From contig JAHLJZ010000002.1 of NCBI GenBank assembly GCA_025602915.1, positions 558,001-622,000 of the forward strand: a DNA stretch of 64,000 nucleotides, in the 5' to 3' direction. This DNA comes from Paraphysoderma sedebokerense. Its lineage: Eukaryota; Blastocladiomycota; Physodermatomycetes; Physodermatales; Physodermataceae. The position numbers and the translations under genes were made by a program. The notes under the pieces are model-generated. The model made no database searches. It was not told the origin of the DNA and worked only from the letters and a program-made list of their open reading frames with translations. Below are positions 1 through 64,000 of this stretch, piece by piece (the first letter of the stretch is position 1; each line of letters opens with the position of its first letter).

Positions 1-1697
1 CGGGTTTGATTGTCTCTTTTTGTTGGCACCCTTCACAGTCCATCATAGTTATCTTTTTTTTATAGTTTTCGTCGAACAATTCAGAATCCAAATTGTCTCA
101 ATCTTATCGCGGTATCCGATTTGCAATTATCTTCAGCATACAATTTTCCCGTTGCTCACTTCACCCGCGCAGTTTATATATGAGCCAAGTAATGCAATAA
201 AAATCTGGGAAAAGCGATATGCCGTGTGTGTATAGAAATAAGAGTTTTCATTATCTATTGAATCATACATTACTAAACAAATAACACAAATGTATATCCA
301 TGTTATTATAAGTGGCGCCACTTCCATCTAAGATGCCACTCCTTATCACTGCCGTCATTGAAAATTAATGCAAAAATATTTTGGAAAATCATATCTCCAC
401 AATTCTGCTTTCGTTTCTATTCGTTTCCTATTATCCTATATTAGCCGTAAATCTTAGCATGGACTATGGAGTCGTCGAGTGTCGGAAAATCGGAAGAGGT
501 CGCAACTCAGAAGTCGGAAGAATATCGGAGACTCGGAAATCCTTCGGTGCGCCATCAAGGATATCAGAATTCCGACACGTCTAAAATAGCAAGGATCATT
601 CTGATTCAACTATGTAATTATCATGGAATGGAAGTAGGAGACAGCCAGTGTTCATCATAGGATATTAGTTGAATATCAACAGTAGGGCACTGGGAAACAG
701 TAGATAACAGAATCAAAAATAGTAACCTGATATCCCTTTTGATAACCCATTATTTTCTGAATTGACCGCGATACTTTAGTCTGAAACTAATTTCTCCCAA
801 ATTGAGAATGTGATCCAGAGACTCGAACCTTTTCAGCTTAAAATGATATGCCGAAGAAATTTGGTGACTAAACTGTCACTAACCACCAAAGTCCTGAAAC
901 AAGCAGGAATAGGTGAAGAGAGTATGACGAGTAGATGGAAGAAAACCAGAGAAATAAATCAAACGCATAAATTCTACACGATTTGATTATGCGCCAACGA
1001 TCCAAGGCATTGGGAAGTCAGTAAATAACATCCGTAATTGGAGTGAAATAACAGAAAGTATAGCTTTATCTGTATTTATCTGTAGTATGCGGAACACAAT
1101 TATCTGTGTACTCCCATTATGTATTGACACATTGAGAGATTACGCTTGCACAACATTTTTCACTACCACAGCGCATAAAATCAGTCAAATTGATAGCTGC
1201 TATGGCATATTGTGAGGGAAAATCATCACTTACGGGCGAAATCCTGAAAATTTATTCAGAGAAAATCGACGATCCCAGATAAGTCATCAATTGTATACTA
1301 ATACTTGCGTCTTGCAGCCTCGGTCGCGATGCCCCGAACTCATGCACCAACTGTTCACTTGGTCTCCCAACCGCGAAAATGGGAACCGGGTCATATCCGA
1401 CAACGTCACCACACTGTCGCTAATACTATAACATGGTACTTTGATGATGCAACATGAATATGTATACTCTAGAAACATTGGCATTCAACGTAGTTTTGAG
1501 TCTCCGTAGAGTAATACGTGCCAAAACGCAGCACCAACCATGTGATAGTGATTTGCCACTCCAATAGTGTTGACACTTGCGGAATTTTCAACATCGCTTG
1601 CTCCTCCTTTCTATCTCCCTCCCCAATTTCCAATCCTTCCCGGACGACAGATTGCAACTGCTAATCCCACCCCAAACATCCTCTTTGCTGCGTCGAA
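1..1697. other. intergenic, no gene seen
   Basis: No open frame here is long, spliceable or protein-like on either strand. There is one weak diverged direct repeat: a stretch near 687-710 resembles one near 1005-1028, both containing a GGGAA..CAGTA.ATAACA core. The last 100 bases are pyrimidine-rich and probably hold the promoter and 5' UTR of the lipoxygenase gene that starts at 1698. Confidence 0.6.
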
Positions 1698-3888
1698 ATG
1701 CCCGTTGCGAAACCCCTAAGTCGCCGTAGTTCGTCCAGTGGACTTCTTCCTGGCGGGAAACCTTTGAGCCGAAGAGAGTCACGAGACAGGCTATTTCAGT
1801 CTATGTCAAAGATTAGGGAGCTCCAACCAGAATCCCTCCCCATTCCACCGGCTAGATTTCAACCGAATAAAGATTATCGCTCCATGGAATATGAATTAAA
1901 CAAACCTCTTCAAACTCTAGTTGCCGGTGTCACGGTTTTCGTGTTTCTCCCATTCTTCTCACTGCTAATTGCGGCATCCTACTGGGTAAGATTGTAAGTT
2001 TGCCTAAGTTTGACTTTCGATGTAAGAATACATGAGAAGATCTGATTACTTATTGCATCTCTTAGAGTGGAGGCTTTGAACACCGTTCCATACTTTCGGG
2101 ACATCGTCAATGCATTTCGCTCCGCACTTGCATTTACTTCATCGCCAATTACGAATGGACCACTCTTACCAAAGAATCCCCCCTTCCCAGAAACCGTTGA
2201 GTTTACCGTCATCAAGAGTCCGTGGTATATCTTCCGCATAGGTAATTTCTTTATTTGCTGAAGCACGCTAGGTAACGGCTAATTATTTCGATGATAGTGA
2301 TGTGCTCAATCTTGTTCCTCGTAAGAGGAGGTTTAACAACAAAGAAAGTTCGCGTATTAGACGATACCGAATTTGGTGATTACATCGGTCACACCATGTT
2401 CAGTCAGTACTTACAAAGGAGTGACACTCCTGATGGGGAAACGCGATACTATTTGAATCTGGAAGAAGTAAGAGATTTGGAAACTTGGAATGGAATGTTC
2501 TGCTCCGCTACGGAAACTGTGTTCAAAAAATCGCAAAGCGGATTTTTAATTCCTTTGTCAATTACTATGGAAAATGGCTGTACCTTCACGCCTCAGTCGG
2601 CTCCCTCGAAATGGAATCTGGCAAAATTATTTGTCATGAATGGCCTCGTTTACGTTACTATTCACGGTCGCCACCCGACTTTACATTTCCCATATGACAC
2701 TGTTAATGCAAGTATTTTTTGCTTCTATATAATATTGGATGTCATGCTAACAAACAATGTTATCGTCCAAATTATAGGTTGTAACCAAGCGAATTCTTCC
2801 TCCGAACCACCCTGTTTCAAAACTACTCTATCCTCATTTCCGCTTCTCTATGGTTCTTAACGTCAATGTTTTAACAGAATCTACCTCTGCTTCCTTTTAT
2901 CACTGGTAAGTGTATCATTAACTCACAAGACGTTTTATGTGGTGTTAACTGCGTTTGCGAACGCCAGGTGGAAACCGTATTATGCTGTCACTTGCTCCGA
3001 AGAAGAAATCTTCGGTAAAATCATGCGAAGAGGCTACGAAAAATGGTAATTATCAATTCTCAGTCTTGTTGTCTGAACTATGAGGAGGAAATTAATGCGA
3101 TATTAATTTCCTTCGTCATTAATAGGTCGTTCCGCAAATTCCCCAAATTGAATCCAGAATTTCCTTATGATTACTCCCTTCTTTCCTATTATCAATGTAT
3201 CCGTCGCTTCGTCACCAACCTGATGCCATTCATCCCGGCTGATGACTTCATCTTCCGTTGGGGCGACGAAATCGCCAAACTCATTCCTGGGTTTCCTAAT
3301 GGTTCCAAATTAGTATCGACTGAGGGAAGAGAAGATCTTATTGATGTTTTGACGATGACTATCTTTTCTGTCGGCGTTCATCATAATACTGGTATAGTTC
3401 TATTTTTTTCATCAGCTATCATATTAGTTTCACTCACCCCTTATATATTTCTTAGATCATTATTCGTTCAGTCATCTCGATCACCGTATTCTTCCCATGA
3501 GAATCCGTTTACCACCGCCTACTTACGATTCTGAAAATGACCATTTCAATGAAGAGGATTGTATGTCGAGAATGGATTACTTCAAGGTCAGTTGCCCTCT
3601 CTTATATGCATACTTCATAATTTCCCAGCCTAATCTGGATCTGTATTACCTCAACATAAACAGCAAGCGCATTTCCAAAATCTCGCTGTCTGGCCCGCGC
3701 CATCGGCCTTCCCCATTCTGACGAAAGACACACGGTTTATGAACGTTGACTACAAATTTATCAACCCTCAGATGAAGGAGATGCAAGCTGCATTTAAAAA
3801 AGACTTGCGCGATACTGCTGCCAAGTTGAAATCATATTTCGGCGAAATTCTTCCGTTGTCAGATATCGTTAGCAGTACCGAATTCTGA
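1698..3888 (+). CDS. membrane-anchored lipoxygenase (copy A)
   Basis: Lipoxygenase, a non-heme metal dioxygenase that adds O2 to polyunsaturated fatty acids. There are eight exons, all phase-checked: 1698-1993, 2066-2241, 2298-2707, 2778-2905, 2968-3045, 3126-3391, 3456-3586, 3664-3888; 569 aa. A basic serine-rich N-terminus is followed by a hydrophobic helix at about residues 75-97, so the enzyme is probably membrane-bound; no PLAT domain is seen. The first ligand pair is HPTLH (codons at 2672 and 2684), the HX3H spacing of fungal Mn-lipoxygenases. It is followed by the LOX signature HPVSKLLYPHFRFSMVLN. The second ligand block reads VHHNTDHYSF, and the usual XPPP block follows (RLPPP). The chain ends SSTEF, where the family normally ends in Ile or Val. 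The third intron has a GC donor. Neighbour 8560-10574 is a paralogue. The family call is confident; metal, substrate and activity are unknown. Confidence 0.88.
2708..2777 (+). other. GC-AG intron in lipoxygenase A
   Basis: The donor is AAT|GCAAGT and the acceptor is ATTATAG|GTT. Only this GC donor keeps frame, giving DTVN-VVTKRIL, colinear with DVVN-YATKKIL in the paralogue, which has no intron here. The overlapping GT at 2712 would shift the frame. GCAAGT is the known consensus of GC-AG introns. Confidence 0.8.
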
Positions 3889-4505
3889 TCATGTGTATTA
3901 TAAAGTTGCCGGCGATTGTACATGGATAGCTTAAAATTTTCGTTTTAAGAGATCATGGTTGAAAAAGTTTATTGTTTTTCCATTCTCTACAAATCCACTA
4001 GATATTTAAATGTTTTCTTTAATAAATGTACAAAAACATTTCGTACTGTTACGTTATCATCAACGTTAGACGGACTATTAATTTGAGGGCGACTTAATAT
4101 GAAGCGACGTAGATGAGAATGTGATAATTGGGATTTCCAAGGCGGCAGATGTATTCATTTCAAACTGATGGATCACGTTAAGGTAGCCTTGATGTAATAC
4201 ACCCCACCGTTTTGACGAATGCACGGACAATTTACTCTTTACATAACTTTTACGGCCGACGGTAAAGCAGGTATTCGCACAATCATATTCATTCAAAATT
4301 GAACATATTTGCTGCAATTTGTGTTTCAATAGGTAGTACCATATACTGGGATGCGTGGACAATTGAAAATCCCTAAGCGGATCAGGAACGAGTCACCAGT
4401 CCGTCGGATTTTCACAACAACCGGAGCATTTCTTTTGAGTACCACCCAGAATCTGATCTGGTAATCGGCTATCCATATCGCCTCATATCTGTTAGCGACA
4501 CGAAA
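3889..4505. other. intergenic, 3' and 5' flanks
   Basis: This AT-rich stretch lies between lipoxygenase A and the DPY-30/GAF gene. Its first 150 bases contain AATAAA at about 4020, a likely polyadenylation signal for the upstream gene. No protein-like frame is seen; the open frames are antisense and show no family resemblance. Confidence 0.6.
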
Positions 4506-7500
4506 ATGCCAACCGCAACAAAGAAAGATAAATCCTTTCGAATGATTGAAGGCAATCACAGCGACAACTTCTTGGTAGACATGTTTCTAGAGCGACTTAG
4601 TGCTGCGAACATTGAACAGCGGGCGTACATGATAGAGAATGTTCTACCGACTTTGATTATTGGGTGTGAAAAACTTGCCAAGGAAATAGCACCTATATCC
4701 CCTATTGACAGTAGTGCAACGGGAAAATTCTTGTCACAACAGGGAGAACGTATTCGAAAGTTTGACATCTATCATGACAACCTACCGACAGATTTTAATC
4801 CTATTCGGTGGCTGGCACAATATCTATTCCGAAACAGTAAGTGGCTCATATGTCTGTACGATTCCATGATGCATAGCCGATCACTAACCGATATTCAAGA
4901 TCCTAGACACTCTCAGTCAAGTCGCTGCCCTTCTTATATCAGTGCGATGTCGAATGTGCAACAAGAATTAAAGCAACGATTGCGTGAATTGCAAAAAATC
5001 AGGATAGAGAGTCTTGAAGCTCAGAAAAGGGAACAAGGAAGGAACGATGTATGGAAAAATGTGTCAGATGAACAAGCAGAGGAACGGATTCGCCACCAAA
5101 TGGGTGAATTTCTTTCCACTGGTTCAAGTTTCATGACGCAGTTTAGGATGGTATGCGTTTTCTTGAGTATGGCTTTAACGCTGTGGCTGATTCAATTGGC
5201 ATGTTTAGCTTCGAGTCTTGAAGGAGCTTCTTAGAACTGTGTCTGCCACGCCAACGAAAACGACCAGCAACATTAAGTGTTTAATAGACAAGCTTCAACG
5301 TATACCTCCTGAATCGACAATATCAGCGGATATGCTCGTAGCAATTTTATCTGGCTGGTCTGCGGAAGAGCTCGACATGCTTTTCGATAGGTTGCATTCC
5401 CAAGAAGACGACTATGCATTGATCGAAAACATTTATTTCGGAAGTGCGATATTTCAAAATAGAGAAAGCTTAATCATTGCTTTGAAGAGGTTGATAGATG
5501 ATATGCATTTAGAAAGTTTAGCCGATAATGAGTTGTTACAATCAGCGGTGAATGACTTCTGCGTCAAGACTCACAAAACCGGCGATTTGAATACCTTCGG
5601 CAATTTTATTTCGTTCATTACGGAACTTTCTGTTTTGCTGCCTCACACCACAAGTAAGGTGTTTATTCAAGCCTTTGATAGGCAATTGCGAAGCTCAAGG
5701 GACCAGCAGACGCTTTATGATCCTTCGCCTTTGTCAGTGATTCCAAATTTGACGGATTCTAATTTGACCAGTGAAAATGAAACGGAACAGACCTCCGTCA
5801 AGTTAAAGGTTTCCGACGTTTCGACTCAAATCAGATTTCAATCACCCGCTTCCACTCCCATAGGCGAAAGTGAATCACTGCAGATTTATAAGCAAGACTT
5901 GTTACGCAAATTGGAGACTCTGATGGGAGCGACAACAATGGAACAAATCGCGACTGAAGCTGTTGGATACATTACCGAGTTTTTCAATAGAGTATATTTT
6001 CCGACGCCTGGCCAAACATTAGTGGCTGAGATGTTCTTTGTTGAAGAAATGGAGAATACGAACAGTAGCACCGGACAGTTACAACCAGTGCTAATTGCTG
6101 TTGCGGTGAATGGAGAAACCCAATATCATTTAGGGGCAAGAATAACTGACGGCGCATTAGTTGACGTTGCACTGACTGGGGTAGCACGGAACTTGATACT
6201 TGCCATTGACCAACGAGCAGTTGTCAATCCAACAGCAGTATTGGCTGATTTGCCTGAAGTATTAGATGCGAACGCTCGGATTGGGCCAGTCCTATTGGTA
6301 CCGATTTCCTCTATCACTAGACCTTTCGGTGTCTTGAAAATTTCTGCCATGCACTCTGGAGAGAGTGGCAACACAGTTCTTCAAAGCATTAGAGAGAATG
6401 GCGGTGAGACATCAGCAGTTATAACTCCCTTTGAAGAATTCCACTTAAGAGCTGTAGAGGTATGACGCTAATTGTTCGTAGCAGTATTAATCCCGTCACT
6501 AATTTAAGATTCGCAGTCCGCTGCACATTTGATTGCGGGATGTTTGGAGAGTATCAAACGTCGGAAGAAATTTCAAGCAATCGCCGCGTCATCCGTGAAC
6601 TGGTTTCGTCAGGCTGCATGCGTTGATGTAGACTTTTACTTTGTGGAGTCACCCGGCTGGAACGTGGAAAGCAACGAACAAAATGATGACCGCATTCGAC
6701 TCTTTCATCTCCAAACTGATGTAGGTTCTCAAAGCAAGCTGGACGATGTGGATGACCCGGAAACACACAACCAAGAAAAGGAAACTATGCCGCCGCTGAC
6801 GGAAATTTCCAGCGTCGATAGCACGAAGTTAGTATCACTCATTGTGTGCTCTATTTTACGTTTATCCTCATTGGGATCACTCTAGGGCTTTTATATTTCG
6901 CGCTGTCAGCACTGGGGAAACCCAATTGGCACCGGTCGAGCACCTCGCTAGGAGAACTGCGATACCTATTTTCGACGAAGAAACCAAGAAAGTAATTGCT
7001 GTGGTTGTGGCGGAACCAGTTCTAAGCAAAGATGAATCCTTCGAACTGACTGAAACCGATACAAAATGCGACGCGGAAGCCATCAACGCAGGAATCAAAG
7101 CTATTGAGAAAGCATTCACTGAGGCTCATAAAAATCGTAATGAACGAACCGCTACCGGTAGAAGAGGTGAGTTGGATGCTCTTTAGTGAAAAGCTCCCGT
7201 TGAAATTAACTAATTAAGTTGTTCTCAATAGGAAAATCGTTGGATCATTCCGACAAGGAGGAAGTGCTCTTCGGGAAGTTTATCCTTAACGGTATTCGCG
7301 AACTCATTGCAAAGTTAGATTCGTCGGCGATTGCAGAGCTAAAATCCTACAAGAAACCACCGGTATGCCACTGTATTATTTGTCATCGTAGCGTGCTGAA
7401 CAAACTTATTTTTATGGAGACAGCTCACAATACACAAAGTGATGAAGTGTGTCCTCTATGTCTTCGGGAAGACCCCGAAGGAACTGAAATCATGGATTGA

Positions 7501-8002
7501 AACTACCAAAGTAAGTATTGATTATACTCTCATCTTCCGTTGCTTGACTTCCCTTTTAACAGTTCATTCTAGCTGATCAACATGGAGCTCCTGAAGCAAA
7601 TGATAAACTACGATCCAACTGTCCTTCAGCCAAAGAATAGATTTGTAAGGATTAAAAAACTGTTGAAAAGTAATCATAGTGTTTTCATTTATTTACCAGA
7701 GTGACTCAGAACCTGACGTTGCGATTTCTCCAGCGATTCCGCGAGGTGATGTCAAGCGGAAGGGATCAATGCCCGCATTAATTGTTTTCTCCTGGCTAAT
7801 TGTCTCCTTGGACCTCCGAGAGAAAGCAGTGGCATCAAGACTGGCTCTGCAAAAGAATGAAAAGGGCGATACTTTGATGGCTGACTCAGACAATAGCAAT
7901 AGCCTCGAAGATAACGACATTGACGAATTCTCCGATGAGGAAAGTGAGAGTAAAGATGAATTACGTAATTCAGCAACCGATTTGGCGATTTCATCATCAT
8001 GA
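4506..8002 (+). CDS. DPY-30/GAF-domain axonemal-type protein
   Basis: A 1,005-aa protein in nine phase-checked exons: 4506-4836, 4900-5150, 5209-6459, 6517-6827, 6886-7166, 7232-7362, 7424-7510, 7573-7644, 7700-8002. Residues 25-60 form a DPY-30/RIIa-like helical pair. The motif NPIRWLAQYLFRNNPR follows near residue 100, as in several flagellar DPY-30 proteins, then a charged coiled coil (about 135-170). Two GAF-like domains follow (about 480-640 and 650-850). The next segment (SYKKPPLTIHKVMKCVLY then YDPT) looks like the dynein-stalk-type PP..V..VM module. The tail is acidic and serine-rich. This order resembles radial-spoke protein 2 (DPY-30 plus GAF) and EFCAB5-like proteins. The role in a cilium or flagellum is inference; no EF-hand is evident. 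Confidence 0.75.
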
Positions 8003-8559
8003 ATTTTGAATCCTCTGAATCATACACGCGTCCAATAATACAATAGATTTGAGGTAATTTGATGATATAAAGTCGCCTTCAGCTTGACGAATTACTTGAG
8101 CCAGTCTGTAGCGGGTCAAATATTATATTTCATTGCCAATATGAACTTTTGAGTACCAATGATAAAATGTATTTATCATATTTACGTGGGAGATAGAAAA
8201 TAAAATCGAGGGACGTCGCGATATGTCATTGTATTCTAGGGCCTAGGCTGTTTCCTCAGTGATCCTCGCTGCGACATGGCTCCCGCCTCCCATCAAATCA
8301 GTTGATTCACTTAATTTCAATTTTCAGCAATTTTTCAGTCTACGACTCTACACTCTATACATATTATATCGTGCTGTGACGTCTATAAAATATTAAAGCT
8401 GCAGACACTGGATATTGATACGTGCACTGAACTACTTTCGAACGAAATACTATTATCATTCCCTGGATACTCTCCTAAACGCGCACACTTCAGCCGAATT
8501 AACTCTAAGGGGACGGGTGGTCCGCATTATACCATTATCACCTTGAGTAGCTATTGAAG
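8003..8559. other. intergenic
   Basis: This contains the 3' flank of the DPY-30/GAF gene and the upstream region of lipoxygenase B. I see no coding potential, RNA gene or clear TATA box close to the start at 8560. Confidence 0.6.
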
Positions 8560-10574
8560 ATGCCCGTGAAAAGAAAACCAGTTAAGTCATTACAGACACT
8601 TAAAACAGTTAAAGTTACAGAAGACGAAGAAGAAACTCTTGAACCGCCGCCAGTTTCGCCGACTAAATTCACAGCGAATGCCAATTTTCGGACAATGGTA
8701 ATTTCATATGATTAGTACTGCGATGGAACATATGGACTAAAAATCATGGTATCTTACAGGAATATGAGCTCACTCCCAAATACCAAACTCTTTTTGGCGG
8801 CTTCATAATGGTTCTACTTTCTCCGTTATTTTTCATTCTTGTCAGCTTAGCATGGACTGTCCGTTGGGCGGAAAAGGTTTTCGCGTCGTCGTTTCTTCGC
8901 GATTTGTATCATTCTGTAAATTCATCAATAACCATGGTTCCCGGACCAGTGAAAAATGGACCAAAGTTACCCAAAAATCCTCCAATTACGGAGGTATTGG
9001 AGTTCGAAGCAATTAAGTCTCCATGGTACAAGATTTTTTGTTGGCAATTTCCGCCGTATCATAACCTAAGCAAAATCTTTAAATAGGTTCATTTTTCGTA
9101 TTGTCACAGGAACGGTACTTCTACTCTTGAAAGGAGGATTAACATGCGCCAAAGTTCGGCTGCTTAATGATTTGGAGTTTGGAGACTATATCAACAAAAC
9201 ACTGTTTGCCCAATACCTGGTAAAGAAATATAAAGATGGGGAAGATTTCTACGTGCTGGAGTTGGACGAACTCAAGGGATTAAAGACTTGGTCCGGCACT
9301 TTTTTAAGCGCATCCACAACTTTATTTCGGAGATCGTTTGAAGGAAAATTGATTCCCGTGTCAATATCCCTGGAGAATGGATGTACATTTTATCCGGACT
9401 CGCAACCCCAGTGGAAGTGGAACTTAGCCAAGCTTTTCGTAATGCAAGGTCTGGTTTATACCACAATTGTTGGTCGCCACCCTCATCATCATTTTCCGTA
9501 TGATGTGGTGAACTATGCTACGAAAAAAATTCTTCACCCTAGCCATTCTCTTTATAAACTCTTGGTGCCTCATTTTCGCTTTTCCATGGTTCTAAATATC
9601 ATGGTTTTATCAGATCCCAACAGTGTCCTATTTCCGGATTGGTGGTGGGTGTCTATGAACTATAACGCTTTATCGTTAAATTTTAGCTAACGTCAATCTC
9701 TTCAGGAAGCCTTATTATTCGCTTACTTTGGATAGCTCTGAAATTTTTGGTAAGCTGATGGAACGAGGATGGGAAAAATGGTCTTTCCAGAGATATCCTA
9801 CCCTATCAACCGAGTTCGTGTATGGCTACAGTTTAATGAATTATTACAACTGCATACGTCGATTTATTGCTAGGTGCGTTCACCCGAATTATCTACTGTC
9901 AGGCTCCAAAAATTCACGTCCTACTACGTCATAGGCTTTCCCCCCACATTCCCCGAGACGATTTTGTCCTACAGTGGGGTAACGAAATTGCCCAACATCT
10001 CTCGGGTTTTCCTTCTGGGTTTGAACTCGTTAAAGATGAGGAGTTATTCGTCGACATTCTTACGATGGTGATATTCACTGTTTCGGTACATCACTGCGCG
10101 GTACGTTTTGATTCGCAATGTTAATCAATTGAAAACTAATTTATTCTCTTGAAAGGATCATTACTGCTTCAGTCATTTGGATCAGAGAGTGTTACCTTTC
10201 CGTTTACGAATTCCGCCTCCGTCCCATTCTTCAAACGCTAAATCCTTTGACGAAAATGAACTAATGACTCGTTTGGATTTCTTAAAGGTACACATCTTAT
10301 GAATGAAGGATCTCTTGTTTTAACAGTATTAAGTTATTTTCTCTGGTAGCAAATTCACTTTCAAAATATTGGTGCATATCCCGGCAAAGTACAATATCCA
10401 TTCTTAGTTGAAGACACAAGTCTTATAAAAGTAGATTATAAGTTTCCAGATATAGAAATGAAGCAAGCACAAGAAGTTTTTAAGACGGAATTGAAGGAGA
10501 CAGCGGCGTGGTTGAACGAGCAAGTCGGAGACGTTATTCCGCTTGAAGACATGGTTTGTAGCATAGAATTCTAA
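8560..10574 (+). CDS. membrane-anchored lipoxygenase (copy B)
   Basis: Paralogue of the gene at 1698-3888; 550 aa in seven phase-checked exons: 8560-8697, 8760-9025, 9087-9644, 9706-9873, 9935-10100, 10156-10287, 10350-10574. A 46-residue lysine-rich leader precedes a transmembrane helix at about 56-75 (GGFIMVLLSPLFFILVSLAW). The first ligand block is GRHPHHHFPYD (HX3H), followed by HSLYKLLVPHFRFSMVLN. The second block is VHHCADHYCF, then RIPPP. The C-terminus is CSIEF. Both copies share the non-canonical HHxxDHYxF block and the terminal Phe, so these are lineage features rather than decay. The intron set matches copy A except for an extra intron in the leader and loss of the GC-AG intron and one upstream intron. 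The product probably oxygenates fatty acids at a membrane; specificity cannot be read from sequence. Confidence 0.88.
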
Positions 10575-11410
10575 ATTGAAAACTTAAAATAGATGTAAAA
10601 TGAAAATAGGAAAAATAGGGGTGCCGGTTAGTTCAGATTAAGAGGCAAAAAATTGGAAATAACTATGGTAAAATAAATGGATTAATTATTAGATATCTAG
10701 CGGAAATGCGTTGGCTAAAACGTTGCGGAAATTCCTCGTTCATCGTTGTTGGATAATGTTCACTATATTTTTTTCGGTGCTGCATAAATCTAACGGCAAT
10801 ATTTGAAATGTTAATCATCATATGTCTTTCGAGGCGCAAATCCTCCCTGTCTTGATCGGAACGGCCTTCACCACCATTGATCCAAAATATAGCGAAGCGC
10901 ATCCAAAGGAAGGATGTAAGGGATGAAAATGATGATGCCGTAGACGAAGGACTGATGTTATGATTATATATGATAGTGCCAATGTATTTACACGAATGAC
11001 ATGATTATTCAATATATTATGTCCATTGTCGTTGAGGGCGCCCAGTTTGACCTAGCAACGTTGCAATCTGGCCCAACACATCATCACCACAGAAAAGATA
11101 TATCTACAACACTACCATCATCGTCGCACAAGATACGCTCTCTTGTCAGGAGTATTCACCCACTGTGTTGATAGGTAATTTGCTTCACTTCTTCTGTTGA
11201 CCGCTCGTCTCATTCCTCGGTCGTCCTTTTTGCTCGACGTATCAGCGCAAACAATTTTCGCTTCGCTCGTTGATTATTGAAATGTGCCAATCCCGTTCAG
11301 CTTGCATCGAATAACCAAACTTGTATGTAGTGTGGCTGTTTTAAATTACGATTTTAGAATCTCATTAGAAAAATCCAACATATCGCACTTGCCCCCGTAA
11401 CCTCGAGTCA
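10575..11410. other. intergenic
   Basis: 836 bases lie between lipoxygenase B and NXF1. The first third is A-rich 3' flank. The last 150 bases are pyrimidine-rich and lead into the NXF1 start. A minus-strand open frame of 79 codons (10663-10902) has no family resemblance or splice context and is not called. Confidence 0.55.
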
Positions 11411-14171
11411 ATGGAGTTTCAACAGCGACGTGGGTCCTACAGAGGTAGAGGTGGCCGCGGCAGAGGACGAGGAAGAGGCAGAGGAAACCAGTACGATGGA
11501 TCTTCGAACGCTGATTCTGGAGTGATGAGTAGATTGGGTGGACCGGCTAGGGAGGATGACGGCTCTGATCGAGGACATCAGTCAAAACGTCCCTTGTTAG
11601 TATCAATGTACAATTCTTCCTTTTGCTAGGCAATTTCAGAGGATTATATTTTCACTTTTCAACTCAAAGTATTCGTCAACGACGTTTAGAACCCGAAGAT
11701 GCCTGCCCTAATTTCTATTTATTTTTGTGCTACGATAACTAATCAATTTGCTGGTTTCTATGATTCCTACCTCTCCCTTTAAAAACGTTACTTCTCCTTA
11801 TTCTTCAGTGTCGGTGGAAGCAGTACTCATATATCTGGTGAAGTCGATGTCCGGGTAAACTTTTGGCATCTTTTTGGCTCTCAAATCTGTATATTCGCAT
11901 CTATAACATTCTTCATAGATTTCGGGTTTTTCGAGCGCAAACGAACAGGACTACGAAAGACTTTTACAGTATTTAGTGAATAGAAGGGCAGGAAAGCCGG
12001 TGGATGTTTTGAATGTGCGTCATTTGCCGTCTTGGATTTATTAGTTGGAATATCCCGATGTGCTCAACACGATTGGTTTGTTGTGTAGGTCAATTTGAAC
12101 AACAATATATTGACTGTCAAAGTACGACATTTCGGTCAAGCCAATGCATTGAAAAAGTTGAGTGGAATACATTTCGACCAGCAAAAGGTAAATCAATTTA
12201 AATGTCTCCTTTTCGGTCGATGATCTGACACTGGACATCCTTGCTCCGTAGCTTTTCATTGAAATTTTGAGTTCTGGTGATACCAACTCTCAGAGTAATG
12301 CATTTCAGAGTAATGCAGATATCTCTATGGATCAATCAAATAGCTCTTCCTCATCGATTGAGGTTCTTGGTCATTTCGTCACATCACGCTACGACTCTTC
12401 GAGCAAATTTTTGCGGTTGGAAAGGATTTTGGAGGATCCAATTATGGTTTCCGCAAATGTACGGGAGTTAAATCCCCTGACTATGAGGGTCATGCTCAAG
12501 TTAGCGTCAGAGAAATGCCCCGACGTGAGTAGAATGTACTTCTAAACTTCCACAGGGCGACGTTGACGGCCTAATCATTCATTTCCAGGTCGCTATTCTA
12601 TCATTCGCCGATAACAATCTCCGAAATTTACAATACTTGTCGGCTCTTCCTGACTTCTTACCGAATATTGAGGCTCTTTCTCTTGCAAACAATCAAATTG
12701 TTGGGTTTCGGGACATCGAATACTTGGATGGTACTCGACTACAAAAGTTGAGAGAGTTAAATTTACAGGGAAATCCGATTTACCGAAAAGTAGAAAATAC
12801 CGATAGGAAAGCAGATTATCGCAGTAACATAAGCTCCAAATTTCCGTCTCTTGCAAATCTTGACGGCGAAGATTTGTTACGATTTGTCCCGGCAGCAATC
12901 CCAGTTGGCATTCCTGTCTCAGTAAAGGGCAATTTTCTCGATTCCGAAGTCACCAAATCCACTATCCTGCAATTCCTCTCTACATATTACAATCTATACG
13001 ACACTGATCGGAACAAGCTGTTAGATCTTTATCACCCCATGGCTCTCTTTTCTTGCTGCAACACGTCCAAGCAACAAAGCTATTATGGTGGTGGTAGAGG
13101 AAGGGGAAGAGGAGACTATAACCGAGGCGATAGATCCGATCGGGACTTTATTGCCTACAAGAATAACAATCGCAATTTGTTCCAAACGAAAGATTCAAGT
13201 ATGTCTTTCATTAAATTCAGACTGTTTCGGCTGCTGCGCTCACTGTTTCATTTGTTCAGATCGTCGATTTGACCTTATCCAACATGGGCCTATTTCGATA
13301 GTCAATACTCTTCTCAACCTTCCCAATACAAAACATCCTTTTTTGCAGGATCCTTCAAAATTAATCGTGGACAGTTGGCAGATACCATCGGCCAGTTTGG
13401 GTCGAGAGGTTCAATTTCAAGGCGCAGTATTATTTTTAAGCATACATAGTGAATTCGTGGAGGGTATATTTTTGTCCACTTCTTTCACAATTATCAGAGT
13501 TGGTGGTAATTCTTCCTTCTATTTCAAATTAGTTCCGAACAACAGCAATAAGAGTTTTGATCGAGCCTTTATGATTGTACCTGCGGACGCGGCGTAAGTT
13601 CTTCCTTTCAGTGTGACATAGGGTTACGTTTCTGATACTGACGTTCTGCGCTAGTTCCGTTGCCAAGGGTGTCCCTTTCCAAATTGTGAATGATACCCTT
13701 GTCATCAGATCATTCACTGGTAACAGAGCATGGGTGAATGCAGAAGGCGGCACACCCCTGAACGGTTCTGTAGCAGCACCGGCTGCTGCACCACCAACAA
13801 CGAATATAGATTTGGTATGTTTACCTTTTTGGTTATCTCTTTGAGCGGAGCAGTTCCATATCCTTTGAATTAGACAGGTCCGTCATTAACAAAATTTGCC
13901 ATCAGGACCCGTTAAAACAGCAGCAGGTGATGGCATTGATGCAGCAAACGAAATTACAGCAGCAGTGGGCTGTCGAGCTGTTGCAGAATGCCCACTGGAA
14001 TTTTGAAGGAGCAATGAAGACATTTTCAGAGTTCATGGTAAGCCCTATAAATCTATTCTCTTATTTCTTTATTGCCCACATCATTGTACTCTCGAATCTG
14101 CATTGACGTTTATTTAAAAAATTGTTCATTAGAGCAAAAATATGGTACCGCAACATTACTTCCAGTCGTAA
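11411..14171 (+). CDS. NXF1: mRNA export receptor NXF1/Mex67 (TAP)
   Basis: General mRNA export factor that carries mRNPs through the nuclear pore as a heterodimer with NXT1/Mtr2. Ten phase-checked exons (11411-11595, 11809-11854, 11919-12014, 12089-12187, 12252-12524, 12589-13198, 13260-13593, 13655-13814, 13906-14037, 14133-14171) give 657 aa. In order: an RGG box (residues 6-25), an RRM-like domain, leucine-rich repeats (SFADNNLRNL, LSLANNQI, LNLQGNPI), an NTF2-like domain starting VTKSTILQFLSTYYNLYD, and a C-terminal TAP-C/UBA fold (LLQNAHWNFEGAMKTF) that binds FG nucleoporins. Odd: a second glycine-arginine-rich insert (GGGRGRGRGDYNRGDRSDRD) sits in a loop of the NTF2-like domain. A frame-neutral intron may exist near 13461. 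The last exon is short and less certain. It converges with TPP2, 190 bp away. Confidence 0.92.
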
Positions 14172-14360
14172 CAGTTTTGTCATCAGAACATATTGTGATT
14201 CGGTTGTACCAAAGATAGCGTGTATTCCAAAAGTAATAATAATGCAGAGAGCAATTGAGAACTTTTATTTAGAGATTGTTTCTCACAATTTTTGGTCACT
14301 TCATACCTCAATATATGTGGAAAGATGGCATACTCGATCGAACATATTTGCAAACTATGT

Positions 14361-17300
14361 CTAGAAAGGAGCCCAATCAGCACACCATCTACCAACCTCA
14401 CTTCTTTCTTCGCTTTCAACCCAAGGTTTCCATCCCAATTCCTTTAACAAATCTAATCTCATTTTCCACACTTTTTTCAAATCATCCTTAACGTCAGAAT
14501 TCAACCCAGTGTCAGCCAAATACTTGTTACAAGCCTTCAAAGCGTTGCCCCACCGTTTTTGAGACTTTTCACGGAAAATGTATAATCCAATGTACTTGAT
14601 GTCGGCAACGATTTCGGTAGTAGCGTTTAAAGGAAGAACCCATTTCTGATATTCCTGGAAAGCGGTCGAAAAGTCGCCGATGGTAACAGTCGTTCCGGAA
14701 GCCGATGATGACGACGCAGCACTGGTGCCGGATTTTTCCAATATTGTTTGCATAGCTTGACACTTTCGGAACAATGCGTTGATGACGATTTCCTTTTTCT
14801 TGTCCATGTCTTTCTTCTTTTTCTTTTCGGCCTCGGTTGTCAAGTCCTGCTTTAAAGCGTAATACCCAGCCAATGCATTCAAATCAACAAGATTAATAAT
14901 CTTGTTCGCCAAATTTATGATCTCTTGAGCATTCGTATCTATTTTTTCGGCCAACAATTCCAATTCTTGGTTCAAAGCGGGAAGATGATCAGGGAACTCG
15001 GATAATAATGATGACAGCAATGTGCTGCGGTTTTCACTTTTTGATAGTTTTTTGAGCCATTGGATCTTGAGATCCCTGATGGCTTCGGCGAGCTGAACAT
15101 TCTCATCCGCGGATTCTGGGTTTGCCGAGCTGGAATCCTTAGGTGATCCTGTACTGTCCTTGGATTTTTCGGGTTGAACCGAAACAACAACTTTATACAA
15201 TCCACCGTCAACCTTTGAACGTCCACCTTCGTTGATGTTAAAATCACCTAAGAGCAAATCGCCCGGCTTGGCATCTTTTGGAGGATCTGGAGAAGGGACG
15301 AACACAGCACGACGGTCACCTCGATCGAGGCTCAATTTGGTGAATGATGATTTCTTCGAAGTGAAAACCTGTCCATGCGACGAATGGAACTCGAGTGAAA
15401 CAGATTTAATGGAATGGTCTAAAGCCAAAACCATGTCTTTCAGTTTTTCCAATAACTCCACAGATTCGTGTCGGATTTGAACCCTATCATAACGTCAGCG
15501 CATACCATTTGTGACTAGTGAACTAAGTGCGCTGTCTTACCTGATGAAGTATTCTCCTTTGGATTCGAATTTGATAGGCTTAGGATATACATCCTGAGTT
15601 GTAATTAAACGCTTGTTGACATCGAAAACTGAAGACGAAATTTGAGTACGTTACATAATACAGCTCACATGGGAAAGAACAACAGCGGCCTACCTAGAAC
15701 AATAACTCCCTCCCATGGGCCATCATAGAGCCACTCTGTTAAAGCCGGGAATCGAGGAGTTACGGTCGAATTATTTTCCGCCACTTTGAATGAGTATGTC
15801 ATAACCAAATTGTGATTTAGTTTTGTATCTGGCAAAACATCACGAATTGGACTTAAAGGGTGAATGATTGACTCGTTCGGGCGAATCTGCTTTCGCAAGG
15901 TGTCCAGGGAACCCGATAAAGTAACGTCGTCTTCCCGGCGGACAGTCGATACAAGATCAAGTCTTGTGACAGCGTCACCACCTGAGAGATATACATAATC
16001 GGCTACGCCGGTCAACAATGGGGTGGAGTTCGAGTTTCCGGTTACTTGAAGTCCGTGGAATGTAAGTTCAACCGATACGGAATGCATACTAGGCGACGAC
16101 CAAAATTGGGCAAGGCACACCTAATAAAACAATGATCAATACAACTCATACCGCCACGAAGTTGCAGATGCAATCAACAAACCTCCATAGTGACACCCCC
16201 TCTAACTTTAAAGCGCTTGGTATCATAGGTTTTCATTTCACCGACGGCCAAACCTTGTTCATTTCCAAGCGTATACAAATATTCACGCTCGTGTCGAGGA
16301 TAGCGCATTTGAGGCACAAGCTGAAGCATATGAACACTACACAATATCAGTCAGGATCATGTAGCATGAGTCGTGTCACCGCCGAAGGATTAGGAACTTA
16401 CAAAAATCGAGCAGGAGTCGTTTGCCCAGGGGCGCTGCTACTCTTAACGGTCAAATCTGCAAATGTAGCTCCTTCAGGAACTCTGACGAACTTTCGTTCA
16501 ATTTGACCAGGTCCAAAGCTCATTCCTTCCCATCGAATAATTCCTCCATCAACGGTTGTGGCTGGCTTAGTTACTGTGACCGGGATTCTGAAGAGCACAC
16601 CTTTGCTCTTGTTTTGCGAGTCGAACGCTTGTATTTCGCCATAATGGAACTGATCTGACGGGAGACTAGCCGGATTAATTTGAACAGGGAAAGATCGGCC
16701 ATCAGAATTGAAGTGAACGTATTCGGGACAACGGATCCAAGGTTTAGTTGAAACTAGTGTAAGCCTCAACTCGAAATCGTATTTTTGTTGCGAACGGCTT
16801 GCGTTACTGGATTTTACGGGTATTTCTCGTGAAGCGCTTTGAGGACCGCCTGAAATTCGACTGGGAATGTCCGTCCAATATTCATTCCAATCAACTTTTT
16901 CTGGATCCTTCATGAATTTGGGTTCCACTGTAACAGTTGTTTGCATAATTTCCTGAGTTTCATGATATTCTCGAAGATAGATTCCTATTTCAAGAACGCA
17001 CCAGTCAGTAGAGCATAAAATAGTACATAAATACAAATTCTCCGTACCTCGAGCTTTTTCTCGGCTAGGAATGCTGACTTGGTACAAGACCTCTTGGTCT
17101 GTACAGTCTTTGAACTTGAGGAGATGCTGCCATGCCTTATCGACTTGTATGAGGGGAGTTTTAAAAATGTCACTTTCTACTGGCACTCCGGTGTTCTTAA
17201 TTGCTTGAAGAATTCTACGAATACATTATTAGTGAACACCTATGATTACGTTAATGATAGATCACCCACCTGTATGCATTCATTTTCTTATTTGGTACTT

Positions 17301-19176
17301 CGACTTTCCAACCGCTTATGAGTAAAGCGATGCACCCGCAGCAGTTAGGAGAACTCATAGAGGTACCGTTCATAAGTTGATTCTTGTATAAGAAGTATTG
17401 AGGAACGGAAGTAATAGCCGATCCGGGAGCATAGATATCGACCCCTGCATCCATAAAGATTCAGTCTAACGCTTTGCGCCCAATCAATATCACAATCCTT
17501 ACCGTTGTCACCATCATACGTAGGACCTATTAATGAACATGGTTAGTCCCCTAAATTATTCCATATTGCATTAACAAAGCCCAACAAACCTCTAGAAGAC
17601 CATGTATATTCTCGTTCTGGTACATTATCAATTAATGCGTACTCGGCAGCAATTTGAGACTGCGAAACGTATGCACCAACGCCGATTATACCGGAAGTTG
17701 TGCCACCAGGCGCACCACAAGTACTTAAAGCCGGCCCTTTAACCAAATTGAAAAGGAATTTCGTCAGAAGGCTGTCATATGGCGCCAGAAAGGAACAAGT
17801 CTTCTCCACACTTACCAGCATTGCCCGCAGAACTGACAAAGACGACACCATACTTATTAACGGCCTCATCTCGGACTAGTTCGATGAATCGGCCAAAATT
17901 AGGGATACTCGCAGCTTCTCCATAACTCATATTAGCGAGGTCACATTTGTTTTGTATCATTGCAGTTACTGCCCTGGTCAAACCAGGCCCTGTTTCCATG
18001 GACCCAAGACGCGTATCACCGATTTTGAGAGATATAATTTGAGCGCCTGGACTCACACCATTAAGTTCTGGTTCCTCCGGGTGATGCGCAGCAGTAATTG
18101 CTAAGAGGGAAACAATAGTTTATAAGCAAAGGAGAAAACATCAAAGAAAGGTAAGAGAGTCCGTACCGGCGACGTGAGTGCCGTGACTTCCAGCAACACA
18201 AACAATGCTTAGTACTTTTCCGTCATCGTAAATATTAACCGAATAATTCAACATATCGGCTTCGCCGAAATTACTATATTGTCTTTCAAATCTATAACCG
18301 GCCAAGGTAGGCTGTTGACGCAAATCACCAGATTCCTTAGTATCGATAACTGCTCTCCAATAAGTACCATCGTGAAAGACGACACAGTCGTAAACCATGC
18401 CCGGATCTTCATATTTACTCATCATTTCTTTGACGCTGTCCAAGCGGGCTTGCAAGTCGGCTTTGCGTTGAGTGTAGTCAGGTTCGCTCTTTGCCGTTTC
18501 GAGAGAAGCCAGTTGTGACTGTAAATCAGAGACTATCCGATTTTGCTCTATTGCGAACTGCTCAGCTCGTACCTAGTAGCGTCAACGAGTTTAGTGTGCG
18601 TTTCTACTGGTAACTTTGAAGTAATGAGAATCTACATTTTTCATTCTTGTCACCAAGTTTTGAGGGAACAATTCCCATGCTCTTTTCACACCTAACCTGA
18701 TTTCACCGCTTGGATTCTTCCATTGACTGTTTAACTTTAGTTGTCTTCCACTCAACCCTGCAACTGTAAGGATCGTTTCACCGGTTTTTTCATCTTTCGT
18801 AGATGTCGGCTTAATCGGTGCACCTAAGACAACATCTCCTGAGCCAGTACAGTCTACTATATCCACCATCTTGGGCTTTCCATCGGTCGTTACTTGAAGG
18901 CCAGCTGGATTATCAATTGTATCGTCAGCGCTTAACGTTCAAAGAATAACAATTTAATGACGACATTTACCAGCACCAGGATCGACGCCAGTATCGAGAA
19001 TGGCAATGATGGTACCTCGACCATCGTATTCGGGGTATTTGCGGATGAAGGCAGCTGCCTCAGTTTCCTACAAAGAACAGTCAGGAGGAACCGATGACGG
19101 GCTGATGTAATTGGAGCAGCAACTGCGATACCTCTTTGGGCAGCAACCCATGCACGGGGAATTCTTGTACTTTCAT
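14361..19176 (-). CDS. TPP2: tripeptidyl-peptidase II
   Basis: Giant cytosolic subtilisin-family exopeptidase that cuts tripeptides from proteasome products. Fourteen phase-checked exons, 1,329 aa (human about 1,250): 19132-19176, 18971-19067, 18636-18904, 18167-18572, 17816-18100, 17590-17736, 17503-17526, 17270-17444, 17048-17214, 16402-16984, 16183-16336, 15694-16120, 15541-15628, 14361-15483. The start [14 protein letters not shown] matches the family N-terminus. The catalytic triad is visible: Asp in [10 protein letters not shown], His in SHGTHVAA, Ser in [17 protein letters not shown] carries the oxyanion Asn. The long TPP2-specific middle and C-terminal regions (MEYE-type beta region, then [10 protein letters not shown] and a helical tail) are complete. 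Exon 7 is only 24 nt. The short promoter lies in the 220 bp between this start and the TRAPPC13 stop. Confidence 0.96.
17503..17526 (-). other. 24-nt micro-exon of TPP2
   Basis: The exon encodes the GPTYDGDNG link between the TWSSRG and VDIYAPGS blocks. It has an AG acceptor on its upstream side and a GTAAGG donor, and both junctions are phase 1. Without it the conserved SSRGP.. loop of TPP2 would be lost, so it is probably constitutive. Confidence 0.75.
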
Positions 19177-19396
19177 GCTGGAGAATATAAAAACAGAAAT
19201 ACACAACAAACGATAGAATAGATGGTTTTTTTTCCAAACGAAGCAACTGTTGCAGTGGAAAATGCAGGCCGCGCAAAAACGGAACCAAGGCCGCGAGTCG
19301 GTCCACGTCACGGCTGTCTTCGCCGGCCGATGCCACGCTAACTGATGGAGCAAAGCAGCTAGATCATTATGACGAATTGGATCATGGATATACAAT

Positions 19397-20860
19397 TCAT
19401 ACATTCTCTACATATACTTCGGCAATTGTCTCTATCTCCCTTACAACACCCGTGTTCAGATCTAGAACTTTGATTCCTCCAATCTTCTGCAGCCCAGGGA
19501 CTAATCCCACAAATTCAATCACAATATCTTTGTGTCCATCTTTGCTCACTTCGCCAATATTCATTATCGCTGGTCCAACAATCATAACCCCAGATATATT
19601 TGTGTTCGAAAAATTGATTTGTAAGTTCATGTGCATATTTGACTTGTTAAACACACGAAAGGCAAGTGGGAAGGGACTTTCCAGGGGAACGGAATCCAAG
19701 GATGGAATCGGCGTTATCGGGTAGACCGACGAATAAGATATGAGTGTTTCAGTAGAGATGAGACTAGGTGAAATCGGCTGTACTTCGACATCTTGACTAG
19801 TTGGTGGTACTTTTCGAACTAATTGACTGGTCTGGAGTCGACCAAATTCTCCAAAACGTGAGCGCCAGACCAAGTCCAGTTTTCCTAATCCTGTCGGTAG
19901 AGAGGTAGGAGGAAGTGGCAGCTGCGAAGAGGAAGGTGTGGAGGGGATAGTGGCGGCGGGTGTCATAACGGTTGTAGATGGATAAAACGGTTTCGGATCC
20001 AGACGATATAGAAATTGGAGGATATCCTGCGGATTAACGAATAGATAATTTCCAAATACAGACTCTGTTTGCGTATTCACCGACAGTTCGACATTTTCCT
20101 TGGCTGAAGTTATTAACGACAGATCCGTACACCGATAAGTTTCCGATGGCTCCAATCTCAACCTTTCAAAGCAAATCGGCGTGGCTGCTACGTTCTGCAC
20201 TTGAATCTCGAGCAACACGCTTCCACTGGTAATGTTGTGAACTTTAGTTTTCACCTGTAGCGGATTCAACACTTGGAACTTGTAGAACTTCTTAAACGCT
20301 TTTCTTTCCCCCTGATACCCGTAATTTACGGAACATGTTAGAATATGAATCCCCAATTCCTTCACTTCGTGATGTAAAATAAACTCTGTCGAATTCTTCC
20401 CTTCTATTTCTGGTAGGGGAACCTTTGTCGTGTCTACCAATATTATTTTTTGGGTAGCTGTTTGAAGCTCAGCTTTCAGTCCCATATCCATAATAGGAAC
20501 GTTTGTCTCATTGTTGAGTGATAAGGCCGTGACGAAGGATTCGCCAAGGTAGATATTTCCAAATGACGGTGGTAGGCTCAGAAGACTTGATAAACCGAAT
20601 TCATGAATCAAGTCTTTCGCCGGATCGGATATTTCTGGAGTGGGAGAATCGAGGGAGATAAGCGTTGAGGATTCATTGTTTTGGGGAGAAATAGCAAGGG
20701 CTTTAGATATGGATGGAGTCGTCGTAGCGTGCTGAATCATTGAGTTGTGAAGTTCTTTTCCGAGTGATTTATCGAAGGACATGGGAAGCGAGCCGACAAA
20801 GGCAGGACGAGAGAGTCTCATCACCTTCAGCGACAGTTCAGATGGTTCCTTCTGATCCAT
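19397..20860 (-). CDS. TRAPPC13: TRAPP complex subunit 13
   Basis: Subunit of the TRAPP vesicle-tethering/Rab-GEF complexes at the Golgi and in autophagy (DUF974 family). It is a single exon of 487 aa, rare in this intron-rich window. I chose the Met at 20860 because the family begins with a short leader followed by LxLKVMRLxxP; an in-frame Met four codons upstream (20872) is possible. Visible family blocks are LSLKVMRLSRPAF, the LPPSFGNIYLGESF signature at about residue 100, and beta-sandwich segments to the C-terminus. A proline-, serine- and threonine-rich linker (about 315-345) separates the two halves. The same strand holds TPP2 downstream. Confidence 0.93.
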   Translation of the reverse strand: MDQKEPSELSLKVMRLSRPAFVGSLPMSFDKSLGKELHNSMIQHATTTPSISKALAISPQNNESSTLISLDSPTPEISDPAKDLIHEFGLSSLLSLPPSFGNIYLGESFVTALSLNNETNVPIMDMGLKAELQTATQKIILVDTTKVPLPEIEGKNSTEFILHHEVKELGIHILTCSVNYGYQGERKAFKKFYKFQVLNPLQVKTKVHNITSGSVLLEIQVQNVAATPICFERLRLEPSETYRCTDLSLITSAKENVELSVNTQTESVFGNYLFVNPQDILQFLYRLDPKPFYPSTTVMTPAATIPSTPSSSQLPLPPTSLPTGLGKLDLVWRSRFGEFGRLQTSQLVRKVPPTSQDVEVQPISPSLISTETLISYSSVYPITPIPSLDSVPLESPFPLAFRVFNKSNMHMNLQINFSNTNISGVMIVGPAIMNIGEVSKDGHKDIVIEFVGLVPGLQKIGGIKVLDLNTGVVREIETIAEVYVENV

Positions 20861-23272
20861 TGATGTTACCAATTTATTGTTGAAGAGAAGATGAAAAGCC
20901 TGAAAGAAGCTAAGAAGTGGACGAGTCGGAACTCCAACCGGCTTGACAACTCGGGCCCGATCCGTGTAAATTCGCTTACCCGAGTGAAAAATATATCAGC
21001 AGATGTGTGAGTTGTAGCAGCAAGCAATTGCATTTTGCCATCAGTCACTATTCTACTTTAATAGCTGTATGGCACAACAGTTTAATATTGGTAAGCTAAT
21101 AATAGACATGACTCTTCTCTTAAATTAATTTTGGAAAGTAAGTGTATTATTTCTCGTATGAATGATTCAGAATCTTGAATTTGTGCTAACCATTGAATTT
21201 TAACGTAAAGTATGCCAAATTATTATCATATACCAAATTTCGAGCGAATTTACAATTGATGCGTCCAGAGAGATCTAATGTGAAAGTCAGATAAAATCGC
21301 AATTCCTTCCAACAAAATCTGACAGAATAATATTGCGAAATTTTGGGTATCTAGAAAAATGAAAATCGTAGAAGATGAAATGTGAATATTTCGCCATCTG
21401 TAAGAATTAACCACCACCCGATTTTTGAGGTCATTTATTCAACTATCCTTGCACTATCTCTTGCGCAATCACGAATTGAATTTTTCAGACCATGATGGTG
21501 ACCTCTCATTCGTTAGTAACAAGACTTCTATTTTTGAGTGATTCACTGTACGGTTGGCCTAGAAGGGCCGGAAGGCAAGTGTGATCTATGCTGAAAGTGG
21601 AGAACACGAATCGCTGCAAGGTTTACCATAAATAGTATCTCTAGAAACACACGACATAGAGACATCATATGCCAGTAAGATGGGTATATAAGACGACGGT
21701 AGAACATGGATTAGCTTGAACAATTCAGAGTCGATCTTCAATTGTTTTCGTTAACTTGCTCTTTATTTATAGGTATTCGTCACTATCTCTTGAGGAGTGA
21801 CGAGAAAATACAGAACTTGCACTGGGGTTAAATTTTTCCGAAACATCATTGATGATAAGTCAAAACATTTTGAACCGCCCTATCATTGCCTCGATTTCTA
21901 TCTATTTAGATGGGCTCATATTCACTCCTAATTAGCGCCATAGCTAGGAAAAGTTCATCCTCCACACTACTAACCCTTAAAAGCCGATGCATAGTGTAGA
22001 GGCGGGATATTCAATGACTCTCGTACTAGTTGCCATCGACCTAACGTTTTACCCATTATCACAATGAATTTGTGCAGGTTATTCCCAGTCTAATAAAGAC
22101 GAATCAATTGATCAACAACCAGACTCGGTCCAGCAGATGTTGAAATCTACACGCGCCTTTGGGTAATTCCTATGTTGTACAGTGATTAACTACTTTCATA
22201 TCCCCTAGTACAATTCTATCATTTAAAGTTTAGGATCGTCACCTCCCTTTCGAATTTAATTTGTATCCATATTAAATTGCTAATCGTAGTCTCATTAGTT
22301 CCCGTTCTTTAGGACGAATCGAGCTCAGTCCCTTCCTCGATCGCGAAATCGCGTCTTGAAATGTAGTCTTCTGTGGTAGGGAACTTAAACTCTAAACTCT
22401 ACAGTTTATCCTTCGAACTCTTCCGTCGCAATTACCAACTATTCTGCATTGATGTCAAGCACCCATCAGTCGCCCAAAAACTGCTTCCGTCATTGAACTA
22501 GGAACATTAGCTTTCCCGACCTCTGTTGCCCGCCGCATCAACTAGAGATATTAGTGCGCATTATAATTGAGATAATCCAGTGATACTCCAGATCATTACC
22601 TCTGCGTAATCGAATCCAGATTTCCGTAAATGCAGCTGGTGTGCTATCTGCATTTGGGGGTGGGATCTTACCATGTTATGAATGGCGGTTTTATTATGCT
22701 TCAGTTTCCTTCCAAGCCGAAGAACTGTTGAACTTTATTTGGGTTTGTGGGTGGACGAACAATGGGTAAGCTTTGCATTCAGTAGAGCAACATTATATCG
22801 TCATTCCGAAATTAAAGATACAGGATTCCTCGAGTCACTGGATGATTGACGAATAGGACGACAGAACCTAGTGTGACTGAATTCGCACTTACTATTGGTT
22901 ATGTAGAGCACATTTCAAATTGACTGATTTCAGCGATCTATCCCATAGCAAGAATAAAATCCTGAAATTCAGGAAGACATTCTATCTGATAGACAAGTGA
23001 GAGATACATTGTATTGAAAGACATAGCATAATAAAGTTTAAAAGTAATAACTTGTATTGTATTCCGGAATTTCATGGAAGTATAGGCTGCGATTTCGCTA
23101 GCACATCAGAATATGAAACCTGCCACTTTATGTACAAAAAAACCAAAATTTTAAACTAGCACTATATGTAGTACAATAGTTACTCGATCGTTATTCGAAA
23201 GAATTTAACAAACACTAATATCGCACAATGATAATATCATGACTACAATAACTGCGAGAAATTAAACTAAAA
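20861..23272. other. 2.2-kb ORF-poor non-coding desert
   Basis: From about 21,050 to 23,215 neither strand has an open frame of 60 codons and I see no splice-joined family. The nearest 5' part is the TRAPPC13 upstream region. A TATA box with no gene downstream lies at 21685. Several plausible acceptors (for example TTTATTTATAG at about 21771 and TTTGTGCAG at about 22077) occur, so a spliced non-coding transcript is possible. I found no tRNA B box, snRNA or rRNA motif. Confidence 0.6.
21685..21692 (+). promoter_or_regulatory. orphan TATA box
   Basis: TATATAAG preceded by GGG sits in the middle of the ORF-poor stretch. Its form matches the TATA boxes of the two secreted-protein genes at 39-41 kb, but no coding frame follows on the plus strand. 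It may drive a non-coding RNA or may be chance AT richness. Confidence 0.3.
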
Positions 23273-25121
23273 TTACGCTTCGGCGACTGGTTCGTTGGAG
23301 GGCTCTTCAGTTTCCATGGCAGTAGCTTCAGGTTGAGGTGTGGGTTGAGCTTCAGTGCCAGGTGCAGTCTCAGTAGCAGGAGCTTCGGGTGCCTCTGCCT
23401 TGTCTTCGGAAGTGCCGCTGACAATCGGGTTAAATTTGGCCATAATAGTGCGGCATTTTTCACGAACTTGACATTTTGCGAGCTCTTCTTCAATCGGATG
23501 AGAGTAAGTAGTTGATAATATAACCTTGATGACCTTCAAAATCTTGGTTTCTTTGAGTAATTCCGCCGTGACTTCAAAATTCTCGACATTATTTAAGACT
23601 TCCGTGACTTTGTCCCATTCCTAAAATAGACTATGTCAATACTCCATTACTTGTAATAATGGGCGACAACGGAATCAGACGTACAATTTCATTTTCGGCC
23701 GCTATGTAATTACCAGATTCGTCCTTCTTTTTGGCAAGCCATTTTTGCAAGCGATGGCGGTAACTGAGCAGTATTTCTGCAGGTGATTCTACAATATATA
23801 TGTAAGCATCCTCCAAATGTATGTATCATAAAAAAGTATAGCGCACTAGATTTCTTTTGCTTGGACTCAGCCGGGGTGGATTCTTCCGTGCCAGCTTCCG
23901 CGGTTGCAGAACGGCGATTACTTTTCCTACCACCAGCAGCTTCAGCAGGAGCTTGAGACTTGCGAGCCTATCCAGGAAAACGAAATCAGTCATCTGCCCA
24001 CAGGTGTGCTACAGCCTGCACAATCCCAAACCTTCTTGGGCTTCTCTTCGCCTGCTACTTTTTTTCCTGCGCTCTTTTTTCTTTTCTTTGCCGCAACGGC
24101 ATCTTCGTCACTTTGTTCACCAGTCTTTCTCTTTTTACTCTTTCTTTTCTTTCCTTCGGCTGCCATATCATCTGCCGAATCGACGAGTTCGTTCTCGTCT
24201 GCAGCGGACATTGTGACGTCTTCAGGTTGGAGGGATCGGGCGATTAACTCATTTAATATATCTCGGTTATCCTTGGCTTCAGCGACCGCGGCAACGAAAT
24301 CTTTCTTTTTTGCTCCATCTGAGAAATTATCCCAGAATTCATCCAGAGGATACATTTCCGATGCCGTATGGTAACCGCTAATAAACAGAATGACGTCAGC
24401 CAACCGAATAGCATAAACAGACCAAATTAACCAAACACAAAAGCAAGACTAAAAATGCAAGTTGTGCGAAAGCAGAGGAACAACAAAACGTACTAATCAT
24501 GGGTTCCGAAAAAGAGGATAGGATATTTTTGAACTTTACTCTGAGCTTGTTTGGGAATACGGGCGGGAACCTCACTTTCTTGCAAAACCTATACAGAAAA
24601 AAAAATTGGGATTTAGTCAGTCACAAAGTGGTAAAGAGACGAAAGATTTGTATAATTAAACAACATACTCTTCCAGGCCAGGTTGGATAACCCTTCATCC
24701 TAACCCAAACATAATCACCAGGGGCGTACGAGCGTTCCGGCGCAGACACACTTTTCTTTGATTTTTTCTTCGCTTGTGCCTTGGAAGTTTTGCTTGATTG
24801 GGCAGAGCTTTCAGATTGAACAACGTCTGCTTCTTTTTCTTCGGATGGCTCAGTAACTTCTTTCTCTGCCGGTGTCTCTTCCTGTGGGGCATCAGAGGCA
24901 GGTTTCTCTGTGGCGGTCTCTTCGGTTTGCATGGCATTCACAGGCTCGGCTCGCTTCGGTGATGGCGATCGGGTACGTTTTGGAGAGCTAGGGGGCTTTT
25001 CTTTAGCCGGAGATGCTGGACGCTCAGGTTCGACCATCTGTTGCTTCGTTGGGGATTTGGGAGCTTTGGTAGGGGAAGCGAGTGGAGTTTCTTCGACTGG
25101 ATCAACGGTCATCATGAACAC
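23273..25121 (-). CDS. PWWP and LEDGF-IBD/TFIIS-N-like chromatin protein
   Basis: A chromatin reader of HDGF/PSIP1 type. Six phase-checked exons (24669-25121, 24494-24588, 24032-24377, 23847-23967, 23685-23788, 23273-23620) give 488 aa. A long proline/serine/lysine-rich N-terminus contains SPxK/R motifs. The PWWP domain starts about residue 135 (YAPGDYVWVRMKGYPTWPGR) and includes the aromatic cage region FFGTHDYGYH. A basic KKRK linker is a likely nuclear signal. An IBD/TFIIS-N-like helical bundle follows (PAEILLSYRHRLQKWL ... WDKVTEVL ... ILKVIKVIL). The tail is acidic and Glu/Ala-rich. PWWP domains bind H3K36-methylated nucleosomes; the IBD fold binds transcription elongation partners. Here the PWWP follows a 130-residue leader instead of being N-terminal. 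The start could also be either later Met within the first four codons. Confidence 0.87.
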
Positions 25122-25518
25122 TTAAATATTGGCAACAGCGATAGCAATATGCAGAGAGGAAAATAAACAACTGTCAACAAGGATACGAAGGAGATCCGAG
25201 GAGGATAAACAAACAGCATTGATCAAGAGCGATCCGACCGCAGAAACGATATGCAAGAAAAAAGCAATGCTGCTACTGAATATCAACAAAAGGAACAGGA
25301 CAGGATACCTATCGCGGGGGGTATGGGATGGAGGGATGCGAGGGGCGAGCGCAAGGATGAGGAATGCCAGATGTGGGTTTTGGAGAGAGGGAACGAGGAG
25401 CGAGCATTATCGCCAATTCCCAGCCCGCTCGCCCTTCTGCCACCACAACGCACAAAAACAAAAACCAACTGCGACGCGGAGATGATAATTTATTGTATTG
25501 TCTAATGGGCCCCACACA
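25122..25518. other. intergenic, purine-skewed
   Basis: This is the upstream region of the PWWP gene and the 3' flank of AFG1, both on the minus strand. On the plus strand it is strongly A/G-rich from 25130 to 25400, so the PWWP promoter and leader are pyrimidine-rich as transcribed. Open frames across it in several phases are composition-driven and not called. Confidence 0.55.
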
Positions 25519-27765
25519 CTAAGAAACAGACCGTCCGGCTCCACTCTCCATCCGTCGTACAGCAGCCCCCAGAACAGCCCTCCGTGCTTCTTCATTCAAC
25601 CAACTCACTCCCTGTATCTCGATCAATCTGGAAATGGCTCTCTGGAACGCAAATAGCTCTTCCTCACCGCTAAACACTGGCGACGCTTTGATTTCCTCCG
25701 ACGTCAGATTCATATCATCCGCCAGGTCCTGATAACCGTTGTCTGCGTTGCCCCTTTTCGATCCATGATCGGTGAATAAATTGAGTACATCAGTTTCGGC
25801 AATCATAATCAGGGACGCCTAAATTGATGTGTTAGCTCAACCTTCGATTCAAATTCCAAGAAATTCAACAGCTAAAATAACAAAACTACTGACCTTGCTC
25901 TCGTAAACCGCATCCAATAAAGTAATAAACCTTCGAGCTTCATACCTGTCCTTCAGGGTCATCTTGGGGACATCGGTGACGACAATCGTCTTGTAATTTG
26001 ACACCAGTTGCAAGTAATCGGCCGCACTCAAAGGCTGACGAATTGACGCCAAACATCAGTCACAAAAAGTAGGCAAGTATTTGTAAAGTGAGTAGAGAAT
26101 TACCTCTGAACAAAGTTGCTGGAACGAAAATTTTGCAACATTATCCACCGAAAATGGAACAATCAACTGCCTTCCCAAAAACTCGATTGATTTTTGATTC
26201 ACTTCATGAAAGAGAATTGAGTCAGTCAAATATAAATTAATATTTTTAATCTAATAAGTCTTCTTACCTGGTCGACCATTCACCAATCCTGCCCATACGT
26301 CTTCCAAGTACGCCTTATTTTCCACTGTATTGGGACTAATCACCCATTAAAAAGTCAATAAAAGACTATTATGACAGCAATATAATAAGAATAACTGACT
26401 GAATGAATACTTTAGCTAATTCTTGGGCTATCAAAGATCAGTCAGCTATAGCTACATTATCACGGCAAGATTGCACAGAACGTGGTACCTCTCTTTCTGT
26501 AGTCTATACCGGAATTCAAGGAAACGACTTCACACCGTTCCTTCAATAGCTCTATACAAGGGATAAAACTCGAGCGTTGAATGCCGTTCTTGTAGAGTTC
26601 TACGCAAAATTTAAGTTTAATAGACGTTGTTGGAATCGATCAAATAGAATACGAGTTTTTAACAACCATCAGGATGCCGATTGCTTGTAAACACAATAAC
26701 AACTCCCCTTTTCATCAATTCATATAACAGGTTTCGTAAAATCATAGCATCCGCAATATCGGTTACTTGCAATTCATCGAAACACAAAACATATGTATCC
26801 TTTGAAATATCCGAAGCGATTGAGACGATTGGATCCATTGCGTGCGAATAATGCGGTTTATTTCTCACTCTGTACTCATGAATTCCTGAATTTAAAAGAA
26901 GCAGACGCCTGATAAGTAAAATGAGGGCAATGACGATATATTAACTGAAACTTGGACTCACTGGCGTGGATATCTAACATCCATGCATGAAAATGCACTC
27001 TTTTTTTCTTCATATCAGATGGTAACGAATTGTAAAATAAATCCATACACATTGTCTTTCCAGTTCCTACATCGCCATATAAATACAATCCTTCCGGTCC
27101 AAATTGCGGTTTCGGCGGATCACTAAATTTTGACAAAACCTGAAATTTTTGAATATGTCAATATAAAAACCCAAGACCAGGTAACAGTATGCCACCACAC
27201 CAGTCAATCGTTTATATCAAAACCCCAACTCTAAGCAAAAGTTACCGAAATACCGAAATCCTGAAGCCGAGAATAAAATTATTAAAATTCAAACCTTATT
27301 AAGCCAACCAGATTGACTTAGTCCTCTATTACGACTTCCTTCAGATTCCTTGTGTCTAATTTCATTCCATTGCGGATAAAATGACAGCACTCTATCGTAC
27401 AACCCTTGCAATATCCCAATAATTTTCCTTTGAAACGGATCGTTATTGAGTTTTCGAGTTCGTATCAATTGTTCATAAACTGCCACTGGACCGTCCACCA
27501 CACTCGGCTGATTCGAATTCGAAATTGTCTGCGACGTTAAAGCCCGAAAGAGATATAGATTTGCTGATAGTCGCTTATTTCGGTGACAGGTTAGATTTTG
27601 TACCTGATACCGCCTAATTTTGGGTGTCTGAACCAATTGCACATTCCGAAGTTGGGCCGCCGACGAACATGTTAAGAACCGTCGGGTTGAACGGAAAGAA
27701 ATTGCTATCCCAAGGTTTGAGGCAATACATGTGATTAAATGATGTTTCGAATACAGAATTCGCAT
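25519..27765 (-). CDS. AFG1: AFG1-like mitochondrial AAA+ ATPase
   Basis: Inner-membrane ATPase (LACE1/AFG1L family) that helps turn over cytochrome oxidase subunits. Exons: 27295-27765, 26962-27139, 26667-26885, 26489-26599, a middle exon near 26394-26445, 26268-26335, 26104-26201, 25894-26034, 25519-25818; about 545 aa. The arginine/serine-rich N-terminus fits a mitochondrial presequence. Walker A is GDVGTGKT; Walker B is [17 protein letters not shown]; the sensor region is [17 protein letters not shown] and SGIDYRK follow. The C-terminal block [17 protein letters not shown] is diagnostic. All junctions keep phase except that the middle exon needs a weak GTCATA donor and a 40-nt intron. Its product there ([11 protein letters not shown]) is less well conserved, so that boundary is uncertain. 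Confidence 0.9.
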
Positions 27766-27971
27766 CCTTGTGATAGTTGCAAAAAGTAAATTTTAAGTAC
27801 AGCCTTGTGGCGGGTCACTGGGACAGACTAGCGGACATTGCGGAATTTTAACACGCTTCATGAAACAAAGTGTGGAATTGAAGAGCGATTCACTGTGCGA
27901 TTTGAATTTATGTTCTAAAATGGAGTAATGGTTGTATTAAAATACTGGTATTTATATATTCTAACAAATTT

Positions 27972-30830
27972 CTAGTATCCATCCGGTAATCCGCCTTTTC
28001 TGTAGTCGCTGACAGCTAAAACCACAAAGAAATCACAGTTAAAATTCAATCTCCAGATCAGGATTGACGGTGAAAACAAACTAAAAAACGCACCTTCTAC
28101 AGTCCCATCATTCAGCCTTCTAACACCTTGGACCACACTTTCGTATCTTCCAATTGGCAAAAGCTCTAGATTATGTTTACGTTCTTTCAATCCATCCACC
28201 AAATGCTTAGGAAAACCGAATTCCACTTCGCACTTGTTTGGATATAACTGGTCGTGCAACCGTGGCTCAGTGATGGCTTTTTCCAGTGACATGGAGAAAT
28301 CGTAATGATTGAGAATAGAATTCAAAACACCTGTAATGATTCTACTCCCGCCAGAACCCCCGATGGCAAGTTCAAATTGTCCATTGTATTCAACAATAGT
28401 AGGGACTGTCGAACTCATTGGTCGCTTTCCGGGCTCTAGAAAAATTATATAAATACTGATTCAAATATCTGAAAGGAGGTCTATAGATTAACTTACTTAT
28501 ATAGTTCATAGGACTCGGGGGCAACCCAAATGCGTTCGACGAACCGCGAATAGAGAAATCATCAATTTGGTCATTCAAAATAATTCCAGTTTCGGGATTC
28601 ATCATTCGTGAGCCAAACCATAGATTGACCTGTTTGAAAAGGTGACTGTTAAGCTCCGAGCAGCTATTCTACTCTGTTAAAATATTATCACTTACCGTAG
28701 AAGTAAGGGCAACTGCATTGTTATCTTTGTCAACCACACTTAGATGGGTAGTTCCATGTGATTCTGAATTTTCGTATTTGGCACCATACTCTTCCGGTTT
28801 TAAGGTATGCTCCTATAGAATACTTGTCAATACCGATCTCTTTGAGGATAACCGAGTTCAGTATAAACTTACGTCTGAAATATTAAATCGAGTGGCAGCG
28901 GCGAAATCCTTGGATATTATTTCCTGTACTCTTTTTCTAATGTTCACCTATGAAATAATAAATGAGATATGAGGAAGAAACCGTTTATAAACGAGGAATA
29001 AACTTACGAAGGAAGGGTCACCCAACTCTGATCTTCTAGCGAAGCCAAATCTCATTGATTCTACAATTCTATGCACATTAACCTCATTTTTCCCATCTAC
29101 TTTCATATCATATCCCTCTAAAGTGTTTAAAATGGAAGCCAGTACGGCCCCAGAGGCGGGCGGCGGAACACTCATAACTTTTCTCCCCTAGAAAATATAT
29201 GTCAGCTTATTTCAACATACAAATAAAACACTTCAGAGAGTTCATACTTTATACCAAGCAACAACAGGCGGTCGTAGGATCGCACGGTATGATCGCATAT
29301 CATCCATAGTCATGGTGCCACCTTCTGATTGCACTTGTTTAACAATGGCCTCGGCAATAGGACCCTACAACACTAGTTGGTAAATCTGAAGATGAGGTAT
29401 ATGTCGAGTGTGTTCTTACCTTATAAAATACATCAGCGCCACTGGTTGCGATTAATTCAAGGGTATTTGCAAAGGTTTTGCGTTGAACTATCTCCCCTTC
29501 TTTCACCAGTCGACCCTCCGGCGCAAAGACTTCACTCCAAGTTGACGAGCGCAATATCTCCTCTTCATAAACCTTATAAAGTTGACCAAATGCTCCAAGT
29601 TAGCGGAATGCAGAGAACAGTAATCACACGCATGGAATGTACCTTCAGTTTAGATACCAGGGCCTTGGTGGCTCGAAATCCCTGTCGATTCAAATCGACC
29701 ACAGGTTTAAATAATTCTTTCCAAGGAAGTTTTCCATGTCGTTTATGGGCTAGTTCAAATCCCCGGATTTCACCCCTACGAATCGAAGCGTCAGACAAAA
29801 GAATAGTAACTTCCGACGGGGCAGTCAATACGTACGGCACACCCACTGAAAGTGCGCCAACTTGGGCTAACATCGGATCTTTCAAATACGGCTCTTCCGT
29901 TGAACCAGTTGGTGCAGTTTCCCTATTTGCATTGTGACAATGTCAGAATTCTTGTTACGACGTTAGAATGGAATCCGAGCGGGAATAACATACCTAAAGT
30001 CGATTGCTTCGACTAATCCTTTCTGAGTTCGAATAAGCATGAATCCGCCACTAGAGAATGCATTAGAGCAACTCATCCACGGTACTTAACATTTTGAAGT
30101 ATAATTGTCTTACCCTCCGATACCAGATGAAAAGCCTAGATGAATTCAAAACCTTGTTAGATGAGGATCTGAGTTGATAAATTTACATAATATCACTCAC
30201 TATTGATAGAACCGATACTAAAAAATTGCAAATGAGGTGTTAGATAACACGTTATGCCTACATATTAAATTTGAAATGACTATGAGAATCACGAACCAAA
30301 GAGCGGATGCGATCGCGGAATCTACAGCATTTCCACCAATTTGCATGATATCCTTTCCCATCGTGGAACAGACGTCGACTTCAGTGGCAACAGCGGCCGT
30401 GGTGTAGATCTGACCGAAGCGCTCTAATATACATCAATTTCGGTTAACTCTTGAAAATCAAGGACATGTTTCGACTCGAATCATTTTGGGGATGAAAATA
30501 TAGAGTGTATTACTTTGAGAAACGGCCTCATCTTGGCCGATATCACCGAGAAACTGTTCAGATTGTTGGAACGCAACATGTAGGTGTCGGGTAATGTGAA
30601 GACAAGCTCCTAATGAAGAGAAATATTAGTTTCGTGCAAAATCTCTGATTCCACTCCTAAATTGTTTCTGTGATTGAGATACCCAAATTGAATCAGAACT
30701 TACCTGCCAGCAGAAATGTCCCAACTGCAACAGTGAAAGCTCGCTTGGAAACTTTTATCCATTCTTTGTGACTCTTTTCTGGTATGTCGAGGTTACTCTC
30801 CTCGTCATGGAGTTTCGTATAGGCAACCAT
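27972..30830 (-). CDS. GGT1: gamma-glutamyltransferase, type II membrane protein
   Basis: Gamma-glutamyl transpeptidase, which removes the glutamyl group of glutathione and conjugates. It is spread over more than a dozen small exons; the first is 30704-30830 and the last encodes VSDYRKGGLPDGY. A short cytosolic N-terminus is followed by a signal-anchor helix (KRAFTVAVGTFLLAGACLHI). The large subunit has STMGKDIMQIGGNAVDSAIA, the SGIGGGGFMLIRT loop and DFRETAP. The small subunit starts at the autoprocessing and catalytic Thr in SHGTTHLSVVDKDNNAVA, followed by NDQIDDFS, PGKRPMSSTVPTI and IGGSGGSRI, the oxyanion and binding loops. All key residues look intact, so it is probably active and processed into two chains. 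Not every internal splice site was fixed. Confidence 0.93.
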
Positions 30831-31379
30831 ATCTTACGAATTCAAAACACAGTAGGTGGCAGCACAATGATACTTCGAGCACTAAAAAAATGCGATACTG
30901 ATTGCTATATCCCTTGACCTCTCACAGTCTTTGAATTAAAGAGTTTACGAAAGAATTTCTGGTCTGGTTTTAAATGCCAATTGCATGCCGTTTGATGCCA
31001 TTCTTCCCCGTTTCGCCCCATTCAAACAGAACGTGGATCCAAGGACGCGCCCGGATGATACAACAATGCCTCCAGGGGAATACGACGTGACAGATCCACA
31101 CAAAACCCACACTTGCTACCAATGTTGATGACGGAATTATTGGAAATGGAAGAACAGTGTTCCTCATAGGCTAGTTTATTCTCTCAATATCTTAGATTCC
31201 GATATTTTACCGGATCACCTAAACGTTCGTATTATACAAGAAACCATGGTATCATCTAGCTGTCCAAAAATCAACCATTCAGGGCGTATATTCCTGTCAT
31301 TATTATATGCAGTTTCAAGTTTCTTTCTATTTGAGCAAAACTCGCTAGTATATATCAATTAAACTATTCTTAAAAACTT
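30831..31379. other. intergenic
   Basis: This is the upstream region of GGT and the 3' flank of the RhoGAP gene. A 65-codon minus-strand frame at 30970-31167 has no supporting features. No RNA gene or repeat is seen. Confidence 0.55.
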
Positions 31380-33569
31380 TCAAACTCGAGTACGTTTTAG
31401 ACGGTGTGACGGATCACCGTATTGATATTCCTCGAGGTTTACAGGTGTGACTCCTAGTATCGTGAAAATATGTCAACGACAGATGACTTTACAATCGGAG
31501 AAGAATATATGACGTACCGGTTTTTTCCTTACAAATTGACGCCCAAGTATCATACTCGGCAACTTTAATATCTTGATGATTAATCTTTTTGTATTTTTTC
31601 ACTGGGGAACTAGAAGCCCCATTTCTTCTTCCATTCTTGTGTCCTTTCTTTCCTTTTTTTGTTGCAGATCCTACAATGGCCATCTTTTCAAATAAGTCTG
31701 AGATATCCACATTCTGGCATCTAGCTTTCATATCTTCGAGCACTTTCCACAAATTCATTTCTTCATCTTTGTTTTTACTCGCGTGAATCATCAATTCGAA
31801 AATATCCGCACTCCATTCATAATTGATTCTATCCTCTACACTCACCATTTGAAATCTAAAGAAATTAGGGGCAAATACAATCGCGAGATTCTTCGCACTC
31901 ATTTGATTATGGTCCTTTTGCTCAGCTACTTGCGAACAAAAGCCTAGTATGTACTGTAACAACTGTCGTTCTTGTTTTGGGACGCGAAAAACCGCAGCGC
32001 GCAGGCAAGAAATCGTTTTGTGATCTGGGATACCATCACTTTGTGTTCCTTGCTGAACATTAAATTTATGTCGGAGCCATATTTGTCGAAAAGCGGGATA
32101 CAATGATTCAGGAATGATAGGTCGCGGAAGTTTCTTGAGGAATTGTTTGATGATATCGGCTATCTCATGTTGAGAAATGGAATCACTGCCTGGAACGTAT
32201 AAACTGTCAAATCCAATCGGATATTTTCCTTGTCCATATTCTCGCAATATTCTATTGATTTCAAGAGATGATCCAGACACGCGAAAAATTCCTTCCTTCG
32301 TAATAGCGTATTTCAGCAAGTATTGAGACGCGAAATAAATCAGTTTAGGTATTTTCAGAGATCCCACTTGAATGCCTGATTCAAGTAGTACGCCATCCAG
32401 TGCTTGACCTAGTACCTGTAACTAAACATAAAAGTATGTCAATCTCTGGACCCAAGATGTGACTTTGTAGGTGGAATAAAAGACTCTCATAGTACCGAAT
32501 CCGATGGTTTCAATTCTACTCTTTCCCCCGTGAACTCCTTCGTGGGCTTCCAATTCTGAGTAAACTTTTGAAAGAAAGCTCCAAAGCGATTTCCCTTCGC
32601 ATGAGCCGTCTCCACATTTGCCTCTTCATCTGGAACCGAAATCTGCAACAAAGTTTCTAAATCTATCTTCGCGACTTTCTGAATACCTAACAACTCCCCG
32701 TCGCTCATTGAATTAATATCGTACGAACGCGGTTTAGGTGGCAATTCTTTCGACAAAGAGTTACTACTAGCGGCGGAAGTAAGATCTAAAGGAGCTGGTC
32801 GATCAAGGGTGAAGCTACTGGCAGTGAATCCAAAATCAACCGGGAATTTGGTTGGTGTGGTCGGATCTTGGAAAAGTGATGATTGGGATAATTTTTGAGG
32901 ATTGGGGAATTCAAATTTCGGAAACGTTGGTGTACTAAAAGTATCTGCGTTGACAGAGCGATTCGGATTCTGCGTGGGTTCAGGCGATTTGTCTTGGGTT
33001 GGGGAAGTTTTAATTGACATCGCAATTGACATTGCTGAACCGCCTCGCCTCAAATTAAAAGTGTCTGCATGGATATCGGGATTTGGTGTGGGAATTGAAA
33101 TGTCGGAATGAGATGTCGCTGATGTAGTTCGATACAAGTTGATGATGTCTTCGTGATTCGCGTACTCTGCAGCTTGGGTTGGAGTGGGAGGAAGAGGTTT
33201 TTGCAACGCATCAAGGGAACCCAACTTTGAGTCTGTCGGTTGCGCAATCTTCTGGTGTTGCTCTGGGTGTGCATCGATTGAAGGTTCGGATAATGAGCGT
33301 ACAAAAGAATCATTGTCTACATCATCCGAGAGAGGTTTCTCATTTCGGAAGTTTTTATCCAACTCCAGCACCGCGGAATGCCGCCTTTTGAGAGTGATTT
33401 GGTCCCCAAAGAAACCGTTTGTCATGTTAAGATGTGAGATAATGGATGCCAATGGTTGTCGGATGGAGTCGAGAGATGTAGATGAGGAACGGAGGAGGAG
33501 AGAGACGAAAGAAGGAAGTCGGAGACAAACTGGCGCGCCGCGAATTCCTGCTGGTCTGACGAAATGCAA
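31380..33569 (-). CDS. RhoGAP-domain protein
   Basis: GTPase-activating protein for Rho-family GTPases. Three phase-checked exons (32496-33569, 31518-32421, 31380-31453) give 683 aa from the first Met, or 635 aa from the Met at 33425 (MTNGFFGDQ). The second start lies nearer the first conserved-looking basic stretch and is equally plausible. Residues up to about 350 are low-complexity (Ser/Pro/Asp) with phosphorylation-like motifs. The RhoGAP fold starts at LGQALDGVLLESG. The arginine finger lies in EGIFRVSGSS, and the LPRPIIPESLY, LLQYILGF and MSAKNLAIVFAPNFFR blocks are typical. A polybasic stretch (KKGKKGHKNGRRN) after the domain may bind membranes. The last exon is supported by a GTACGT donor and the protein-like tail VTPVNLEEYQYGDPSH. 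The target GTPase is unknown. Confidence 0.88.
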
Positions 33570-33842
33570 CTCTCGATAAAATTTACATTATCTAAATTTA
33601 TCTTTGAATGTTTTCGTTAACCTGACATCAATACAAACTCTTTCCTATCTCCATTCCCTAGCGCTTGACTCAATATGTATCAAGCTTCCTTTTTATGTAC
33701 ACGATAGACAACTTGTTGTATAATTATCTACTCAAATGCCCAAACTTAGAGAAGGTACATTACAATATATATCATAGATTATCCTGTCCATCCCTGATTC
33801 TCGTCATTGGTATCCTTTACGCCAAGATTGCAGAATAACTGT

Positions 33843-34409
33843 TCAATCGAGGAAACGAGACACCGCAGCCACCAAAATATGTATAATTTTGGCTGATTTC
33901 CTCCTCCATTGTTTCGTTCTTAACAAAACATACATCGACATGAATAACAACCACTTCCTAATCCGTCGCATATAAATAAACTTTAAAAAGTCCATCAATA
34001 CTCCTTTTCCCTTTTGTATTAAAGTATGCCTGATCGTGGCGGATAATTGATGTGATAACGTATGTTTACGAGGCGGAACAGACAATCCATTTTTGGAAAC
34101 TTGTGCTTCTAGCCTCACAATTCTGTTTTCCAGGTGTATTAATTTATTTGTGATATTGGTTTCAATTCGAAGTAGTTCGGCATATATTTCATTTATCGGG
34201 ACGACGACGGGGGAGTTGGCGTTCGGATTTGCGCCCGAGCTATGAGAACCGAATACTGAAATCTGATCGCTATGTGGAACGGAAGTATTACTTGGCTGCG
34301 GGGGAGAAGAGTTTGGTTGAGAGAGGAAAGTGAAGAAATCGGATGGGACCATTTGGTTTTTGGCGTGAGTTTGGGAACGGTTTCGGTGATGATTCGTGCT
34401 GCCCAGCAT
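33843..34409 (-). CDS. hypothetical coiled-coil protein
   Basis: I do not recognise this 188-aa single-exon frame. It has a polar, proline/serine-rich first third with asparagine runs. A short amphipathic coiled coil follows at about residues 70-110 (EIYAELLRIETNITNKLIHL, then ENRIVRLEAQV). The basic C-terminal half contains a short hydrophobic patch (KWLLFMSMYVLLR). It is divergent with TIM22, 254 bp away. The heptad pattern and the position between two real genes favour a gene, but no family is evident and the frame could be extended or cut by introns. Confidence 0.5.
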   Translation of the reverse strand: MLGSTNHHRNRSQTHAKNQMVPSDFFTFLSQPNSSPPQPSNTSVPHSDQISVFGSHSSGANPNANSPVVVPINEIYAELLRIETNITNKLIHLENRIVRLEAQVSKNGLSVPPRKHTLSHQLSATIRHTLIQKGKGVLMDFLKFIYMRRIRKWLLFMSMYVLLRTKQWRRKSAKIIHILVAAVSRFLD

Positions 34410-34663
34410 ATTGTTACGACAACGCAGCGATTATTAATATTTCGTGCCAAATACAGAAGAATTAATAATGTAGTGAGTTCACCATGTCGTCGTAGGAAAG
34501 TTGCCGAAAGGGATTTGTAGCGATTGTTACTGTGCCACGGACGACTGGTTGAAATCCAAGTTCCATGACGTTGTCAACAGCTCCCGAACACGTGTACTGA
34601 TAAACAAGTGGATACACTTGGACTGTCAGATACCACTGGAATGTAGAATTTACTTCCGTAATA

Positions 34664-35375
34664 ATGAATGCAAACCCACAATCTCATATGCCCGGTGGAC
34701 CCCAACCACCTTCGCCGGAGCAGATATATGCACAGCAATTCATGGAATCATGTCCATTCAAAGCTGTCACTTCTGGAGTCATGGGTAAATTTGTCATTCC
34801 AATCCCTCAGTCCGCGTCTCGCTATTTAAACTTGACAATTAACTCTATTTAGGGTTTGGAATCGGTGGTCTCTTTGGGTTATTTATGGCTGGAGTGGACT
34901 TTTCAGCGACAAATGAGCATCTGAATAAGTCGACGAAAGAGCAGATAAAGTATGCGTTTAGGGACATGGGTTCAAGATCGTGGGGAAACGCAAAAGGTTT
35001 TGCTCTTGTGGCTGCAGTGTTCTCGGGGACTGAGTGCATAGTGGAATCGGTAAGTTCATGGGAGGTTTAATGCTTAGAAATGCGATTGTTAATTGGACTG
35101 AAATTGAACTTTCCAAAATCTCTCAAAACCAATAGTATCGAGCCAAAAATGATATTTATAACAGTTTGTCTGCGGGTTGTATAACGGGCGGAGTGTTAGC
35201 TGGTAGAGGTAGGCAATGCGCGATACAAACTCCTTTGTCTATTGTTTTGTCGCATTTAAATCTGATGTGATTTTGATTTCCTATAGCCGGACCCAAAGCC
35301 GCTCTCGGTGGATGTGCCACATTCGCAGCATTCTCCGCTGCAATTGATTGGTATATGAAAGAAAGAGAGGAATAA
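34664..35375 (+). CDS. TIM22: mitochondrial import translocase subunit Tim22
   Basis: Channel subunit of the TIM22 complex, which inserts carrier proteins into the inner mitochondrial membrane. Four phase-checked exons (34664-34784, 34853-35049, 35136-35208, 35287-35375) give 159 aa, a usual length. It has the Tim17/22/23 fold with four helices. Visible are the paired cysteine region (MESCPFKAVTSGVMG), the GxxxG helices (GFGIGGLFGLFMAGVD), RDMGSRSWGNAKGFALVAAV, the ECIVESYRAKND loop, and the last helices GCITGGVLAGRAGPKAALGG and CATFAAFSAAIDWYM. The conserved loop Cys pair, one before helix 1 (MESCPF) and one in GTECIVE, that can form a disulphide is present. Confidence 0.95.
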
Positions 35376-35543
35376 TAGATCTGACGGACTATACCCTGAT
35401 TATGTAGTATATTGACAGTTTAATAGCCTTTATTGATTGATAGTTTGTACGATAGATAACTTTAATTCGACCAATAATGACTTAAGGTTTTCAACTCCAG
35501 ACGGAGTGCAACTTTCTTTTAAGTTCTAGTATGACGACAATGT

Positions 35544-36448
35544 TTACCGTCTTGCGACATTTTTCCTCAAAATTCCAAGATGACAGGCTCTTCTCCGCGA
35601 TCGCACTTCGCCTTCGACATCATAAAATACCTTATGAGCAAGCCGATCCTACATGGAATATAAAAACGTCAAAATCATTCACTTAATCGCTACTTAGAGA
35701 AACTATACCTTTTCGTTGATGTAACCGGGTGTACTGGGTAGTTGAGCTGTCAGAACTGATGTATCGCGATACCATTCAAAATTTGAACCGTGTCTGCTAT
35801 TAATCTTTGTGTCGGCTGCGCCATTGGGGACGATAGACCTAAAAGATCAAATCATTCAGAATAGTGATGAATACATATAACCCGTCTGTGCTTGAAAAGC
35901 TATGCTCCAGTGTACCTTAATTCGCTTTGTCGAGCGTTGATCTTTCGCCCTGTCGGGTATTCTGTTTTGGATACGGTTTCCATCGCAATCACATCTTCAA
36001 ATTTTTTTGGAAAATTTTTGTTAAACTGTGCCGTTTCACTTTCTGCCGACAATACTTGAATAACGGATGATTTTGGCTGAGAATTTGGAACCCCTATGTC
36101 CGCAACCTTGCCAGTACATTGCCGCTGCTTCTTTTCGTTAGTTGAAACATACCCATGATCGTCCAAACCATTCCGTACTTTCCACACAAGTTTTCCGTTT
36201 TCTAAAATTGTCTTTCGACTAGTTATAGTATTATCATCCATTATCCCCGTAGCGGAGGTCGCGCTTAAGGTTCGCACGTCGGTTTTCGGTGAAAGAGATA
36301 CATTCAAGGAGGCCATATAGGTAGCTAACTTTCCATGTGGGGTGTGAATTTTATCGGATGTGATTTGGTTAGACCAATGTCGAACGGATGGTGAATTGAC
36401 GGATTTGTATTTGATGATTGTTCCATCCGGCGCTGTTGATTTCTCCAT
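35544..36448 (-). CDS. hypothetical protein, three exons
   Basis: Three phase-checked exons (35916-36448, 35709-35838, 35544-35648) give a soluble 255-aa protein rich in Lys, Ser and Thr. I do not recognise the family. The C-terminal part is the most protein-like (HGSNFEWYRDTSVL, PSTPGYINEKDRLAHKVFYD, then a polybasic SRRRACHLGILRKNVARR). Short Tyr/Trp-Pro motifs of this style occur in microtubule-inner proteins of cilia, but the match is too weak to name. It is divergent from the Bem1 gene, with 605 bp between the starts. Confidence 0.65.
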
Positions 36449-37053
36449 TTCCCGGATTCAAAACCTAGAACTGATTGGGTTGAACTTAGAAATACGACTG
36501 CTATTTTCACATAAATGATTGAGCCCAACGCAGGAAGGATTTGGAATAAAAGTATAATATTAAATTGTAGAAATAACAATCAAGAGAGCACCCGTGGATC
36601 ATCAAGCGAGGTGGCTCGACAGGGCGGGCGTTGGTGGTTCACCTTCGCTGCATGCGATGTGGATGGAATTTTAGATAGGCGCTTGGGATAGCTCACAGAT
36701 CAGACTCTAGCTCACAGTCTCTGCTGCGATGGTATTGAATGGTTGTGCATTACCGGGATATACTTGCATACATAATGAATTGTGTCTCTGCAATAATAGC
36801 GGCCATTGGCAGCGATAAGAGTCAGCAGCCCATTAAGCGAGCAGGGCGTGATTGGCAGTGGGGAGTGACTGTCACGTGATCTGAGCTGAATTGGGTAACA
36901 TGATCCGCAGGGAACAATCGGCCGAGCTGCCAACGGAAAGGGAGCCGCATTCCCTGCTCTCTTTTTTCAATCCCCACCCGCTACATCATCTGTCCCCTCC
37001 CTCGTATCTATCTCTCCCGCATATCTAAAGGCACCTCTTCCGCCCCCCCTCGC
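36449..37053. other. divergent promoter region
   Basis: 605 bases separate the starts of the unknown minus-strand gene and Bem1. The Bem1-proximal 110 bases are strongly C/T-rich (for example around 36957-37048), typical of a TATA-less fungal promoter and leader. CACGTGA at 36873 is an E-box-like site. No coding frame is supported. Confidence 0.5.
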
Positions 37054-38687
37054 ATGAAAGTCTTTGAATCGCTCGGCTCAAAGCGAAAGTCCGGTCGAAC
37101 CTCAACGGGCTCGTCCGGCTCAAGTCCAATCAATTCACTCCGAAACAGCAATCCCGCCGCACCTCCAAAATGTGTCATTAAAGCCCTATCAGACTACCAC
37201 TCATCTTCACCGGTCGAACTCTCTTTCAAGAAAGGCGATTTCTTCCATGTAATTAAAGACGACAACGATACTTGGTTTGAAGTGGAGGATCCTGTAAAGA
37301 ACATGAAGGGAATGGTCCCGGTCAAATTTTTCGAGGTCATTGGCAGAACTCACAGGGTTAGCACTGATGACATAGATTCCCAGATAAAGTCGCTAAGTAT
37401 TGGCGAAGCCCCTTCCAACAGCAGTAAGAGCAATGGCCGAAAACCTCAACCTCTTTATGCAGTGGTCCAGTACGACTTTGATGCAGAGAGAAAAGACGAA
37501 CTGACTGCTAAAGTGGGCGACCCTATCATTGTGGTGGCTCGCAGTAACGAGGAGTGGTTTTTGGCAAAACCAATTGGAAGATTGGGAGGTCCTGGTTTGA
37601 TTCCAGTTAGCTATGTACAGAGTAAGCGTTTTCATTCTTGATCAGTGTATTTTCTTGCATTTGGATGAATTATCTAATTTCGGTTTCAGTTCGAGATCCG
37701 ACGACTGGTTTGGTTGTGAACGATATCGAGGAGGCTATAAAGAAGCATAACATACCTCACATCGAAGAATGGAAAAAGATGAATCAACAGTATACAGAAA
37801 ATATCATTCCTCTTGGTGTCGTTTCAGAAGGCGGCAACTCAAAAGCCAGCCCCTCGAATAGCCCGAGACCTTCTAAGGATTCTTCTCGGACTTCCAGATC
37901 ATCTAGGAAATCGTCGACACCGTCTGTGGACCATTCCTCGCCTGTGCTCTCTGTAGCTGTGCCATCATACGAACGCCGTGACTCTTTCAAGTACCTTTTC
38001 GTTGTCCATGCGACCCGGTCAGATCATTCGAGGCAAATTCTTTACCGCACGTACGACGAATTCTACGACCTGCAACTTACATTGTTATCCCAGTTTCCCA
38101 AAGAAAGTGGCAGAACAGGCGAGCCCCGTATCATTCCGTTCATGCCCGGTTTAGTTGAAGATGTGACCGAAGCAGTGACTGCTCAACGGCGGATAGATTT
38201 AGATGCGTATTTAAAGGACTTGATTAAACTTCCTTCTCATATTGCAGAATCCACCCCAGTCCTGGATTTCTTCAGGATACGTACAGGTGATAAAATCCGC
38301 CAAGTTTCCTCCGCCTCAGGAACTTCCAACCCGCGCACATCAAGTACTCCCTCAACGCCGGTTCCTAATCGACCGACCTCATCACAATCCAACGTCTCTA
38401 AATCAATAGCTGGTACTGTCATAAGCACCAATTCCAACAGTGGGTTAACTTTGAAGATCAAAATTGTTTACAACACTGAAATGATCGCTATCCGCTGCAA
38501 TCCTGATACACTGACATACAAATCATTGGTTAACAAAATAGCTGAAAAACTGTTTGACAACGACACTTCGCGCCCTATCCGGATACTATATCGGGAAGCA
38601 GATGATTTTACTAGGATAGATTCGGACACCACGCTAAAGCAATGTATTTCCGGCGTGGGCCCGAAAATGGTGATCTATGTTCAGTAA
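37054..38687 (+). CDS. BEM1: Bem1/Scd2-type polarity scaffold
   Basis: Fungal scaffold that links Cdc42, its GEF Cdc24 and PAK kinases at sites of polarised growth. Two phase-checked exons (37054-37621, 37690-38687) give 521 aa. In order: SH3-1 (about residues 48-98, ALSDYHSSSPVELSFKKGD), SH3-2 (about 132-185, VVQYDFDAERKDELTAKVGD), a Ser/Pro linker, a PX domain (about 295-395, with the RTYDEFYDLQ basic-aromatic motif for phosphoinositides), and a C-terminal PB1 domain (LKIKIVYNTEMIAIRC ... ILYREADDFTRIDSD). The PB1 carries the basic-cluster beta strand that pairs with Cdc24. Complete and of normal length. Its presence is one of the best fungal markers in the window. Confidence 0.95.
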
Positions 38688-39222
38688 TAGTCAAGTCATA
38701 GTAGATTTAGTGGCATTGTATTGATACCTGATATGCGCTTGTACAGATATTATATGACCAGTATTGTAATCCTAGCTTATCTGTCATAGGCTTTAATAAG
38801 AGTCTGAAACAAATTTCTTGGCGCAAGTACAAAAACCATCACCCCGCGGCTTCCATAATCGATGCTTTTTTTCTCGCACTCATTAGGGTGACATTACCGA
38901 CAATGGCAATGTATTGCTTATTCCTGTTAACATGGAAACAACTTTACGCGTTCGCGATATGATTGGCTGTCGAAATTAACGGTGATCCAACCAGCGGCCT
39001 TGGCTCAGCTCGCAAGCCACGGCAAGCCCTTCACCTGTCACCAAGCAAGAACAACATCGTCGCATGATTCGTCTGAACAGGTGGCAAGAGCTTTGGAACC
39101 ATTGAAGCTGACACAACACTGCTCGTTGTCGCAGGGCAATATAAATACAGATCGTCCCGCCCTTCGTCCCTGCATCTCACCTGTTCATCCGAGGACTTCA
39201 TTAACTCCAAGTCTTCAACAGA
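38688..39222. other. intergenic, includes LPMO-gene promoter
   Basis: The first 120 bases are the Bem1 3' flank (TTTAATAAGAG near 38792 may be the polyadenylation signal). The rest is the upstream region of the secreted LPMO-like gene, with a TATA box at 39140. No coding frame is supported. Confidence 0.55.
39140..39147 (+). promoter_or_regulatory. TATA box of the LPMO-like gene
   Basis: TATAAATA lies 83 bp before the ATG at 39223, a good distance for a start site about 30 bp downstream and a 50-nt leader. Most housekeeping genes here lack such a box, so this gene is probably inducible. Confidence 0.6.
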
Positions 39223-40169
39223 ATGAAAACTATACTTGTCATTGCCCTTTGTATTTCGTCCACTATGGCGCACTTCACGCTGAGCGGGTCTCGCGAGCAA
39301 GCCAAGTTTGGACTCAACGACAATCAAAGGTTCTGGCCCATTAGAGGTAACTAGCAATTCTTCATCCAGCGTGGTATTTCGTCAATGAATCGTGTTAACA
39401 TTTGCGTTTCTTTGCTGTTACGAATAGGTGGAAATACCTTACGGCCTGTCAGGGACTGCTTGCAATTACCCGCAGCGCAGGCCAAAAATGTCCAACCTGG
39501 TTCACAAATGACCCTCACATTTGAAATTGGCAATGGCGCTTCTCATGTCGGAATGTGCAAAGCTTCGTTGATAGACCGCTCAACAGGGAAAACTGTCAAC
39601 AGCTTGGGCACTCTTAACAACTGTGTTGCTAATGGTGCCTCGTTACCGATTCAAATCCCTAGTAACCCGGGATGCAGCCAATGCGTGATCAAAACTGAAG
39701 TGACTGCCACCCATATTCCTACAAACCCCGAAGATTATGGTTAGTTTCGCGCTCTTTTTTTCCTTAGATGCTTCACAATTCATGTTAACGCGTTAACTAA
39801 TTTTTGCAACCGATTCAAATAGATTCTTGCTTGGATGTAAATATCTCTGGTGGTTCATCGTCGAAGGAACCTCCATCTCGCCCTGTTCCTTCTCCTTCAC
39901 CCTCTGAACCGTCCGTTGAACCAACTCCCTCCCTGGACATCACTCCTGGTCGTGGCGGAAGAGACGAAACTGATCCATTACCTGTACCTGGTCGAAACCA
40001 AGTCGTCACAAGCCCTGGAGGCTCTGGATGTGACGCAAATGATCCTGGTACCCCTAGATGTGCCGGTGATCAGCAATACAATGTCTGTGTTTACGGTCGA
40101 TCCATTCCGATGCAGTGTCCGGCTGGAACTAAATGTAAAGGAGAAGGCACATCATTTCAATGCGCTTAA
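39223..40169 (+). CDS. secreted LPMO-like protein with CBM19-like tail
   Basis: Three phase-checked exons (39223-39346, 39428-39739, 39823-40169) give 260 aa. A 16-residue signal peptide (KTILVIALCISSTMA) leaves His as residue 1 of the mature chain (HFTLSGS), the hallmark of the copper histidine brace. A second His lies in GNGASHVGMC, also a usual brace position. About 150 residues of beta-type sequence with paired cysteines follow, then a Pro/Ser linker (SRPVPSPSPSEPSVEP). A 45-residue cysteine module resembles the chitin-binding CBM19 family (CDANDPGTPRCAGDQQYNVC ... MQCPAGTKC). This architecture suggests oxidative attack on chitin, either the fungus's own wall or a host's. I cannot assign the AA family; a copper-binding, non-catalytic X325/Bim1-like role is the alternative. 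Confidence 0.75.
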
Positions 40170-40672
40170 AAAATTAGTTGATCCTAGATAATTTAAGATC
40201 TAAGTTATGTAAAACAGCTTTGTATTTAGAGTAACATATTCTGGACCATATTGTCAGTCAAGTAGATTTTTGACGAGGTGCCCTTTCAAGAGAATAAATT
40301 AGTTTTCAAATGATTAACATTGCGAATCAAAACGTACCGCGCAGTGATGTACCGAAACAGTAAATATCACCATCGTAAGGATGTCGACGAATAACTCCTC
40401 ATCTTTAACGAGTTCAAACCCAGAAGGAAAACCCGAGAGATGTTGGGCAATTTCGTTACCCCACTGTAGGACAAAATCGTCTCAGTTGGACGGCATCCGA
40501 GCAAACCAGTACACCAAGGAGGACGCGCATTTAACCCTCATGGGGGAAGAAATAGAGCTTGCAACTGCAACAGAATGTGACACTCAGGAGCATACCGATT
40601 ACCATCGTTGTCCACTCCCACCATGCTTTTGTAATCCCTCATAAGCACGATGTCATGAACCTTGCAAACGGA

Positions 40673-40680
40673 TATATAAA
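40673..40680 (+). promoter_or_regulatory. TATA box of the cysteine-rich peptide gene
   Basis: TATATAAA. With a start site about 30 bp downstream, the transcript would begin near 40705 and run into the donor at 40741. The second box at 40784 (TATATATAA) is only 31 bp before the ATG, too close for a normal leader, and would lie inside the proposed leader intron. Confidence 0.5.
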
Positions 40681-40740
40681 TCCCCATCACCCAGGCACCC
40701 ATCTTGCCCTTGTCCGTACAAAAGCATCATCCCTCGATCT

Positions 40741-40807
40741 GTAAGTTTCCCGCTTCAACTTTCGTAGAGTTAGCATGGAACACTATATATAACCTGGATT
40801 CTCTCAG
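40741..40807 (+). other. probable 5' UTR intron
   Basis: A strong donor GTAAGT at 40741 and an acceptor CTCTCAG ending at 40807, seven bases before the ATG at 40815. The 67-nt length fits the genome's intron size. Splicing would join a short leader to the coding exon. Confidence 0.45.
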
Positions 40808-40814
40808 TAGAACA

Positions 40815-41015
40815 ATGCAAACCAACTTTTACCTCGTTCTCGCTATCGTTGTCCTCTGCTTGACGGCCCACACGATGGGTAGTCCCACTCCTGACGCTCC
40901 TAAAGTAATGGGAACTTCAACCTTCTGTTGGGAACAGCGACTTGCAAGATGCTTGGAAGAATGCAAGTATACTCGCGAATGCAACCAAAAATGTTTTCGA
41001 GCACATTGTACATAA
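40815..41015 (+). CDS. small secreted cysteine-rich peptide, hairpinin-like
   Basis: A 66-aa single-exon protein. The signal peptide is at about residues 1-22 (MQTNFYLVLAIVVLCLTAHT, cut near GSP). The mature peptide has six cysteines in the last 30 residues with spacing C-X7-C-X3-C-X5-C-X3-C-X4-C. The CX3C ... CX3C pair (CLEEC, CNQKC) is the hallmark of alpha-hairpinins, two short helices pinned by disulphides, found in antimicrobial peptides, protease inhibitors and toxins. A propeptide (PTPDAPKVMGTST) may be removed. Two TATA boxes and a leader intron precede it. The LPMO-like secreted gene lies 645 bp upstream on the same strand. Function (antimicrobial, effector or other) is unknown. Confidence 0.75.
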   Translation: MQTNFYLVLAIVVLCLTAHTMGSPTPDAPKVMGTSTFCWEQRLARCLEECKYTRECNQKCFRAHCT

Positions 41016-42113
41016 TGAAATAAACAAGGCTCAAAAAATTCATAGAGTACACGATTGATAGTCTAGTTCAACTTTTGAATGACTTCAAGTTCATGTAGAT
41101 TATAATTTACAATCAGAAGAAAAATAAATGTTTTCAATTATTTATACCCCATGTATAGCCAGAACTGCAGGTCATGAAAAAGGGTGCCCTGAAGTTTTTC
41201 ACTATCCCCGACTTAATTGCGAAACCAGCAGATTATGCGGGACGGAGTCCCACATTGAGGGGAACAAATCTCGTATATTTACTCCCGATCGATCCCTTGG
41301 ATACTAGATCTTCGCCTATTTTTCCCCTCAATCACTGACTTACCAAACTCGTCAAACCCCAAACTTCTGTCATAATTTATAATTAGCGAGGATATCAGCA
41401 TCGTCAGCTATCTAACATGTATCTGGGTTGTGTCTTTGGTGTCTTCCTGACCATCTCGTCAGACGAAATTAGGAGGATGCCATAAGATGCCATATCGATG
41501 CGTCGCCTCTCTCGCCATCTTGTTCCATTACATTCCGGTCACAGTGCACAGAAACGAATCTCTAAGATCATCCAAAGAATGTGTCAGTGATGATATGATA
41601 TTTGGTATGATCCTAGATTTCCGTTTCTGCGCGCTGTGACCGGAAGAATGGCACAAAAGAGAATGGCGAAATTTGTCAAAATTCTTGCAAGCTCATCCAA
41701 TGAAAAGATCGACAACGGACAAGGTCGACTTGAAGCAAGATACATACAATTGGAAGGGAACAAAATTCTCCAACTCAGCTAATTTCCTGGTAGTCGCGTT
41801 TGATTCTACCGGAATCGACAAGAAGTCACAAAAAAGTTGCGATGTAGTTACGATGTAGTGCCCAACAGGAGTATAGCTCTAGCTGGCAATTGATACCCAA
41901 TATTCAGGTACACCTCAAGTAGTTGTGAAAAAGTTTACATATCAACTGTTTATTTGTACATATTACATTTTTGCTGGTCCATTGACTCTGTTCATTCATA
42001 CATAAAAACCAATTCTACAACACTTTTAGCATTTTTACCCGGTGAAAGTCGACTAAAAACTGATTGAATCACTTTCATGATCCACTGAAGCTTACACCAT
42101 CCATTCATCATCT
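41016..42113. other. intergenic with a long hairpin
   Basis: About 1.1 kb without a supported gene. It contains AATAAA sites just after the peptide gene (41018 and 41124) and the inverted repeat at 41513-41668. The 61-codon frame at 41673-41858 has no features. Confidence 0.6.
41513..41668. repeat. 156-bp imperfect palindrome (long hairpin)
   Basis: The left arm runs from CGCCAT at 41513 to about 41575; the right arm runs from about 41601 to ATGGCG at 41668. The best-matched core is TTCCGGTCACAG.GC.CAGAAACG against its complement. The match continues inward through AATCT and GATCAT.CCAAA to a loop of roughly 25 nt. The outer 15 bases pair less well. No open frame spans it. It could be a foldback/MITE-like element or the precursor of a hairpin RNA. 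No clear target-site duplication was seen. Confidence 0.75.
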
Positions 42114-45100
42114 TCAAAACCCAATATCCTGTAACAGCATCTTGACGGAGGGACTTGTGGTCATAGCGATTCGCTGAAGTTGCATATGGTGCGCTTGAAG
42201 CTCCTCCGGAATAGATTTGTTGTAAAGCCTAAGTATGCCGGATAAGACAAAGAATGCCGAATGATGAATAGCACACAGTTTCTGGTCTTGCGGAGGCGTG
42301 TACTTCAGAAATGTAGAAGCGAAGAGAACAAGGTTGATAGTTTGTGATGGACTGGTTGGGGTCATGAGCTTAGCAAGTGTCGGTACTTTTGTGAACGATT
42401 CCCTCATCAAGTCGAATTTCCATTCGGTAGTGTCGATACGATCTGAAAACCCTGTCATACTACATAACTGAATGGGACTTCAGATTGCGTAGCTACGTGA
42501 ATACAAATACCAAGATCACGAAAAACTTACTGCCTCCAGCGCACAGCGGAAAAGTCTCCAAATCATGTTTTCCATTGCTTGCATGTTTTGCTTAGGTATT
42601 CTGAATAACTTCTTAAGGAGTTCAATCACGTTATCTATTTCGTGCCATCGGACGGATTCGATATGCAAGCCTAAATTTTAATTAGCAACTAGAAAGACAT
42701 CCAATGTCAAATGCCGGACTTACATTGGCTACGTTGCATTGCGGCCAATTCCTTCATCCACCGCTCCATCTTCTCAAGGGTCTTTCCGTTACATTTCCCC
42801 AAATATAACGCCAAAATTTGAACACAAGCTTTCCATAAACCCACGGAGAAGTCTGCCATATCAAGATTGGAAAGATTAAAGCGAACCATGGCATAAAGGT
42901 AAGCTGTATGCCCTTTTGTTAGTGCGTCTGAGCGATCGAAAACGTTCAAGTGGTTAACATTTTTCAAATTAGCGAGTCCCCATTTAATGGCCGCCATCAA
43001 CTTTGCCATGTCCTCTAATTCAGCGGAATACATCTTGAGGTTATCCTCAAACATTCTCAAGTTCAGAATTGGCCCAATCCTCAATTTTGCACCGAACTCC
43101 GCCATCAGCAGGTGTGCTTCAGACACTTGAATTGTGAATGCATTGTTTCGTTTAAGGCTAGAATCTTGGATGTACGCCTAAATAGGGTATCAGCACAAAC
43201 AACTAACTGAGCGAACTTGAACCATCAACAAACCTTCTCCAATGTATCTTTAGTCCATGGCCTCGGAGCTAATAAGAAATGCTCCAGATGATTATGTTTA
43301 GATTTCTTCAAAATTGATGACTGAAGATGCGTCTCCGCCTGCTTGCAGATTGCGTTTGGTCACACAATACGACAATCGATTATGATGTTCAGCAGATGTC
43401 CATACCTTTCGCCTGCTGTTGAAGCCTACACTAATGCGCTGATATTCTACTTCCGATTCATAACAATAAAGGCACATAACATGATTATTGGGCTGACTGA
43501 TGTCGGAATATTGAACTCGAACCCCGCAATGTTGGTGAATTCTTCTGCCACATTTGACGCAATAATGGTACGGATCAGATACCAAGAATGGAGTCCCCAC
43601 CGCACAAAATTCTTCCCGAACTCTACCAATTGGTAGATCACCGTGACATACCGAATTTGCGTATTTTAAAGAAATCGGTTTGAAATTTTTAGGAACCTTT
43701 ATCGTGAGACTCGAACTTAAGGTAGTGTAATCCATTTGAGTGGTATCGATCACTGGATTCGGATCGATTTTGTACGATGTGTGATTTCCAGAATTTAATT
43801 TATGGGGTGCTTGAAATGCCATGCTACCGAATGGCAGCTGAGGCGGAGAGCCTACAGTTGGTCGATTGTCGATAGAGTGAAGACGCCCGGAATTTATGGA
43901 GGATTGCGAACCCGAAATCACCTGCGATGTCTGGCCATTTGAACAACCAGCTGAGCGAATAGCAACAGGAAAAGGTTGCAAACTTGGGCTTTGTCGAGGA
44001 ATGTGCGTTTGAGAAGAGTAATCTTGCGAACCCATGAAGTAATTGGGCTGTTTCGATTGATCATGTATAGCACTCTGTCTTGGATTTTCGCTTTGAGTAC
44101 CGGACACACGGAAATCCATCGTATTGACGCTCTGAGTCTTTTGCTGGGATTGATTACATGCTCCTTGTGTTCGGATACCGGTGTCTCGATGACTTTGCGA
44201 AGAGCTTTCCGTTGGATTAGCACTACTTAGAACCGGCGAATCGGAGTGACAGCCATACGACGATGTGGACCTCGGTCTAGAAACTGACTGACATGCGTTA
44301 GGGAATGTGCCATTTGATATATTGGATAATGGCGCTCGATATTGCGAAGCAAATTGAGGTGCCATCGAATTGTGCGAAGTCGGGCCATTGAGACCTGTCA
44401 CTGATTCTTCTCTATTCGATAATCTCCAGATCTTTTTCGATTCCATACCAGGGGGACATACTGTTGAAGTGATGACATGACCTTTAACCTGACTCCAATG
44501 ATTAGCACCAATTACTGTATAAAATCAACACTAAGCTCCGGTCTTAAACATACCACCTCGACGCAACAGTAGCAGGGCTTTGTATTGTTTGCTTTTTTGC
44601 TAATGTAACCGACCACGTAATCTAACACTACCTTTTGGTCGACTTTCAGGTCAGATGCTATTTGGTTCAACTCAAACTTGACTTTATGGTCCATAATATC
44701 TTGAATGGCTTCATGATACGCTATGTGAAACAATTCGTTAGAAAAACGTAAGTAAGAATGTAATAAATCAAATAGTAAACAGTGACTGACCATCTTTCGA
44801 TTGTTTACAGATTTTAATGTTAAACCCGTAACCGGAGCACCACTCTTTAAACTTCTGCTGTCCAATTTTTAACAGATTATGATGCAACTCTTGATTTTTC
44901 TCTGGTGCTTCTTCACCGATTCAAGATGTCCAGCAACTTTATGTCGCGGCTGACTTAAATGGCGTAATATCTTCTCCATAATACTATCCATCGCCGAATT
45001 CGTATTGGCGGTAACTATTATGACATTCTTTTTCCCGATGCATTGACAATACCGTAGCCTCGCAAGCAGTAACCCAGCTAAGAAAAAGCTCTTTCCTGTT

Positions 45101-45870
45101 CCTGGAGGTCCAATCATAAGAGACACAGGGTGGCTTTTGAGATTATTCAGAACTTTGATATGAGAAGGCGTCAGCTGCATTGAAACTCTGCTTCCAATTT
45201 GATTTCCCCATACCTGCTGCGGAGAGCCGTGGGTGGAGTTACAACCGACTGCGAACAGAGTTCCGTTTGGACGAGCGGATTGTGGCTGTCGTACTTTTGG
45301 GGGAGAACTTCCTTCAAATATATCACATTGTGAATCGTTGCATGGATCGTCGAATAATCCCAAAGTTCCAGTTCCATTCTCTCCTTTCTCGTTATCGACA
45401 GCATTACTATTCTTCGGCCCATGTGTATGCAATGGGGATCTGTGCTCGTCGTCCGGTCTGGAATTGGTATTATGAGCACCATCATTGAAATCATTACCGT
45501 TGGCACAATGATTATTATCACCAATATCGATCTGGTCATTCGCAGCTTCTTTGATACTATTCCCGCCGCTATCGCGACTGTCATTTGTTGTTGGCGGGTT
45601 TTTGCAGCGTCTGGGGCGGCGGTTGATGCGAAGCCGATAATGTTCGTACAAATAATGTTCGAACATGAACGTATCGAAATCTGGAAAGACAGCAACATTT
45701 TGGTTACACCCTGGCTGGATACATGTTGTCGGTAGGGATGCCTTTGAGTGCCTCTTTGTATCGGTTATGTGACGTCGCAAATTCGAATAGCGGTTTGTGG
45801 TAACAGATAATCGTGTGGGACAGCCTGGGAACGGACACTGAACAACTGCTGAGCGACTGGAAGGCATCAA
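42114..45870 (-). CDS. unrecognised zinc-finger protein with half helicase core
   Basis: Eight phase-checked exons (44938-45870, 44791-44887, 44554-44720, 43406-44488, 43234-43320, 42724-43177, 42531-42670, 42114-42467) give 1,104 aa. Two CX4C zinc-finger-like repeats (CPFPGCP with HITDTKRH; CIQPGCNQ with EHYLYEH) lie in the first 80 residues. An acidic, Asn/Asp-rich linker follows. Then comes a UPF1/DNA2-type RecA1 start: Walker A GPPGTGKSF, motif Ia VIIVTANTNSAMD, LLKIGQ and a GHVITSTVC strand. No DEAQ box or second RecA lobe follows. Instead there is a 250-residue Ser/Gln-rich region, half a PHD-like cluster (CVKCGRRIHQHC ... CLYC) and an all-helical C-terminus that I cannot name. The first donor (GTTGCT) is weak, so a two-gene reading is possible. 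Confidence 0.6.
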
Positions 45871-46479
45871 GAAGAGATATATTTAGGACAGAGGTGTGAC
45901 AACCGCAAGAAGATCAAATCAGGTTGACAGGGCAAAGGAAGACTCATCAACTATGAGAATGCACGAGAAAGGACTTGAGAGTATTTATTGAGCGGAGTGC
46001 AAACACAAGCATGCGACCCTATATTATAGATGAATCTGACAACAACTTTTCTTTGACTAAGTCGCATGTTAGTCGTGTCCTAGTCACCAGTTAGTTGAAG
46101 GAACCGAGTTCACCGTTAGTCGTGCAAAGTGAACGATTGTGGACTGAAGTGTTGAGTTCCGGCCTCTCTCAATGTACTTCAAATTTCCTCGTCTTCTAAC
46201 AGTACATCCACTAGGGTAATACGAGTGTCGACATTGGTGGAAAGCCTCTATCTTCATCTCAAAGTAAGGGAATTTGGTGCATCAAACAAATTTAATGCGC
46301 GGCCTTCAACTCACATGTCAAGTGGGCCGGCCACAAATCACAAACACGATTGATAACACAGATAAAGTCCATGTTATATTTTTCAGTTCCATATACGATT
46401 ACAACACAATAGAACCCACAATAGATGCCTACAACTAGTCATTTGCATATTCGCAAGAAATGGTTCGCCGCAAAGAAGT
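45871..46479. other. intergenic
   Basis: This holds the promoter of the zinc-finger gene and the 3' flank of the HVA1/TUDOR gene, both minus-strand. No frame of note, RNA motif or repeat is seen. Confidence 0.55.
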
Positions 46480-46931
46480 TTACTCCCCAGTTTCAACTTT
46501 GCGGTCAATAGCAGAAGCCTTGTAAGCTATACAATATAGTCAAGTTAGTCAGAGTACATGAAGAATGTTAAGTTTGATTGCTTTCACTTACGGGTTTCCT
46601 TGTGGGTGTGCTCGTTTTCAATCAAGAATCTTGGTTCATCCTGAGATGCCTTGACTGTGGTGTGGCGAGTGCCAGCTTCTTCGGGTTCTGTGGGGTAAAT
46701 TGGACGCCAGTTAATATCTCACTCATGAGAATGGTCAGTTGTGGTACAACGGTGCATACCAGTGATGACTCTCTTGATGACACCAATCGTTCTTTGTTGA
46801 GCTCCTTCGACGGGTCTGTATTCGACGCGATCGCCTGGAATTGTGACGTGCTGTTAGAACCTGAACTGTGACGTAACTGGCCCTCCCTCCCTTGACCGCG
46901 TACCTTCTTTGTAGGGGAATTTGTCTGCCAT
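46480..46931 (-). CDS. HVA1-type TUDOR domain protein (DUF2945)
   Basis: Four phase-checked exons (46904-46931, 46760-46834, 46592-46687, 46480-46526) give a small 81-aa protein. It matches the hypervirulence-associated TUDOR family: FPYKEGDRVEYRP (barrel start), GAQQRTIGVIKRVIT, and the conserved ASQDEPRFLIENEHTHKET block. The family is widespread in fungi and bacteria and its molecular role is unclear. The first exon has only 28 coding bases. An upstream 5' flank of 215 bp separates it from the 7-TM receptor gene on the same strand. Confidence 0.82.
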
Positions 46932-47145
46932 GGTAGATATGTAACTCGAAAATTCAGTAAACGTGAAAATGGAGTATGTGAAGGGACGAAGATGTGGAGG
47001 GTCTTTAATACCCAAAAGTCGTCCAATAAGTGACGTCACCCAATTACACTAACTCCATATTTATACAACGAAAATACGGATAAATCAACTGTTACACAAA
47101 TATATACAGTATATATCAATTGTAGAATTAAGCTATTGCATGATG

Positions 47146-49114
47146 TTAATGCATTTTGTCATCCGCCTCCGCAGCAGTAGCGGCGGTGTTCTCTTCGTTG
47201 TCAGTAGCCTCAGTATCAGAATTGTCACTATCCTCACCATCATCTAAAGCAAAAAAATCATTATCATCATCTGACCATGCGCCATCTCGCTTCTTCAAAT
47301 TTCCTCCCATACTATCAACAGCCACATTATCAAGAATATCGTCCATGTCAAAATCTTCAGGGCCTGAAGCCAATTGCTCCAAACCGTAACGTTGGTTGTT
47401 GGTGGTCGGGCGCCACAAGACGCATATCGTCAACATGCAAATTGTGTAGAGCTAAAATGGCATATTAATGACAAGGACTTTAGATGACGGAATGAACATT
47501 TGTGTACAAACCAGATTGAGCCATCCGTCCTGCAAGAACCAACGCACCCTCCAGAATCGAGCAATGAAGCTCATAGTTGTCCTTTGAGAAAAGAAAACAG
47601 AATTGACAACAAAAAATAATCCGAGATTAACAGCTCCAAAGATCAGCAACTTCCAAACTTTTTTGTACATCTGAAGTTTGACATCTTGTTTTCGCAGTTC
47701 GAGATGTTTAGTAGTCTCAGTGAGCGCCGTAAGAGTCCAGATGTAAAACACACTCATAGTGGCGGCGAGTGGAATGACGCAGAAAAGGACAAGCCAAGCG
47801 CTCGGTTCTTCCTTTGTATCTTTGCCTGTTTGCAGTGTACTCCACGCATAAATTAAACCTGAACTGAATGTTAGCACATAATCAAAGTATATCATAACTG
47901 GAACTTTAAGGTAGCTAACGTACCAAACAAGAAATGAACTACAGCTAATGCTTTGCATCTTCTCATTATACTTCCGAGAGAGGGCTTCACAACGCCATAT
48001 CCAAGACTGACGATAAGCAGCAAAAAGAATGAAATACTGTTTCTTCCGGCATTTAAAAACGACGTAATCCCCAAAAGAGCTTTCGCTAAAAAAGTAGTCG
48101 AACGTCAAAACTATAAGACAAGTATTCCTCGATTTAGCGAATAACAAAACTTACATTGTTCTCCATAAGTATTCATATATTGCCAGTAAAAGTATTGCAT
48201 GCCTGTCTCAATACACAAAAATCCAATAACCGCAGAAATATACTTCTGGATCGGCAATATATCTTTCCAATGGAAATAACTCTTGATCATCCAAGCGGCA
48301 AAAACAAGCATGTACAGAAGAGAAGTGAAGCCGTAAAACTGCATAGAAAGAGGAGGTAATTTTTGTTTGTTAGTTGTTTCATTGTTACACAATACAGATT
48401 CATAACGTTTTTACGTACTGGTAATTTCGGGAAAGCAACAGCTGGCAGATGACCGTAGCCGTTTTCCACTTCAATGTCGACATCAAAAACGGCTTGTTGG
48501 CCGGACTCGCTTATTGCAATGGCAATGAAACAATACAATCCTGTCACAGGAACCGTATATTCGATTTTGAACGGAAACGTAACATTTGAAAAGTTAATGA
48601 CTTCATTTTTTATCGGAGCAATTGCGGTGGTGCTGTTGTCGATGAGAAATTTTCCCCAATCCTTCTGTTCACAAACTTCCAGCACGATAGCAGGCCCAAG
48701 ACAAACGTACTCTCGCTGAGAAGATATCATCATTAGATTTGAAACACTTCTGGGCTTGAAAGATATGTACTCACCACTGGAGGCATCAAATCCCTCCCAA
48801 GCAAATGCTGATCGTCGAAATTATAGATGACCAGAGTTGCTATTCCCTTGGAATCTTTCCTCGGCTCTACTGTGATGACCGAATCTCTGTATGAACCGGG
48901 AACAGAGTCTCTAGAGTACACTCCTGTGCAGACTCTGTTTTCAGCCAAGAACGGGGGCTAAAAGATTCGTACAGAGTCAATAAGTTACGGACATTACGAT
49001 GATACAGGAAAGTTGCAACTTTACCAAGAAGTCATCATGGGCGGTCGCCTTTGGCAATATTTGCAGAAGCAGACATGCAAACAGAACAGACAGGTTCAGC
49101 ACACTGTACTTCAT
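47146..49114 (-). CDS. GOST-family 7-TM Golgi receptor (Ptm1/TMEM87/GPR107-like)
   Basis: Seven phase-checked exons (49025-49114, 48775-48957, 48419-48715, 48155-48338, 47924-48085, 47512-47858, 47146-47451) give 522 aa. A cleavable signal peptide (VLNLSVLFACLLLQILPKAT) leads to a lumenal beta-sandwich (GOLD-like) domain with cysteines and N-X-S/T sites. Seven helices follow. Recognisable blocks are FYGFTSLLYMLVFAAWM, ETGMQYFYWQY, RNSISFFLLLIVSLGYGVVK and LLIFGAVNLGLFFVVNSVFF with a following R/W-rich loop. The acidic C-terminal tail (EDSDNSDTEATDNEEN) is usual in fungi. Members sit in the Golgi or endosomes and act in trafficking; ligand and coupling are unsettled. Confidence 0.92.
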
Positions 49115-49320
49115 GTCAATGGATTGTGGTGATGAGAGATGAAATTTGCAGCTTCCTAGATACAGAGGTGACGAGTAGATTTGACAATTCCGAAAGACAG
49201 CGAATCCCGAGTGCCAGAATCAGCCACAGTAACGTGCTCAGCCTCTTGCGAGCGTCCATAAAATGCTGACACTTTATTAATTCTATTATTATTCCATTTG
49301 TCGTATCATCTATACAGCCA

Positions 49321-50756
49321 TCATTCCCCTCTATAAACGGGTTTCCGCTTCTCCGCAAAAGCTTTCAGACCTTAATGAAAATTTAGTCAGTTCAGTTTCC
49401 AAGATGGTGTAGTAGCAAAATATAATGGGCCGTACCTTCCAGTCGATCCTGAGTCGGTATGACTTGAGCATAGCATGTTTGCTCAAAAGCCAAACCAGAT
49501 GCTCTGCAACAGGTTTTGTTAGCATGTCAATATTTGCAGCGATGATAGCTATGTATACTTACAGGTCCAGCTGGGAGCCACGATCGACAGCGAGTTTAGC
49601 CATTTTGACCGCTATCGGCCCTGTGATTAAAATACAATCAATAAATACCCCACATATAAAGAATATATATTGTAGTCAATGCCATCTATTTATCTATACC
49701 TTGCGGTAAGATCTCCCTGGCGAGATCCAAAGCCTTAGGATACGCTGATCCCTCTGTTACAGCGTAATTTGCGATACCATACTTCTCGGCTTGTACACCA
49801 CTCAGAACTCTGCCGGTGAACATCAACTCTTTCGCTTTGGACCCTCCAATAAGTCGTGGAAGTCTCTGTGTTCCGCCGGCTCTAGTTATTTGTGAATCGA
49901 TATTGAGAACTGACTCTTGACAATTGAGATGCGCAAATATGACACATACCCAGGAATAATAGCTAGTTTCGTCTCCGGTAATCCGAATTTGGATTCGGGA
50001 CCTGCAATTCGCATGTCACAACATAGAGCCATCTCCAAACCTCCCCCTAAGGCCGCACCGTCAACGGCTGCAATGGTAGGTACAGGCAAGCTCTGTACGC
50101 AAAATGATTAGCTGGTCTGAGTGGTAGAAAAAGCGAGATAGTAATTGTTGAGCCTTTTTACCTCTAAATCAGAGAAAGATGACCGAAGTTTGCTCACAAA
50201 CATGGCAACTTCAGTCGGGTTCATGGTTTTTCGTTCTTTCAAATCCGCACCGGCGCAAAATACTCTCTCCACTAAACTTCTAAGAATCACCACTCGAACG
50301 TGCCTTCATAGCAGATATGTGGCAGAGGATTTTTAAAATCCGATATGATGAGCCGCAGTTTATGTAGACATTCTAATATCATATAACTTACGGGTCAAAT
50401 CGTAATTGCTCCACAGATTCTCTGAACTGTTGAAGGAACGATTTTGATAAAGCATTCTTCGCAGAAGGTCGATTCAAGTTGATCACCGATATTCCTACCC
50501 GTTACCAGAAAGTTCAAAATAATTCAATAAACAGTTATTCCTTCTAGTTTTCTGGATTTAGTGCTGTTAAAAGTGCGTATTGTTAGATTGGTCAGTTACC
50601 TTTATCGTCCCCTGTCAAGCGTTCAACAAAGCACTCCTTCTCGGCTGCTGTGGAATACCACTTCAAGTTCAATGTATTGGCACACTGCAACACTAACCGA
50701 TAGTGCTTTTGATAATTGCCGACAGCTAGTTGTGAAAGTCTGATAGAATTCAACAT
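49321..50756 (-). CDS. AUH-type mitochondrial enoyl-CoA hydratase
   Basis: Cr otonase-fold hydratase, closest to methylglutaconyl-CoA hydratase (leucine degradation). Eight phase-checked exons (50600-50756, 50392-50494, 50162-50303, 49950-50092, 49700-49881, 49563-49620, 49436-49503, 49321-49370) give 300 aa. The N-terminus ([20 protein letters not shown]) looks like a mitochondrial presequence. Visible are [11 protein letters not shown], the oxyanion-hole blocks [10 protein letters not shown] and [20 protein letters not shown], the catalytic Glu region [20 protein letters not shown] (Glu of LPE), and [18 protein letters not shown] proteins also bind AU-rich RNA through a Lys-rich helix; no such strong patch is seen here. 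A crotonase of another specificity cannot be excluded. Confidence 0.88.
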
Positions 50757-50803
50757 TGTTTCTGATCAGAATTTGGAATTGGCAGAAGAAAAGGTCAAAT
50801 CAA

Positions 50804-50995
50804 ATGTCCAATACATATTGGGTTCTGTGGGCCATCGCGCGGGCCGGCGCCGGTACTATCCGGCGGAGCGGAACTCCACATATCAAGCAGCCAATTCATG
50901 TGCCAAAACATGTAAGTATGAAAAGTTTTACAATTTTTATTCCCTAACCCATATTATTACAGTACACTTATAATTTTTACTCGGCTTGGTATTGA
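50804..50995 (+). CDS. possible 46-aa small protein
   Basis: Two exons (50804-50911, 50963-50995) with a strong GTAAGT donor and a TTATTACAG acceptor. The product begins [17 protein letters not shown] and ends [13 protein letters not shown]. It is compact, with an N-terminal helix and a Pro/His-rich tail, in the style of small mitochondrial membrane subunits, but I cannot name it. It starts 47 bp from the divergent hydratase gene, as in shared mitochondrial-gene promoters. Against it: the second exon overlaps the last 19 bases of the eS7 coding region on the other strand. Confidence 0.35.
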
Positions 50996-51782
50996 GGGAA
51001 TTCAAAAGCAACATCCTTGCCAGTCAATCTTCGGTAGACAGATGAGAAAGTGTCAAGCTTGTATTCGAGAGAAGTGTGATCTTTCTTGTCAAGGAAACTG
51101 TAAAAGAGATGAATAAAGTCAGACAAGCGAGTTCAAGACAACGGATGCATTCACAACATACACTTTGATAGTTTTGCTGCCATCAACTCGGATCTTAGTT
51201 CTCTTTCCAACAATTTCGGTGGGGTACACCAAATCTTCCAAGATGGAATCGTGTACAGCGGTAAGAGTGCGAGATCTTGGGCGAGCTTGCTTAGCACGGG
51301 ATTTGCGACCGGGTTTGGCCATGATGCGGCGTTGAGCGACGAGGAGAACATGTCGGTCAGAGAACTTCTTTTCAAGTTCGCGGATAAGTCTGCCGAGATA
51401 TCAAAATAATTAGTAAATCTTTTGTGCAAGCAAAAGCTATAATCGTTTTGCATACCTAGGTTGGATTTTGTGGAACTGTTTCAACTGAGGAACAGGAACA
51501 AAGATGACAATAGCTTTACGACCATGACCAACTTCAACCTATTACCGCATTCGCATCGGTTAGAATTTAAAATTGATATCATTGAACTAAATTCTAATGT
51601 CAAAAACTCTCGATTATAATATTTACCTCTTTGGCGGCGGTGAATTGGAGGGGACGCAAGTCAGCTTTCAATTCTTGAGAGTTGCTTTCCAAGTCGAAGA
51701 TAGCTTGGGCAACTTGTAATTCAAGTTCGTCGGGTTGAGCACCGAGGGGCTTGGCGATCTTATTGCGAGCCGAGGGAGCCAT
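50977..51782 (-). CDS. RPS7: 40S ribosomal protein eS7
   Basis: Small-subunit ribosomal protein. Four phase-checked exons (51627-51782, 51456-51538, 51162-51389, 50977-51097) give 195 aa, the family length. Signature blocks are [74 protein letters not shown] and [14 protein letters not shown]. The start follows a short leader with several in-frame stops upstream. Complete and ordinary. Confidence 0.97.
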
Positions 51783-52546
51783 TATTATGTGAATGAATCG
51801 GTCTGTGAAAAAGGCATACAGAAAATTAAGTTAAATCGGAATCAAGTGTTCAACATCAGTTCGATCGAGCGAAAAATATCCATCCATCAGCACGGCTCCA
51901 CTTAAAAAGTGAAATACCACTAAAGTATCGATGTTCTACCTAGATAGATGCAATAAAGAGAATAATTTTGCAATACTTACATGACTATATTTGACCGATG
52001 TACCAAACAAGAGGAGGAATCGTCAGACGAGAAAAACAAGATACCTTCCCTCAAAAAAAGGCCACGTGGCGCGTGTTGATCGTCAAACTGGGTCTGCCTG
52101 CCTGGGTTGTAAACCAACTTTGTCTTAGTTAGACAGATGATATACACTCTTATCATATGGATACTGATACGGCAACGATGACAATGTAACCTAACACGGA
52201 AATCAAATAAATGCTGTATGGATTTCGAAGGGCTACTCTCTGCTTGTTATGTCAAAATGAGACTGGCCGCGCAGTCTTGGCTGTTGGTCATGAATCCACG
52301 AAATACCGAGCAGAGAAATTCGTCTCTTGACATTGATGACTATTGTCCCCGTACTCTTATCTCTATTCGCCACATAATCAGTGCAATCAACGAGAGGGTG
52401 CAGCATGATCCATAGAAGCTACCTCCAGTTTCAAAAATTCATGTGTACAAGGATTTATTATATCAACATTGATACCCAATGTCCTAGATCGAATGAATAT
52501 ATTACAAAATTAAATGTTACATTTGGGCAAGATACGGGTTCTCAAC
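51783..52546. other. intergenic
   Basis: The eS7 promoter and leader are followed by the 3' flank of the acetyltransferase. A plus-strand frame of 65 codons at 52218 has no support. No ribosomal-protein-type tandem motif or RNA gene was seen. Confidence 0.5.
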
Positions 52547-53319
52547 TCACATCCCGAAACCCCTCGAGTTCTGCTCCCGATTTCGTCTGCTCCTTCGCAC
52601 TTCCCATCTGTAATTATCCTCCGATAGAATGTACACATCTTTTCTAGGGTCATCATAGCCCAGCTTTTCATCAATTCGAGTAAATCCCCTTTTCTTCAGC
52701 ATACCCTTTGCCTTCCAATTTTCAGCGCACGTCGATGCACTCAAATTCTTAACGTCTAATTGATTGAACGATATTTTAAGTATTACATCTAGAGCTTCGT
52801 TTCCATACCCAGCGTTTTGAAGTGCAGGATCAATAAGAAATTGAACTACATGGAATTCCTCCCTGAAGGGTTCAGATGGTAACGTCCAATTGGGTGACGA
52901 GTTCCGTTGTGTGAGGGGAGACCGCGTTTTTAACTTTGAAAACGGATAGATTTCTGCTATACCGATAAACTTAGACGTAGGCGGGTACGGTAAAGTTTGG
53001 ATGTATGAATTTCGAAATTCTATGGCGAATAAGCCGTAACCAATTCTTCGAATACAGAACTGAAAGAATTGACCATGGATTTGAGTTCTATGTCCGAAAA
53101 TGGTTTCGTATTGGGTTCATACCACATTTGGTAAGGGACATCGGTGGATTGAATGATAGTTCGATAAAAATCCCAAAATCCGGGATGACAGTATGTGAAT
53201 GGTGTTAACTTGAGCCGCCGCCCCTTGTCGAAATACGTAATTTTCTCTTTCAGCAGGAGATTCGACAGGGCAAACGGTAGATCAACGTTGCGAAAGGGTT
53301 CCATTGTAATGTTCGGCAT
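52547..53319 (-). pseudogene. GNAT acetyltransferase with an apparent frameshift
   Basis: Two frames together make one GCN5-related N-acetyltransferase of about 257 aa, RimJ-like. The first (53319 to about 53035) encodes FRNVDLPFALSNLLL ... FSDIELKSMVNSFSSVFEEL. The second continues GYGLFAIEFRNS, FIGIAEIYPF, the acetyl-CoA loop NAGYGNEALDVIL and NLSASTCAENWKAKGMLKKR (C-terminal GNAT motif), ending at 52547. The switch lies at 53038-53041, where the coding strand reads GAATTGGTTAC; one extra G after TTG would restore FEELGYGLFAIE. A two-base G run is a common place for an assembly slip. An 80-nt intron (about 53067-53146) would also rejoin frames but would delete a stretch that aligns with the family. 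So it is either a sequence error or a recent break; the rest looks under selection. Confidence 0.7.
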
Positions 53320-53980
53320 ATCTTTCTATCTTTAATATACTTATATATATTCAGATAAACTTAAATTTAACACTACTGAGTAGATGTGGGCTTTTAATAG
53401 AGGTTCAGTGACTCGATTATGTAGAACCCTGTGCCTTTTTAACGATGAGTCACTTTTTCCTTCATCCTTCGGGAAACAGAAATGCACGCAGAAATTGACC
53501 AATCACTTTGACATTCTGCTACCTTCCGTACTCCTTCCGTTCGATTAGTCATTCTATTGTTAATGACGGTACCGGGAATTTTCCAGATCCGAATGACTAA
53601 TCGCAGATATCGGTGGGATATCTATTGTAATCTTAATGTAGCTGCGGGCGGCGGTATGCGGCGAAGACAACGCTCCACAGGTGCGACAACCGCACACGCA
53701 CAATATGTCTCAAATTAAGGTGGTTTTGCGTCTCTGTCTGTTTCATGAATCATGAAGTCTATTGCGTCTGAATTTTTAGGAATCGAGTCATGGAAAGAGT
53801 TGCTCGAATACAGCGACAAATTACAATTGACAAAGTTTCAAAAATCAAATCTCAAAGTGAATTGAATGAATTTCACTCATCTATGACGTCACAATATTGT
53901 ACTCTATATCTCGATGTTCTGCGAAACCACAAAACCCCAAGGATTACTTTTTATTTTTCCATCACCCATATTTTACAAAC
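53320..53980. other. divergent intergenic region
   Basis: 661 bases lie between the starts of the acetyltransferase and the LEA-like gene. No coding frame is supported; a 64-codon frame at 53790 is featureless. Confidence 0.5.
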
Positions 53981-55337
53981 ATGAGTTACTTAAGAAATCT
54001 TTCACAATCTTTGAGACTTGTTCCCAAACGACATTTCATTCCGGTTTATCATACGCGCAATATCGCCGGCGGCGCCGTAGTTGGTGCAGCCGCTGCGGTC
54101 GCCGGACAGAAAATAGTGGAAAAAGTCGCAGGTAGGGATGGTAACTGCATTTGATTTTGCAGATTATTATAATTCGTGGAATGTAAATGACGTGGATTCA
54201 TGATAGATAAGGTGACGGATAAAGCTGCCGAAGCTGCTGTGAGTGCTACCGCCCAAACACTCAAAACTGGTACATTCCCATCCTTTATGGTTATTGTTTG
54301 TTGGATTGTAGTAGTAAAATTTTAATTCGCTTTCTGATACATAGTTGTTGGCGTGCCGGAAGAGGAAGATCGACATCATCGTGAGAACCGAGCTCAATCA
54401 GACGATACCTCAGAAGCGACCGAAGATTTGAAGAAAGTGGTTGAAACTGTAGAAGAAAAAGCTGGAGACTATGCCAAGGATGCCGGAGAAAAACTATCTA
54501 ATATGGCCAGTAAAGCAGCAGATGTGGGGTCAGAATATTCTTCCATGGCGCGAGGAACAATAAAGGATTCTCTGGATACAGCAAAAGGTTATGTCAACGA
54601 AGCAAAGTTTACGGCACAGCATGCAGGAGATATTGGCTCTGTGTTGAACAACTCGACCGTAAAAGACCTCGGAAAGACGATGATGAAAGGGAAGGCGCGA
54701 GACGTAAAAGAGGGCATGAAGAATGAAGCCGACAGAGCCTACAATTCGGCTCGAGAAACTGTGTCTGAAACTGTTGAAAGCGGTCGAGAAAGCGCACACA
54801 ATGTGATGGATGAAGTGAAAGAAAAAGGACGAGAGTATGTTGAGAAAGGATGGAGTGCGGCGGAAGATACCCTTGAGGCAGGCCGAGAAAAGAAAGAACG
54901 ACTAAAAGAATATGGTCGCGAGATCCAGGAAGATCCCATGGAAATGGGACGTGAAATGAAAGAGAAAGCTAAAACATTCGGTCAAGGGTTGAAAGAGAGA
55001 GCAAACCGAGGTAAGATACATCGAATTTACTTTGAACAATCTAATCGAATCTTACGTTAGACGTCGCTCATACGTTGTTTGCATTGATAGGAATCAACTC
55101 AGAAGACGAAGATTTACAAGGCAAGGATGATTTGGAAATGGCAACAAAATTACCAAGGCGATCTACAGTAACATGGGACGAGAAAAGTATGAACGGTAAG
55201 ATTTACCGAGTGCTTTGTATGAATCAATCTCCCATCTAACGACTACAACACGAATAGATATTATGGATGAAGCCGAAGATAAAGTTCGAAATATGGAAAT
55301 CTTTGTCAATCAAGGTTCGAATATTCGATATGCTTGA
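53981..55337 (+). CDS. LEA-like mitochondrial amphipathic-helix protein
   Basis: Five phase-checked exons (53981-54131, 54207-54269, 54345-55010, 55091-55195, 55258-55337) give 354 aa. The N-terminus (MSYLRNLSQSLRLVPKRHF) is a typical mitochondrial presequence. A Gly/Ala helix with small residues follows (GGAVVGAAAAVAG). Most of the protein is Ala/Lys/Glu/Asp-rich with irregular 11-residue A-x-x-K/R-x-x-E/D repeats (for example ESAHNVMDEVKEKGREYVEK, AEDTLEAGREKKERL), as in group 3 LEA proteins. These are disordered when wet and become helical on drying, and they protect membranes and enzymes. The homology is compositional, so an apolipoprotein-like or structural role is possible. Confidence 0.75.
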
Positions 55338-55591
55338 AGATCTGCCAATGTTGCCGCTCCGTTGTATTAAATGAAGAATACCCTATGGTCATTTAGCGAC
55401 AAATAATTCAGACCGGTTTCACTCATCTATGACACTCTCTCCAGACGTCGATGGAAAGAAAATCGGTTATTCTGGATAACTCATTCCTGTACAGATTTTT
55501 TCACAATAAAATTGATTGCTGACTCATGAATTGGAATAGTGAGATATAAAGATACCACGCTCTTTGACAGACTCATTACACTACTGTCTAT

Positions 55592-59013
<3,422 letters not shown>

Positions 59014-59520
59014 ATCAATCGAAAAATAGAATTCGTGGTTTAATTGAAGGCTCAAAGTAGATCGTTAGAATCCTCAGCGAGTGAGAATGAAGGCCCAGAG
59101 GGAATTTGTGCAAAGGGCTACACGTCTGGAGTCTCGACTCAAATAATGATATCCGATTACGGACATCGACGGCAAAATATCGTATATTACTATCTTCTAG
59201 GCTATTCCCCTTACAAGGTTGGAATGTAGTTTTACGCAATTATTTGCGCTCATCCAAATTTTCGGTGTCCAAAGGATAAATCAAGATCCTTTATAATGAA
59301 CTGCATTATTGTAGTATGTTCTTCCGGCCATTCAAATTTGACATTTCAATTCTATAGAAGGCAGCATTTGATTACAATTCCTTTCCCGGTATTTAATAGA
59401 TGATTCCGCACTTTTGAGCAGTCGGCGACATTGCCGGCTATCGCTGTGGCTGAGACCCGCCTTGAACTGAATTTCTGCCAGGCATCAGAACAACTCTTCT
59501 TTTTCATTGATAACATCGTC
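59014..59520. other. divergent promoter region
   Basis: 507 bases lie between the MCM8 and DnaJ starts. Minor open frames have no features. The DnaJ-proximal 60 bases include a C/T run. Confidence 0.5.
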
Positions 59521-61373
59521 ATGAGTCCAAGTAAACCAATTATAATATCGCAAAAACCGCTGCCTTACGTCAGGACTTCTTGCGACTTTTGTTCGGCAAA
59601 TGTAGAGTTCTTGCCCCCGACATCCAACGACTCTATCGCTGTCCCTCCAGGTTTCGATGGTTTGTACTTTCATCATCTTGGAAGCTCTTCCTAACGCTTG
59701 ATTGTAATGCGTCTCTGAATCACCCATTGGGATCTATTCTATATGACAATAGTGGTTGGAATTCAGTGTTGGAATTGTAAAAAAGTCTTCGATGTTGATT
59801 TACAAGGAAAGAAGAAAAAAGAGTCGAAAAAATCGGGAATGAAGGTGGGCTCAGGTAATATCTTTTATGTGTCTGCATTGCTTCACTTAATGTTATTTTC
59901 AGCAAAAAAATATTAATAAGTTTACTGAAATTTGTTTGAATGTATTATATACAGATGAAAACCCGGTTTCTACGGAGTATTACGACATTTTAGGCATTTC
60001 CCCACAGGCTACAGCGGATGAGATAAAAAAGGTAGTGAATTAGCCAAATCTAAATTTTAGTGCCTAGTTTCTAAACAACACTCATTCAACAACTGCAAGG
60101 CATATCGAAAGCAAGCACTCAAGTATCATCCGGTAAGGGAGAATCGTTCATTCAGAAATATAATGCTTCTGCCGATCGTGAATGAACTCCTGGACTGACC
60201 GTAATGAATAGGATAAGAATGCAGGAAACGAGGAAGCAGAAGAAAAGTTCAAATTGATATCTGAAGCCTACCAGGTATACTGGTCTTGATGTATGATGAT
60301 TGCAACTTTAAGGTCAACTAAACACCAATTTCGACAATTTAGATCCTATCCGATCCGCAGCTGCGTAAGCGTTATAATGAATATGGAAAACAGACAACAG
60401 AGGATTTTGGGTTCGTCAACCCGGAAGAGTTTTTTAAACAGCAATTTGGTGCCTTTCGTTTCGATTTATTTTGATACCATCAATGTCCCACTAAACTAGT
60501 TGTCATCTAGGCGGCGAACGGTTCGGAGATATCATTGGTGAAATATCAATTGCCAAAGATTTTAAGGATGCAATGATGGAGGCGGAATCGTCAAAAGAGA
60601 ACGAAGACCCGAAGGAAAAGGCTGAACGAGAGAAGAAGCTCTATGAAGCACGGATGAAAGAGAGGGAAGAGCGGGTCAACAAATTAGTGGAAAAACTAAT
60701 ACAGAAGTTGAGTATATATACCGAATGTCATTATGACGAATTAGCGGCAAAAGCTTTCGAGGAAATTATTCAGTTGGAAGCGGAGGATCTAAAAGCTGAG
60801 AGTTACGGCGTCGAGTTGCTGCATGCGATTGGTTTTACCTATAGCTTGAAAGCTCGGCAGTATCTAGGAAGAAGTGACTATCTAGGGTTAGGTGGAATTT
60901 TCCACTCAGTGAAGGAAAAGGTAAAGTGATCAAAATATAAAAAAGCTTGTGAATAGTGGCTGACGACAGAGTTCCCAGTCACATATATTTAGTGAAACGG
61001 TCTCGACATTCCGGTCAGCTATTGAGCTTCAGCAGTCATTCAATCAGCTGTCAGATGCGGAGAAAAAGGGAACGGTTTGTATAAGTCGCATTTAGCTGAG
61101 CCTTGATCAGATCTGACAAGACATTCAATATAGCTCACTACGGAAGAAAAAACAAAACTAGAGGAGGAAGCAGCCACCAAAGGTCTGAATGCACTATGGA
61201 AAGGCTCAAAACTGGAAGTTGAAAGTGTTCTTCGAGACGTATGTGACAAAGCCTTGACAGATCCGAGCGTAAGCAAAGAGACGTTGAAGAAGAGAGCGCA
61301 GGCTTTGAAAATTATTGGAAGTGTTTATCAAGCCGTGAAGCCCAACCCGGCCGCAAGTGAGGCTGCAAAATAA
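59521..61373 (+). CDS. DnaJ-X domain Hsp40 (Caj1/Djp1-like)
   Basis: Hsp40 co-chaperone that stimulates Hsp70 through the J domain. Nine phase-checked exons (59521-59659, 59753-59854, 59955-60031, 60100-60132, 60212-60274, 60343-60448, 60511-60920, 60979-61074, 61134-61373) give 421 aa. A leader contains CDFC and CWNC, a possible zinc pair (about residues 21-53). The J domain starts YYDILGISPQATADEIKK, has HPD (split by an intron at the P/D junction), and ends SDPQLRKRYNEYG. The DnaJ-X domain follows, with a charged coiled coil (EKAEREKKLYEARMKEREER) and the EVESVLRDVCDKAL block. The zinc-like leader is unusual for this subfamily. Relatives work in ER or peroxisomal import and with calmodulin. 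Confidence 0.92.
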
Positions 61374-61467
61374 TAAATTTATAATATTACTTTTAATAAT
61401 TATATATTCCATTCACTAATCAAAGGTATATAAGAAACGAATTTCTAGAATCGTCAATGGGGAATGA

Positions 61468-62443
61468 TTAAATTTTAGGATCAATGACAAAGTCTGGGCT
61501 GGGTAATATGGGATGATTTGGAGGTTTCAATCGCTTGTTGCGAGCGACAAATCGTTGCTCCATATTTCGTATCTGCAATGAAAGTGTCTAATAGTGGTGT
61601 TACACTGTATTTATGAGAGTTAACATACCAGAACCGCCATTTTATTATCTCCTTTCGTATCAATAATCTTTGAGGTATGCACTGCAAATAGTCCATTCAG
61701 ATTAGCAAATACAACATCAGTAAGAACCCGGTCTCCAACAAACAGTATCTCGTGTGGGCCGAATCCTCGATTTCCGAAGTGAGAGAGCAGGGACTTTCCG
61801 CCGGCCGGTTTCTGTGGTTACAGGAAGACGCGAGTATATAGAGATTTTCACTGATGATACAGCCGAAACAGATAATTACCTTGTGTTCATGTCGCAGTAC
61901 ATGCACTCCTAAAGACTTTTCAAATCGTTGTGCCTATGCGTCCCCAAAATCATGTTGGTATCGGTTTAGCAGACGGACCATAGAAAAGTGTATCTTACCT
62001 GCTTGTGATCGATATCATCGGCACTACCGGCAGAATTAGAATACACAAGAATATTTTCGTTTCCGAATTGGTTTAAACAATTATTCCATGCATGCTGTCG
62101 GAATGAGTGTCAACTGTCATTGCGGCCCCTACATTTTCCATGAAAAGGTGGACATAAAACACGAACTTTAAAAGGGTCATGAATAACGTCTTGATAAGGC
62201 GCAGTTAAACAATTATCTTTGTCAAAAGCAATGGCTTTAAATCCTGCTGCACGTAATGATTTATAGTTGAGATATCGTATGTCTGTGGTATGCAAGAATT
62301 CAGTGCTTTGTTAAGAGCCATTTTCAGAGTCGACATGAAGGATGAGCTTTACCGGGAACAGATATGTGAGGAACAGCGAGAGATGGATTTCTTAACACTC
62401 TAAAAAAGTAGAGAACACCAGCGAGGTTGAAACTTTGGACCAT
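61468..62443 (-). CDS. GEP4: mitochondrial PGP phosphatase Gep4
   Basis: Phosphatidylglycerophosphate phosphatase, which makes PG for cardiolipin at the matrix face of the inner membrane. Six phase-checked exons (62353-62443, 62167-62282, 61999-62094, 61880-61933, 61629-61811, 61468-61572) give 214 aa. HAD motif I is AIAFDKDNCLTAPY (DxD nucleophile), motif II ILVYSNSAG, the motif III lysine region KPAGGKSLL, motif IV LFVGDRVLTDV. The N-terminal FNLAGVLYFFRVLRNP is typical of the family. Complete and normal length. It is divergent from the SWSAP1-like gene, with 110 bp between starts. Confidence 0.95.
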
Positions 62444-62553
62444 CGGTGAAGATTGAGGGAGGGAGGAAATATCGAGAGAGGTGGAGTCGAATTGCGCGGA
62501 TTCGTCTTTCCTCTGCAAACCCCTATCCAGTCTGCCCACCATATTTAAACATC

Positions 62554-63554
62554 ATGCAAACTCATGGTCATCTCATCAAAACAATCGATTCATTAGATAT
62601 GTCTCATTTCCTCATGATTTCTCCGGCGAAAAAGTGCAATCTTTCCCACTTTACAACCAGTAGGCACCATCTAACATGTACATTGGAACCTCCATATAGT
62701 GCGTGCCCTTCCCCACTTCTTTTCGAATATGCCTATCACTTCTGCAAAGACAAAAGGAATCTTTCTGTCCTAATTATTACACATAACAAAAGAGAATTGG
62801 AGAAAAAGCTGAATGTATTACCGAATCTTATGGATAATGAAGAAACCGAAAGCTCCACTCCAGATTACATGGACGTCTTGAAACGAATACATATAAGGTA
62901 TGCCGATGTATACACTAATATAGATTCGATACTATATCGATTGACAAGTCTTATATGATCAGATATATTCCAGATTTGCGGTCTCTCCGGTTCTTTCTTT
63001 CTGCTATGCACGTCACTTCTAATAAGGATCCATTTGACAAGCACCCGATTGGATTAATTATAATTAATGATATGTCTTTCCTAAGCTCCGGTGAAACGTC
63101 TGTACACACGATTCATCTTCATTTTCAATTGAATACCACATTTAATAGTTCTTGTGATTACAGGAAGGATTCCGTAATTAAGAGCATAGCTTTACTTAGG
63201 GAAACGATGTCATATCTAAGCATGATTGCTCGAAGGTAATTCCTTACATTGATTTTTGACAATACCTGATCTCTTGGCTAATCTCTTAGTCCAGGACTTT
63301 GCCAGAATTACCACAAAGCCAACTCATAATTCGGGACATGATTCCGACTTCACAAGAAAGTTTTCATTACTTGTATGAGAGTTACATACAGAACATCCTG
63401 GTTTTGCAAGGTGGGTTGTGACTTATCTTACCAATCAAGGAGTAGTCTAAGCTTTTCTTGTTTCTTAGGATCGTTCGATGATTACGATGTAGAAGTGGCA
63501 AAATCTCTGCGGTATCTACATAATCCAATCATTGAATTCGAGGAAGAGAGTTGA
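62554..63554 (+). CDS. SWSAP1-like RecA-fold recombination factor
   Basis: Four phase-checked exons (62554-62897, 62963-63235, 63295-63410, 63469-63554) give 272 aa. The layout resembles SWSAP1, the RAD51-paralogue-like partner of the SWS1 Shu protein: a RecA-type beta strand (NLSVLIITH) and the key block LKRIHIRYIPDLRSLRFFLS. The latter matches the family KIRFQYP.. helix and is only formed when the 65-nt intron is removed. A Walker-B-like strand IGLIIINDMSF and a helix LLRETMSYLSMIA follow. The Walker A region (EPPYSACPSPLLFEY) lacks the G..GK signature, so ATP binding may be lost. The C-terminus is acidic. Remote similarity only; another RecA-like paralogue is the alternative. Confidence 0.62.
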
Positions 63555-63756
63555 AAAGAAGTGCATTTGGTGACTATTTAGTAACCTAGATTTAAGTTAA
63601 ATGTGTGTATATTAATATAGTTCTCGTCAAAATTGGTTCTTGGGCCTAGGTATAAGGCCTCGGTCGTTGTACTTTGAGACTGATCACGTGAATTATGCAA
63701 ACAAAGATTTGCTGAACCCAAATCAGGATCTCTCGTGGTCATAGACGATAATAGAA

Positions 63757-64000
63757 ATGGCACCGACGCAACCCAAAGTCCATACATTAGTGGTGGACAC
63801 AGGCCCATTATTCAAAGATCCCTCTCAAATATATCAGCTCGCTGATGAATTTGTCACTGTTCCCGAGGTCATTGCGGAAGTAAGAGACAAGCAGTCTAGA
63901 GAACTGGTCGCGGCATTACCATTTGAATTGAAAGTGAGAATACCGAGTGAAGAAGCTATACATGAGGGTAATTTCTTTTGGATTTTATCCTGTTGTCTTC
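63757..64000 (+). CDS. NOB1: NOB1 rRNA endonuclease, 5' part
   Basis: The endonuclease that cuts 20S pre-rRNA at site D to make 18S rRNA. Only the start is in the window. Exon 1 is 63757-63967 (70 codons plus one base), then a GTAATT donor and an intron that runs off the end. The PIN domain start is clear: VHTLVVDTGPLF with the first catalytic Asp, then YQLADEFVTVPEVIAEVRDK with the catalytic Glu and RDK motif. The zinc ribbon and the rest of the protein lie beyond the right edge. Confidence 0.88.
   Translation, partial: MAPTQPKVHTLVVDTGPLFKDPSQIYQLADEFVTVPEVIAEVRDKQSRELVAALPFELKVRIPSEEAIHEGNFFWILSCCL

Follow-up and report, generated by a model that had tools for sequence, protein, structure and literature searches.

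A pair of lipoxygenase-like genes of Paraphysoderma sedebokerense, probable members of a separate branch with an aromatic C-terminus

Introduction

The window (the whole stretch of 64,000 nucleotides of Paraphysoderma sedebokerense DNA that was analysed) holds two lipoxygenase-like genes with unfamiliar residues around the presumed metal site and at the end of the protein. Has the coordination of the metal changed, or are the ligands the familiar ones in an altered frame, and what would such proteins do? As argued below, genes 1 and 2 are probably intact lipoxygenases of a distinct branch, for which we infer a membrane segment, a metal site of four His and a carboxylate, and dioxygenation of lipids.

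The gene pair

Both genes lie on the plus strand and splice into full open frames. Gene 1 (1698-3888) encodes 569 amino acids in eight exons (1698-1993, 2066-2241, 2298-2707, 2778-2905, 2968-3045, 3126-3391, 3456-3586 and 3664-3888); gene 2 (8560-10574) encodes 550 in seven (8560-8697, 8760-9025, 9087-9644, 9706-9873, 9935-10100, 10156-10287 and 10350-10574). Twelve of the 13 introns are GT-AG and the other (2708-2777) is GC-AG. Matches to the Pfam lipoxygenase model PF00305 (cut-off 23.6 bits) are confined to residues 219-323 of the gene 1 protein (24.2 bits) and residues 197-306 of the gene 2 protein (29.1 bits), and the Pfam scan found no PLAT domain in either. The core that the initial annotation had ascribed to both copies is shared as regards HX3H, RxPPP and KLLxPHFRFSMVLN, but the HP preceding the last of these is present only in gene 1, gene 2 having HS. 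The N-terminal membrane helix that it proposed is borne out as a hydrophobic, putatively membrane-spanning segment in each protein: at 1905-1993 in gene 1 (residues about 70-100; Kyte-Doolittle peak 2.52) and at 8781-8870 in gene 2 (residues 54-83; peak 2.40).

A public protein, P0004, agrees with gene 1 across its final 413 residues. Among three sister copies that lie in tandem, pairwise dN/dS ratios are 0.07-0.11 (rough values, since dS is 1.3-2.1), and by this measure these copies are under purifying selection. These ratios rule out decay of the genes, as had been surmised from the sharing of the same changes by both paralogues; together with P0004 they also mean that the gene pair is not a product of chance. 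Contamination is ruled out by the seven and six introns and by an 850 kb contig that also carries Dpy-30, NXF, TPPII, TRAPPC13 and RhoGAP frames. The genome of P. sedebokerense, a blastocladiomycete fungus, has seven PF00305 matches, all of them copies of the family described below.

The presumed metal site

The first two presumed ligands lie in the block HPTLH of gene 1 (2672-2686) and HPHHH of gene 2 (9478-9492; His266 and His270). The second block is interrupted by an intron in both genes: HHNTDH spans 3382-3460 in gene 1, with His codons at 3382-3384 and 3458-3460 on either side of the intron at 3392-3455, and HHCADH spans 10092-10161 in gene 2, with His430 (10092-10094) and His434 (10159-10161) separated by the intron at 10101-10155. 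On the spliced proteins these blocks read HHNTDHYSF and HHCADHYCF, so that the pattern HHxxDHYxF, as originally described, is indeed common to both.

What had been made of that pattern, namely that Asp stands in for the usual Asn or His ligand or else that the His pair is shifted by one, does not survive residue-level comparison with known lipoxygenases. In five alignments (phmmer, hmmsearch, two hhalign and MAFFT) the Asp falls on a non-ligand column, one place ahead of the fourth ligand. Four of these (phmmer, hmmsearch, one hhalign and MAFFT) match the third ligand His with the second of the HH pair, and the His that follows Asp with the fourth-ligand position, which known enzymes fill with Asn, His or Ser; the second hhalign alignment has a gap at that position and leaves Asp in the same non-ligand column. 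The first His of HH is replaced in all 102 aligned relatives outside Paraphysoderma, and a ninth, divergent copy in the Paraphysoderma genome has Asn in its place.

The family alignment comprises 107 of 125 family hits (P0001-P0007 and P0022-P0139), four partial sequences and 14 whole near copies being omitted. All four His are invariant in its 107 rows: the three fixed His ligands of lipoxygenases are matched, and the fourth position is always His. Equally without exception are H-x-x-[D/E]-H (the acidic residue being Asp in 105 rows and Glu in two), the two Arg of RxR with the Pro that follows, and the HX3H spacing, where the ten ordinary lipoxygenases displayed in the MAFFT alignment read HX4H. 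HX3H is thus not the ordinary lipoxygenase core for which it had been taken. Loss of the first ligand His is ruled out by a recount on soybean numbering (on which the ligands are His499 and His504): HX3H falls on the usual pair. As far as alignment can tell, then, the ligands look like the known set of four His and a C-terminal carboxylate, and the real change is one of spacing. Since HX3H spacing occurs also in a Mn-lipoxygenase, we count it as a trait of the subfamily; HX4H is usual in lipoxygenases but is not taken to define them. Val occupies, in 105 of the 107 rows, the site aligned with soybean Ala542, which steers oxygenation and is Ala or Gly in most lipoxygenases; the outcome of oxygenation could therefore differ.

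The C-terminus and the fold

The terminal ligand of lipoxygenases is usually Ile and very occasionally Val, according to a recent review (PMC13059375). Both proteins of the pair end in Phe, as first noted: gene 1 in SSTEF (Phe codon at 3883-3885) and gene 2 in CSIEF (Phe550, 10569-10571). Tyr or Phe ends 105 of the 107 aligned family rows, the other two being incomplete public gene models, and all 102 of the rows from outside Paraphysoderma. The structure model is that of a paralogue, P0001 (contig 87), standing in for genes 1 and 2; an AlphaFold model of P0006 (five rows, pLDDT 62) was set aside as too weak. The P0001 model has the lipoxygenase catalytic-domain fold, at 11-20% identity to solved lipoxygenases in structure alignments, and in 49 of the 50 rows listed the alignment to them runs up to its final residue, Phe/Tyr replacing the usual Ile/Val side chain. 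In this model the C-terminus is thus at the usual lipoxygenase place. Because the carboxylate is a main-chain group, a Phe end need not remove it as a ligand.

Relatives and trees

The relatives number over a hundred and are mostly unnamed or 'hypothetical' microbial proteins. PF00305 fails to match 20 of the 41 that were scanned, at E 0.01, and NCBIfam matched none of eight proteins at E 1. The 14 near copies omitted from the alignment end in Phe as well, and share its HX3H and H-x-x-[D/E]-H. Fourteen vertebrate hits were excluded as lying outside the family, and no viral relative was encoded among 33 stretches matching the family patterns. (Motifs at the loci were read without L020, L023, L027, L028, L033, L051 and L056, for which the frames were wrong.) Of the signature that the initial annotation had recommended searching for (HHxxDHYxF and a C-terminal Phe), the 102 aligned relatives outside Paraphysoderma share H-x-x-[D/E]-H with a Tyr/Phe end; the first His of HH is absent from all of them. 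Another review (PMC11011848) puts the share of sequenced bacteria that have lipoxygenases at 0.5% at most.

Two trees, one of which omits three long-branch rows (L054, P0130 and L030) that the other retains, set the family apart from ordinary lipoxygenases with an SH-aLRT of 99; in both, the fungal copies branch outside the sampled bacterial clade. Ordinary bacterial lipoxygenases (those of P. aeruginosa, Cyanothece and Enhygromyxa, with loci L029, L035, L055 and L057) fall on the opposite side, and the last four, unlike the family, have HX4H, a second block devoid of Asp and an Ile or Leu end. The trees and the invariant motifs support the separate lipoxygenase subfamily that had been suggested from the two genes, here called the 'aromatic-C-terminus' branch.

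Animal lipoxygenases (ALOX12, ALOX15, ALOX15B, 5-LOX and coral 8R-LOX) differ from the family in having HX4H, no Asp ahead of the fourth ligand, Ile instead of Phe/Tyr at the end and no Val opposite soybean Ala542; the gene pair, for its part, shows no PLAT domain in Pfam, and the fungal copies add the N-terminal hydrophobic segment. Similarity of sequence to fungal Mn-lipoxygenase (PDB 5fx8 and 5fno) is weak (E 0.075, hmmsearch). Mn-lipoxygenases have Asn at the fourth position and are secreted.

What the proteins may do

On the reading that we favour, a single non-haem metal ion (Fe or Mn) would be held by His266, His270, His430 and His434 (gene 2 numbering) and the carboxylate of the terminal Phe, while the ordinary HX4H helix would be one residue shorter, giving HX3H, and the aromatic side chain of the last residue would fill the spot that Ile occupies elsewhere. 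The enzyme, acting at a membrane, would take hydrogen from a polyunsaturated fatty acid or phospholipid and add O2, yielding hydroperoxides; the likeliest substrates would be lipids from membranes of the fungus itself or of the alga that it parasitises.

The same fold and metal site could serve another main reaction, that of a hydroperoxide isomerase/epoxyalcohol synthase working behind another lipoxygenase, as mammalian ALOXE3 does. Val at the oxygen-control site speaks for this, as does the arrangement in two Algoriphagus genomes, where the family gene stands head to head with another lipoxygenase gene: at 3526-5691 (minus) and 6001-7419 (plus) in L013, the partner having HX4H, HX3N and a C-terminal Ile, and at 1048-3213 (minus) and 3583-4998 (plus) in L014, whose partner is 70% identical to that of L013. 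A weak hint is that three of the 14 vertebrate hits (first search) are ALOXE3-like, the best scoring slightly above ALOX15B-like ones. However, one Bacteriovorax genome (G002) has no PF00305 match besides the family gene, and the fungal matches are family copies to the last, so that a lipoxygenase partner is not general. We regard an isomerase as unlikely. The bacterial neighbour genes (listed, and partly read by eye) revealed no common pathway beyond the Algoriphagus pair.

The low identity to solved lipoxygenases and the frequent failure of PF00305 would also suit a catalytically dead protein retained for binding or scaffolding, but loss of a His, an RxR Arg or the following Pro would then be expected somewhere among the 107 rows, and a dead protein is quite improbable. 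Still harder to credit is a truly altered coordination set, in which Asp, or else the first HH His, binds the metal. A mere spacer would not need so nearly invariant an Asp; against this stand its non-ligand column in every alignment, the unfailing His after it, and the absence of the first His from all 102 aligned relatives outside Paraphysoderma. Intact, membrane-associated lipoxygenases thus remain the preferred reading. A bolder version of it is conceivable, though we hold it only tentatively: an unrecognised deep lipoxygenase branch, present in several phyla of bacteria and with an expansion in one fungus that parasitises algae. HX3H, the acidic neighbour of the fourth ligand and the terminal Tyr/Phe would there have adapted the metal site to a reaction or a metal not known in lipoxygenases.

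Significance

A branch of over a hundred mostly unnamed proteins with HX3H and a terminal Tyr/Phe would widen the known range of lipoxygenase metal sites, and its members may serve as natural test cases of the influence that the last residue and the spacing within the helix have on metal and redox behaviour. In P. sedebokerense, which parasitises a commercial alga, genes of this kind have expanded to multiple copies.

Gene structure and genomic copies

Paraphysoderma sedebokerense, with a genome of 27.3 Mb, carries at least nine lipoxygenase-like copies, a lower bound because searches within this genome score no more than the top candidates. The two in the window, gene 1 (1698-3888, plus strand, 569 aa) and gene 2 (8560-10574, plus strand, 550 aa), have 8 and 7 exons, keep their frame throughout on splicing and match PF00305 above cut-off; they are established as genes, as the initial annotation had them. 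Intron 2708-2777 of gene 1 is of the GC-AG type; the remaining 12 introns of the two genes are GT-AG. Five public proteins of this species, from contigs C87 and C2, are named lipoxygenase (P0001-P0005). One of them, P0004, agrees with gene 1 over the last 413 residues and its model is without the first two exons; the models of P0003 and P0005 are without the C-terminus, which reads STEF at the genomic loci. Between genes 1 and 2, a plus-strand frame with a Dpy-30 motif (4506-5234) probably belongs to a separate gene. On the minus strand at 40282-40483 lies a 202-base copy of gene 2 positions 9955-10156 (part of an exon and the next intron; 98.5% identity), a recent partial genomic duplication, near which a search for further pieces of gene 2 found none.

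Genes 1 and 2 lie at 559.7-568.6 kb of contig C2, which also bears two copies at ~545-549 kb (minus strand) and three in tandem at 633-640 kb (plus strand); there is one more on C87, and a ninth, divergent copy on C6 at ~64-65 kb (locus L058, C6 62500-67500). All eight copies on C2 and C87 have H-x3-HF and HH-x-x-DHY-x-F and end in EF, which bears out the earlier reading of HX3H, HHxxDHYxF and a terminal Phe in genes 1 and 2. The ninth copy has HPKIHF, NHCVDH (a single His instead of the double one) and the end SIDF; with its splicing judged by eye and its start uncertain, it could be a gene or else a copy in decay. In the tandem copies (L011, C2 631500-641000) the part read has one intron, compared with 7 in gene 1 and 6 in gene 2, a difference that is intron loss or gain inside one family. 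Selection is established: the tandem copies C, D and E differ pairwise with dN 0.09-0.15 and dS 1.3-2.1 (ratio 0.07-0.11). The silent sites of genes 1 and 2 are saturated.

The predicted metal site and the family signature

The initial annotation had placed Asp at the fourth metal ligand, or the His pair shifted by one. Four alignments (phmmer with ALOX15B, hmmsearch with ALOX12, hhalign, and MAFFT with 12 ordinary lipoxygenases) contradict this: in the numbering of P0001, the paralogue on C87, H428 aligns with the third His and H432 with the fourth ligand (Asn, His or Ser), and D431 stands opposite a non-ligand residue, the reference being the ligand residues of soybean and animal lipoxygenases. 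The register is identical in all 10 of the 12 ordinary lipoxygenases displayed from the MAFFT alignment; hhalign with a bacterial profile gives it as far as D431, with a gap thereafter. The first ligand pair is matched by H264 and H268, the spacing between them being one residue shorter (hmmsearch, hhalign, MAFFT). For one paralogue a lipoxygenase fold is shown, as a prediction.

The signature is established across the family alignment, A3 (107 rows, five of them Paraphysoderma). H264, H268, H295, H428, H432, R446, R448 and P452 are invariant in all 107; at position 431, 105 rows have Asp and 2 have Glu; at position 306, 105 have Val and 2 have Ala. The residue preceding H428 is His in the five Paraphysoderma rows only. 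All 102 other rows end in an aromatic residue (62 Tyr, 40 Phe), and 14 whole near-copy proteins excluded from the alignment show the same signature. One paper allows His, Asn or Ser as fourth ligand and gives the last residue of lipoxygenases as usually Ile, very occasionally Val (PMC13059375); another describes a four-His site in rabbit 15-LOX (PMC11011848). We infer the metal binding, chemistry and substrate of the family proteins, in which the aromatic terminal side chain would occupy the place of Ile.

Relatives and their spread

With gene 2 as query, 21 proteins were found: 5 come from Paraphysoderma; 2, P0006 and P0007, are distant and of metagenomic origin; the other 14 are vertebrate lipoxygenases (13 fish, 1 axolotl). 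An alignment as query (A2) found 124, and among the best 120, which are listed, most are nameless or 'hypothetical protein' and a few are called lipoxygenase; named sources include Algoriphagus, Prolixibacteraceae, Bdellovibrionota and Myxococcota, and one partial protein carries an archaeal label. A precomputed PF00305 label stands on 3 of the 118 rows first met in that search. In prokaryote genomes a scan found 16 loci, every one under a bacterial title. The fungal copies alone retrieved four of themselves and one weak match; since scoring was confined to the 7992 candidates with the most shared words, other members from eukaryotes may have escaped detection. Among open-licence papers none on this branch was found, which is weak evidence of absence.

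Some of the genomes scanned with the A3 profile were seeds, so that the counts by phylum are not prevalence estimates: 14 of 191 genomes in the phylum of Bacteriovorax (G002), 1 of 296 in that of Algoriphagus (G001; the seed itself) and 19 matching genomes of 188 in that of a Polyangiaceae genome (G004). In the last, 6 of the 19 (7 loci) match at 380-610 bits and near full length, the others at 22-71 bits. Two of these weak matches, L055 and L057, are ordinary lipoxygenases on reading; a third, L054 (genome G529, 71 bits), is very divergent, with HAWSH (HX3H), HAADH and a C-terminal Phe, and may represent a deep branch of the family.

At one locus in each of two Algoriphagus genomes (L013, 3526-7419; L014, 1048-4998) the family gene lies head to head with another lipoxygenase, the sole repeated neighbour seen. 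The two partners are 70% identical to each other, and that of L013 has HX4H, HX3N and a C-terminal Ile; the sequence of a third locus, L015, ends before the place of the partner. After the pair at L013 comes a 1707-aa open frame, read by eye as resembling a kinase-ATPase-cyclase signalling protein.

Evolution of the branch

In a tree of 62 rows, 12 ordinary lipoxygenases and the family fall on different sides (SH-aLRT 99); the eight fungal copies form one group (99), which stands next to the bacterial clade (98) rather than within it. A second, of 60 rows, to which the ninth copy was added and from which three long rows were dropped, gives the same picture; forcing its nine fungal copies together gave a likelihood 6.8 above that of the free search (AU p 0.673). 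Both were quick searches with no bootstrap, and the program warned of long branches that meet where the ordinary rows join the family. Together with the A3 signature, the trees uphold the proposal of a separate lipoxygenase subfamily, one larger than had been claimed.

A hydrophobic segment lies inside residues 51-100 in all 8 fungal copies tested, those on C2 and C87 (peaks 2.1-3.2), but in the first 110 residues of only 4 of 114 other relatives longer than 400 aa (from P0022-P0139). The predicted membrane segment thus looks like a fungal addition. The tree shows no direction of transfer, but the wide bacterial as against the single fungal spread suggests one into the fungus.
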